Virus record (IMG/VR): IMGVR_UViG_3300044802_000021
Span: 1 to 39,399 of that record
DNA: 39,399 bases
Origin: a virus
Reading direction: 5' to 3' (one strand)
The notes beneath the pieces are model-generated. The model did not search any database. It saw nothing but the letters and a program-made list of their open reading frames with translations, and was not told the DNA's origin. A program made the position numbers and the translations under genes. Shown piece by piece: positions 1 through 39,399 of this stretch. Position 1 is the first letter of the stretch. Every line of letters begins with the position of its first letter.

Positions 1-885
1 CAGCGTGTATCCCGTACCCGAATTTCCCGTAGCCGTCGCCGTGTAGTAGCAATACACCTTGCCATTGACTTCAACCATTGCCGGGTCGGCAACCTGACCG
101 TTCGCAGAGCCAAAACCCTCGGAAGACGATGTACGAGGAAAAACCTCATTGTAAGAGCTCGCAACCGTCGCGGTCAAAGTGGCATCAGTAAACTGCATAC
201 GGAAAATGTCTGTCGGGACCGAAGTCGTGGTGCCCATCGTCTCCATTTGGCCCCAACCATAATAGGTTCCGCCGACGTTTACCGCATTTACGTTGGAAAT
301 GTTGGTGACAACACCGCCATACTTTGACCAGTTCAAGCCATCAGTAGACGTGGCTTGCGCCGCTTTCCAAATACCATTGCCGGTGTAATCGCTACAGCAA
401 GAGTAGAGCGCATACCACGTTCCAGCGGAAACATAAATAGGGTTCAACTGACTGATAGAGGCGTCATACGTTCCGTGTGCTCCTGCCGTCAAAGCAGAAG
501 CCTTTGCAAGAGACCACGATGTAACACCATCCGCAGACGACCAGCAATCTATTTGACCAACGCCCGCTGGACCGGGATTTCCGTAGTAATAATATGTGCC
601 GCTGTTTTTAAACAAACGGCCATGAACCATGTTTGAAATCACTACGCCATTTGATGTTCCAGTATAAGGAGTCCACGCCAATCCGTCATTAGACTCCGCA
701 TAGCAAAGGTCATTCCCACCCGTGAACCACATCTTGAAAACTTTACCGTCCGGGTTCGCAGACAGAATCTTTGGAGAGCCTTCGTAAAGAACGTTAGGTT
801 CTTCCGTGCCAGAAAGAGCACCGCCGCCATTCAGGTCGTGAGTGTTCGGCGTGATTACAACGCCTTGCTTTGTCCAAATAGCCAT
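1..885 (-). CDS. Beta-propeller glycosidase-like protein, partial (3' end outside window)
   Basis: An open frame begins with ATG at 885-883, preceded by GAGGTG six bases upstream, and stays open for 295 codons to the window edge. The protein has repeated blade-like segments with the pattern of five-bladed GH43/GH32-type propellers: KMWFTGGNDLCYAESNDG near residue 50, a YYYYGNPGP segment near residue 98, and several DGLxW-type turns. Such propellers occur in phage receptor-binding and tailspike proteins that bind or cleave surface glycans. No catalytic triad could be assigned with confidence. Base composition is clearly less GC-rich than the structural genes. It lies on the alternative branch (1-1039), not on the closed phage map, so it may come from a variant or a related phage. 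Confidence 0.6.
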   Translation of the reverse strand, partial: MAIWTKQGVVITPNTHDLNGGGALSGTEEPNVLYEGSPKILSANPDGKVFKMWFTGGNDLCYAESNDGLAWTPYTGTSNGVVISNMVHGRLFKNSGTYYYYGNPGPAGVGQIDCWSSADGVTSWSLAKASALTAGAHGTYDASISQLNPIYVSAGTWYALYSCCSDYTGNGIWKAAQATSTDGLNWSKYGGVVTNISNVNAVNVGGTYYGWGQMETMGTTTSVPTDIFRMQFTDATLTATVASSYNEVFPRTSSSEGFGSANGQVADPAMVEVNGKVYCYYTATATGNSGTGYTL

Positions 886-895
886 TTAAAACACC

Positions 896-1990
896 TCAAG
901 CGCAACTAGGAGAGCTATGATTATTTGTTCTTCGCATAGCAACCGACAGCGTCGATGGTCGCGCTCGTCGGAGGAGATGTCGTGCTTGTATTCGAGATGG
1001 TCCAATTTGCTGCCGCGCCCGCTTGGACAAGGGGGTTGGCGACAAAATGAGCGCCGCCGCGGGTGAAAACCCGCAACCCGTCTGCGCCATGTGAGTGCTG
1101 GTATCCGTTTTCGTCGCGAAGCTTCCAACATGCGCTTTCAAACCAGCAATCGCCGCGTAGCACAAGGAATAGGTTCCGACAGAAACGGTTCGATGAATAG
1201 TGAATCCGCCGGAAACAAACGTGTCGATGTAGCCACGATTATTAAGTGTCGGAGTAGCAACTCCTGTTCTGGTAACTCCGGAATAACATTCGTTGTGCTG
1301 GCCGTAGTGCAGCTCTTGATTGTTTGAGCCCTGGCCCGCGGCCATGTGAACGACGGTCGCCTGATTTGTGCCATCGGAAAAACCGACGTTAAGGCATGAG
1401 GTTGCATAATTCTGCGCTGACGCATAAAGCGATTCCGCAGAAACACCACTGAGCGCGGTAAGCACACAAGCGGGGGTGATTCCCAATCCGGTTATGTTTT
1501 CGCTTCCGGTACTACCGGTCTCCGAAATGGTTCCCAAGGCGGTTCCCGTGATGTCTGAGCCGCCAAGTGCGAGATAGAAAATTCGCACTGTACCGACAGC
1601 CGGAGCCGAACCCGCTGTCTGGGGATAAAGAGTGAACCCGCCGGAATCCATAGAATGCAGCGAGTAGGTTGAGTAAGGGTCGTTAGGGCCCGAGGTGTTG
1701 CCTTTTCCGTGCACGATGCAATAAACGGAAGTGCACGCGACTTGCGTGAAGCCTCCCCCGGTTTCTCCGTCCTTCTCATAAAAGGATTGGCACCATTGGT
1801 TCGTTCCGTCGGCAGCCCCGAAATTTCGATTTAAGTACGAGTTGATCGCGACCCCTAGCGCGTTGCTCCCGCTCGTTTGCGCCATTGACCAAAAGAAAAT
1901 AATCTTCGGCTGAAAACCCAAGCCCGTTATCACTATGTTAGCTGACGGATTGGGAAGAGCAAAAGAACCTACTGCCGATGAAAGCGACAT
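896..1990 (-). CDS. Tail fibre / receptor-binding protein, 5' part with a chimeric 3' end
   Basis: Start ATG at 1990 follows AGAGGAAACAG. Residues 1-317 contain two complete copies and the start of a third copy of a roughly 140-residue beta-rich repeat. Each copy opens with a glycine-rich ITGLGFxP-like strand and closes with a GGFTxxxx...YxAxAGLK-like strand. Downstream of position 1040 the assembled frame degenerates into a basic tail unlike the rest, ending at 896. The sensible continuation is 39272 down to 38667, which gives a 518-residue fibre in the same frame. The gene follows the tail-tip genes, the usual place for host-recognition fibres. Its GC content is lower than that of its neighbours, consistent with modular exchange. 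Confidence 0.7.
   Translation of the reverse strand: MSLSSAVGSFALPNPSANIVITGLGFQPKIIFFWSMAQTSGSNALGVAINSYLNRNFGAADGTNQWCQSFYEKDGETGGGFTQVACTSVYCIVHGKGNTSGPNDPYSTYSLHSMDSGGFTLYPQTAGSAPAVGTVRIFYLALGGSDITGTALGTISETGSTGSENITGLGITPACVLTALSGVSAESLYASAQNYATSCLNVGFSDGTNQATVVHMAAGQGSNNQELHYGQHNECYSGVTRTGVATPTLNNRGYIDTFVSGGFTIHRTVSVGTYSLCYAAIAGLKAHVGSFATKTDTSTHMAQTGCGFSPAAALILSPTPLSKRARQQIGPSRIQARHLLRRARPSTLSVAMRRTNNHSSPSCA
921..1039 (-). pseudogene. Orphan 3' end of a second tail-fibre gene
   Basis: On the minus strand, in a different frame from the fibre reading through 1040-1990, this stretch reads VANPLVQAGAAANWTISN and ends TIDAVGCYAKNK followed by TAA. That is plausible fibre C-terminal sequence. 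It is followed 35 bases later by the ribosome site and start of the propeller gene. The shared repeat reads sensibly only in the other frame, so the junction at 1039/1040 is out of frame. Either a real recombination with frameshift or an assembly chimera would explain this. Confidence 0.5.
1040..1166. repeat. 127-bp exact direct repeat, copy 1
   Basis: Identical to 39273-39399, the last 127 bases of the window. The identity begins at CGACAAAATG and ends at GCACAAG. The preceding bases differ. The length equals a common maximal k-mer of short-read assemblers, so it most likely marks a graph node where the circular or permuted map closes and where two alternative upstream paths meet. It encodes the start of the third beta-repeat of the fibre. 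Confidence 0.9.
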
Positions 1991-2002
1991 AACTGTTTCC
2001 TC

Positions 2003-2446
2003 TTAACTTGTCCTGTATCCGTACAGCGTGATTCCCACGTCCGCCAGCGTCGCGTCCGCCGTCGCCGGCCCGTCGACCTCTAGGAGATCGCCCGCGGCGA
2101 AACTCTCGTCCGACGCTTGCGTAAACGCGCCGACGGCGCCGCCGGCCGAATACTTGACGGTCGCGAATGAACTCCCGTTCTTTTTGAGCGTGAAAGTCGT
2201 GTCGGCCGTCGCGTTGGTGCTTGCGGCCGCGTAGGAATTCGCGGCACTCGCTGGAAACAGCACGGCCCGCGTCAGTTTGACGCGGAGGAGGATTTGTGCG
2301 TTCGCGCCCACACCAGGCGCGAAGATCGGAACATCGAACGGCGCCGTGTACTCCGCGGAGACGTTTCCGCTCCCGTCCTTTTGAAAGCCGACGTTTAGTT
2401 TTCCCGCCGCCGGTGACGGCGTTGTAGAGTTGAACGTTACACTCAT
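2003..2446 (-). CDS. Small virion / tail-associated protein
   Basis: A 147-residue protein starting at ATG 2446 with GGGGAGC upstream. It is rich in Ala, Ser, Thr and Gly, has no membrane segment, and has predicted beta-sandwich character. The centre carries alternating strands (TTFTLKKNGSSFATVKYSAG) and the C-terminus ends GITLYGYRTS. Proteins of this kind are common next to fibre genes in siphoviruses and are usually annotated as hypothetical structural proteins. It sits between the tail tip gene and the fibre gene in the same orientation, so a role in the distal tail or as a fibre adaptor is inferred from context only. Confidence 0.6.
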   Translation of the reverse strand: MSVTFNSTTPSPAAGKLNVGFQKDGSGNVSAEYTAPFDVPIFAPGVGANAQILLRVKLTRAVLFPASAANSYAAASTNATADTTFTLKKNGSSFATVKYSAGGAVGAFTQASDESFAAGDLLEVDGPATADATLADVGITLYGYRTS

Positions 2447-2470
2447 TAGAGCTCCCCTTCCCTGCCAAAC

Positions 2471-5410
2471 CTAAGAAGTCGTCAGAGGCAAAATCCAGTC
2501 CGGAGCGTTCGCGTCGACCGCGAGCCAGTAATCGTCTGACATAGCGACGTCGTCGACGAGGACGCTTTGATTGGTTGCCGATCCGCTCGCGCCTTTGATA
2601 TTTCCGACGGCGGATCCCCACGATCCGCTCGCTTGCTGGTAGACATCCCCGTTCGTGATGTTGAGGTAATAGTCGCCGTCGCTATGCGTCGTCGAGGGAG
2701 CTCCCGCGCCCTCGTACCACTTGCTCCCCGCCGCGCCGGCGGAGCCCGCCGCGCCTTTTATGTTTCCGACCGGCGATCCCCACGATCCGGAAACTTGCTG
2801 GTAGACGTCGCCATTCGTGACGTTGAGGTAATAGTCGCCGTCGCTGTGCGTCGTCGAGGGAGCTCCCGCGCCCTCGTACCACTTGCTTCCCGCGGCGCCA
2901 GCGGACCCCGCCGCTCCGGTTGCGCCGGTTGCTCCGGCCGATCCCGCGGATCCCGTCGCTCCCGTAGATCCCGCCGCTCCGGTTGCTCCGGCTGATCCCG
3001 TGGGCCCGGTTGCGCCGGTTGGTCCCGTCGGCCCGGTTGCTCCCGTTGGCCCAGACGTGGGGATCGTTGCCGGTTTCAAGAAATCGAATCCCGCCTCAAA
3101 AAAAACAACGCGCGTCCCCAAGGGATGATCCGCGGGGACCGTGTCCAGAACGCCGCGCATGATCCCAGAGATCGAGACCGTTCCGTCACCGTTCAACGTG
3201 ACCGTTTCCCACGAACAAAACTCCCCGGTATCGACGAACATGAGGAGGTTCTTTCCGTTCGACAAACCGCTCGCATCCGTCGAGATCAACGCATCGAGAT
3301 CTCGCGCGCCGGTCGCCGACAAGACGAAACCGGTCCCGTCCGTCGCTCCCGTATTCACGGGATAATCGGCGGAGAGGAGACCGGAAAGCATGAAACCGCC
3401 GATCGTTCCGTAGCTCGAATATGCCGAGCCGCCCGCCTCGTCCGCGAATACTTCGAAAGCCTTGCTCACCGCATCGCCGCGGACGCAACCGACCGTGATC
3501 CGCTCGTCGGCCGAAATCGAAAACGCATAGGGACTCTCGATCGCCATTTGATAGTCCGGCGCCGCCGGCGCCGCGTTCGGATCCGTCCAGCCCGACGCCG
3601 GCGGAGCGAGAAACGCCATCGAACTGATCCCGAAAATATCCTCGACGGCGTCGATCGTGATCTTTCCATCCAGGAGCGATCCGTATCCGATCCGCGTGAT
3701 CCGATAGACCGCGTTTTCGATTTGGAGAGGCGCCCACGTCCAACGGAACAACCCTCCCGGCCGCCAGTTCCACGCCGTCCGATTCGTGATGATCTTGACC
3801 TTCGCTAGAGGATAGGTGAGCGTTTTGAGGACGCGGATCGCCACCAGGCCCGCCGTCGCCGAATTCGAGATCCCTTTAAAATCGATCGTTTGCGGCCGCA
3901 CCTCGCCCGTCACGCGAATGTTTGCGGGATCGTAGGCGTTTATGATCCCGTCGGCGAAATCGCCGGCCCGGTTGCTGTATTTGATCGCGACGCGGTTCGT
4001 CGTCTCGCTCCAGGATCCGCGCGAAAAATCCGGCGTCGCGAGAACGTTGTCGACCGTGAGGACCGGGAGCGTCGAGGGATCATATCCGCCGCGCGCGAGG
4101 ACGATCGTCCAGAGCCCCGTCGACGGATCCGTATAAAGGAGCCCGTCGACGTGCCGGAGGATCTCGCCGATCAACTGATCGGCGCTCCCTTGCGTATCGA
4201 ACTGCATCGAGATCCCGAGACCCTCAGCCGCGAGCGTCGCGCCGGCCGCGATGAAACTCGCCGCGCCGATCGTCGTGTAAGGGAGCCCGAGACCCCAGTT
4301 CGGATCCGTGAGCGCTTCATAGATCGCGAAAGCTGCGTTCGCATCCCCGTTGATATTCGCGACCGCGTCGCCCTGGGCCAGAGGATCCGGACACCGGCGA
4401 ATCACGAACGCCGGAGGCTTGAGGTAATTTGACGTGCCCATGTACGTCTGACAAAAAACCGCGTAGCACTTCCCGCGGTATGCCGGCGCGACTTTCGAGT
4501 GCGAGGTCGAAATCACGAACTTGTCGCCGTTCGCGAACTGGATCGATCCCCGGTTGATCGTGAAGTTTATGATCGGACAGGAGAACGCTTGATCGGCCCA
4601 ACAGCCGCGGGAGCCGTCACTGTTCGGCCCCGCGTTGATCTGTTCACCGGAGACCGATCCGACGACGTGGAACTCCATGTGTTGATAGGTCCCATGCGTG
4701 TTATTGCCGTCGATCCCGTAAGCTGTGATCGTGATCGTCTCGTCGAGAGAACTGGATCCCCCGGATTCGCTGGAAATCGTTCCGTTGCCCACGCCGGAAA
4801 ACTCGTATCCGATCCCAGACTGATCCAGAACGATGCGCCCCTGTTTTGCCCCCAGGTAATCGTCCGGTTGCTGCGTTTGGACTCCGCGATAAAAATTGAT
4901 CTGTCCGGAGACGCCGCCGGCGCCGCCCGCGGCCGTTCCGCCGAACAATTTGTCGCCGGTCGCCGTGAGTTTGAGATAGTTCTCGCTCCCGTTTCCGTTC
5001 GTGATCGTCGCCGAAGTGTACGGGAGATCCTTTTTGTCGAACTCGATCGAGAGGAGCGCATCGATCGCTCCGTGACAAAGCATCATCTGACAGCCGAGAA
5101 AATACTTGTATCCCGTGACCGTCGAACGCCCGAGCTCCAGGATCCCGCCGCCAACTTTGACCGCTTTCGATTTGAGATCGCCCCACCATACCGTGTTACC
5201 TCCGGCGATCTTCACCGTCCCGAAAACGACCGGGATCGCGCGACCCTCTTCCGCCGTTGGGACAGAGAAATCCCCGAGCGCCGACGGTTGCGGCCCCTGA
5301 GGATGCGGAGCCAGCAAAGCGCCGACGACGGTCGTCGCGACGAATAGCAGTAGAAGAAGCCAGAAGATGACCGCACCTCTTTCCGCGTCAACCGACGCTC
5401 GCGCTCCCAT
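2471..5410 (-). CDS. Tail tip / host-specificity protein with collagen-like C-terminus
   Basis: A 979-residue protein. The N-terminus has a hydrophobic segment at about residues 14-34 (VIFWLLLLLFVATTVVGALL), then FSVPTAEEGRAIPVVFGTV, a phrase typical of the large phage tail-tip proteins related to lambda J and GTA tail proteins. The middle (about residues 340-590) carries the NWGLGLP-type segment and the WRPGGLFRWTW region of the Phage-tail_3-like fold. From about residue 787 there are Gly-x-y collagen-like triplets (GPTGATGPTGPTG), then two near-identical 54-residue modules beginning KWYEGAGAP, and a short unique end. It overlaps the upstream tail gene by 23 bases. No good ribosome site precedes the start, so coupled translation is likely. 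It forms the tail tip that contacts the host and probably bears the fibres. Confidence 0.75.
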   Translation of the reverse strand: MGARASVDAERGAVIFWLLLLLFVATTVVGALLAPHPQGPQPSALGDFSVPTAEEGRAIPVVFGTVKIAGGNTVWWGDLKSKAVKVGGGILELGRSTVTGYKYFLGCQMMLCHGAIDALLSIEFDKKDLPYTSATITNGNGSENYLKLTATGDKLFGGTAAGGAGGVSGQINFYRGVQTQQPDDYLGAKQGRIVLDQSGIGYEFSGVGNGTISSESGGSSSLDETITITAYGIDGNNTHGTYQHMEFHVVGSVSGEQINAGPNSDGSRGCWADQAFSCPIINFTINRGSIQFANGDKFVISTSHSKVAPAYRGKCYAVFCQTYMGTSNYLKPPAFVIRRCPDPLAQGDAVANINGDANAAFAIYEALTDPNWGLGLPYTTIGAASFIAAGATLAAEGLGISMQFDTQGSADQLIGEILRHVDGLLYTDPSTGLWTIVLARGGYDPSTLPVLTVDNVLATPDFSRGSWSETTNRVAIKYSNRAGDFADGIINAYDPANIRVTGEVRPQTIDFKGISNSATAGLVAIRVLKTLTYPLAKVKIITNRTAWNWRPGGLFRWTWAPLQIENAVYRITRIGYGSLLDGKITIDAVEDIFGISSMAFLAPPASGWTDPNAAPAAPDYQMAIESPYAFSISADERITVGCVRGDAVSKAFEVFADEAGGSAYSSYGTIGGFMLSGLLSADYPVNTGATDGTGFVLSATGARDLDALISTDASGLSNGKNLLMFVDTGEFCSWETVTLNGDGTVSISGIMRGVLDTVPADHPLGTRVVFFEAGFDFLKPATIPTSGPTGATGPTGPTGATGPTGSAGATGAAGSTGATGSAGSAGATGATGAAGSAGAAGSKWYEGAGAPSTTHSDGDYYLNVTNGDVYQQVSGSWGSPVGNIKGAAGSAGAAGSKWYEGAGAPSTTHSDGDYYLNITNGDVYQQASGSWGSAVGNIKGASGSATNQSVLVDDVAMSDDYWLAVDANAPDWILPLTTS
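2590..2913. repeat. Two tandem 162-bp repeats inside the tail tip gene
   Basis: Units 2590-2751 and 2752-2913 are about 90% identical by eye. Each encodes a collagen-like linker followed by KWYEG...GDYYLN...GDVYQQ and ending NIKG. The identity is strongest around the stretches encoding the KWYEGAGAP and DGDYYLN motifs. This looks like a recent in-frame duplication of a small C-terminal module. Confidence 0.85.
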
Positions 5411-6185
5411 CGAACGGATTGATCGTCGGGATCAGATCGAATCCGAGAAAACTGATCGTGCGCCCATAATGTGTGCACGCCGAAAAATCGAGATTGCAAC
5501 CGGCCGTCGCCGCGCACGCCGCCGGCGCGGTGAGACCGGGGATCGCGGAGATCAACGTGATCGTCTCCCCCGATGCGTCGACGATCATCCGGTACTCGTC
5601 CCCGACTTTGAGATATCCCGCTTTGAGCGGATCGGGGAGAGACGCGAACCCCGGGATGGTGAGGATCGTCCCGGTCGCGTCGATCGCGGTAATCATGCCC
5701 TCGAACGTGTGATCCGAAAGCGCCGCGCCGCAACCCGGATCCCCGAAAACGTGCGAGCATGGCGCCTGATATAGCTGTTGCGGGATCTTCCTCTGGAGAT
5801 AGTAAGCCGCGGAGTTGCACGTAAATTCGCATTGATCCGTGAATCGCGCGGACGCCAGGACGCCCACGAAGAGCACGACCGTCTCGGAATCCCCATAGTG
5901 CGAGCCGAACGCCGTCACCGCGATCGGCGCAGAGGGTAAGTACGGGATGCACATCTGTGCGAGAGGATGATCTTTCGGGAGATAGATCTTTAACTGCCCC
6001 GAGACGACCTCGTTCGATTGTTCGGACTCGTCGCGCGTGATCGTCGCCGGCGAGTATACTTGCTCCAAATAGGAGATCTCCTCTTCCGCGTTCGTCAACG
6101 CGAACGAGATCCCCGTGCTCTGGAAAAGATAGAGCTCATATGGTTCTCCCGCGGAGCCGGATTTTTCGAGCGCGTCGAAACTCAT
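5388..6185 (-). CDS. Tail assembly protein, DUF2163 / BR0599 family
   Basis: A 265-residue protein. Its layout matches the DUF2163/BR0599 family found in siphoviruses and gene transfer agents: an N-terminal beta-rich domain and a cysteine-rich C-terminal half with CSHVFGDPGCG near residue 145 and a CNLDFSAC...GRTISFLGF segment near residues 230-250. The spaced cysteines are the family hallmark and may bind a metal. Start ATG 6185 overlaps the upstream stop by ATGA and has GGGAGC ahead of it. In related gene transfer agents this protein is part of the distal tail near the hub. Its order here (571-residue tail protein, this gene, tail tip) agrees with that. Confidence 0.75.
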   Translation of the reverse strand: MSFDALEKSGSAGEPYELYLFQSTGISFALTNAEEEISYLEQVYSPATITRDESEQSNEVVSGQLKIYLPKDHPLAQMCIPYLPSAPIAVTAFGSHYGDSETVVLFVGVLASARFTDQCEFTCNSAAYYLQRKIPQQLYQAPCSHVFGDPGCGAALSDHTFEGMITAIDATGTILTIPGFASLPDPLKAGYLKVGDEYRMIVDASGETITLISAIPGLTAPAACAATAGCNLDFSACTHYGRTISFLGFDLIPTINPFDGSASVG

Positions 6186-7897
6186 GGGAGCTCCCTCGGA
6201 ACTTCCTGGAGCTCCAGGATCGCGTCGCCGTGATCCGTGCTAGTCCATTTGATCGCGACGCGATCGCTTGCGAGCCGCGCGAGGGTCAGAAACGAAATCA
6301 TCGTCGAGCCCTTCGCGAACTTTTTCCCGGTCGCGGATTCCAGCGTGAGACCCTCCGTCCCGTCGCCGTTGTCGGCCGCGGCCGTGATTTTGCGATACAC
6401 GTTTCCGGATCCGTCGATCGGAATAAACGCCACGAACCGGCGCGCCTCGTTCGGAAAAAAAAACCGCGAATAGAATTCCGACTTGATCGTGATCCCGGAA
6501 TCTCCGGCGAGAACATCGTTCGCCAGGACGAGATCCTGATCCCACGTCGGGATCCAGAATGGAACGACTTGTCCGAACCGGCGGATCACGAACGCCCGAA
6601 ACGCCGTCACGATGGGATGTGTGTCGAGCCACCACGGAAACTCCTGGCCTACGACCGCGCTCCCGCCTTTGTCGATCACCTCGATCGGCCCGATCTTCGG
6701 ATCGATCGTCACCAGAGACCGCTTATAACTCCGCTTGAGCGGAGCGTTTTCCCAGTTCGGCGGGATCTCTAAAACGTCGAACCCTTTAAACTGCGCCGGC
6801 GAGATCGTCGGCGCCGGCGCCGGCTGTCCCGCTTCCCCGATAAAACTCACGTCGACCTCGTCGATTTCGCTGCTATATCGCGAGACCTCGACCGCGGCCG
6901 GCAATCGGCAAAGGAAGACGGGGACGACGCGCGTCCCTGGACCGGCCGTCCAGGAAAACTGTGTGGGAGAACTCACGCCGATCGAATGAGCGCCCACGCT
7001 CGCGATCGTCAACGCCTCGAAAGTGTACTCGTCGACCCAGATCGCCACGAGCCCGCCGGCCGCGAATAGCCGATCGGCCGTCTCGACGGGGATCGAGAAC
7101 GACCCCGCCGGGAGATCCGCCGTCAACGGTTGCGCGTCCGGCCAAAACGGAACGCCGAAAGGTTGCTGTTGCCATCCCCAGATCAGGGACTCCAAGCCGG
7201 CCGCGTCGCGTGCGTTTAGCGTGAGCGCGCGATACTTGACCGCACGCCGCGGGATCCGGCGGAGCGCCCGGCGTTGCTCCGCGTCGGAATAGGCCCGGAG
7301 AACGTCCGTCAGATATTCGATGGACTCCTCGACGCCCTCGTTCCAATCGAGACGCACGGAAAAAAGCACGATGCGGGATCCCGTGACGACGAGCGTCGTT
7401 CCTGGAGGACTTCCGGCGAACGCGAAGAGAACCGTCTGATTGATCTGCGTCGCGCCGGCGGAGGGGACGGTCGCCTGATAGATCCGCGAATCGAGCGCCG
7501 CGATCAACAGAGGCTCGCCGAAGAGATCCGCGATCGTCAATCCGCCGCTTCCCGAAATATCGATCTCCTCCAGAACTTGATCGGAGTCGCGAAACGCGTT
7601 CCACACCTCAACCGCGAATTGTGTCGAGGTGACGACGAATCCGAGCCCCTTCGTGCCCGGGATCACGAGGATCTTTCCGAACAACTGACCGCCGAACAGT
7701 TCGACGCGCGCGCCGGCGAGATCCTCGTGCGCCACGGAGACGACCGGCTCCGGGACCCCGCGCGTCGCCGCCAGGGAGGAGCTCGTAACCCCAATGCTCA
7801 AAACTGAGGCAAACATCCCCGCGGTGAGATCCAGCGACGCGTTCTCAGGATCGAGCCCGCCGATAGCTGGAAAAACCTGTCCGGCGAAATCCGCCAT
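6182..7897 (-). CDS. Distal tail protein, large GTA/DUF2460-like
   Basis: A 571-residue protein beginning MADFAGQVFPAIG with AGAGGGGAA before the ATG. The sequence is beta-rich. The C-terminal third contains PLKRSYKRSLVTIDPKIGP and FPWWLDTHPIVTAFRAFVIR, and the mid region has RIPRRAVKYRALTLNARDA, as in distal-tail proteins that recognise the tail tube end. It lies between two paralogous tail proteins and the DUF2163-type gene, which matches the usual tape measure to tail tip series. Family assignment is from general resemblance, so the exact hub position is uncertain. Confidence 0.6.
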   Translation of the reverse strand: MADFAGQVFPAIGGLDPENASLDLTAGMFASVLSIGVTSSSLAATRGVPEPVVSVAHEDLAGARVELFGGQLFGKILVIPGTKGLGFVVTSTQFAVEVWNAFRDSDQVLEEIDISGSGGLTIADLFGEPLLIAALDSRIYQATVPSAGATQINQTVLFAFAGSPPGTTLVVTGSRIVLFSVRLDWNEGVEESIEYLTDVLRAYSDAEQRRALRRIPRRAVKYRALTLNARDAAGLESLIWGWQQQPFGVPFWPDAQPLTADLPAGSFSIPVETADRLFAAGGLVAIWVDEYTFEALTIASVGAHSIGVSSPTQFSWTAGPGTRVVPVFLCRLPAAVEVSRYSSEIDEVDVSFIGEAGQPAPAPTISPAQFKGFDVLEIPPNWENAPLKRSYKRSLVTIDPKIGPIEVIDKGGSAVVGQEFPWWLDTHPIVTAFRAFVIRRFGQVVPFWIPTWDQDLVLANDVLAGDSGITIKSEFYSRFFFPNEARRFVAFIPIDGSGNVYRKITAAADNGDGTEGLTLESATGKKFAKGSTMISFLTLARLASDRVAIKWTSTDHGDAILELQEVPRELP

Positions 7898-7904
7898 TTC
7901 CCCT

Positions 7905-8906
7905 CTATTGCTTCACGATCGCGAAATTCGGGAAAAGTTTGTACGTCGTTCCCCCGAGGACATACTCGTCCGCCGACGAAAAACCGTTCCCGACGGCGTT
8001 GGACACGAAAACGTTCGGGACCGATCCGAGGAGGGAGAATCCCGTCGACGTGGAGTCGCGGTTCGCCCAGAGGAAAATCGGGAGGAGATTCGCGCGGCCG
8101 TCCTGCGCGCTCACTTGCTCGTTTTGAAACTCGAACAGGTAGGCGTCGTAAGCGTAGACCGGATAGTAGTTCTCCATACTAGTCGTCAAACCCCGGATCG
8201 ACGAGTTGCCGCGCTTGCCCTGATATCCGTGATCCGCGGCCGAAACCGCCGAAGTGTGGATCCCGACCCATTTCCCCGTGAAGGAATCAACGTCGACGCG
8301 AACGAATCCCATCGCGCCGCCGCGCGCATCCAGGCCGACGAACGGACAATCGGCCGTGATCGTGAACCCTGCGAGATTCGGGCTCGACGTGACCTCAGTC
8401 GAATACATGCTGCTCGTGGATCCGAAAAAGTACGGACCGCCGGTCCAGGATCCCGCCTTGTTAAGAGAAAGACCCCATCCCAGATAGGTATAGAGGCCCG
8501 GCGTCACCTGGACGACGACGACGACGTTGTCGCCGGCCGCGTCCGCGAAAAAATAGTAGTTTCCAAACGGACCGGAGGAGAGACGCGCACACACGCCGAT
8601 CGGATTCGAGGAGCTCCCGACCGGCCCGCCTGCCTGATTGTTCCAGGCGTTCGCGCCGTTGTAGCCCGTCCCGAGATAAAGATTCAGTACGTAGGTGCCC
8701 CCGGTTGCCTGGCTCGTTTGCCAAACAGGAGACTCGTTCATCGTCGCGCGGAGGTGAGCATAATTTCCGCTTTTGTGGAGAGACGCCGTCCAGCCGGAGC
8801 CCTCGACGGCGCTGCGATCTTGCGTCCAACCGATCCCGACGAGCCATGTCACGAGTTGCTGTAGAAGATCGACCGGAGAAGTCGCGGAGCCCGTTTGATA
8901 CTGCAT
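7905..8906 (-). CDS. Minor tail protein, paralogue A
   Basis: A 333-residue beta-rich protein with GGGGGAC ahead of ATG 8906. It shares architecture with the next gene upstream (8916-10100). The N-terminus has an SATSPVDLLQQLVTWL helix, followed by a long Gly/Ser/Tyr-rich middle. The C-terminus has PNVFVSNAVGNGFSSADEY followed by GGTTYKLFPNFA, which aligns with PNIFGELDGVFATSGFS and GGISYLVVQNVF in the neighbour. The pair probably arose by duplication. The position right after the tape measure suggests a role in the distal tail. No enzyme motif is visible. Confidence 0.6.
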   Translation of the reverse strand: MQYQTGSATSPVDLLQQLVTWLVGIGWTQDRSAVEGSGWTASLHKSGNYAHLRATMNESPVWQTSQATGGTYVLNLYLGTGYNGANAWNNQAGGPVGSSSNPIGVCARLSSGPFGNYYFFADAAGDNVVVVVQVTPGLYTYLGWGLSLNKAGSWTGGPYFFGSTSSMYSTEVTSSPNLAGFTITADCPFVGLDARGGAMGFVRVDVDSFTGKWVGIHTSAVSAADHGYQGKRGNSSIRGLTTSMENYYPVYAYDAYLFEFQNEQVSAQDGRANLLPIFLWANRDSTSTGFSLLGSVPNVFVSNAVGNGFSSADEYVLGGTTYKLFPNFAIVKQ

Positions 8907-8915
8907 ACCGTCCCC

Positions 8916-10100
8916 CTAACTCAGCCGAACCGCGAAAAAATCCGCTTTCGTGTTCCGGAAAACGTTTTGCACGACGAGATACGAGATCCCGCCGATCGTG
9001 ATCGTGTTCTCCGCGCTTTGCGAGAATCCGCTTGTCGCGAAAACTCCGTCGAGCTCGCCGAAAATGTTCGGCGTCGAATCGAAGAGAACGATCGGGAGGA
9101 GCGGATATCCGCCGTCAAGGTTCGGACGCCAATCGTAAGTCCCGCCCATCGTGTCGACATAGGCGAACGGCCACACCTGGCCGTGTGACGAATCAAGGGC
9201 TGAAACGCAGAATCCGCGCCAGGATCCCGAGGCGCCGCGGAGGAGAAGCGAACTATCGTTGTTTTGCCCGAGTACGCCGGACCGCGGGATCGCGAAATTC
9301 CGCATTTCGGCGCCGGAGTTGCTCCACCTCCAGGACGAGCTCGTCGAGCCCGGCTCGCCGGTGAAAGTGAACGCCAGATTTCCGCCGACGACGAGAGGAT
9401 AGGAAAACGATCCTGGCGCCATATAGGGAGAGAGAAACCCGAGGTAGGCGGAAACGTACACCGTCGAGACTTTTGCGATCACGATCACGCGCCGGCCGTT
9501 GGCGATGATCCAATACGGGATCGACGAATTCCAGAGCGTGAGAACTGGCGACGGGATCGCCTGCCCAACGCCGCCCGGATATCCCGGTTGCTGATTGAAC
9601 GGGAGCGCCCCGTTGTACGCGGTGAATCCCCCGAGGCGCCAATTGTAGTAATCCGCTCCCACGTTGGAGAACGCGATCGCGCCGACGATGATCGCGTCGA
9701 GCCCGCCATTCCCCGGCGCCTGCCAGATCATTTCCGAGCCAGAGACTCGCCGGAGCGAGGTCCAGGGAGGCGTCACGGCGAACGCGAAGACATCGCCGGA
9801 GGAGAATGGCGTTCCGCCGGCCGTGATGGTCAAATTTGCCTTCGTAGAAGCGAATAGCGTGCCCACCACGCCCGTTCCGAGGCTTCCCGAGACCGACCCC
9901 ACCACGCCGAACGCCGTCGCGCTCGTAAACGTGACCGTGATCGTTTCCGCGACGCCGGCGGATCCGCCGTGCGCGTCGATCGCGCCATTTCCCGCGCCCG
10001 TGAAAGCCGGCGTCAACGCCTGCCCGGTTCCCGTGAGAAACCCGTCGAGAGTGTTTAAGAGATCCGCGTAGTCCGTCGCCGTTCCGATTTTTATAGACAC
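8916..10100 (-). CDS. Minor tail protein, paralogue B
   Basis: A 394-residue protein starting at GTG 10100 with AGGAG ahead. It resembles the following gene at both ends (an IGTATDYADLLNTLDGFL start, and a C-terminal PNIF...GGISYLVVQNVF). It has an extra insertion of about 70 residues near residues 40-110 (SGSLGTGVVGTLFASTKAN and nearby), which may be a small carbohydrate-binding or Ig-like domain. It is transcribed directly after the tape measure with a one-base gap. A distal-tail structural role is inferred from its place and its paralogue. Confidence 0.6.
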   Translation of the reverse strand: MSIKIGTATDYADLLNTLDGFLTGTGQALTPAFTGAGNGAIDAHGGSAGVAETITVTFTSATAFGVVGSVSGSLGTGVVGTLFASTKANLTITAGGTPFSSGDVFAFAVTPPWTSLRRVSGSEMIWQAPGNGGLDAIIVGAIAFSNVGADYYNWRLGGFTAYNGALPFNQQPGYPGGVGQAIPSPVLTLWNSSIPYWIIANGRRVIVIAKVSTVYVSAYLGFLSPYMAPGSFSYPLVVGGNLAFTFTGEPGSTSSSWRWSNSGAEMRNFAIPRSGVLGQNNDSSLLLRGASGSWRGFCVSALDSSHGQVWPFAYVDTMGGTYDWRPNLDGGYPLLPIVLFDSTPNIFGELDGVFATSGFSQSAENTITIGGISYLVVQNVFRNTKADFFAVRLS

Positions 10101-10101
10101 G

Positions 10102-12462
10102 TCACATACTCCTCGACAACGCTTTGCTCGCCGCCTTCGGATTGTTCGCTAGATGGTTGAGGATGATGTTCCCCGCCGTTTTCGAGGAGAGGTGTTTCAG
10201 GATCAGGCCCTCGTCGAGACTGATCCCGAGATTGATATTCGAGTCGCCGCCGCCGGCGCCAGGCGCGCCAACGAGCCCGCCTTCCGCGAATTTCGGGAGG
10301 GATAACCTTTCGAGCGACGGGATCCTCAAACCGCGGTTAATCGCCTCCAGATTCGCCGCGCCGAATGCTTTCACCGCGTCCGCTTGGACGACGTACTCCC
10401 CGGTCGAAAGTCGCGCGGGGATCGAGTCCGACTTAGCCGTTCCCGAACCTTGGATCAGACCGCCGCCTGCCAAACCGAGCGCCTCCTGGGAAGATCCGCC
10501 GCCGCCGGCGCCAGGAACGGGCCCTCCGCCGGAGAAACCACTTATCGCCGCTTTGAGCATCCTGGCGACGATCATTTGCGCTACCATTTGCGCCATCATT
10601 CGCGCGAGAGATCCGACGACGCTCTGCGCGAGCCCGCGGAACGCCTGGCCGACGCTTCGCGTTCCTTCCATGAGCGTCCCGAAAAATTGCTCGATCCCGC
10701 CCGTGAGAGACGATTGGATCCCCTCTTTAATTTTCGCCATCTGTTGACCGGCGATATCGGCCGACGCCGCGATCGCGTTGACCTGTTTCTGGAAATCCTC
10801 CGCTTGCGCGATTTTCTGTTGATCGCCCGTCGCTTGCGCTTGTTTCAGGAGCGCCGCGGCGATCTGTTGGAGGACCGGGAGGCGCGCGAGTTCTAACGCG
10901 CGAATCTGTTCGTCCGCTTGCGCCTGGAATAGCTTCCCGTTTTTGACCTTGTCCTCGATCTCCGCGCGCTCGTCTCCGAGGATCTTTAGGCCGGCCGTAG
11001 AGCTCTTTTGCTCCGCGTCGAACGTCGCTTGTGCGGTTCGGATCTGACTATAGGAGGCCAGGCGCGCGGCGATCTGTTCTTTCGAGGCGCCGGATTGCTC
11101 CAGGATCACGACTAACTTTTGTTTCTCGATCTCGATCTCATCGAGCGCCGCGGCGAGCCCGTCGTTTTTCGTCTTCTCGACGAGTTTGTCGAATTCGAGG
11201 ACCTTCGTCTGATTCTCTTCCGTTTGACGGAACTCGTCGCGATCGAGCTCCTGGCGCTTCGTGCGAAACTCTGTTTCGAGGATCTGTGCTTTCGTCTTTA
11301 GCTCTGTGACTTTCGCGGCGTTCGTCTCCTGGCCGGCGAGATCTTTCTCCGCCGCGGCCGCGTATGCCGCGCCGATCTCCGTATCCGGCCCGCCGGCCTT
11401 TTTGGATTTCGCCTGATTCGCGCGGCCCTCCGCGCCTAGGCGATCCGCCTCCGCTTGCGCGTCCGCGATTTCCTTCGCCATGATTGCGCGCTCTTTCGTT
11501 TCCTCGGACTGGAGCGTCTCGCGGCGCTTGGCGTAATACTCGCGGATCGTGAGCAAGCCGCGATCGAAAGAATTTTGATCCGTCCCCTCGCGCTCTTTCG
11601 CGCCGACTTTGTAGAGCTCCAATTCGTTTTGCATCCCCACGCGGATCGAGCTCGCCTCCCGCGCGAGGTTCGCGTCGCGGCGTTCCTGGAGTTTGATCTC
11701 CGTCTGTGCCACTTTCGTCGCCGCGGCGTCGCGATCTTTCTGTTGCTGGACGAGGATCTCTTTTTCGAGGTTGTATTGCTCTTGCGTGAGCTCATCGCCG
11801 CGCGTCTTCGCCGCGAGGAGGTCCTGTTGCGCTTTCGTGACTTCCTCCGGCGTGCCTAAACCCTCGCGACGATTCAGAAAGAGAACGTTTTCGGCGTCTC
11901 TTTGTTTCTGTTGGACCTTGAGGAGTTCATCGCTCATTCGTTGGAGGAGGATCGTGTCCTTCGCGATCCCGGTCACGCCGATGAGCTCGAACTCCTCTTT
12001 TAAAGTTTTCGTGTGCTCGACGCTTTTCGCGAGCTCTTTGTTCCCCTGGACGAGCGCCTCATACGCCGCTTTCTCCGCTTTCGTGTATATGAACGTGTCC
12101 GAGATCAGCGTCGCGAGCTCCTCCGCGCCATGCTTTATGACCTCGAAAAAGCCGATCGCCGCGACAACCGGAAACGCCGCGGCCAGGATCGGCCCGAGTG
12201 TGGCCGATCGCGCGAGCGTGGAGGCGAGCTCGCGGTTCAATCCGACTCCCAGATCCGCACTCAAGAGACGCGCGGAGCCGCGCGCCTCGCGCATCGAGCC
12301 ACTGGCGCGCATGAAGGAGGAGGCCATCCCGTCGGCCGATCGCGCCGTCGCGTCGTCCTGGCGCTTGAGGTCCTGTAGCTGGACGGAGAGTTCTTTGATC
12401 GCCGCGGAGACGCCGGTATCCTCCGCCGTGAGTCGAACTCTGATATCGGGAGGCAAGCCCAC
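10102..12462 (-). CDS. Tail tape measure protein
   Basis: A 786-residue protein starting at GTG 12462, with GAGGAG eight bases upstream. Long charged helices with many Glu, Lys, Gln and Ala (about residues 170-560) predict extended coiled coil. A hydrophobic segment near residues 80-120 (LGPILAAAFPVVAAIGFFEV) and Gly-rich stretches near residues 640-680 are typical of tape measures. The C-terminal part carries GLAGGGLIQGSGTAKSDSIP and LSTGEYVVQADAV, which are widely conserved in siphovirus tape measures. It lies directly downstream of the frameshifted chaperone gene, as in lambda (G/GT, then H). The protein sets tail length. At about 0.15 nm per residue the tail would be near 120 nm. Confidence 0.9.
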   Translation of the reverse strand: MGLPPDIRVRLTAEDTGVSAAIKELSVQLQDLKRQDDATARSADGMASSFMRASGSMREARGSARLLSADLGVGLNRELASTLARSATLGPILAAAFPVVAAIGFFEVIKHGAEELATLISDTFIYTKAEKAAYEALVQGNKELAKSVEHTKTLKEEFELIGVTGIAKDTILLQRMSDELLKVQQKQRDAENVLFLNRREGLGTPEEVTKAQQDLLAAKTRGDELTQEQYNLEKEILVQQQKDRDAAATKVAQTEIKLQERRDANLAREASSIRVGMQNELELYKVGAKEREGTDQNSFDRGLLTIREYYAKRRETLQSEETKERAIMAKEIADAQAEADRLGAEGRANQAKSKKAGGPDTEIGAAYAAAAEKDLAGQETNAAKVTELKTKAQILETEFRTKRQELDRDEFRQTEENQTKVLEFDKLVEKTKNDGLAAALDEIEIEKQKLVVILEQSGASKEQIAARLASYSQIRTAQATFDAEQKSSTAGLKILGDERAEIEDKVKNGKLFQAQADEQIRALELARLPVLQQIAAALLKQAQATGDQQKIAQAEDFQKQVNAIAASADIAGQQMAKIKEGIQSSLTGGIEQFFGTLMEGTRSVGQAFRGLAQSVVGSLARMMAQMVAQMIVARMLKAAISGFSGGGPVPGAGGGGSSQEALGLAGGGLIQGSGTAKSDSIPARLSTGEYVVQADAVKAFGAANLEAINRGLRIPSLERLSLPKFAEGGLVGAPGAGGGDSNINLGISLDEGLILKHLSSKTAGNIILNHLANNPKAASKALSRSM

Positions 12463-12465
12463 TTT

Positions 12466-13136
12466 TTAGCTCCTCAAGATCTTCGGGATCCGCGGAGGAT
12501 CCGTTCGCCGCCGCTGGTATGGCGCGAGCGCGCTCCAGACTAGGAGGTCGATCTCGTAACTCCGCCGCGCTTCCCTCTTCATCCGATCGACATACGCCAA
12601 AAAAAGATCGCGGAGAGGCCAGTTCCGCACGCGCTCAACCCGTTCCGGATCGCCGCCGGCGACTTCCCGGATCAGCGCCGCGAAATCCCCGAGGTCGACC
12701 GCGCCCCGCTCTTTGTAGACCGGACCGTTTCGCTCTGGCTCGAAGATTTCGGGGAAGTCGTCGACGATGCTTCCCCGAACGAAAAAAAATTGATAACGAA
12801 CTCCACGATCCGCTTCGTCATTTCGCTGATCTCGTCGGGATCGGTGATCGCGTTAAACCGCGCGGCGTTGCGATCCGCCTCGTCCGGAGTCCAGAGCTTG
12901 CCCTCTTCCGTGAGGCACCCGGCCAGGATCGGCGCCTTTTGCCGGCGTTCGAGGATCTGCGTCAAAAGATCCTCCATGCGCCTTTCGTTCGTGCGCTTGA
13001 CTCCGTCGAGATCGGTGAGGATCCCGACGGCGCCGGCGAGCCGGAGTTTCGCTTGAATGTAGTCGTGCTGGATCGAGGAAACGGACTGCGTGACGCCGGA
13101 GAATTTCCGGCCATCGAGGGAGATCGTTGCGGTCAT
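12466..13136 (-). CDS. Tail assembly chaperone, -1 frameshift product (GT-like)
   Basis: The zero frame starts at ATG 13136 (GGAGGCAAA ahead). At AAT-TTT-TTT-TCG the ribosome can slip back one base on the run of eight T. The new frame continues without a stop to TAA at 12468-12466, which would give 223 residues. The extension includes WPLRDLFLAYVDRMKREARR and YEIDLLVWSALAPY, which fit the T domain of siphovirus chaperones, and it ends just before the tape-measure ribosome site. The long form probably recruits tail tube subunits to the tape measure. The open extension, the slippery run and the gene order together make this strong. Frameshift efficiency is unknown. Confidence 0.85.
12672..13136 (-). 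CDS. Tail assembly chaperone, unshifted product (G-like)
   Basis: This 154-residue product comes from the zero frame. The first 120 residues look like a G-type chaperone: a beta-rich start (MTATISLDGRKFSG), then helices with RRMEDLLTQILERRQ and DPDEISEMTKRIVEFVINFF. After the slippery run the last ~30 residues are Ser/Thr/Arg-rich with no character of their own, as expected for a frame used only for termination. It lies between the tail tube protein and the tape measure. Both products would be needed in a fixed ratio for tail assembly. Confidence 0.8.
   Translation of the reverse strand: MTATISLDGRKFSGVTQSVSSIQHDYIQAKLRLAGAVGILTDLDGVKRTNERRMEDLLTQILERRQKAPILAGCLTEEGKLWTPDEADRNAARFNAITDPDEISEMTKRIVEFVINFFSFGEASSTTSPKSSSQSETVRSTKSGARSTSGISRR
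12782..12789 (-). promoter_or_regulatory. Programmed -1 ribosomal frameshift site
   Basis: Eight T in a row on the coding strand, read AAT-TTT-TTT-TCG in the zero frame. Simultaneous slippage of two Phe codons keeps perfect pairing. The only coding context that makes sense on both sides is the chaperone pair around it. Confidence 0.8.
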
Positions 13137-13250
13137 TTTGCCTCCGGGACGGCATCGCCGCCCGCTAACTTCTCACTAGAGGGGGAGCCACGCTATCCAC
13201 GCAGCCCCCCGCACCCTGCCGAGATCCGAACGTCCCGAAGGACGCCGTCC

Positions 13251-14048
13251 TCAGTAGAACGTGTAATCGTAGAACGGCGCCGACGGGTGATTCGCGGTAT
13301 CGTCGAGGATGTTCCCGTCGAGCGTCCAATTCCCGTAATCGTCCGCGATGAGTCCGATGTTTCCATTCGGATTCAGGTTGACGCGCCAGATATCGCAACC
13401 GATCTTCTGGCCGTCGACCGGATCCGGATCGAAAACGATGTGTCCCTGGACGAACGGAACCGTCGCGCCCGCGACGTGATCCTGCGATCCGACAAGGGTG
13501 TGATAGGTGATCAAGGTCGCCGTCAGATCGGTGATCTGACTCCCGACGGGGATGTAGATCAATCCGGCGACGGGATCGACGATGACGTAATCCCCCGGCG
13601 TCGCGAGCACGGTCGAGGGTTGGAGCGTGAGGACCGGAGGCACCGTCACATTGTCGACGTTGCGCTTCGCCGTCTGGAAAAAACGGCCCTTTGCGCCCGT
13701 GACCGTCGCGGAGATCAGGGTTTCCCCCGTGACCGCGACCGCCGTCGTCGCGACGTTCGTCTTCCCCGAGGACATTTGAACGATCGCCATGTGATCCGAG
13801 GAGAAATCCGTCCCCGTGATGGCGATCTTCGGTTGCCGCTTTTTGAGCGCCGTCGCGATCAGCGTCACCGATTTGTTGAGCGACTGGTAGAGCTCCGCGA
13901 TATCGTCTTTCAGATCGAGCTCGAACTTCGTGCAGTTCCCGAGGTGCCGGAGGCCCGTCGGGAGCCCCGCGGCGTCGAAAATATCGAGTAAGATCGACCC
14001 TTTTCCGAGCATCGGGACGTGTGGGATTGGGTACTTGAGTCCTGGCAT
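13251..14048 (-). CDS. Major tail tube protein
   Basis: A 265-residue protein with TTAGGAGG ahead of ATG 14048. It opens with a polar region and LGKGSILLDIFDAAGLPTG, then FELDLKDDIAELYQSLNKSV, a pattern of tail tube proteins, followed by a beta-sandwich-rich body and a C-terminus ending FYDYTFY. It sits between the tail-terminator-like gene and the chaperone, matching the lambda U-V-G order. It is expected to polymerise into hexameric rings forming the tail tube. A 114-base non-coding gap follows, with no convincing terminator. Confidence 0.8.
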   Translation of the reverse strand: MPGLKYPIPHVPMLGKGSILLDIFDAAGLPTGLRHLGNCTKFELDLKDDIAELYQSLNKSVTLIATALKKRQPKIAITGTDFSSDHMAIVQMSSGKTNVATTAVAVTGETLISATVTGAKGRFFQTAKRNVDNVTVPPVLTLQPSTVLATPGDYVIVDPVAGLIYIPVGSQITDLTATLITYHTLVGSQDHVAGATVPFVQGHIVFDPDPVDGQKIGCDIWRVNLNPNGNIGLIADDYGNWTLDGNILDDTANHPSAPFYDYTFY

Positions 14049-14060
14049 TTCGTTCGCCTC

Positions 14061-14579
14061 CTAAGATTTGCTTGTCGGATCGAGTCGACTCGTCCGGAAT
14101 TTAACCGTGATGCTCCACTTGGCCGATGCGATCGGAACGTCTCCCTCTTGGGAATTCCAAACCGTTCGCCCTTCCTCAACACCGTTCGCGAGACCGCCGA
14201 AACGCTCGTCCGCGAAAATTGCCAACGCCGCCCAGACGGTTATCGGATCGAGCGCCGCGTCCGGCGGAATACTCGCCGATCCTTGCGCGCGACACTCTAA
14301 CGAGACGCTCGCCTGGCGCTCCGTCAACGGCGCCGCGAATACCTGGCCGGCGAGCGTTTTCGGAGCATCATCGTCGACGTAAACGAGAATCGCCGGGAGC
14401 GAATCGATCTCGATCGGCCGCGTCCGTTCTCTGTGCACCGTCAAGCCGATCGGTTGAGAAACGATCCCCCCGGAAACGCCGGCGCACGGCGCCGTCGCCG
14501 CCCCAAGCGCCGCAACGACCGCGAGAACGATCTGTTCTCGGATCGAGGCGGGAGGCGCCGGAGGTGGAGGCGTCGGCAT
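14061..14579 (-). CDS. Tail terminator / minor tail protein (gpU-like position)
   Basis: A 172-residue protein. A proline-rich start (MPTPPPPAPPASIREQIV) leads into a helix and a beta-rich domain: LPAILVYVDDDAPK, then a strand rich in SVSLECRAQGS, a helix DPITVWAALAIFADERFGG, and a final strand KWSITVKFRTSR. This alternation is typical of lambda gpU-like tail completion proteins that cap the tail at the head side. The next gene downstream is the tail tube protein, which supports the call. It is also possible that it is a gpZ-like or neck protein. Confidence 0.6.
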   Translation of the reverse strand: MPTPPPPAPPASIREQIVLAVVAALGAATAPCAGVSGGIVSQPIGLTVHRERTRPIEIDSLPAILVYVDDDAPKTLAGQVFAAPLTERQASVSLECRAQGSASIPPDAALDPITVWAALAIFADERFGGLANGVEEGRTVWNSQEGDVPIASAKWSITVKFRTSRLDPTSKS

Positions 14580-14588
14580 CGTCGGCCG

Positions 14589-14954
14589 CTACTCTTTCTC
14601 GTCGACAAACATCTCGTACAGCGGGAGCAATTCCGCCCGGAGGCGTTTCGTCTGATTCAACCGTTTGAGTGTCTCGACGATGATCGCGAGCGCTTTCGGC
14701 CGGAATTCCATCTCGCGCGGAGTCATGGCCGCCTGGACGTTGCCCCATTTGTACGTGATCTGGTCGTCGCGCTCCTCCGTCGTCACGCCAAAGTCGCGAT
14801 GCTCCTCTTCGGTGAGACTCAGGGACTCGCGCAATTCGCGCACGATCCGGAGAGTTGTCACGTCCCCCTCTAGGGGTAGGATCGCGATCAAGTGAATCCG
14901 CTCTGCGATATTGAGGGGGTACCGCATCGCGGGGATAGCTTTGAGTTCTGCCAC
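14589..14954 (-). CDS. Unknown head-tail region protein
   Basis: A 121-residue, mostly helical, charged protein starting at GTG 14954 (GGAGGAGAC ahead). It contains LRIVRELRESLSLTEEEHRD and RPKALAIIVETLKRLNQTK. No membrane segment or signal peptide is present. Its place between the beta-rich 250-residue protein and the tail terminator suggests a neck or assembly role, but nothing in the sequence fixes the function. Confidence 0.55.
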   Translation of the reverse strand: MAELKAIPAMRYPLNIAERIHLIAILPLEGDVTTLRIVRELRESLSLTEEEHRDFGVTTEERDDQITYKWGNVQAAMTPREMEFRPKALAIIVETLKRLNQTKRLRAELLPLYEMFVDEKE

Positions 14955-15014
14955 GTCTCCTCCGTTTCCGTCGCCGACGAAATTCTCGAGTTTTTTCGCG
15001 GCGTTTTCAGCGTT

Positions 15015-15767
15015 TTATGCTGGCGCCGAATTGCACGGGATATAGTACGGAGTCCCGTTCAGGTTGATTTTGAGACTCTTGTCCCATCCCGACGACTTCG
15101 CCGTCGCGATCACCCAGTTCCCTGCCCCGTGTCCGCCGCCCTCGTCCGTGAGGTCGAACAGATAGGTCGAGTTCGTGTCGATCCGGATCGCCGCCTGGAT
15201 CTTCGTCGCCGTCGTGTTATAGACGACAACCGCGGAAATGTACGCCGCCGTCGCCCCGATCGCGGAGGACATCGTCGCCCCGCAATCGGCCCAGATCGCC
15301 GCGATCGGCGCGCTCGCGCCTTGCGCGGCCGAAAGATCCAACTGGCCCATGAGACCGGCGGAGACTTCCGCCGTTCCCGAGTGGGTCCCCTGGATCGTCA
15401 ATTTTCCTTGCGTCCCGTAAACGTAGGATTGGCCTGTGATCGTCGTCCCCGCGGCGATCGTCGTGTTCCCGCGGAGCGACGCGACACTTCCGGAGATCGT
15501 CGTCGATCCCTGATAGCCGAGTGTGAGTTCGGAATCGATGAGACGGAGCGCCGCCTGGCTCGCGACCGTCAACGATTTCGCGATGAGATTGTTCGTCGCC
15601 GGCGCCGTGACGACGAAAGTCCCCTGTCCGGTTCCGTTCAGTGCGGCGATCGCGGCGTCGATCGCGTCGAGGTTTAGCGCCTCGTTTGGAACTCCGCCGA
15701 CTTCGCCTTCGACTAAATCGATCCCGTGCGTCGGTTTCACAAGCCCGAGAGTTGCTGTTTTGCTCAT
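15015..15767 (-). CDS. Putative head fibre or decoration protein
   Basis: A 250-residue protein with AGGGAGGGG before ATG 15767. The N-terminus (MSKTATLGLVKPTHGIDL, then GGVPNEALNLDAIDAA) resembles the short attachment domains of phage fibres. The rest is Thr/Ser/Gly/Ala-rich with repeated short strands (LTVASQAALRLIDS, SVASLRGNTTIAAGTTITG), consistent with a beta-helical stalk. A C-terminal globular part ends LKINLNGTPYYIPCNSAPA. It lies between head-tail joining and tail terminator genes, so it may decorate capsid or neck. No family could be assigned firmly. Confidence 0.55.
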   Translation of the reverse strand: MSKTATLGLVKPTHGIDLVEGEVGGVPNEALNLDAIDAAIAALNGTGQGTFVVTAPATNNLIAKSLTVASQAALRLIDSELTLGYQGSTTISGSVASLRGNTTIAAGTTITGQSYVYGTQGKLTIQGTHSGTAEVSAGLMGQLDLSAAQGASAPIAAIWADCGATMSSAIGATAAYISAVVVYNTTATKIQAAIRIDTNSTYLFDLTDEGGGHGAGNWVIATAKSSGWDKSLKINLNGTPYYIPCNSAPA

Positions 15768-15795
15768 CTTCCCCTCCCTGAAAATTTTTCGATCA

Positions 15796-16107
15796 CTAGA
15801 CCCCGATCAAAACTTTTGTTAGAGCTCCGTCGCCCTCGCGCAACCGCTCGCGGACCGTGAAACTCCTCGCGCCAATCACGAGCGCGTCCCCGATCTTCAT
15901 CGCGGGAAACGCGGAAGTCTGGACCGTGATCGTCGTCACGAGCCCGACAACCTGTCCGCGGTTCACGTCTTGCACCTCGATCCGATCCGCTTCGTCCAGG
16001 ATCCCTAAACCGGAGACGCCCCCGATCGAGATCGCGACGCCGAAATCCGCGAACATCGCGGGGAGATCGGCGTCGCGAAATGCTGGAGCGTTGGCCGGCG
16101 TCGGCAT
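15796..16107 (-). CDS. Head-tail joining protein, gpFII-like
   Basis: A 103-residue protein starting at ATG 16107 directly after the preceding stop, with GGCGGGAAATAA as ribosome site. It opens MPTPANAPAFRDADLPAMFA, followed by short strands including GDALVIGARSFTVRERLRE, the usual beta-barrel pattern of gpFII-like head-tail joining proteins (lambda FII, ATP-binding sugar transporter-like fold). Length and position, two genes after the capsid, agree. It should attach tails to filled heads. Confidence 0.65.
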   Translation of the reverse strand: MPTPANAPAFRDADLPAMFADFGVAISIGGVSGLGILDEADRIEVQDVNRGQVVGLVTTITVQTSAFPAMKIGDALVIGARSFTVRERLREGDGALTKVLIGV

Positions 16108-16419
16108 TTATTTCCCGCCGCGTTTCACTTTCGCCGGAGCCGGCGCGACTTGCCGCGGTTTGGGATCGCGGTCCGTCGGCGTCTCCATGCGCGTGACTGT
16201 TTTCGCCGGCACGTCCGGCGTTTCGCTATCGTGGAGAACCGCGGAACCCTCCGCGATCAGACGATGCGCCAACGCGCGCGGAACGTCGTGCGTCGATCCC
16301 TCTTCGGCGTGTTCGCCTCCGAGAACGATCGAACGCGTGAGAACGAGGCGCCGCATCCCGCGGCGATCTTCCTGGTTCTCTGGCCGTTCGTTTTTCTCTT
16401 CCTGTTTCTCCGGATCCAT
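16108..16419 (-). CDS. Small head-proximal protein downstream of capsid
   Basis: A 103-residue protein, very charged. A Glu/Lys/Arg-rich N-terminus is followed by LVLTRSIVLGGEHAEEGSTHD and PRALAHRLIAEGSAVLHD. That core resembles small proteins often found right after major capsid genes (a VxGxHxxxGxxxxLP...A..L...G.A pattern), probably connector or head-completion factors. A basic tail PAPAKVKRGGK could bind DNA. GAAAGGGGACACG precedes the ATG. Function is inferred from position. Confidence 0.55.
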   Translation of the reverse strand: MDPEKQEEKNERPENQEDRRGMRRLVLTRSIVLGGEHAEEGSTHDVPRALAHRLIAEGSAVLHDSETPDVPAKTVTRMETPTDRDPKPRQVAPAPAKVKRGGK

Positions 16420-16442
16420 CGTGTCCCCTTTCCGCGGCGTTG

Positions 16443-16466
16443 GCCGGCGGAAGCGATTCCGCCGGC
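16443..16466. other. 10-bp perfect hairpin after the capsid gene
   Basis: Arms GCCGGCGGAA and TTCCGCCGGC with a four-base loop, in the 103-base gap between the capsid stop and the next start. No T run follows on either strand, so it is not a standard intrinsic terminator. It may stabilise the capsid mRNA end or cause partial termination. Confidence 0.6.
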
Positions 16467-16522
16467 GCGCCGTCTCTCAAGTGCCGCGATCGCGCGGGAA
16501 AGTGTTAGATCGTCAGGACCGT

Positions 16523-18691
16523 TTAGGTCGTGAGGACGTATTTCGCGACGACGAACGCCAGAGGGTATTTGAGCACTACGTCAGTTAACATAAAGGTAGT
16601 TAACTCTATCATACCCTGTTTTTTTAATCTATAAGGATCGACCACTAATTCAAATCCCGATCCCCACATCGCGATTATCATCGTCTCGAAAACGCCCCGG
16701 ATGAGCGTATGGCAGTTCGCGCCGCTCGTTCCTTGGACGTTGTTTTTCGCGACCTGATTCGAGGAGCGCGCCCGGAATCCGTCGACCGTGTTGTCGTCCG
16801 CCCAGATCGGGAGACCGATCACGTTCCCCAAACGCGCCGTGCGCTTGAGTGAGGACTTGATCCCCGGCGTGGTGAGCCATCCCCCATCGCCCAATTGATC
16901 CGCGTTCGCGTCTTCCAGTTTCTCGGACATGATGATGATGTCGTCCCACGAGAGGATGCCGCCATTGTGACCGCCCGCGACGCCTGCGATCGTCTCGTAG
17001 GATTGCACGCCGGAAGTCGGGACGATTCCCGTCGGCTGATTCGATCCGCCGCCCACGATCGCGACGGAATCGACCGCCAACGCCATATCGCGCCCGAGAT
17101 CCTCGCGCACGAGGGTGTCGACATCGATCACCGCTTGCGCGAGCAATTGGCGCGAATAGCTGGACGAGGACTGGTAAGTCTTCGGCGAACTGGGAATCGC
17201 TCCCAGTGTGACCGCGGAGTCGCCCACATCCTGTCCCGGATTCTCCCCGACCCACGAGCCCGTCGCCTTTCCCGTTTGCTTCGGGAAAGAGACGTTATCG
17301 CGGAGACCGGCGATCGTGCGAGCTCCCAATTCCCTGACGCGCATCCGATTGTAAAGGAATTGGATAAACTCACCCGGTTCCACGAAGACGAGCTCCGCGC
17401 CGCCCGTCGAGGTGCCGGCCGCGAGTGCGACTCCGGCGCCGCCGCCGGCGCGCTTGGAAACCGCATCGCCGTACTTCGTTTGGAGCTCCGGCGTCCAGGC
17501 GTGACGGAGACTCCACGGAACGAACAATCCGCCGTGACGTTCCGCTTTCCACGTTTTCTCGATCTGCTCCGAGATTTCCATCTCGAAAGTGTTCTCGCGC
17601 TTGCCGGCGCTTCCGCCGCTCGCGCGTTCGATGTTCGTGACCGCGGCCATGATCCCGCGCGCCAGGTTGTACTCTTTCTGCTCTTTGTCGGTGAGGTCGA
17701 GCCGTTCCGCGCCCGGTTGCGGGAGCGGAGCCGCGCCGCGCTTCTCGAGTTCCGTCAAAACTTCGCGCGAGAAAGCGTCGACAGTCTTTCCGTCGGCGAC
17801 CGCTTGCGCGACTTTTTCCTGATCGATCCCGTGTACTTTGCCAAGCCGAACGATCTCAGCCGCGGCCGAACGGGATTCTTGCAGAGTGATTACTGGGTCC
17901 ACGTTGCCCTCCTTAGAATTCGGCCTTTCAGCCGGTTGATTGACAGCACGTACCAAAACTGGAAAACGCCTCTCGCCTTCGGCCGCGCGCTCGTGACCGA
18001 CCGTCGGATCCGCCGGAACTCCCACGGAACTCGCCTCCATCGGCGCCCATTTCGTCGCGCGATAGGTGTCGCCCTCTTCCTTCGAGGACTTTTCGAGGAC
18101 ATACTCGCGGACCTGATATCCGACGGAAATAAAACGCCGGATCTTGTCCTGGATATCCGTCTTGACCTGTTGCGCCGGCGCGCTCCGCGAGAACCGCAAC
18201 ACGCCGCGCAGTTTTTTGTCGTCGCCGACTTTCACCTTTTCGACGATGCCGACGATCGATTTGTAGTCGTGAGAGTCGAGAAAACTGAGACCCTTTTTCG
18301 CGCGCGAGAGATCGATCGCCTCCGGGGAGTGATCGAGGATCTCCGTCCCAAACCAACGTTCGACCGGAAATTCGGACGAGATCGAAATGTTGAATCGGTC
18401 CTCATCGCGTTTCCCTTGCGACTCTTCGGACTGATTCCCGGTATCCTGGGAACTTTCCTCCGCTTCCGCGTCGTCGTCTTCCTCGTTCGCGTCCGCGGGA
18501 TCCGGTTCCTTGCCCGCGGCCCTGGCGACTTTCACGCGTTCGCGGCGCGCCGCGCGCGCGACGACTTCCTCGGGAGTGAGGACTTTCTTTTCGCGTTTCG
18601 GGATCGAGATCATCTCCAGGACCTCGAAATCCCTAAAAAGCATCGGGAGCGAATCGCCGATCGGTTCGCGCTTTCTTAGCTCGACTGTCAT
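16523..18691 (-). CDS. Prohead protease - major capsid protein fusion (HK97 type)
   Basis: A 722-residue fusion. The start chosen is ATG 18691, which overlaps the portal stop by ATGA and has GGGAGGACGAA ahead. Longer in-frame starts run into the portal gene. An acidic linker (about residues 60-100) precedes the protease domain, where H141 (LDSHDY), S189 (RFISVGY) and E219 (APMEASSVG) fit the S78 prohead protease pattern. A linker of about 100 residues follows, then the HK97-fold capsid: FIQFLYNRMRVRELGARTI, then SWVGENPGQ, AVIDVDTLVREDLGRDMALA and a C-terminal ELVVDPYRLKKQG strand. The protein builds the head shell and the protease matures it. The last ~60 bases are unusually AT-rich, but the reading stays sensible. 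Confidence 0.9.
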   Translation of the reverse strand: MTVELRKREPIGDSLPMLFRDFEVLEMISIPKREKKVLTPEEVVARAARRERVKVARAAGKEPDPADANEEDDDAEAEESSQDTGNQSEESQGKRDEDRFNISISSEFPVERWFGTEILDHSPEAIDLSRAKKGLSFLDSHDYKSIVGIVEKVKVGDDKKLRGVLRFSRSAPAQQVKTDIQDKIRRFISVGYQVREYVLEKSSKEEGDTYRATKWAPMEASSVGVPADPTVGHERAAEGERRFPVLVRAVNQPAERPNSKEGNVDPVITLQESRSAAAEIVRLGKVHGIDQEKVAQAVADGKTVDAFSREVLTELEKRGAAPLPQPGAERLDLTDKEQKEYNLARGIMAAVTNIERASGGSAGKRENTFEMEISEQIEKTWKAERHGGLFVPWSLRHAWTPELQTKYGDAVSKRAGGGAGVALAAGTSTGGAELVFVEPGEFIQFLYNRMRVRELGARTIAGLRDNVSFPKQTGKATGSWVGENPGQDVGDSAVTLGAIPSSPKTYQSSSSYSRQLLAQAVIDVDTLVREDLGRDMALAVDSVAIVGGGSNQPTGIVPTSGVQSYETIAGVAGGHNGGILSWDDIIIMSEKLEDANADQLGDGGWLTTPGIKSSLKRTARLGNVIGLPIWADDNTVDGFRARSSNQVAKNNVQGTSGANCHTLIRGVFETMIIAMWGSGFELVVDPYRLKKQGMIELTTFMLTDVVLKYPLAFVVAKYVLTT

Positions 18692-20253
18692 TTCGTCCTC
18701 CCCAATTCGATCAGGCCACGATGCCCCGCCGCGGCCGCAAACTTTTTCCCGTCGTCGCCCGTTCCATCGCCGCCCGGCTCGTCCTCTTCCGTGACGGTTT
18801 CCTTCGGACCTTTGTTCACAACCGGCGCCTTCGCTTCGATCGTCAATTCGAGACCGTACTTTTCGGCGAGGTCTTTTTCCTCTTTCAATTGCTCGAACAC
18901 CGCGGCCACGTCGCCGCCTTGCTCCGCGATCACGGCGTCGCGCGAGGTGAGCCCGGCGCCGATCCCGAGGATCGCCGATTGCACGTCCTTCAACGGATCG
19001 ACCCACATCCAACCGCGAGGCTCCCACTTGCCGGCCAGGAATCGCGCGGGATCCCGGGAGTCCAGGACGAGCGCGCCGGCCAGGAGCGCGAGCGAAATCC
19101 AGGACTCGAAAATCGGTTGGTGGAGCTCCTCTTTTAGCAGCGATTGGAGCATCTTCCACTGATCGCGCTCGATGAGCATCCCGGACCGCATCGAGGAGTA
19201 ATTCACGCCCTCAAGATCGGAGGCGAGCGCGTTATAGGAAACGCCCAGAGACGAAGCGACGAAACGCAACATCGCTTTTATAAACATCGGAAAAGCGTTC
19301 GCGGGGTGATCGGGATTCCATTGCTGGAAATCGAGGCCCGGCGGGAGTTGTTCGATCACGCCAGGTTGCGCGTCGATCTTGTAGTGCCCGGCCGCGGCCG
19401 CGTCCACGTTCGGATCGACGAACGCCGCGGCATCGGTCGATTTGAGAAAACCCATTTTCGCCGCGCCCGTGCGCGCCGCCACGAGCTCCGCCTCGACGTA
19501 TCCTCCGAGCATGCGTAACTCGATCATGCACGGATGAAACCACGTCACTCCGCGCGTCTGATTCACGCGATCGGGATCGTAGAGGTGGAGGATCTGATCG
19601 GCGGGGATCCTCGTCCGGAGGAGCGATCCGCCCAGATCGGACGGATGTTTCTCGTTTATGTGATAGGCGACTGGACGACCCCACTCGTCGACCTCGACGC
19701 CCATGCGGATCTCGTTCGAGCCAGGCGAGGGAGCTCGCGAGAACAAGTGATCGAGTTGATCGGCGTCGATCAACTGGACCGCAAACCGGTATTTGTTCTG
19801 GAATCCGCGGACCTGGCGAACGATCACCTCGCCGTCGACCGCGATGTTTTTGAGGATCAGGCTCGTGAGTGCGCGCCAGGAGAGTTTTCCGTCGACCGTG
19901 CAATTCCCTTTTTTCCCCCAGTCCGCCCACGCCGCCTCGATTTTTGAGTTGAACGCCTGATTCAACTGTCCGTCGCTGTTCCGGACTTGCGCCTGATAAC
20001 CGATCCCGCGCTCCCCGAGGACGTTCCCGATCAGGATCTTGAGGAAGGATTTTGCGACGGGATTGTTTCGGGACAGTTCTCGCGCGCGTGCGCGCAAGAT
20101 CCGCATGTTTCCTTTTATTTCCTGATCGGCGGAGAGGATCGAGGCGAACCAATCGAGCGTCAAACGTCCGCCTTGCGCGCCACTGAAAACGGTGAGCGCC
20201 CGCTTCCCGGAGAGAAAATTCGCGACGCGCCGGATCCAGGAGGGAGCCCTCAT
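18688..20253 (-). CDS. Portal protein, lambda GpB family
   Basis: A 521-residue protein. ATG 20253 overlaps the preceding stop by ATGA, which favours it over an upstream start nine codons earlier. Features of lambda-type portals: an N-terminal WIRRVANFLSGKR, then RARARELSRNNPVAKSFLKI, LQLIDADQL-like VQLIDADQLDHLF, GVEVDEWGRPVAYHI, a DRVNQTRGVTWF clip segment, and LGVSYNALASDLEGVNYSS near residue 350, the classic GpB motif. It forms the dodecameric DNA gate at the head vertex. Next to gpW-like and protease/capsid genes, it follows the lambda W-B-C/E order. Confidence 0.92.
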   Translation of the reverse strand: MRAPSWIRRVANFLSGKRALTVFSGAQGGRLTLDWFASILSADQEIKGNMRILRARARELSRNNPVAKSFLKILIGNVLGERGIGYQAQVRNSDGQLNQAFNSKIEAAWADWGKKGNCTVDGKLSWRALTSLILKNIAVDGEVIVRQVRGFQNKYRFAVQLIDADQLDHLFSRAPSPGSNEIRMGVEVDEWGRPVAYHINEKHPSDLGGSLLRTRIPADQILHLYDPDRVNQTRGVTWFHPCMIELRMLGGYVEAELVAARTGAAKMGFLKSTDAAAFVDPNVDAAAAGHYKIDAQPGVIEQLPPGLDFQQWNPDHPANAFPMFIKAMLRFVASSLGVSYNALASDLEGVNYSSMRSGMLIERDQWKMLQSLLKEELHQPIFESWISLALLAGALVLDSRDPARFLAGKWEPRGWMWVDPLKDVQSAILGIGAGLTSRDAVIAEQGGDVAAVFEQLKEEKDLAEKYGLELTIEAKAPVVNKGPKETVTEEDEPGGDGTGDDGKKFAAAAGHRGLIELGRTK

Positions 20254-20897
20254 CGGTCGAGCCCCGTCACGTCGACCCAAGTCGGCGGGAGTGCTTCGTT
20301 TTCTCGTTCTGGCGGGAATCCGACTTTAAACGGGATCCCGAGTTGCCCTGGATTGTTCTGGCGCCACACGGCCGCGCGGAGTTCGCCGCGGATCGTGCGG
20401 AGCTCCGCGATCGGGATCTTGGAGATCGATCTCCCCGCGATCTGATACGCCTGGAGGTCCGCCGAAAGCCGGCCGGAGATCGCCCCCTCGACGATCGCGA
20501 GAGTTCTTTCCTCCCACGTATTGAAAACGCCGGCCGCGGCCGACGCGACGTTCGGTTCGATCACGATCACCAGCTCGTCGCCCGTGAGATCGTAAGTTTC
20601 GCCCGTCGTCGAGTTCGAGACTCGTTCCGCGTATCGGAACGGACCGGGGACGAGGCTCGCCGTGTCCGCCGGATCGAAAACGATCTGGAAAACGCCCTCG
20701 TCGTCGACCGTCGCCGCTTTGTTGAATTTTTGCGTGAGCCCGTTGAGATAGATCGTGTACATCCAACCGTCCGCCGGTTGATAGTCGTCGAGGTTCCTGG
20801 AAAATTTGACAGTCGTCCCCGCGGGGAAATGCGTCGGGACCGTTGTCGGGATGATCGGAGGCACTAAGGCGAACGTACAGGGATCGCCGTGGATCAC
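20250..20897 (-). CDS. gpW-like head-tail connector with extra N-terminal domain
   Basis: A 215-residue protein in two parts. Residues 1-120 form a beta-rich, Ig-like domain (AGTTVKFSRNLDDYQPADGW, RYAERVSNSTTGETYDL). Residues ~125-190 are helical and resemble lambda gpW-type connectors: RTLAIVEGAISGRLSADLQA and RSISKIPIAELRTIRGELRA. It sits directly before the portal, where W lies in lambda. The annotated start is GTG 20897, with no clear ribosome site ahead, so the exact N-terminus is uncertain. The first domain is not typical of W and could have been added by fusion. The portal start overlaps its stop. Confidence 0.65.
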   Translation of the reverse strand: MIHGDPCTFALVPPIIPTTVPTHFPAGTTVKFSRNLDDYQPADGWMYTIYLNGLTQKFNKAATVDDEGVFQIVFDPADTASLVPGPFRYAERVSNSTTGETYDLTGDELVIVIEPNVASAAAGVFNTWEERTLAIVEGAISGRLSADLQAYQIAGRSISKIPIAELRTIRGELRAAVWRQNNPGQLGIPFKVGFPPERENEALPPTWVDVTGLDR

Positions 20898-20936
20898 AAA
20901 CTATAGAGTTTCTATATTGCTAAGTCCGACAAGAGG

Positions 20937-20966
20937 ACGCCTCCCGGGAAGTCGGCCGGGAGGCGT
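20937..20966. other. 11-bp perfect hairpin upstream of the connector operon
   Basis: Arms ACGCCTCCCGG and CCGGGAGGCGT with an eight-base loop, lying in the ~130-base gap between the secreted accessory gene and the gpW-like gene. No U-rich tail follows on the minus strand, so at most it is a weak or factor-dependent terminator. An AT-rich stretch (20900-20925), unusual for this genome, lies just downstream and could contain a promoter for the head operon. Confidence 0.55.
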
Positions 20967-21025
20967 GTGCGGTCGTCGGGGAGACCGGAGGGATGCTGCT
21001 CTATTATCTCATGCGACTCAAGGGT

Positions 21026-21724
21026 TCAAGGTTTCGCCTGCGCCGCCCGCGCCGCTTTTTCCGCCCTAAGACGCCGCGCCGCGTCCGCGACGGATTCATG
21101 AGCAACGTCGCTCGCCGTCGTATCCGTCAATCGTTGCGCTGGCATGGGAGAAACCAATGGAACGGGTTGAGCAGGGACCGGGGCCTGGATTTCGACCGGC
21201 CGCGTTGCCGCGATGATCGTCTCTTTGGTGACACGGACCGGGAGCAGAGTCCCGACTGGAATGACTGAGGCGTGACCATGTTTGAGGAGAAGCAGAGCGC
21301 CCGCCGGGGGAAAGAACAGACCCGCCGCGCCCGCCGCTACCAGCGACCCGCCGCCGTATCCGCCCTTGCCTTTTTCGGATCGTTCCCCGGAGATCGGGAT
21401 TTTCGTCCCGTCGGCCGCCGTGACGGTCTCGAACGTAATTTCCAATTTTCCGCCGCGTCCCATCTTCCGCGCGCCTTTCGCTTCGGTGACATGACCCATG
21501 ATGATCGCGCCGTGCGGGACCGCGACGGCGTTCTGAATTTTCAGATCCTCCAGCACGTCCATAGTCACCTGATCGCCAATCCGCGCTTGACCGCTGTCCA
21601 ATTGGATCGCCAGACGCCCCATGATCTGCGTCCCTTCGGGGACCGTGATTCTCTCTTGTCCCTTGACCGCGCCCGCGAAACCCAAAAGACCGATTACGCC
21701 AACGATGGATAGAATTCGTTGCAT
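21026..21724 (-). CDS. Secreted/periplasmic accessory protein (likely moron)
   Basis: A 232-residue protein starting at ATG 21724 with AGGAGG seven bases ahead. It has a signal peptide: MQRILSIVGVIGLLGFAGAV with likely cleavage after VKG. The mature part begins QERITVPEGTQIMGRLAIQL, followed by IGDQVTMDVLEDLKI and AVPHGAIIMGHVTEAKGARK, then GRGGKLEITFETVTAADGTK, a Gly-rich patch and a hydrophobic segment LVAAGAAGLFFPPAGALLLL. This order recalls secreted VPEGT-type proteins that I associate with Acidobacteriota genomes; function is unknown. It is not a virion-type protein and lies inside the head operon, so it is probably a lysogenic-conversion gene taken from a host. The proline-rich C-terminus may be a flexible tail. 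Confidence 0.65.
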   Translation of the reverse strand: MQRILSIVGVIGLLGFAGAVKGQERITVPEGTQIMGRLAIQLDSGQARIGDQVTMDVLEDLKIQNAVAVPHGAIIMGHVTEAKGARKMGRGGKLEITFETVTAADGTKIPISGERSEKGKGGYGGGSLVAAGAAGLFFPPAGALLLLKHGHASVIPVGTLLPVRVTKETIIAATRPVEIQAPVPAQPVPLVSPMPAQRLTDTTASDVAHESVADAARRLRAEKAARAAQAKP

Positions 21725-21782
21725 GGAAGCCTCCTGACTAAATTTTAGAGCGCCCACTCCAAACCGCAAGATTACTTCGGTA

Positions 21783-21995
21783 CTACTGTTCCCTAGAAGC
21801 AACACCGCGGACCTCCGAGATCGTCAACTTGGCGATCGTGACGTGCTTTCCGCGCATCTCAGGACGCCGCCGAACCTCTTCGATCGCAACACGCGCCGCG
21901 ACGCTCATTCCACTCGCCCGGACGACGACGAACTGAAATGCGCAATGCGCCGGTTTGATCTCCGGGAAATACGCCTCGACCGCGAAGGACTTCAT
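21783..21995 (-). CDS. Small hypothetical protein
   Basis: A 70-residue protein with an ideal GGAGGTGAAACA before ATG 21995 and an ATGA overlap with the upstream stop. It reads MKSFAVEAYFPEIKPAHCAF at the start, then VVVRASGMSVAARVAIEEVR and a short strand HVTIAKLTISEVRGV. A compact alpha/beta fold is likely. It belongs to the accessory operon between terminase and head genes. No function recognised. Confidence 0.6.
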   Translation of the reverse strand: MKSFAVEAYFPEIKPAHCAFQFVVVRASGMSVAARVAIEEVRRRPEMRGKHVTIAKLTISEVRGVASREQ

Positions 21996-22300
21996 TGTTT
22001 CACCTCCGCCGGCGCCTGGAGCTCCTCGGGGATCGCGAGACGATGCACCTTGCAAAACTTTCGCGCGTGTTCGTCGCAATAGTTTCGTTGCGCCCACGAA
22101 ACGCGGCCCGCCGCGCCCGTGACGTAACGCCAACCGCACGCCCACTTGATCCGGCTCGCACAGACTTTCGCTCGCGTGCTCCCGGAGCATCGCGACCTCC
22201 ACGCCGGGACCTGTCCAGGACCGCCGCCATGTTCCCGGTTGAGCGACTCCTCGGATTCCGCCGCGAGTCGCACGATCGTATGCTCGAATGAGGAGCTCAT
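21992..22300 (-). CDS. Small Cys/His protein of the accessory island
   Basis: A 102-residue protein starting at ATG 22300 (GAGGAAGGG ahead, ATGA overlap with the upstream stop). It opens MSSSFEHTIVRLAAESEESL. The C-terminal half holds several cysteines and histidines, with NYCDEHARKFCKVHRL resembling a zinc knuckle. Zinc binding is likely; the partner is unknown. It is translationally coupled to both neighbours. Confidence 0.55.
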   Translation of the reverse strand: MSSSFEHTIVRLAAESEESLNREHGGGPGQVPAWRSRCSGSTRAKVCASRIKWACGWRYVTGAAGRVSWAQRNYCDEHARKFCKVHRLAIPEELQAPAEVKQ

Positions 22301-22464
22301 CCCTTCCTCCTCGCCGCGCGCCGGCGTTTCCGCTGTTCGCGGAGTTGCGCGAGGTCGCGTTTCATCTCCGGGGAGATCCAGGCCCGCCAGATCTCCCGGA
22401 TGTAGTAAACGAGAACGCAAAACGCAAAGAGAAAAACGAGCATCCCGAAACTTTGATCGCTCAC
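22297..22464 (-). CDS. Small single-span membrane protein
   Basis: A 55-residue protein from GTG 22464, which lies just after the stop of the zinc-ribbon gene. A hydrophobic stretch GMLVFLFAFCVLVYYI (about residues 7-23) predicts one membrane span. It is followed by a strongly basic cytoplasmic tail rich in Arg and Lys (EQRKRRRAARRKG). This is typical of small phage inner-membrane proteins, for example superinfection-exclusion factors, but no specific family is recognised. Confidence 0.55.
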   Translation of the reverse strand: MSDQSFGMLVFLFAFCVLVYYIREIWRAWISPEMKRDLAQLREQRKRRRAARRKG

Positions 22465-22465
22465 G

Positions 22466-22702
22466 TCACGCCGCCGATTCCCGGAGTAGAACAAAACTCG
22501 CGTGCTCCGCTTTCACTTTCGCGCGACACTCGTCACAGATCCCGTGCGTGATGCCATTCTCGCCAACCGGGAAGAGATAGCCGCAATCGCCACATTCCGC
22601 GAGACCGAACTGGCCGGCTTTTCCGATCGTGACGTTTTTCGATTGGCAGAGTGGACAAGTGTGTCCGATGCTCTTTTTGCACCAACCGCAGATCCTTTCC
22701 AT
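22466..22702 (-). CDS. Zinc-ribbon protein with four CxxC knuckles
   Basis: A 78-residue protein. Four CxxC pairs are visible: CGWC at residue 5, CPLC at 16, CGDC at 37 and CDEC at 56, which would form two zinc ribbons. It is the first minus-strand gene of the accessory island, divergent from the plus-strand ribbon-helix-helix gene. Double zinc ribbons of this size usually bind nucleic acid or mediate protein contacts. A regulatory role together with the divergent repressor is possible but not shown. Confidence 0.65.
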   Translation of the reverse strand: MERICGWCKKSIGHTCPLCQSKNVTIGKAGQFGLAECGDCGYLFPVGENGITHGICDECRAKVKAEHASFVLLRESAA

Positions 22703-22799
22703 TTTGCCCTCCAGTCTTTCACTACTAAAGAGAGTATTTAGCTTTCTTTAGGTCGCGTCCATAGTACCTTAGTCCTAGCAGTTTAGACCGTCCCCCATT

Positions 22800-22813
22800 G
22801 ACCGGAGCCGGTC
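22800..22813. promoter_or_regulatory. Inverted repeat in divergent promoter region (operator candidate)
   Basis: GACCGG-AG-CCGGTC, a perfect 6-bp inverted repeat, lies 20 bases ahead of the ribbon-helix-helix start. The 131-base gap between 22702 and 22834 also holds AT-rich tracts unlike the rest of the genome. Ribbon-helix-helix repressors typically bind such short palindromes ahead of their own gene. Confidence 0.45.
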
Positions 22814-22833
22814 GAAAGAGGTATAAAGACCTT

Positions 22834-23004
22834 ATGGCGAACACAAAGAGAACACCCCAAAAACGGACCGCCGTTTTTGCGTTGATCGATAACTCCCAAA
22901 AGATCGCGATCGAGCGCCTCGGACGAAAAATGAAACGATCGATTGGTTTCCTCGTCCGGGAAGCGATCGAGCAGTATCTTGCGGCCGTCAAAAAATGCAC
23001 CTAA
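22834..23004 (+). CDS. Ribbon-helix-helix DNA-binding protein (plus strand)
   Basis: A 56-residue protein reading MANTKRTPQKRTAVFALIDN, then SQKIAIERLGRKMKRSIGFL and VREAIEQYLAAVKK. The strand plus two helices match the CopG/Arc ribbon-helix-helix fold. ATG 22834 is preferred. An upstream TTG at 22798 would add twelve residues but overlaps the likely operator. The ribosome site is weak. The gene is one of only two plus-strand genes and ends exactly where the terminase gene (minus) ends. A separately controlled moron, or an orphan antitoxin-like regulator, is the likely role. Confidence 0.7.
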   Translation: MANTKRTPQKRTAVFALIDNSQKIAIERLGRKMKRSIGFLVREAIEQYLAAVKKCT

Positions 23005-24918
23005 TCACCATCCCTGGACCCACGACGAGCCCCCGCCGGCCCGTCCGGATCCCCCAGAGGTGCCTCCCGTTCCGCCCGGGGATCCCCCGGCCGGCCCTTT
23101 CGTCGGCGGGAGCCGGAGCCCCGCGGCGAGCTCCCCGAGGCGCCGGAGCGTGCCCTGGCCCAGAACATAGAGCGCCGCGAGCGCATAGACCTCCAGATCG
23201 AGCGCCTCGTTCCTGGCCCGCGTCTTTATGTACTCGCGGACCGTCCCCTTTCCGCGGCGATACCTCCTCACCGCTTTCTCCGCCGTGAGTTGCGCGAGGT
23301 ACTCGTCCTCCAGGAAGTCGGGGAGGTGCATATATCCGGGACCTGGCGCCGGGATCTTGAGCCGCGCGAAAATGCGATCCTTCGCCGTGTCCGTTCCGAC
23401 GATCCAGAGTTTCACCCTATATTTATTGTTTGTCGTGAATTTCCCGAGGATCTCTTTTCCCGATTCCGAGGATCCCTTGAGCGCGAAGATCCGCCGCGCC
23501 TGGCGCACCTGGACGAATCGATAGACCTCGTCGGCGTGAACTCCGGAGTCGATCATGGTGCAAGCGATTTTTACTTTCTGGCCCGAGGGGTGATCCCACG
23601 TCGAGAGGAGAAACGAGTCGAGCTCGTTCCAGACTTGCTCCTGGCCGGGATCGCCGAATAGTTGCTGATACGCGACGAGCCAGGACTCCTCTTTGTTTCC
23701 CCATCCCTTGACGACGCACTCCAGGCGATCGCCCTGTACGTCGACCGCGGCCGTCAACACGCCGACGCCGTCGGGGACCTCGGAGTGATACTCCTCCAAA
23801 CGTCCCTTTAACGCGCTCGTCTCGATCGCGTCGCCTTGCTCCTCCCACGTTTCCCCGAGGCGGAGATTGATAAACGCCTTTAGCTTCTCGGGATTGTTTT
23901 CTTTGTTCGCTTCGTGCCATTCCTGAGCGAGCGCCGGCCAGTTCTCGCGCCAGGGAGAATAGAGCGCGTTTAGGTGAAACCCCACGATCGGCCGATCGGG
24001 GAATTCCGCGACCCACGCGCCGGTGTTTAACATTTGCTGTTTGTACCGCTCCGGGATCTTTTTCTGACAGCCGGCACAGAGAAACGCGACGCTCGCGGCG
24101 TCGACCTGGCCGTCCGCGTTCACGGAGTAGAAAAGTCGATAGACCTTCGTCGCGGGATCCCTCCACCAAAGGACCTGATCGAAACCGCAGAACGGGCAAG
24201 GCACATAAAAACGCCGCATATCGGAGCGGAGGAAATCGCGCTCGATCGGGGAGATCCCTTTGGGTTTCGCCGGCGTTGAGCCGCGGACGATCTTGTGATC
24301 GGCGAACGAGTCCGTCCGGCGTGTCCCGATCGAGACGGGATCTCCCTCACCATCTACGTCAATAGGGTATCCGTCTATTTCGTCAAAAAGTACGATCGGG
24401 ACAGGATCGCTCCGGAGGCCCGCGCCAGAGTTCGCTCCCGTGAGTTTTAGGAATCCCCCGGGGAATTCTTTGAGCGCGAGCGTGTTTCCCGCGCGGCGCG
24501 ACGTTGGCGCTTTGATCTTCGCGCGGAGCGCCGGACACGCCTCGATCATCGGCGTGATCCGTTTCTTCCCGTAGTCCTTCGCGTTATCGATCGTCGGTTG
24601 AACGAACATGATCGGTTTAGGATCGGCGTCTATGAAGTAACCGCACACGTTGTTTAGGACCGCGTCCGAGTATCCGATCTGCGTCGATTTCTGGACGACG
24701 ACCTCGTGCACGAGCGGATTCAAAATGCAATCCATCATCTCGATCTGGAATTTTTCCGGTTTAAACGGACCGGGACGCGAGGTCGTCCCTTTCGGGAGCA
24801 CACGGTTTCGGATCGCCCACTCCGAGACGGAGAGATCCGGCGGAGGTTCATAGAGTCGCCGCGAGCGATCGAGCATCGTCTGGAAATTGACGATCGCGGA
24901 TTCGTGAGTTGCGAGCAT
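23005..24918 (-). CDS. Terminase large subunit, lambda GpA family
   Basis: A 637-residue protein with the two-domain layout of GpA-type terminases. The N-terminal ATPase has the variant Walker A QKSTQIGYSD (K77) and Walker B VPIVLFDEID (D179/E180). The C-terminal nuclease has LTAAVDVQGDRLECVVKGWG near residue 385 and an acidic MIDSGVHADEVYRF segment near residue 450. The end is Pro/Gly-rich (a low-complexity tail GGSPGGTGGTSGGSGRAGGG), somewhat unusual. It packages DNA into proheads and cuts concatemers. ATG 24918 follows GGGAGG. The small subunit gene stops two bases earlier. Confidence 0.95.
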   Translation of the reverse strand: MLATHESAIVNFQTMLDRSRRLYEPPPDLSVSEWAIRNRVLPKGTTSRPGPFKPEKFQIEMMDCILNPLVHEVVVQKSTQIGYSDAVLNNVCGYFIDADPKPIMFVQPTIDNAKDYGKKRITPMIEACPALRAKIKAPTSRRAGNTLALKEFPGGFLKLTGANSGAGLRSDPVPIVLFDEIDGYPIDVDGEGDPVSIGTRRTDSFADHKIVRGSTPAKPKGISPIERDFLRSDMRRFYVPCPFCGFDQVLWWRDPATKVYRLFYSVNADGQVDAASVAFLCAGCQKKIPERYKQQMLNTGAWVAEFPDRPIVGFHLNALYSPWRENWPALAQEWHEANKENNPEKLKAFINLRLGETWEEQGDAIETSALKGRLEEYHSEVPDGVGVLTAAVDVQGDRLECVVKGWGNKEESWLVAYQQLFGDPGQEQVWNELDSFLLSTWDHPSGQKVKIACTMIDSGVHADEVYRFVQVRQARRIFALKGSSESGKEILGKFTTNNKYRVKLWIVGTDTAKDRIFARLKIPAPGPGYMHLPDFLEDEYLAQLTAEKAVRRYRRGKGTVREYIKTRARNEALDLEVYALAALYVLGQGTLRRLGELAAGLRLPPTKGPAGGSPGGTGGTSGGSGRAGGGSSWVQGW

Positions 24919-24919
24919 G

Positions 24920-25441
24920 CTATTCGTCTCCCTCCCGCGCGCGGACTTCTCTTTGCGCCAGGTTGAGGAGCGCGTCCTTTAGTGCTTTCTCGATCTTGGC
25001 GTGCACCATCACCCGCGAGGTTTCGCCCACGAGCTCCGGCGCGAGCCGCGGCGCGACCGCCATTACGCGCGCCTTAGTTGTGAGGATGAGATCCGCCATT
25101 TCGCGCTCGACCTCCTCGATCGATACGAGTTCGCTCCGCTCGCGTGCGAGCTCGATCTCGCGGAGATCCGCGTCCGCGCGGAGGAGCCGGAGCCGCTCCT
25201 CTCGTTCGCTTGCGAAGATCTTCCCGCCCTCGTCGACGATCGCCCGTCTCTCGACGAGTGTTTGAAGATAGCGAATGTACCAGCCGACGCACTCGTCCTG
25301 ATCGTACTTTCCCCGTTTTTTTTTCGGGAGCCCCTCGTTCGCGAGTTGCTGGACGCGCGTCGGCGTGAGATTCAGAACGACGGCGATCGCCTTGATCCCG
25401 AGGATGCGCGCGGATTGCTCTTTCGGTTTCTTTCTCGACAT
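24920..25441 (-). CDS. Terminase small subunit, Nu1-like
   Basis: A 173-residue protein. The N-terminal part contains a helix-turn-helix: GIKAIAVVLNLTPTRVQQLA followed by NEGLPKKKRGKYD, the pattern of lambda Nu1-type winged helices. The rest is a long acidic/basic helical region (RLLRADADLREIELARERSE) suited to oligomerisation. ATG 25441 was preferred to a longer reading that would extend into the non-coding upstream segment. The small subunit recognises the packaging site, which in this family usually lies just upstream, in the gap 25442-25659. Confidence 0.85.
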   Translation of the reverse strand: MSRKKPKEQSARILGIKAIAVVLNLTPTRVQQLANEGLPKKKRGKYDQDECVGWYIRYLQTLVERRAIVDEGGKIFASEREERLRLLRADADLREIELARERSELVSIEEVEREMADLILTTKARVMAVAPRLAPELVGETSRVMVHAKIEKALKDALLNLAQREVRAREGDE

Positions 25442-25659
25442 TTCGCTGAAAAAACGCAAAACAAAACGAAGTCTGACAATTTTTTTCGGTCGTTGGTCCC
25501 CTCTCGCACTCGCCGTCACCCGCGAGCGGCGCCCCCCGCGGTAGGACCCTTGCGTTTGAGAGGTTTAAGCCACCCTCCGAGGACACACGGCCCGGGATCC
25601 TGGCGCCCGTGGCCGGGGATCCGGCCGGCCGGGGGAACATGGCCCTATAAGGCCATACG
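25442..25659. other. Non-coding gap before terminase: candidate cos/pac region
   Basis: This 218-base segment has no supported gene. It starts AT-rich next to the terminase start and becomes strongly GC-rich with several inverted repeats: ATGGCC-CTATAA-GGCCAT near 25637-25654, CCGCG-AGCGGCGCCCCC-CGCGG near 25530, and two GGGATCC-type blocks flanking GGCGCCCGTGGCC. In lambda-like phages the packaging site lies directly upstream of the small terminase gene. No exact cut site can be assigned from the sequence. Confidence 0.4.
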
Positions 25660-25974
25660 TCATCGCGGGGCCCGCCGCATGCGGTACGGAGTCCACGCCG
25701 GCGGATCTTCGCCGGCCGTCTGGACGAACTCCGCGCACACGCCGCCTTGCTCTGTGTGACGGAAGATCCCGCGCGCGCCGCGCGCGCAGTTCTTACACGT
25801 TGCGCCGGCGCGATACGCCGCCTCCGTGTCTAAGATCTTGTGAATGAGGAAGTCGGGATGTGCACAGAACGGACAGGGAATGTGCATCGTCACTTCGAGA
25901 CCGTAACCCGTGATGCGTTGGCTCTCGAAAAATTTAGCTTTGTACTGCTCGAACGATTTGCAATCGTTCTCCAT
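25660..25974 (-). CDS. Zinc-finger-like hypothetical protein
   Basis: A 104-residue protein starting at ATG 25974 (GGAG seven bases ahead), two bases after the upstream stop. Two cysteine pairs, CPFC near residue 34 and CKNC near residue 60, plus nearby His residues suggest one zinc ribbon. The N-terminus is charged and helical (CKSFEQYKAKFFESQR). It is the last gene before the candidate packaging region. Function unknown. Confidence 0.6.
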   Translation of the reverse strand: MENDCKSFEQYKAKFFESQRITGYGLEVTMHIPCPFCAHPDFLIHKILDTEAAYRAGATCKNCARGARGIFRHTEQGGVCAEFVQTAGEDPPAWTPYRMRRAPR

Positions 25975-25976
25975 CG

Positions 25977-26366
25977 TCAACTCCGATCCGATCCAACCGC
26001 GGCGCCGGCATCGCTTGGCACATACGCACGAACTTGTCGAACTGGCACGGCGAATGAACTAACAAACCAATGCTCCGGACGCTTGCGATCATCGATCAGT
26101 CGGCCGACGAAAGGATTCCCGACTCGCTTCGCCCATACGAGAAACGGTTCGATCGTTGTCGCATCGATCACGCGATACAGGAATTCCATTCGATCGTTAG
26201 CGATAAATCGCATCGTGAGGCCAAGCGCCTCGCGATCTAACGTGATATCGTCCGTAAACCACGAAACTTTCGCGTCGATCGCGATCGAATAGCGGGGAAT
26301 CACCAATCCATACCGCCCGATCGCTCGCGCCCCGCGAGCATCTGTAAAATGGAAAAATTCGCTCAT
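25977..26366 (-). CDS. Small protein with possible ADP-ribosyltransferase-like N-terminus
   Basis: A 129-residue protein overlapping the upstream stop by ATGA. It opens MSEFFHFTDARGARAIGRYG, a phrase close in pattern (HxT...I..xGL) to the NAD-binding start of DarT-like and other small ADP-ribosyltransferase-fold proteins. It continues with KVSWFTDDITLDREALGL and FLYRVIDATTIEPFLVW. A catalytic glutamate could not be identified with confidence. If the fold holds, it could modify host nucleic acid or protein. Alternatively it is a common phage protein of unknown function with this fold but no activity. Confidence 0.55.
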   Translation of the reverse strand: MSEFFHFTDARGARAIGRYGLVIPRYSIAIDAKVSWFTDDITLDREALGLTMRFIANDRMEFLYRVIDATTIEPFLVWAKRVGNPFVGRLIDDRKRPEHWFVSSFAVPVRQVRAYVPSDAGAAVGSDRS

Positions 26367-27037
26367 CGCCGTGCTCTGTTGAGAATTTCCTTTGTAAACT
26401 CCTCCGTGAAGATCGGCGAAAAACGGGCGCCGATAACCGCGATCATCGCTTTCCGGAGTTGCATGTGTGGCGGGAGTTTCGCGGACGGTTGGAAGGAATA
26501 GATCAGGACCGTGTTATCGAGTCCCTCACCGGTTCGCCCCAAACCACGCAAAACGCGGCCGGCATAGGACTGGACGCGTTGAAAAATTCCGACGCCCGGG
26601 ATGATGAACGTTCGTTGGCGCCCGCGGCGATTCTGGAATTGTAGAGCGGGATAGGCGAGCGACGGTTTCACCGGTTGCGGAAAAGTCGGCCGCGGCGCTT
26701 CGCCCGTCAATGGAATCGCTAGTTCCTGGCCCTTCGTCGGCACTTTTTCCCCGCCCGTTTCCAGGAATCCCAAGATCAGGGGAGATCCGAGGACTTTCTG
26801 ATCCACGCCGACGATCGCCGTCAAATTGTTCACCGTCGAATACTGGAGGATCTTGATCCGCTGCAAAATGAAACGTTTGCGGATCTGCAGATCCGCGGCG
26901 ACTTCTTTTTGACCGGCGTCGACCGCTTCCTTCGCCGTGCGCGTGAGTGCGTTGTTCGTCGCGTAGGGCAATTGCCGGAGAACGGCGGCGGTTAATTGGA
27001 CGACCCCTTCAACGTCGACGCGTGCGGAAACTTTCAT
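26363..27037 (-). CDS. Minor tail protein Z-like / neck protein
   Basis: A 224-residue protein beginning MKVSARVDVEGVVQLTAAVL with GGAAGGGGATCC before ATG 27037. Helical, basic N-terminal half (YATNNALTRTAKEAVDAGQK, IRKRFILQRIKI) followed by a beta-rich basic region with RRGRQRTFIIPGVGIFQRV. The order recalls lambda gpZ-type minor tail proteins. Its location upstream of the terminase, far from the other tail genes, is unusual. Stop and start overlaps with both neighbours show it is part of the coupled early operon. Confidence 0.5.
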   Translation of the reverse strand: MKVSARVDVEGVVQLTAAVLRQLPYATNNALTRTAKEAVDAGQKEVAADLQIRKRFILQRIKILQYSTVNNLTAIVGVDQKVLGSPLILGFLETGGEKVPTKGQELAIPLTGEAPRPTFPQPVKPSLAYPALQFQNRRGRQRTFIIPGVGIFQRVQSYAGRVLRGLGRTGEGLDNTVLIYSFQPSAKLPPHMQLRKAMIAVIGARFSPIFTEEFTKEILNRARR

Positions 27038-27258
27038 TGGATCCCCTTCCTTTCTGAGTTGAACCGAACTGCGCTCCACGAACCGGGGAGACTTAATCGG
27101 AGGATCTCGTGATTGGCATCCTCCCGACAGGTAAATTTGTGCGCCTCTTTCCATTGGAACGTCACGCGGACCTCTGTGCCGTTGCCGGGAAATGATTCGT
27201 CGGCCGGCCGACGTATCCAGCATGGCGGAGATCCCGCGAGCTCGATCGTCCAGATCAT
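27034..27258 (-). CDS. Small coupled hypothetical protein
   Basis: A 74-residue frame between two genes with an ATGA overlap at both ends (27258-27255 and 27037-27034). The sequence MIWTIELAGSPPCWIRRPAD and VRVTFQWKEAHKFTCREDAN looks like a small beta-rich domain. The position, exact couplings and lack of any competing gene support it. Function unknown; possibly a structural partner of the next protein. Confidence 0.65.
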   Translation of the reverse strand: MIWTIELAGSPPCWIRRPADESFPGNGTEVRVTFQWKEAHKFTCREDANHEILRLSLPGSWSAVRFNSERKGIQ

Positions 27259-28202
27259 CGCGGAAATTCCAGCCAGGCGATCCCGTCCAGGAGCGCGCCG
27301 GCGCGCCTTTTCCCGATGCGGACCATCGCGTTCGGTTTGCCTGGAGGATTCTCCGCCCATGCGTATCCGCGACTTGGTAATTGCTCGCCTTTGGCGAGAT
27401 TGTCGGCCGCGCTTCCAACTGGCGCCCATTCTCCCCACTGTTTGAAATAAAACGGCGTCCCGAGTCCGTCGCACAGATCGCGAACGTCTCGAAACCACTG
27501 AGGATGCGATGGCCGCGCGTGCGATCCAGATTCGCCGCCGGCGATAATCCAGTCGATCTCCGCGAGCGTCACGGGATCGACGCACGCGACCGCCAGATCG
27601 ACCGGCCCAAGCGCCGGCTCGTAACTCACGAATTTCGTTTTCGCCGGACATTTCCCGAGAATTGGAATGCGTTCGTTGGCGGTTTTCTGATCCTCGACGC
27701 TCACGCCAAACCACCAATTTTTTGGAGGCCACGATTGCGAGTACGTCGCCTCGAATGATCTCGCGACATCCGGATCTCCGCCGCATACGAGCGTATCGAG
27801 CATACGTTGCGGTCGTTTCGTGAGGATCTGGTAAGTATGTTGCGGCGCGCGCGCCATCACATCGAAAATTTTCGCGAGCCACTCAAACGTCACGGCGGGA
27901 TGGAAGAGATCGCTCATCGAATTGACGAAGATCCTCGAGGGTTTTTGCCAGTGAATCGGATCGTCGAGGTGTTTTTCGATGAACCGGAGCTCGTTCGTCC
28001 AGCGCGCTTGCGGGACGCCGACGCCTGTTTCGTCCGGCACAATGACGAATTTCGCGAGTCCTTCATACGGCTGACCTGGCCCGGAGAAACGCGCGGCGAC
28101 GCTTTCGGCGTAGCATCGCGTGCAGCCTTCGGAAACGCGGGAGCAACCGCGGACCGGATTCCAGGTTGAATCTGTCCATTCGATCCCGGTTTTTCTTCCC
28201 AT
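27255..28202 (-). CDS. Phage Gp37/Gp68 family protein (DUF5131)
   Basis: A 315-residue protein with an ideal AGGAGG before ATG 28202. The start, TGIEWTDSTWNPVRGC followed by CTRCYAE, is the signature of the Gp37/Gp68 family; the Cys pattern C-x7-C-x2-C is reminiscent of a radical-SAM iron-sulphur site. Downstream are HDLFHPAV-like SDLFHPAVTFEWLAKIF, QILTKRPQRMLD, WWFGVSVEDQ, and IIAGGESGSHARPSHPQW, then FYFKQWGEW, all typical of the family. The reaction is unknown; nucleic-acid modification has been suggested. It may alter phage or host nucleic acid early in infection. Confidence 0.85.
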   Translation of the reverse strand: MGRKTGIEWTDSTWNPVRGCSRVSEGCTRCYAESVAARFSGPGQPYEGLAKFVIVPDETGVGVPQARWTNELRFIEKHLDDPIHWQKPSRIFVNSMSDLFHPAVTFEWLAKIFDVMARAPQHTYQILTKRPQRMLDTLVCGGDPDVARSFEATYSQSWPPKNWWFGVSVEDQKTANERIPILGKCPAKTKFVSYEPALGPVDLAVACVDPVTLAEIDWIIAGGESGSHARPSHPQWFRDVRDLCDGLGTPFYFKQWGEWAPVGSAADNLAKGEQLPSRGYAWAENPPGKPNAMVRIGKRRAGALLDGIAWLEFPR

Positions 28203-28372
28203 AGATCCCTCCTGATCGCGTACACGTTTTTAAAATCGCTCAGACGAACTCCGAAGTCCCCGGCATAGGTCATCGCGCCGTGAATATCTTTGATCGCGCG
28301 CAGCCTGGCGCGTCGGACCTCTTCGATCCACTGCGCCTCTCGCAATCGGTTGCTGATCGGATCGTCGAACAT
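27914..28372 (-). CDS. Upstream open frame, long overlap with Gp37/Gp68 gene
   Basis: This 152-codon frame starts at ATG 28372 (AGAGGCG ahead). Only its first ~58 residues (MFDDPISNRLREAQWIEEVR, then HGAMTYAGDFGVRLSDFKNV) look like natural protein. After 28202 it runs for 289 bases inside the next gene in another frame, and its composition there (Ser/Arg/Lys-rich) is that of a shadow. The real gene may have lost its stop by a frameshift, or the product may simply have a long tail. The start and first third are supported; the 3' end is not. Confidence 0.4.
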   Translation of the reverse strand: MFDDPISNRLREAQWIEEVRRARLRAIKDIHGAMTYAGDFGVRLSDFKNVYAIRRDLWEEKPGSNGQIQPGIRSAVAPAFPKAARDATPKASPRVSPGQVSRMKDSRNSSLCRTKQASASRKRAGRTSSGSSKNTSTIRFTGKNPRGSSSIR

Positions 28373-28380
28373 TTTCGCCT

Positions 28381-28641
28381 CTAGTCACCGACCGATCGCC
28401 GGCCGACGACGTGTCGCCGCGTCTCGAAATCGCAAAATATCGCGACCTCCCGGAGGCAACCGGCGTCGAAAACTGTGTCCGCGACCGGCCGAAACGTGTA
28501 CCGGCGCCAGTGTGCAAACCACGAGACCTCGCCCAGATAGATCGCTTCCTGGAGACTCCACACGCGCCAGAGATCCGTCCTCCGGCCTTTTTTCCGGTCT
28601 TCGATCTGGAAATTCAACCGCGACTGTGTTTCGTTAGACAC
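28381..28641 (-). CDS. Small early protein
   Basis: An 86-residue protein from GTG 28641 with GAAAGGAAAAAA ahead. An upstream TTG at 28659 lacks a ribosome site. It reads MSNETQSRLNFQIEDRKKGR, then WSLQEAIYLGEVSWFAHWRR and TVFDAGCLREVAIFCDF. This LGEVxWFxxWRRYxFxP pattern is familiar from small early phage proteins but has no assigned function. It is the last of the tightly spaced early genes before the Gp37/68 cluster. Confidence 0.55.
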   Translation of the reverse strand: MSNETQSRLNFQIEDRKKGRRTDLWRVWSLQEAIYLGEVSWFAHWRRYTFRPVADTVFDAGCLREVAIFCDFETRRHVVGRRSVGD

Positions 28642-28655
28642 GGTTTTTTCCTTTC

Positions 28656-28754
28656 TCAACAGGAGCCTTTTTCCACAGATCCTACAGACTGATCGCGCGA
28701 CCGCGCCGGCAAGATCTTTTCTCTTTCTTGTTTCTTAATGCTTTTGTAGGCCAT
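28656..28754 (-). CDS. Possible mini-gene, 32 residues
   Basis: ATG 28754 lies 18 bases after an AGGAGG and opens a short basic frame (MAYKSIKKQEREKILPARSR) that stops 14 bases before the next gene's start. The ribosome-site spacing is too long and part of the frame lies in a duplicated segment, so this may be chance. Confidence 0.2.
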   Translation of the reverse strand: MAYKSIKKQEREKILPARSRDQSVGSVEKGSC

Positions 28755-28803
28755 TTCTGGCCGCGTGCCTCCTATGCAGACGGCCATTTCTGGCCGCGTG
28801 CCT
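28749..28803. repeat. Two 22-bp direct repeats, each a GAAA-loop hairpin
   Basis: The same 22 bases occur at 28749-28770 and 28782-28803. On the minus-strand transcript each reads GCGGCCA-GAAA-UGGCC, a 5-6 bp stem capped by a GNRA-type GAAA loop. The right-hand copy encodes the last residues (ARGQKWP) of the preceding gene; the left-hand copy lies just after its stop. Confidence 0.7.
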
Positions 28804-29242
28804 TTTCGCCGTCCTCACGATTTCCTCCGGTTTCCGACACCTTTTCAACATCTTTTCCAACGGTCGCCGGCTGGCGGATCGGGATCGGCGCCGGCGCGAA
28901 GAGACTCAACTGGACCGCCGGAGGCGGGATCTCCTCCGGCCATTTGACCGAACCGACGAGGCGGATCTGCATCCCGTGATGCTCGCCGACGATCCGGACC
29001 TCCAGGAGCCCGGCGCGTTTCAACCGCGAGATATAACGCCTCAGCGAACGGATCGCCGGCGGATCCCCTCCCCAGTTCGCGAGGATCCATCGATACGTGA
29101 TCGCGCGACCGTAGAACACCCGGCCGTCGGCGTCCGTTTGCCGCGCGACGAGAAAGTCGTGGAGATAACTCGCCGCCCCGATCGCTTTCCTCATCGCTTC
29201 GCGCGCCGGTGAAATCGGAACATACCGCGAGCCGTGTTTCAT
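28772..29242 (-). CDS. Winged-helix replication-initiator-like protein
   Basis: A 156-residue protein; ATG 29242 overlaps the upstream stop by ATGA. A winged helix-turn-helix is visible at about residues 35-105: FYGRAITYRWILANWGGDPP, AIRSLRRYISRLKRAGLLEV and a wing VGEHHGMQIRLVG. This is the pattern of N-terminal replication-initiator domains of small phages and plasmids. The C-terminal ~50 residues are Pro- and acid-rich with no domain. Next to a VRR-NUC nuclease it suggests a compact replication/recombination block. No helicase or primase domain follows, so it may recruit the host replisome. Confidence 0.6.
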   Translation of the reverse strand: MKHGSRYVPISPAREAMRKAIGAASYLHDFLVARQTDADGRVFYGRAITYRWILANWGGDPPAIRSLRRYISRLKRAGLLEVRIVGEHHGMQIRLVGSVKWPEEIPPPAVQLSLFAPAPIPIRQPATVGKDVEKVSETGGNREDGEKARGQKWPSA

Positions 29243-29739
29243 TGGAGCGCCCGCCAATTGATCCGGAGCTCGCCGTTTAGATACGCCTCCACGTCGAGAA
29301 CGCTCCAAGCGATCATCACGAGTGCGCCGCGTCGCGCTTTCTCGCGGAGGAAATCGAGTTGCGCGTTCGAGGCTTTTCCCTCGAACCGGATCGTCCGTTT
29401 TTGGCCGTCGATCCACATCGGCGCTTTCACTTCGATATAGAGCGCCCGGCCCGCCGGCGCGAGCGTCGCCTCTAGATCCGCGAAGCCGGCCGGAATCGAG
29501 TACCACGTCTTTACGTTGGAAATACCGGCCAGATCGATACCCGCCTTTTTCGCGGCGCCCATCATCCGGCCGCGTTGCCGGCGCCCGCCGGCGTCGATCG
29601 CGACCGCATCGACGTTGTATGACTTGAGGAGCTCCAGGATATCCGCCTGGACGCGCGCTTCCGTGACTTGGCTCATTAAGTACAGATCGCTATAGCGCGA
29701 TCGCTCGAATCGCCAGGGGAAGGAAAATTCTCGTTTCAT
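29239..29739 (-). CDS. VRR-NUC domain nuclease
   Basis: A 166-residue protein starting at ATG 29739 (ATGA overlap with the upstream stop). The VRR-NUC/Holliday-junction-resolvase-like core is seen from about residue 60: KKAGIDLAGISN gives the metal-binding D, and RALYIEVKAPMW gives the E-x-K. The neighbouring QLDFLREKARRGALVMIAWS helix and strand complete the fold. Such nucleases cut branched DNA and are common in phage replication modules. It is a stand-alone domain without helicase. Confidence 0.75.
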   Translation of the reverse strand: MKREFSFPWRFERSRYSDLYLMSQVTEARVQADILELLKSYNVDAVAIDAGGRRQRGRMMGAAKKAGIDLAGISNVKTWYSIPAGFADLEATLAPAGRALYIEVKAPMWIDGQKRTIRFEGKASNAQLDFLREKARRGALVMIAWSVLDVEAYLNGELRINWRALQ

Positions 29740-29954
29740 GCGGCCGGCCGAAGGATCGCGAGCTCCAGGAGCTCGTCGAGTGGAATCGTCCCGATACAAC
29801 GGAAATTTGAGCAGAGCGTATGATCGAAATCGATCCACGCGCACGCGATGAGCGGTTCGCCTGGCGCGATTTGGAGGAGACACGGTTTCAATTGCGAGCA
29901 ACCGCACACGCGACACTTCCCCGGCGCGCCTGGCGCGATGATCCGTCCGCTCAT
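29736..29954 (-). CDS. Small cysteine-rich zinc-binding protein
   Basis: A 72-residue protein with CRVCGCSQLKPC near residue 14, a CAWID segment near residue 37 and TLCSNFRC near residue 46. This C-x2-C-x-C...C-x-W...LC pattern belongs to small phage zinc proteins often found beside nucleases. It overlaps neighbours by ATGA at both ends. A DNA-binding or nuclease-accessory role is likely from context. Confidence 0.65.
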   Translation of the reverse strand: MSGRIIAPGAPGKCRVCGCSQLKPCLLQIAPGEPLIACAWIDFDHTLCSNFRCIGTIPLDELLELAILRPAA

Positions 29955-30172
29955 TTTTCGCCCTCTGGCGCCGGCGCCGACGGATCCGCGATCGTGAATT
30001 CCTTGAGATCTTCGATCGCCTCGCGCAGTAACTCGAAATGATTCATCGCCAACGCGTACTCTGCCGCAGCGATCGTTCGTTGCGCGCGATCGTGCGTCGC
30101 GCTATCGAATCGCGCGAGCAGGTTTCGGACGCGCGCGATCTCGTGACTCACCTCGACGATTACGTTCGGCAT
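29951..30172 (-). CDS. Small helical early protein
   Basis: A 73-residue protein with GGAGGGCGGGAA before ATG 30172. Nearly all helical and charged: VSHEIARVRNLLARFDSATH, then RTIAAAEYALAMNHFELLRE and AIEDLKEFTI. Probably a two-helix bundle. Overlaps the next gene by ATGA. Function unknown. Confidence 0.55.
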   Translation of the reverse strand: MPNVIVEVSHEIARVRNLLARFDSATHDRAQRTIAAAEYALAMNHFELLREAIEDLKEFTIADPSAPAPEGEK

Positions 30173-30189
30173 TTCCCGCCCTCCATTTG

Positions 30190-30276
30190 TCAAGCCTCGG
30201 TCCGCGGCGTCTCTTTCTGGCCGTCGTGACGCGGACAAAAATCGCGATCGCCCTCTTCGATAATCGCTTGCAGCAT
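30190..30276 (-). CDS. Possible mini-gene, 28 residues
   Basis: ATG 30276 is preceded by GTGAGGGAAC. The frame MLQAIIEEGDRDFCPRHDGQ ends at TGA 30190, 18 bases ahead of the next start. It fills an otherwise empty gap between 30324 and 30172. Too short for firm support. Confidence 0.3.
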   Translation of the reverse strand: MLQAIIEEGDRDFCPRHDGQKETPRTEA

Positions 30277-30323
30277 GTTCCCTCACTCCGCACGAAAAAC
30301 TCGAGTTTTTTCGCGCCTTTTTG

Positions 30324-30542
30324 CTACTTTCCCGCGAGCCGTTGCTCCGCCGCTTTCGCGTCCGCGAGAGCGCGCGCGTTGCGCGCCTGGCGGAGAATGT
30401 CTTGGATCCGCTCGTGAGTGATCTCCGCGAGTACGACCTCGACGCTCATGGAGATCCGCGGCGACGGGAGAAAGAGAATCCTTTCGCCATCGATAAGCCG
30501 GCGGAGTTCCGTTTCGCCGATCGCGATCTCGATCGTCGGCAT
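30324..30542 (-). CDS. Small early protein
   Basis: A 72-residue protein; ATG 30542 overlaps the upstream stop as TGATG. It opens MPTIEIAIGETELRRLIDGE, followed by a short strand ISMSVEVVLAEIT and a basic Ala-rich helix LRQARNARALADAKAAEQRL. No known motif. A near-palindromic AAAAACTCGAGTTTTTT block lies just after the stop. Confidence 0.5.
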   Translation of the reverse strand: MPTIEIAIGETELRRLIDGERILFLPSPRISMSVEVVLAEITHERIQDILRQARNARALADAKAAEQRLAGK

Positions 30543-30811
30543 CACGCGCCCCCGCGGATCTCTTCGGCCGCGACAAAGATCGAGGGCGCAAACTCCCCGC
30601 TCATCCCCTCGATCTCGATCATTCCGCCGGCGCCGGTCGCCTCCACTCGATAGACCGGCCCGCCGGGGGGAATACGCGCGAAACGCACGTACTCGCCGAC
30701 TTTCCAGACCGGATCCGGGACCGCCGGCAAGGGGAGGTATGGAGGCCGATCTTTCGCCAGGACGATCTCCCGACTCACGAGGCCCGGAACGACCGGTGAG
30801 ATCGCTTTCAT
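30542..30811 (-). CDS. Small early protein
   Basis: An 89-residue protein. ATG 30811 is preferred because GGAGGAAACGA precedes it; a start five codons earlier lacks this. It is proline-rich at first (AISPVVPGLVSREI, PPYLPLPAVPDP) and then reads WKVGEYVRFARIPPGGPVYR and VEATGAGGMIEIEGMSGEFA, like a small SH3-like beta barrel. It is the first gene of the operon below the terminator at 30978-31005. Confidence 0.55.
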   Translation of the reverse strand: MKAISPVVPGLVSREIVLAKDRPPYLPLPAVPDPVWKVGEYVRFARIPPGGPVYRVEATGAGGMIEIEGMSGEFAPSIFVAAEEIRGGA

Positions 30812-30871
30812 TCGTTTCCTCCGCAAACATCCCCGGACGCCGTCCTATTGCCTCGACGACGGCGTCCAGGA

Positions 30872-30898
30872 CCTCCAGGAGAGCCGATCTCCTGGAGG
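30872..30898. other. 11-bp perfect hairpin in the non-coding leader
   Basis: Arms CCTCCAGGAGA and TCTCCTGGAGG with a five-base loop, within the 299-base gap 30812-31110. It lies about 60 bases upstream of the 30811 start on the minus transcript. On both strands it contains anti-ribosome-site-like CCTCC and GGAGG, so it could control translation. The rest of the gap has GC-rich inverted repeats and four TTTACCGSC-like words, with no supported gene. Confidence 0.55.
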
Positions 30899-30977
30899 AC
30901 CGGCCAGCGCGCCATCGGCCAGCGGGAAAATTGGCCGGCGCTACCGCCGGAAACCCGTGTTTTACCGGCAAACTGCG

Positions 30978-31005
30978 AAAAACCACGGTTGTCATACAAC
31001 CGTGG
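30978..31005 (-). terminator. Intrinsic terminator after the methyltransferase gene
   Basis: On the minus strand, CCACGGTTG-TATGA-CAACCGTGG is a perfect 9-bp stem followed at once by TTTTTCG. It lies about 105 bases past the methyltransferase stop and would end the integrase-methyltransferase transcript. Confidence 0.7.
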
Positions 31006-31110
31006 AGCCCTACCGTGGGTCGCTATCTCCTCTAGTTCCATCACGTCCCGCCCCTCCGAAAAACCTAAAATCGGCTTGTGACAACCTGTGCCATGCGGAG
31101 CCCCCGCCCT

Positions 31111-32247
31111 TTACCGCGTTTTACCGCCGATGGAGATCACCTCCATCGCCGCCTCTATGAACGCTTGCGCTTGCGGCGCGACAATCGCGTTACCATAGCC
31201 CCGCAAGAGTCCCACGCGGTTGGCAATCCCATGAGCCAGCGGAAATGTGCCGGGTTCAACTGGCCGATATTTTCCGTCTGTGCAGTAGAGCCATTCGGCG
31301 TCGGCCCAGAAGCCGCTAACTGCGCCTGCACATCCAAAGTCCTGCCCGCTTTCTCCATTTCCGGCGACCTGGTTCTCCCTTCGTGGTAGCCGCCTTTGTG
31401 GTCCCTGTCGCTCGGACGCGCCCACCCCACCAATTCCACCGTCTTGCGCGAAGAGTCCGTGTTGCCCGCTTCGTTGTAAGTCTCCGTCGCCGGACTGCCT
31501 GCCATCGGACGCGGCCATGCTGCGAGTCTCGATACATTCCCCAATGTCATTCCGAAGCCGTTCCCGTTTCCCGTCCGGTCCTTGCACTCCTGATGCCTGC
31601 GATTCAGCGCCTCCTGATCCTTTTGCTCGTATTCGTTCGCGCTCGGCCTCGGCCAAGACGCCAACTCCGCCGCATTGCTCAGGTCGTGGGGAAACGAGTG
31701 ATTGTCCGCTTCCGTGTTCCCGCGTTTCTTGTCGTCGTGAGCTTGCGGCCTCGGCCACGAAGTAAAGTCGGCTTGAGATTTGCGGGGCACCGACACTGCA
31801 TGCTCCAAATACCGCCTTCCCAACGGCGTAGTCCGCCCTCTCCAAGTCAGTTTGAACAACGTCGAGCCACCCGTGGCCAATCGCGTCATCAACCTGTTCT
31901 CCAAAGATCGTTGGAGGCTTGCACTCGTAGATGAGTCGCGCCCAAGCAGGCCAGAGGTGACGAGGGTCATCAAAGCCTTTCCCTTGTCCGGCCGCTGAGA
32001 AACTGGGGCAAGGACAACTGCCTGTCCAAACAGGCCGATCATCGGGCCATCCGGCGAGGCGCAAAGCGTGACTCCACACTCCGATGCCGGCGAAGAAATG
32101 GCATTGCGTGAAGCCTCGGAGATCTTCGGGCTGGACTTCTTCGATTGATCGTTCGTCGACTTCCCCATCTGCGATCACCTTGTCCGCAATCAGCGCCCTC
32201 AACCATGCCGCCGCGAAAGAGTCGTTTTCGTTGTAATACGCCGTCAC
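31111..32247 (-). CDS. DNA cytosine-5 methyltransferase
   Basis: A 378-residue protein; ATG 32247 overlaps the integrase stop by ATGA. Motif I FAGIGVWSHAL at residue 52, motif IV GSCPCPSFSAAGQG with catalytic Cys near residue 80, a GEQV segment (motif VI, ENV-like), motif VIII SSRLYFVAEA and a C-terminal YGNAIVAPQAQAFIEAA (motif X) are all in order. The target-recognition part is replaced by a long Gly/Arg/Glu-rich region of about 130 residues. This region also codes in a second frame (31155-32168). It methylates cytosine, probably to protect phage DNA from host restriction. Composition is less GC-rich than neighbours. Confidence 0.85.
   Translation of the reverse strand: MTAYYNENDSFAAAWLRALIADKVIADGEVDERSIEEVQPEDLRGFTQCHFFAGIGVWSHALRLAGWPDDRPVWTGSCPCPSFSAAGQGKGFDDPRHLWPAWARLIYECKPPTIFGEQVDDAIGHGWLDVVQTDLERADYAVGKAVFGACSVGAPQISSRLYFVAEAASSRRQETREHGSGQSLVSPRPEQCGGVGVLAEAERERIRAKGSGGAESQASGVQGPDGKRERLRNDIGECIETRSMAASDGRQSGDGDLQRSGQHGLFAQDGGIGGVGASERQGPQRRLPRRENQVAGNGESGQDFGCAGAVSGFWADAEWLYCTDGKYRPVEPGTFPLAHGIANRVGLLRGYGNAIVAPQAQAFIEAAMEVISIGGKTR
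31155..32168 (-). CDS. Overprinted protein inside the methyltransferase gene (WPRP-repeat type)
   Basis: A same-strand frame, offset from the methyltransferase and lying wholly inside it, open for 337 codons. ATG 32168 has AAGGTG seven bases ahead. The product is not random: four repeats of SWPRP/AWPRP/GWARP type occur near residues 137, 170, 217 and 249. It also has GGSTLFKLTWRGRTTPLGRR and a C-terminal LNPAHFRWLMGLPTAWDSCG followed by a basic tail. I recall phage hypothetical proteins with the same WP-repeat and NPAH-RWLMG ending. Function unknown. Dual coding is suggested but expression is unproved; it could be a conserved shadow of the methyltransferase. Confidence 0.5.
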   Translation of the reverse strand: MGKSTNDQSKKSSPKISEASRNAISSPASECGVTLCASPDGPMIGLFGQAVVLAPVSQRPDKGKALMTLVTSGLLGRDSSTSASLQRSLENRLMTRLATGGSTLFKLTWRGRTTPLGRRYLEHAVSVPRKSQADFTSWPRPQAHDDKKRGNTEADNHSFPHDLSNAAELASWPRPSANEYEQKDQEALNRRHQECKDRTGNGNGFGMTLGNVSRLAAWPRPMAGSPATETYNEAGNTDSSRKTVELVGWARPSDRDHKGGYHEGRTRSPEMEKAGRTLDVQAQLAASGPTPNGSTAQTENIGQLNPAHFRWLMGLPTAWDSCGAMVTRLSRRKRKRS

Positions 32248-33260
32248 TTCTTCGCTTCCACCATTTTTTCCGCCGCGGCCGTGAGGTGCGATGGCGAGAT
32301 ATGCAGGTATCGCTCCGTCATTTTCAGGGTTTTGTGCCCGAGGAGTTCCTGTACCTCCCGGATGGTCGCGCCTTTTTTCAGCGCGCGCGACGCGAACGTG
32401 TGTCGAACGTCGTGATAGTGGAATTTTTGGATCCCCGCCGCTTTGACCGCGACCTCAAACCAACGCCGCCAGTCCCGCTCCGCGGACCCGTCATTATCCG
32501 GACAGACGAAGTCACGCGCCCCGGAGATCTTCTGGAGTTCCAGGAGCGCCAGGCGCGCCTCGGAATTGATCTCCACGGTCCGCGGCCCTGTTTTTCCGAC
32601 AGCGATCGCGCGATTGATTTCCAGATCCACGTCCGCCCACCTCAAAAAAAACTGTTCCCCGCGCCGCATTCCCGCGTATAGCGCGAGGTGAAACTCCCAC
32701 TCGTGGGAATCCTGGACGAACTCTTTTCGGAGACGCGCCTCTTCTTCGTCGCTCAAATAGCGCGTGCGCGGAGGATTCTCCGGATACTTTTCGACTTTTT
32801 CGATCGGATTCGCGGGGATCAGACCTAGCTTCACGCCGTGCGAGAAAATGCTCGATAGCAGCGATCGGTAAAGGTTGACCGTGGAATTCGAGAGGACGCG
32901 GCCGCGTTTCAATTCCCCGAGGAGCTCCTCGATCCGCGCCGGCGTGAGTCGCGCGACGCGTGAATGTCCGATCCGCGGGAGCAATTTGTCCAGGCGGAGC
33001 CGGTTCGATTCGACCGTCGCCGGCCGCGCGCGCAGGCTTTTTTCGGCCATCGCCTCCCGCGCGAGCCGCGCGAACGTCCAGGAGCACCGCGGGACGTACT
33101 CCCCTCGTTTGACCTCATCCTCGCGCGTCCGGCGGAGACGGATCGCCGCCGGTTTCGAGCCGGCGAGCTCGCGAACTCGCCGGCCGCTTCCGTCGCGAAA
33201 GTCCGCGCCCCAAACTCCGCTCCCGCGGGGACGCTCGAAAATGCCCCGGATCTTTTCCAC
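32244..33260 (-). CDS. int: Tyrosine-family site-specific integrase
   Basis: A 338-residue protein. GTG 33260, eight bases past the upstream stop and with AGAGGT ahead, is chosen because residues 5-50 (RGIFERPRGSGVWGADFRD) form the usual N-terminal arm-binding domain. A SAM-like core domain follows (ATVESNRLRLDKLLPRIG). The catalytic residues are in place: R199 (AGMRRGE), H283-x2-R286 (HYHDVRHTF), H309 (LLGHK) and Y318 (TERYLHI). It integrates the phage into the host chromosome. The stop overlaps the methyltransferase start, so the attachment site is not directly downstream as is common; none was recognised. Confidence 0.92.
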   Translation of the reverse strand: MEKIRGIFERPRGSGVWGADFRDGSGRRVRELAGSKPAAIRLRRTREDEVKRGEYVPRCSWTFARLAREAMAEKSLRARPATVESNRLRLDKLLPRIGHSRVARLTPARIEELLGELKRGRVLSNSTVNLYRSLLSSIFSHGVKLGLIPANPIEKVEKYPENPPRTRYLSDEEEARLRKEFVQDSHEWEFHLALYAGMRRGEQFFLRWADVDLEINRAIAVGKTGPRTVEINSEARLALLELQKISGARDFVCPDNDGSAERDWRRWFEVAVKAAGIQKFHYHDVRHTFASRALKKGATIREVQELLGHKTLKMTERYLHISPSHLTAAAEKMVEAKK

Positions 33261-33268
33261 GCGACCTC

Positions 33269-34012
33269 TCAGGAGATAACCGGGACCTTCGGGATCTTCG
33301 GTTCGAGCCACTTCGCGATCGCGTCGACGGCCGCGAGTTGCCAACGCCCGCCATCGCCCTCGAATAGTGCCAGGTTGACCGTAGCCCCCTGGACGCGCGC
33401 GCGGAAGACGAACGTCGAGAGGACCTGATCGATCTCCGCAAAGGTTCGATATGGCGCGAGCGACACGATCGGCCGGAGCGTGTCCGTAGTTTTGAGCGTG
33501 ACGCCGGAACGCATCGCGACTTTTTGCGTGATCCCGTCGTCCTCGTAACTCGTCCCCGCCTCTGCGCTGATCTGGGACGCGCACTTGAGGACATAGTCGA
33601 GATCTTTCGCGAACGTCCCGTCGTCGTTCTCGATCTTGACGCGTTGGAAATGCTGTTGCGCCGCGATGATGAACGATTCCGGATCGAGCCAGGCGCCGAA
33701 CGGAAACGACTTGCAACCGGGATATTTCGCCTCCGCCCATACGCGCCGGCGCCCGCAATCGTCCGACTCGCGGGAAACGAGCTCGACGGTCGTCGGGCTC
33801 GTGATGTGCGCCAGGAGATCGCCCTTTGACATCGCGTCGTCGAGCTCGCCGGCGTACAAGTCGACGAGTCCCTGGAGCGTCCGGCACTCGACCGACTTCG
33901 GCGCCGGCGGATAGATCAGATTCAGATTTTTGTCGCTGTACTCCAGATCCCCGGCCGTGTGAATGTTTGGAGCCCCGAGGGATAGAATTTTCGTCACGAA
34001 TTCGGAAAGCAT
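33269..34012 (-). CDS. DUF2303/YfdQ-like early protein
   Basis: A 247-residue protein. ATG 34012 has GGAGG eight bases ahead; the ATG at 34027 has none. The C-terminal half has YVLKCASQISAEAGTSYEDD, then GVTLKTTDTLRPIVSLAPYR and TFAEIDQVLSTFVFR, then LALFEGDGGRWQLAAVDAIA, which match the order of the DUF2303 (YfdQ) family found in prophages. Function is unknown; such genes sit near recombination or integrase loci, as here. Confidence 0.65.
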   Translation of the reverse strand: MLSEFVTKILSLGAPNIHTAGDLEYSDKNLNLIYPPAPKSVECRTLQGLVDLYAGELDDAMSKGDLLAHITSPTTVELVSRESDDCGRRRVWAEAKYPGCKSFPFGAWLDPESFIIAAQQHFQRVKIENDDGTFAKDLDYVLKCASQISAEAGTSYEDDGITQKVAMRSGVTLKTTDTLRPIVSLAPYRTFAEIDQVLSTFVFRARVQGATVNLALFEGDGGRWQLAAVDAIAKWLEPKIPKVPVIS

Positions 34013-34060
34013 CGAGAGATCCTCCATTTTGAGATTTTGTGAAACCCTGAAACGCGAGCC

Positions 34061-34408
34061 CTACATCGTTTTATCGTTCGCCGCCGCCGCCTTGGGATCG
34101 AACAGCCGCGCTTGCTTTGGATCGTGGGGATAGGCCTCGAACGTTGTCCCGCGCCGCTGGAAAAACACCGTCCCCTTGACTTCCTGGACCGCGACCGTTT
34201 TCGATTTGCACGCGAACGTCACTTGTCCGCCCGAGCGATCCTCGAAAGGCTTGATCGAGAACTCCAGCGTGATTTTGCGCTTCCCCTCCGGATCCGTGTT
34301 GATATCCGCGATGTTCGCTAGGACCGCCGCAAATTCGCGTTGAAACACTTCCTCGATCGCGCCGCCGCAAAGATTCGAGAGACTGACTTGTTCTTTTTCC
34401 TGATCCAT
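34061..34408 (-). CDS. Conserved early phage protein of unknown function
   Basis: A 115-residue protein with AGGGAGGAAGTC before ATG 34408. It contains GGAIEEVFQREFAAVLANIA, then DINTDPEGKRKITLEFSIKP and VTFACKSKTVAVQEVKGTVF. This NI-D-NTDP-KRKITL pattern is a common small phage protein sometimes labelled replication terminator protein, a label I cannot confirm. It lies directly below the repressor-like gene. Confidence 0.65.
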   Translation of the reverse strand: MDQEKEQVSLSNLCGGAIEEVFQREFAAVLANIADINTDPEGKRKITLEFSIKPFEDRSGGQVTFACKSKTVAVQEVKGTVFFQRRGTTFEAYPHDPKQARLFDPKAAAANDKTM

Positions 34409-34437
34409 GACTTCCTCCCTTTTGTGTGAGTCGCGAC

Positions 34438-34671
34438 CTACGCCGGCCGCGAGTGCCGGTAAATCTCCTCCATCGATAGCTTGTGGCGGCGAGACGCGAT
34501 CTGGAGGATCACGAACGCCCGTTTTTTACTGGGAGACGTGTTCCCGTTGATCCACTGGTAGACCGCGCCCGGCGTCACGTTCAACCGGGACGCGAGTCTT
34601 CCGGCGCCGAACTCCTGGACGAACCGTCCGAACTTTGACTCCCATCGCCGATCGTCTGCTTTCCGCGCCAT
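34438..34671 (-). CDS. Helix-turn-helix regulator (Cro/XRE-like)
   Basis: A 77-residue protein with GGGAGGACGG before ATG 34671. A clear helix-turn-helix at about residues 24-50: GRLASRLNVTPGAVYQWING followed by NTSPSKKRAFVILQIA. Typical of Cro/CI-type proteins of about 70 residues. First gene of the early leftward operon. It probably controls lysogeny, binding in the gap toward 34793. Confidence 0.8.
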   Translation of the reverse strand: MARKADDRRWESKFGRFVQEFGAGRLASRLNVTPGAVYQWINGNTSPSKKRAFVILQIASRRHKLSMEEIYRHSRPA

Positions 34672-34766
34672 CCGTCCTCCCCAAGATGTACCGTTACGGA
34701 AGTCCTGTCGGTTCTCCGGTCGTTAGTTCCATTGGATTTCCGCCCTTTTCGCGGGACTCTCATCAT

Positions 34767-34780
34767 TGCAGCGCGCTGCA
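34767..34780. promoter_or_regulatory. 14-bp perfect palindrome (operator candidate)
   Basis: TGCAGCGCGCTGCA lies two bases ahead of the GGAGG of the plus-strand gene and within the 121-base divergent gap below 34671. A helix-turn-helix dimer site is the likely use. Confidence 0.5.
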
Positions 34781-34792
34781 TGGAGGCTAAAA

Positions 34793-35098
34793 TTGGAAAT
34801 CCCGCTAAGGACTCTGTTGCTTGATTCGTCGACCGGAGTGATCGGCGAGTATGAGCTCTCACGTTTGAATCTTGCCGCGAACCTGAAAAAAGAAATGCGC
34901 GGAACGATCGAGCAGATCATTGACGCGCTCGTCGAGGCGAGCGTCGCGCGTTGGTTTTTGGATAACAAAGAGGAACTACGCAGCACGGCGAGTCCCTTCC
35001 ACATCGACCAGGAAACTTTCGATTTTGGAGGAGATCCGGAGGGTGAGTGGAAAGCCGAGCTCAGCGCGTCGGACCGTTTCCACGCTCACTCCAATTAA
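34793..35098 (+). CDS. Plus-strand protein of the regulatory region
   Basis: A 101-residue protein beginning at TTG 34793 with GGAGG seven bases ahead. It reads MEIPLRTLLLDSSTGVIGEY, then RLNLAANLKKEMRGTIEQII and DALVEASVARWFLDNKEELR, helical in the middle, with an acidic C-terminal region. No DNA-binding motif is evident. It is divergent from the Cro-like gene and convergent with the other HTH gene, overlapping it by 123 bases. It could be a lysogeny-maintenance gene such as an accessory immunity protein. Confidence 0.5.
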   Translation: MEIPLRTLLLDSSTGVIGEYELSRLNLAANLKKEMRGTIEQIIDALVEASVARWFLDNKEELRSTASPFHIDQETFDFGGDPEGEWKAELSASDRFHAHSN

Positions 35099-35194
35099 TA
35101 GCGCGAGTTCTCTGTAGGTCAAACTCCGCTTCTTAATCCGGAATGTCTGTAGGCGACTGGACAGGGACGACTTTTTGGGTTTGCTGGCCGGCAT
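34976..35194 (-). CDS. Small helix-turn-helix protein
   Basis: A 72-residue protein starting at ATG 35194 with GGGGGAAAAAG ahead. The motif SLTYRELALLIGVSVETVRR followed by AELGFPLTLRISSKIESF fits an XRE-type helix-turn-helix. The N-terminus is rich in Ser, Lys and Arg. Its 3' half overlaps the plus-strand gene in antisense. It is the first gene after the promoter at 35293-35321. Confidence 0.65.
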   Translation of the reverse strand: MPASKPKKSSLSSRLQTFRIKKRSLTYRELALLIGVSVETVRRAELGFPLTLRISSKIESFLVDVEGTRRAA

Positions 35195-35292
35195 CTTTTT
35201 CCCCCGATCCGGCCATGCGCTATTTATTGCTCAGCTACGGTTATGTTAAGTAATCGCCGTATCTGTTATAGGACGCAAACCGAACGAGCCGG

Positions 35293-35321
35293 AGATTAAC
35301 CGAAGAGACGAGGACTGTCAA
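35293..35321 (-). promoter_or_regulatory. Sigma70-type promoter, leftward
   Basis: On the minus strand TTGACA, 17 bases, TAATCT. The -35 box is perfect and the -10 box has four of six consensus bases. Initiation would be near 35286, about 90 bases before the HTH gene. It lies in the ~165-base gap after the lysis genes, which is AT-richer than the genome average and holds no gene. Confidence 0.6.
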
Positions 35322-35359
35322 GGGGATATTTAGACGCTTTAGACAGGATTCTCACCGCC

Positions 35360-35965
35360 TCAGCGTTTCGCGACCGCGACGGCCGCGGCGCCCATTGCCG
35401 CGCCGATCGCCGCCCACTTCGCCGCTTTCTTGATCCGCGTCCATTTCGATCCGCCTTTGAACGCCGTCACCGCGTCGTCGCGCTCTTTCGTGAGCGCCCC
35501 GATCTTGATCGCGTCGTCCGCTTTGTCCCCGGCCGCGGCCGCAAGTTTTTTCTGGCACTCCTGGCAGTTTGCGGCGAAATCAAACAGAGGCTTGATATCG
35601 GCCGCGGGGAGCGTTGCCGGGAGACTCGTCAGATCGACCTCCGCGCCAGGTTTCCCCGGCGCCGGCGCCTGGATCGTGATCGGAACCGGGAGAGGAAGAA
35701 CCGACGGCAGAGCGCGAATGACCGCCGCCGGCGTCGTCGTCTTCTTTTTGAGCTCCTCGATCTGGGCGATCGATTCCTTCAACGCCGCGTCGCGCGCTGT
35801 CTCGCGCTTGCCGGCGTCGGCGATCACTGTGTTTTGCGTCGCGAGCGTCGCTTGGAGTTTCGCGGCGTCGCGTTTCGCGGAGACGTACGATCCCGCGATG
35901 ATCCCGAGCGCCGCGAGGATGAGAATTCCCGCGCCAATCTCGATCTTACTTCGCAACGTCAGCAT
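35360..35965 (-). CDS. Spanin-like membrane protein (Rz-like)
   Basis: A 201-residue protein with GGAGGTCTCA before ATG 35965. One N-terminal membrane span (GAGILILAALGIIAGSYV), then a coiled-coil periplasmic region (AKRDAAKLQATLATQNTVIA), a proline-rich segment, a CQECQ motif near residue 135, another charged helix, and a hydrophobic Ala-rich end (AAIGAAMGAAAVAVAKR). This suggests an inner-membrane spanin of the lysis cassette. No embedded Rz1-like lipoprotein was recognised. It is the last lysis gene. Confidence 0.5.
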   Translation of the reverse strand: MLTLRSKIEIGAGILILAALGIIAGSYVSAKRDAAKLQATLATQNTVIADAGKRETARDAALKESIAQIEELKKKTTTPAAVIRALPSVLPLPVPITIQAPAPGKPGAEVDLTSLPATLPAADIKPLFDFAANCQECQKKLAAAAGDKADDAIKIGALTKERDDAVTAFKGGSKWTRIKKAAKWAAIGAAMGAAAVAVAKR

Positions 35966-36194
35966 TGAGACCTCCGGCCGGTTGCGGACCGTTGCGGCCG
36001 GCCATTATGTCTTCCTTGATCGAATGCGTGAGGACGAGCCCCCCGAGCGTGCCCATGAAGCCGATGTACGCCGGCGTCAGCTTGCCCACTAATGCGAGGA
36101 CGTTTCCCGAGACGAAGAACATCACGAAAAACGCCGTCGTCCTCCCATGCGTGATCTGGAGGATCTTGTGCGCGAAATCGCGGATCCAATCCAT
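35946..36194 (-). CDS. Holin-like membrane protein 1
   Basis: An 82-residue protein with two predicted membrane spans (TTAFFVMFFVSGNVLALVGKL and PAYIGFMGTLGGLVLTHSI). The start MDWIRDFAHKILQITHGR is amphipathic. Small two-span proteins of this type often lie next to endolysin genes. It overlaps the next gene by 20 bases. It may be the holin or an antiholin partner of the three-span protein upstream. Confidence 0.55.
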   Translation of the reverse strand: MDWIRDFAHKILQITHGRTTAFFVMFFVSGNVLALVGKLTPAYIGFMGTLGGLVLTHSIKEDIMAGRNGPQPAGGLNADVAK

Positions 36195-36198
36195 CGCA

Positions 36199-36453
36199 TC
36201 ACAGCTTTTTCAGGAAGAAAAAGAGAAGTCCGACCGCGATCGCGCCCACGATTACCGCGATTCGATCGAGCCACTTGTTCTCCGGGAAGTCCGGGAGAAT
36301 CATCGCCGGCAGAATCAACGCCGCGAGAAAACACGTCAGAACGACTCCGATCACTTTCGGAACCGCGAGCAGGATCGCCGCCAGGACCGCGCCGATCACG
36401 AAATGCAGCAGGTGATACTGTACGAGAGACTTCTCAACCGATGTTGTGTCCAT
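36199..36453 (-). CDS. Holin candidate, about three membrane spans
   Basis: An 84-residue, strongly hydrophobic protein (GGAGGTCCTC before ATG 36453). Three likely spans: LLHFVIGAVLAAILLAV, then VIGVVLTCFLAALILPAMIL and IAVIVGAIAVGLLFFFL. The end is KKL. Length, topology and place directly after the endolysin fit a class I holin, which would form pores that release the endolysin. Not proved by a family motif. Confidence 0.55.
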   Translation of the reverse strand: MDTTSVEKSLVQYHLLHFVIGAVLAAILLAVPKVIGVVLTCFLAALILPAMILPDFPENKWLDRIAVIVGAIAVGLLFFFLKKL

Positions 36454-36465
36454 GAGGACCTCCGA

Positions 36466-37035
36466 TCAGATTTCCGCCGCCGCCGGCGGATTGTTAAGCG
36501 CCGAAACTAACTTCGTCACCGCATCGATGAAACGCGGCCATCCCGCGAGGCCGCCGTTCACGCGCCGCCGCACCATTTCCCAGTTTTGCGCGTCGGCGTA
36601 TTCCGTGATGTGACGCTCCCGGAAAAACAATGCGAGGATATCCGCGGAGATCGCGGGATCCAGGACGATATCGGGATTCGAGAGGAGGTCCCGCCCGAGC
36701 TCCTCGCCGAAATGCTCGTAGTCCCATCGCCCCGTGATCTGAACAAACCCGCGTCCCCGGAACTTTGGCCCGTCGCCCGGATTCACGTTTCCGAGATCCT
36801 TGCGGTTCTCGTACAGATTCGAGAGATAGGTCGGACCGCCGCGTTCTTTGACCGGCGAAAAATTCCCCGTCTCGACCCCGATCGTCGCGATCGCCGCAAC
36901 CGCCCCGAGAGGCGTGTAGACCTCGCGCGCATCCATCGCCGCCTCCACGACGAACCAATTCGCGCGGACGTTCTCGATCGGACCGTAGGGTCCGAGAATC
37001 GCCGCGATGATCTCCGGCGATAGAGGGAAATTCAT
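36466..37035 (-). CDS. Endolysin, GH19 chitinase-like muramidase fold
   Basis: A 189-residue protein starting at ATG 37035 (GGAGGTCGAGTA ahead; the start overlaps the preceding stop as TAATG). The likely catalytic E lies in IGVETGNFSPVKERGG near residue 55. The substrate-binding segment GPTYLSNLYENRKDLGN and FRGRGFVQITGRWDYEHFGE, typical of GH19-like phage endolysins, follow. No signal peptide or wall-binding domain. It cleaves peptidoglycan when released by the holin. Confidence 0.85.
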   Translation of the reverse strand: MNFPLSPEIIAAILGPYGPIENVRANWFVVEAAMDAREVYTPLGAVAAIATIGVETGNFSPVKERGGPTYLSNLYENRKDLGNVNPGDGPKFRGRGFVQITGRWDYEHFGEELGRDLLSNPDIVLDPAISADILALFFRERHITEYADAQNWEMVRRRVNGGLAGWPRFIDAVTKLVSALNNPPAAAEI

Positions 37036-37289
37036 TACTCGACCTCCTCGTGGGATTCCTTTAGGAGCTCCGCGATCTCCTGTTTTTGTCCGTCGCCGGC
37101 CAGGAGCATTAGAGCGAGACTTATGTTTTGATGCCGGACTCCGGAGCGCGCGAGCTCGTCGCGGACTTTCTTCCCCAGACCGTTGACGTCTTTCCGCGCT
37201 TGTTTCAACAGAAAAAGCGCGCCGCCGGCGCCGAACGCGATCGCCAGGAGATCGGAAAAGATAAACCACATCACCGTCGGATCCTGCAT
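37035..37289 (-). CDS. Small membrane protein of the lysis cassette
   Basis: An 84-residue protein with AAGGGGGAAGACG before ATG 37289. One membrane span near the start (MWFIFSDLLAIAFGAGGALF) and a charged helical tail (KQARKDVNGLGKKVRDELAR). It is coupled to the endolysin. It could be an antiholin, a holin of the single-span kind, or a spanin-type factor. Confidence 0.5.
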   Translation of the reverse strand: MQDPTVMWFIFSDLLAIAFGAGGALFLLKQARKDVNGLGKKVRDELARSGVRHQNISLALMLLAGDGQKQEIAELLKESHEEVE

Positions 37290-37301
37290 CGTCTTCCCCC
37301 T

Positions 37302-37574
37302 TTACAAGCGATAGCGGTCCGGGAGCATCTTCGTGAGTTTCTTCAACTCCACGTCGAGCTCCTGGATGCGCCCGGTCAAACCGCGGCCGCAACCCTTCCT
37401 CGCCTCATCGATGCGCGTTAATAAAAGTTCACGTAGGATGAACGGCCGGAGTGCGTCGCGGTAGTCCGCGTAGTCCGGGGTGCGGTTCAATTTCTCCATC
37501 TGAATCGCAAGCGACCGCGCGACCGCCGCCAGCCGTTCCTCTGGCGTATCAAGTTCCTCTATCCTTCCGTTCAT
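37302..37574 (-). CDS. Small helical protein
   Basis: A 90-residue protein. ATG 37574 has GGGGGAAAAGAAG ahead; a start five codons further up (37589) is possible. Helical and charged throughout: MNGRIEELDTPEERLAAVAR, EKLNRTPDYADYRDALRPFI and RIQELDVELKKLTKMLPDR. No motif recognised. It lies between virion and lysis genes. Confidence 0.5.
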   Translation of the reverse strand: MNGRIEELDTPEERLAAVARSLAIQMEKLNRTPDYADYRDALRPFILRELLLTRIDEARKGCGRGLTGRIQELDVELKKLTKMLPDRYRL

Positions 37575-37613
37575 CTTCTTTTCCCCCATGACTCGACACC
37601 CTCTAAGAAGTCG

Positions 37614-38654
37614 TCACGTTATGACGAAATTCACATCGTGCACTCGGACCTTGACGCCGCCGCTCGTCGAATCGCTCATCACCTGTTGCCCGTAGAAAAA
37701 TTGCATGCGCAAAAGCCCGAGCGATTGATCGACCGGGATCGAAACGGAGTAGACCTGGCGCGCGACTGGCCCGCCGCCGATCGCGACGCTCAGGAGCGGC
37801 CACCGCAGAAACGTGAAGCCCACGGAGCAGAAAATCGCGGGGACATCGCCCATCACGAGCCCCGCGTAGTTCGCTCCGTTTGCGTCATTCTCGACGATTT
37901 CGAGATCTATATTCGCCGTGATCGAGGCCGCGGTCGTCGGCCCGTTCGGAGGTTCGCTCGCCACGAAAGACACCGCGGCCGTCTGCCCCGTTCCTGGGCA
38001 GTAGAATTCCGTGTAGCTGTCCGTGTCGCTATCGATCACATTTCCGAGAGTGTGCGCGTTGCCCGCCGTTTGCCCGCCGATCGTCCCCGGATCCGCGCCG
38101 CCTGGCCCGATCGCCGTCGGCCGCTTCGTTCCCGTCGTCCCTGGAGGATCCGGCGCCGGCGGAGTCCAGCCCGGAGGTGCCTCTGGAGGTCCGCCGGTCG
38201 AGACGCCGCTCATCACGAACGTGAGGCTCCGCGAAGTCCCGGAAATCCCGCCGTGTACCGGCATGATCGTGAGCGTGACCGCATGCGTGAGGTTCGCATC
38301 GTCGGCGAGCCGTTGCGCGGCCGAATAGAAATACGAGTTGCCCGTGATCCCCGTCACCGTGCGAATCAGAGAACCGTTAATGTGAATCGTGACCGTGTAC
38401 GAGCCCTCCGGCCCGCCGGCCACATCGCCGGCATCTTGCGCGACGATGTACGGACCCAAACGGTTGCGATGATTCCAACTGATCGTCACGTCGCCATCGG
38501 GAGAAATCGCGAAAGCCACACCGTTGATCTTCACGTTTCCCGGGGGATACGGCGCCGCCGCGCGGGAGACTGGCGCGAGGTTCACGGCCGTGAGAGTCGT
38601 CGGATCGATCTCACCGGCCGAAGTGAACGGCGCAAGTTTTATATTCGTCGACAT
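37614..38654 (-). CDS. Tail-associated virion protein with FN3-like domain
   Basis: A 346-residue protein with GAGGAGCCA before ATG 38654. The N-terminal region (about 40-150) resembles a fibronectin-III-like domain (VKINGVAFAISPDGDVTISW, YTVTIHINGSLIRTV). A Pro/Gly/Thr-rich hinge follows at about 150-190 (PPEAPPGWTPPAPDPPGTTG), then a beta-rich C-terminal domain. It lies 12 bases downstream of the fibre gene once the map is closed. It probably decorates the tail or fibre base. Confidence 0.6.
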   Translation of the reverse strand: MSTNIKLAPFTSAGEIDPTTLTAVNLAPVSRAAAPYPPGNVKINGVAFAISPDGDVTISWNHRNRLGPYIVAQDAGDVAGGPEGSYTVTIHINGSLIRTVTGITGNSYFYSAAQRLADDANLTHAVTLTIMPVHGGISGTSRSLTFVMSGVSTGGPPEAPPGWTPPAPDPPGTTGTKRPTAIGPGGADPGTIGGQTAGNAHTLGNVIDSDTDSYTEFYCPGTGQTAAVSFVASEPPNGPTTAASITANIDLEIVENDANGANYAGLVMGDVPAIFCSVGFTFLRWPLLSVAIGGGPVARQVYSVSIPVDQSLGLLRMQFFYGQQVMSDSTSGGVKVRVHDVNFVIT

Positions 38655-38666
38655 TGGCTCCTCAAT

Positions 38667-39399
38667 CTATCCCGTCCAGAACGCCGGGACGTTCGGACTT
38701 TTCGCCGCGCTCGCCGCCGACGCTGTGAAATTCACGCCGGTTATATCCGACGAGCTCACGCCCTCGCTCGCGCTCGTCGGGGAAAACGTGTATCCCGACT
38801 TTGTCGGAGTGATCGCGTAGCTCCCCGCCGAGAGTCCCGTGATCGAATAGTTTCCGCTCCCGTCCGCCGTCACGGATCCCGAAGCCGTCCCCGTGTAGCC
38901 GACGCTCGCGGCCGCGACGCCGGCGCTCCCGGATATGGAATAAGTCGGGACGGCGGCCGCCCCAAAAGCCAGATAGAACGCTATGTTCGCTTGCGGATCC
39001 GCTGTGGTCATCACAGTCGTGAAGCCGTCGGAATCTACAGAGACCATGTCCATCGCGCCTTGCACGGACGGAGAAGATGCCGAGAGAACGTTTTGATAGA
39101 CCTTATCGTAGGCGATCGCAGAATCATCGTGAGTCGGACTGCCGGAATTAACAGATGCTTCACCGTAAGCTAAGCGCGACGATGAACTAGCGAAAGCGCC
39201 GATCGACATCCCGGAATTGTCCGTCGAACCCGAACCTTGCAAGGTTCCCTGTGTAGCTTCCGCATCGCAAGCCGACAAAATGAGCGCCGCCGCGGGTGAA
39301 AACCCGCAACCCGTCTGCGCCATGTGAGTGCTGGTATCCGTTTTCGTCGCGAAGCTTCCAACATGCGCTTTCAAACCAGCAATCGCCGCGTAGCACAAG
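38667..39399 (-). CDS. Tail fibre / receptor-binding protein, 3' part (continues at 1040)
   Basis: This is the C-terminal part of the 518-residue fibre whose first 317 codons are at 1990-1040. It completes the third ~140-residue beta-repeat (HMAQTGCGFSPAAALILSAC, later DSDGFTTVMTTADPQANIAF). It ends with a carboxypeptidase-regulatory-like Ig domain (GSVTADGSGNYSITGLSAGS, then YTFSPTSASEGVSSSDITGV). Stop at 38667 lies 12 bases ahead of the next gene. The last 300 bases are more GC-rich than the middle, so the gene looks mosaic. The C-terminal domain is the likely receptor-contact or trimerisation end. Confidence 0.75.
   Translation of the reverse strand, partial: LCYAAIAGLKAHVGSFATKTDTSTHMAQTGCGFSPAAALILSACDAEATQGTLQGSGSTDNSGMSIGAFASSSSRLAYGEASVNSGSPTHDDSAIAYDKVYQNVLSASSPSVQGAMDMVSVDSDGFTTVMTTADPQANIAFYLAFGAAAVPTYSISGSAGVAAASVGYTGTASGSVTADGSGNYSITGLSAGSYAITPTKSGYTFSPTSASEGVSSSDITGVNFTASAASAAKSPNVPAFWTG
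39273..39399. repeat. 127-bp exact direct repeat, copy 2 (right window end)
   Basis: Identical to 1040-1166. In the map-closing reading both copies are one piece of DNA within the fibre gene. Codon phase is the same in both copies, and crossing from one to the other keeps the fibre frame intact. Confidence 0.9.

Follow-up and report, generated by a model that had tools for sequence, protein, structure and literature searches.

The window analysed here is a 39,399-nucleotide stretch of viral DNA (positions 1 to 39,399 of IMG/VR record IMGVR_UViG_3300044802_000021). A C5-cytosine methyltransferase ORF of 378 codons with a GTG start occupies positions 31,111 to 32,247 of its minus strand. Inside it, in frame +1 relative to the methyltransferase frame, a second ORF of 337 codons runs from an ATG over positions 31,155 to 32,168 of the same strand. 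A Shine-Dalgarno-like AAGGTG (32,176 to 32,181, minus strand) ends 7 nt 5' of this ATG; the nested frame, its start and the AAGGTG lie where a preliminary description, made from the sequence alone, had placed them. The methyltransferase frame contains, in order and all on the minus strand, motif I (FFAGIGVWS, 32,071 to 32,097), motif IV with the PC dipeptide and its catalytic cysteine (CPCPSFSAAG, 31,987 to 32,016), motif VI (GEQV, 31,891 to 31,902) and motif VIII (GAPQISSRLYFVA, 31,753 to 31,791). Motifs I and IV are conserved in the homologue alignment, and G116, E117 and Q118 of motif VI are invariant in it. A low-complexity region follows (31,333 to 31,752, minus strand), and then motif X (GYGNAIVAPQA, 31,168 to 31,200, minus strand), in which GYGNAIVAP (residues 350 to 358) fits the pattern GN[AGS][VI], with G352 invariant and N353 and A354 near-invariant among homologues.

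The low-complexity region of the methyltransferase frame coincides with the WPxP-repeat region of frame +1. The nested codons that overlap motif VIII continue directly into the first repeat. Four WPRP-type repeats had been described; three prove to be WPRP (31,746 to 31,757, 31,644 to 31,655 and 31,506 to 31,517, minus strand) and the fourth WARP (31,413 to 31,424, minus strand), and they are followed by QLNPAHFRWLMGLPTAWD (31,209 to 31,262, minus strand), the candidate motif IX of the nested frame. An integrase ORF (32,244 to 33,887) precedes the methyltransferase on the minus strand, and its end shares 4 bases with the start of the methyltransferase. Ten ORFs, around the methyltransferase and further along the same strand, were scanned with Pfam and PHROG. 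They match DUF5131, terminase and other phage families, with a weak endonuclease/resolvase-like match at 29,239 to 29,916 (phrog_93, E 2e-7), and no restriction enzyme family is named among the ten. The window has a GC content of about 60% and holds other long antisense ORFs. The very long ORFs at 16,895 to 18,679 and 37,638 to 39,173 of the plus strand, antisense to other long ORFs, are probably GC-driven shadow ORFs, so that ORF length alone is weak evidence here.

The methyltransferase matches phrog_363 (E 3.5e-77) and, over residues 75 to 171 only, PF00145 (E 5e-14). That it has no recognisable target-recognition domain (TRD), as first described, agrees with the PF00145 match, which covers the N-terminal half only, and with hhalign, which aligns only residues 2 to 172, with motifs I to VIII, to single-chain methyltransferases. 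Neither a TRD nor motif IX was found in the chain that carries the catalytic motifs; by hhalign and a frame census, motifs I to VIII and X are in one polypeptide and motif IX is in a second, that of frame +1. The nested ORF matches phrog_1008 over its residues 14 to 322 (E 1.5e-28). No family was found for it in Pfam or NCBIfam, a PDB sequence search returned no match, and the nested and methyltransferase frames do not align to each other. Its C-terminal QLNPAHxRWLMGLPxxWD aligns to motif IX of single-chain actinophage methyltransferases over 22 columns (hhalign, probability 95%, E 3.7e-8), and its LMGxPxxW partly echoes an xHGxxxRV stretch of the methyltransferase frame. Of the two putative homology links, phrog_1008 is the stronger, and it is independent of the first. 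Its matches are in the nested ORFs of four phage groups, namely this phage, Paenibacillus phage Likha, K1ind2 and Mycobacterium phage Bipolar, in the second of the two ORFs of Gordonia phage Upyo, and in the single-chain prophiGD91-2 methyltransferase (residues 188 to 381). By these matches, the predicted nested protein and the C-terminal half of single-chain actinophage methyltransferases, which is in frame there and comprises repeats and then motif IX, are members of one family. The nested ORF is thus probably the other part of the enzyme and not an unrelated overprint. The preliminary description had left the missing TRD and the second frame unconnected; the shared family probably connects them.

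The predicted model of the single-chain prophiGD91-2 enzyme matches M.HhaI end to end (Z 23.7, 246 aligned), with residues 300 to 382 confident and the repeat region of low confidence. For the nested protein, AF2 gave a model with a mean pLDDT of 58, whose confident parts are a helix (80 to 100), a hairpin (106 to 126) and the motif IX helix (306 to 313). No structural match to this low-confidence model was found in the PDB. The N-terminal helix-hairpin has no counterpart in the standard small domain of C5-methyltransferases. As the repeat region is of low confidence in both models, the TRD label rests on position.

Taken singly, this gene gives moderate evidence for the nested ORF: none of 100 synonymous codon shuffles keeps frame +1 open, with 3.1 stops expected. 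The comparison across homologues settles the matter. We used 112 non-redundant homologues (GC 0.53 to 0.68), gathered from viral and genome contigs by similarity in the methyltransferase frame, a procedure that favours genes in which that frame is intact. Frame +1 is open for 200 to 500 codons in nearly all of them and frame +2 is not. Against codon shuffles, which ignore dinucleotide effects and were controlled with frame +2, non-overlapping regions and unrelated methyltransferases, frame +1 holds 0 stops versus 195 ± 11 expected in the catalytic part and 1 versus 106 ± 8 in the variable part. Frame +2 shows no depletion (518 versus 468 expected in the catalytic part, 506 versus 553 in the variable part). 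Stops in the second frame of homologues had been named beforehand as a check on the overlap, and overall there is 1 where about 301 are expected. A +1 ATG at methyltransferase codons 24 to 42 opens the long frame in 101 of the 112 genes versus 11 in shuffles (maximum 19), and an ATG with a Shine-Dalgarno-like site is present in 95 of 112 versus 29. Where the ATG is at codon 36, the upstream arginine is encoded by AGG in 24 of 58 genes versus about 8% of all arginine codons, a choice that creates AGGAG before the nested ATG. The nested ORF begins at a conserved start of its own, and both frames are under selection. The conserved ATG, the Shine-Dalgarno-like site and the constrained open frame support independent translation of the putative nested polypeptide.

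Selection is divided between the two frames by region. In the codon-position test, made on 51 homologous pairs that are phylogenetically non-independent, substitution rates of the closer pairs at methyltransferase positions 1, 2 and 3 are 0.051, 0.033 and 0.159 in the catalytic part, 0.278, 0.151 and 0.107 in the variable part, and 0.074, 0.035 and 0.067 near the C-terminus. Since frame +1 has its third codon position at methyltransferase position 1, the catalytic part evolves as a methyltransferase and the low-complexity part as a +1 gene. Residues 166 to 305 are unconstrained in the methyltransferase frame by this test. Across the low-complexity region, selection acts on the protein of the second frame and the methyltransferase frame is carried along as a passenger; near the C-terminus, both frames are constrained.

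Synonymous change in the methyltransferase frame is strongly reduced over the overlap, the other result on which the preliminary description had made its claim depend (observed/expected codon identity 2.0 to 2.7 in the core versus 1.2 at the N-terminus). The ratio is 1.22 for residues 1 to 25, which lie outside the nested ORF, then 1.15, 1.23, 1.49, 2.05, 2.43 and 2.12 up to residue 169, and 2.10 and 2.71 at residues 305 to 351. Synonymous codons are frozen over residues 75 to 170, approximately, and 305 to 350, as illustrated by Pro111 (CCT in 110 of 112), Pro155 (CCG, 105 of 110), Ala150 (GCG, 92 of 92) and Val330 (GTT, 94 of 94). A nested ORF that merely echoes the methyltransferase motifs is ruled out by these frozen codons, which have no effect on the methyltransferase, and by the codon-position test, which frame +1 wins in the repeat region. 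Overprinting and not chance, as originally proposed, is supported by the stop depletion among homologues together with the reduced synonymous change. Synonymous constraint on the first 50 or so nested residues was looked for in the homologues and none was seen, which fits the gene of EBPR siphovirus 2 (L255:136-2631). There, a large intein-like insert in methyltransferase motif IV, between PC and QPFS, closes frame +1 locally and the nested core downstream is still open. Three other loci (L116, L118 and L131) carry a cysteine-rich, zinc-finger-like insert (such as CPSCGG...CLDC) after motif IV, in the N-terminal region of the methyltransferase, with frame +1 open throughout.

The same pattern is seen in a distant family of 38 low-GC, Paenibacillus-like genes (GC 0.38 to 0.60). 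Frame +1 holds 1 stop versus 125 ± 9 expected between motifs IV and VIII and 10 versus 84 beyond motif VIII; upstream of motif IV, where no nested gene is expected, there is no depletion (112 versus 83). Ordinary plasmid C5-methyltransferases show no depletion of +1 stops (25 versus 22, 8 versus 9.6 and 7 versus 7.3). Two further layouts occur in actinophages, one with two ORFs, in which motifs IX and X are both in frame +1, and one with a single chain, in which both are in frame 0. The two-ORF layout does not keep the deep overlap (18 stops versus 19.7), and the single-chain set has a weaker deficit that is not specific to frame +1 (11 versus 30 in +1, 26 versus 43 in +2). A census of frames by profile searches over the fetched loci, near-duplicates included, counted motif IX in +1 and motif X in 0 in 238 loci, both in +1 in 25 and both in 0 in 24. 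The nested arrangement is kept in hundreds of phages and is absent from many standard annotations.

Several loci show local variations. An HNH-endonuclease-like insertion follows motif IX in the nested frame of L131 (nested ORF 1610-3073) and L123; in L131 this part is fused in frame to the nested ORF, and the methyltransferase frame is also open across it. At L410 and L147, a frame change connects the catalytic frame to the part with the repeats and motif IX, through either a natural fusion or a sequencing error.

These data probably reflect a naturally split C5-methyltransferase, with its two chains encoded in two frames of a single stretch of about 1 kb of DNA. The methyltransferase ORF would encode the large, SAM-binding catalytic chain with motifs I to VIII and X, as proposed from its phrog_363, PF00145 and hhalign matches, and its low-complexity middle would be a bridge that need only stay open. 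The nested ORF, as proposed from phrog_1008, stop depletion, start conservation, the codon-position test and synonymous constraint, would encode the small chain, with a short helix-hairpin element, the WPxP repeats and motif IX, and would have a separate ATG and Shine-Dalgarno-like site for its translation. The repeats are probably the target-recognition region and would, by inference, read DNA. The two chains would then combine as a single enzyme for the methylation of phage DNA, probably as a defence against restriction by the host; orphan phage C5-methyltransferases usually serve for such protection. We infer heterodimer formation, a need for both chains, a target sequence and the anti-restriction role. 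A split enzyme would account for the low-complexity middles of these methyltransferases. The short +1 ORFs of some single-chain actinophage genes (L250, L264 and L265), which have the nested N-terminal pattern and LPTP repeats and no motif IX, are left unexplained by it. We lean, with less assurance, towards a broader view in which the enzyme is reciprocally overprinted: two same-strand frames over about 1 kb would each encode one structural domain of the methyltransferase and be a passenger over the domain of the other, an old arrangement that would be near-obligatory in phages of several bacterial phyla. The number and sequence of the repeats could then vary, as the repeat half would be free of constraint from the catalytic frame, and change specificity.

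The C5-methyltransferase fold, as in M.HhaI and M.HaeIII, comprises a large domain, in which most of the conserved motifs lie, and a small domain that holds the variable region together with motif IX, and separated fragments of several of these enzymes complement each other (PMC3404938). The two proposed chains would correspond to the large domain (I to VIII and X) and the small domain (TRD and IX) of M.HhaI and M.HaeIII, which are made as one chain in one frame whereas here there would be two chains in two frames. M.EcoHK31I (YGGCCR) is a natural two-polypeptide enzyme with the motif layout seen in the phage pair, motifs I to VIII and X in the large chain and motif IX in the small one; its predicted TRD is, however, in the large chain, whereas the region between VIII and IX is selected here in the nested frame (PMC3404938). 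In M.AquI, too, the division falls after motif VIII, and a second chain carries the distal part with motif IX (PMC3404938). This small chain of M.AquI holds motif X as well as motif IX, an arrangement shared by Gordonia phage Upyo (L251), whereas motif X is here in the large chain; the genes are nested here, unlike those of M.AquI. M.EcoHK31I is part of a restriction system, whereas no restriction enzyme was named among the neighbours tested here with Pfam and PHROG. Its small chain is also reportedly read in another frame inside the large one, an observation ascribed to Lee et al. 1995. If so, the phage loci would represent a phage-wide family of that arrangement.

Other explanations account less well for the two frames. 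The nested ORF might encode a real protein with a separate job, such as a regulator, an anti-restriction protein or a host-takeover factor, overprinted on the methyltransferase. Its tie to methylation is drawn from sequence, its helix-hairpin N-terminus is foreign to the standard small domain and its model has no structural match, all of which would suit such a protein. We nevertheless regard this as unlikely, since the nested ORF shares phrog_1008 with the in-frame C-terminal half of single-chain methyltransferases, carries motif IX where neither motif IX nor a constrained TRD was found in the methyltransferase frame, and is open in essentially all 112 homologues. Still less probable is programmed +1 ribosomal frameshifting from the methyltransferase frame into one fused catalytic and TRD chain, even though frame +1 takes over selection directly after motif VIII and single-chain relatives exist. 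Frameshifting does not need an open +1 frame over the whole catalytic part (0 stops versus 195) or constrained +1 codons from about residue 75, and the fused product would be without motif X; a frameshift-only model is disfavoured by this constraint in the catalytic half and by the conserved independent ATG with its Shine-Dalgarno-like site. That the open frame is a mere by-product of GC-rich codon usage and low-complexity sequence, with no gene in it, is hardly credible: the 60% GC or so of the window, its other long antisense ORFs and the 3.1 stops expected for this gene alone speak for it, but stop depletion, start conservation and synonymous constraint contradict it, frame +2 does not show the pattern, and the codon shuffles, the synonymous test and the low-GC Paenibacillus-type family, where the pattern recurs, rule out a chance ORF.

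Outside small viruses, it is rare for a long same-strand overlap to be maintained across phyla, and such overlaps are often dropped by annotation pipelines. If the split-enzyme reading is correct, the small subunit is missing from the annotation of many phage C5-methyltransferases. A clone of the annotated gene could still yield both chains, whereas recoding it for synthesis would destroy the second. The nested, two-ORF and single-chain relatives would also provide a clean system for studying the movement of domains between reading frames. Several phage records already annotate both ORFs. In the open-access literature, outside which most subscription journals lie, we found no paper that describes, explains or tests the nested methyltransferase arrangement of phages. 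Public records hold the nested family as phrog_1008, as the 'Mte8-like' ORF28 of phage K1ind2 and as the 'g55 internal gene' of Paenibacillus phage Shelly, and label it as methyltransferase, hypothetical or internal gene only. Among the matches listed, the E. coli (RefSeq) rows carry one methyltransferase each, except for one row with two features. In Mycobacterium phage Bipolar (L252:1433-1984), gp69, annotated as 'DNA methyltransferase', is a protein of the nested type, and the catalytic methyltransferase lies unannotated in another frame.
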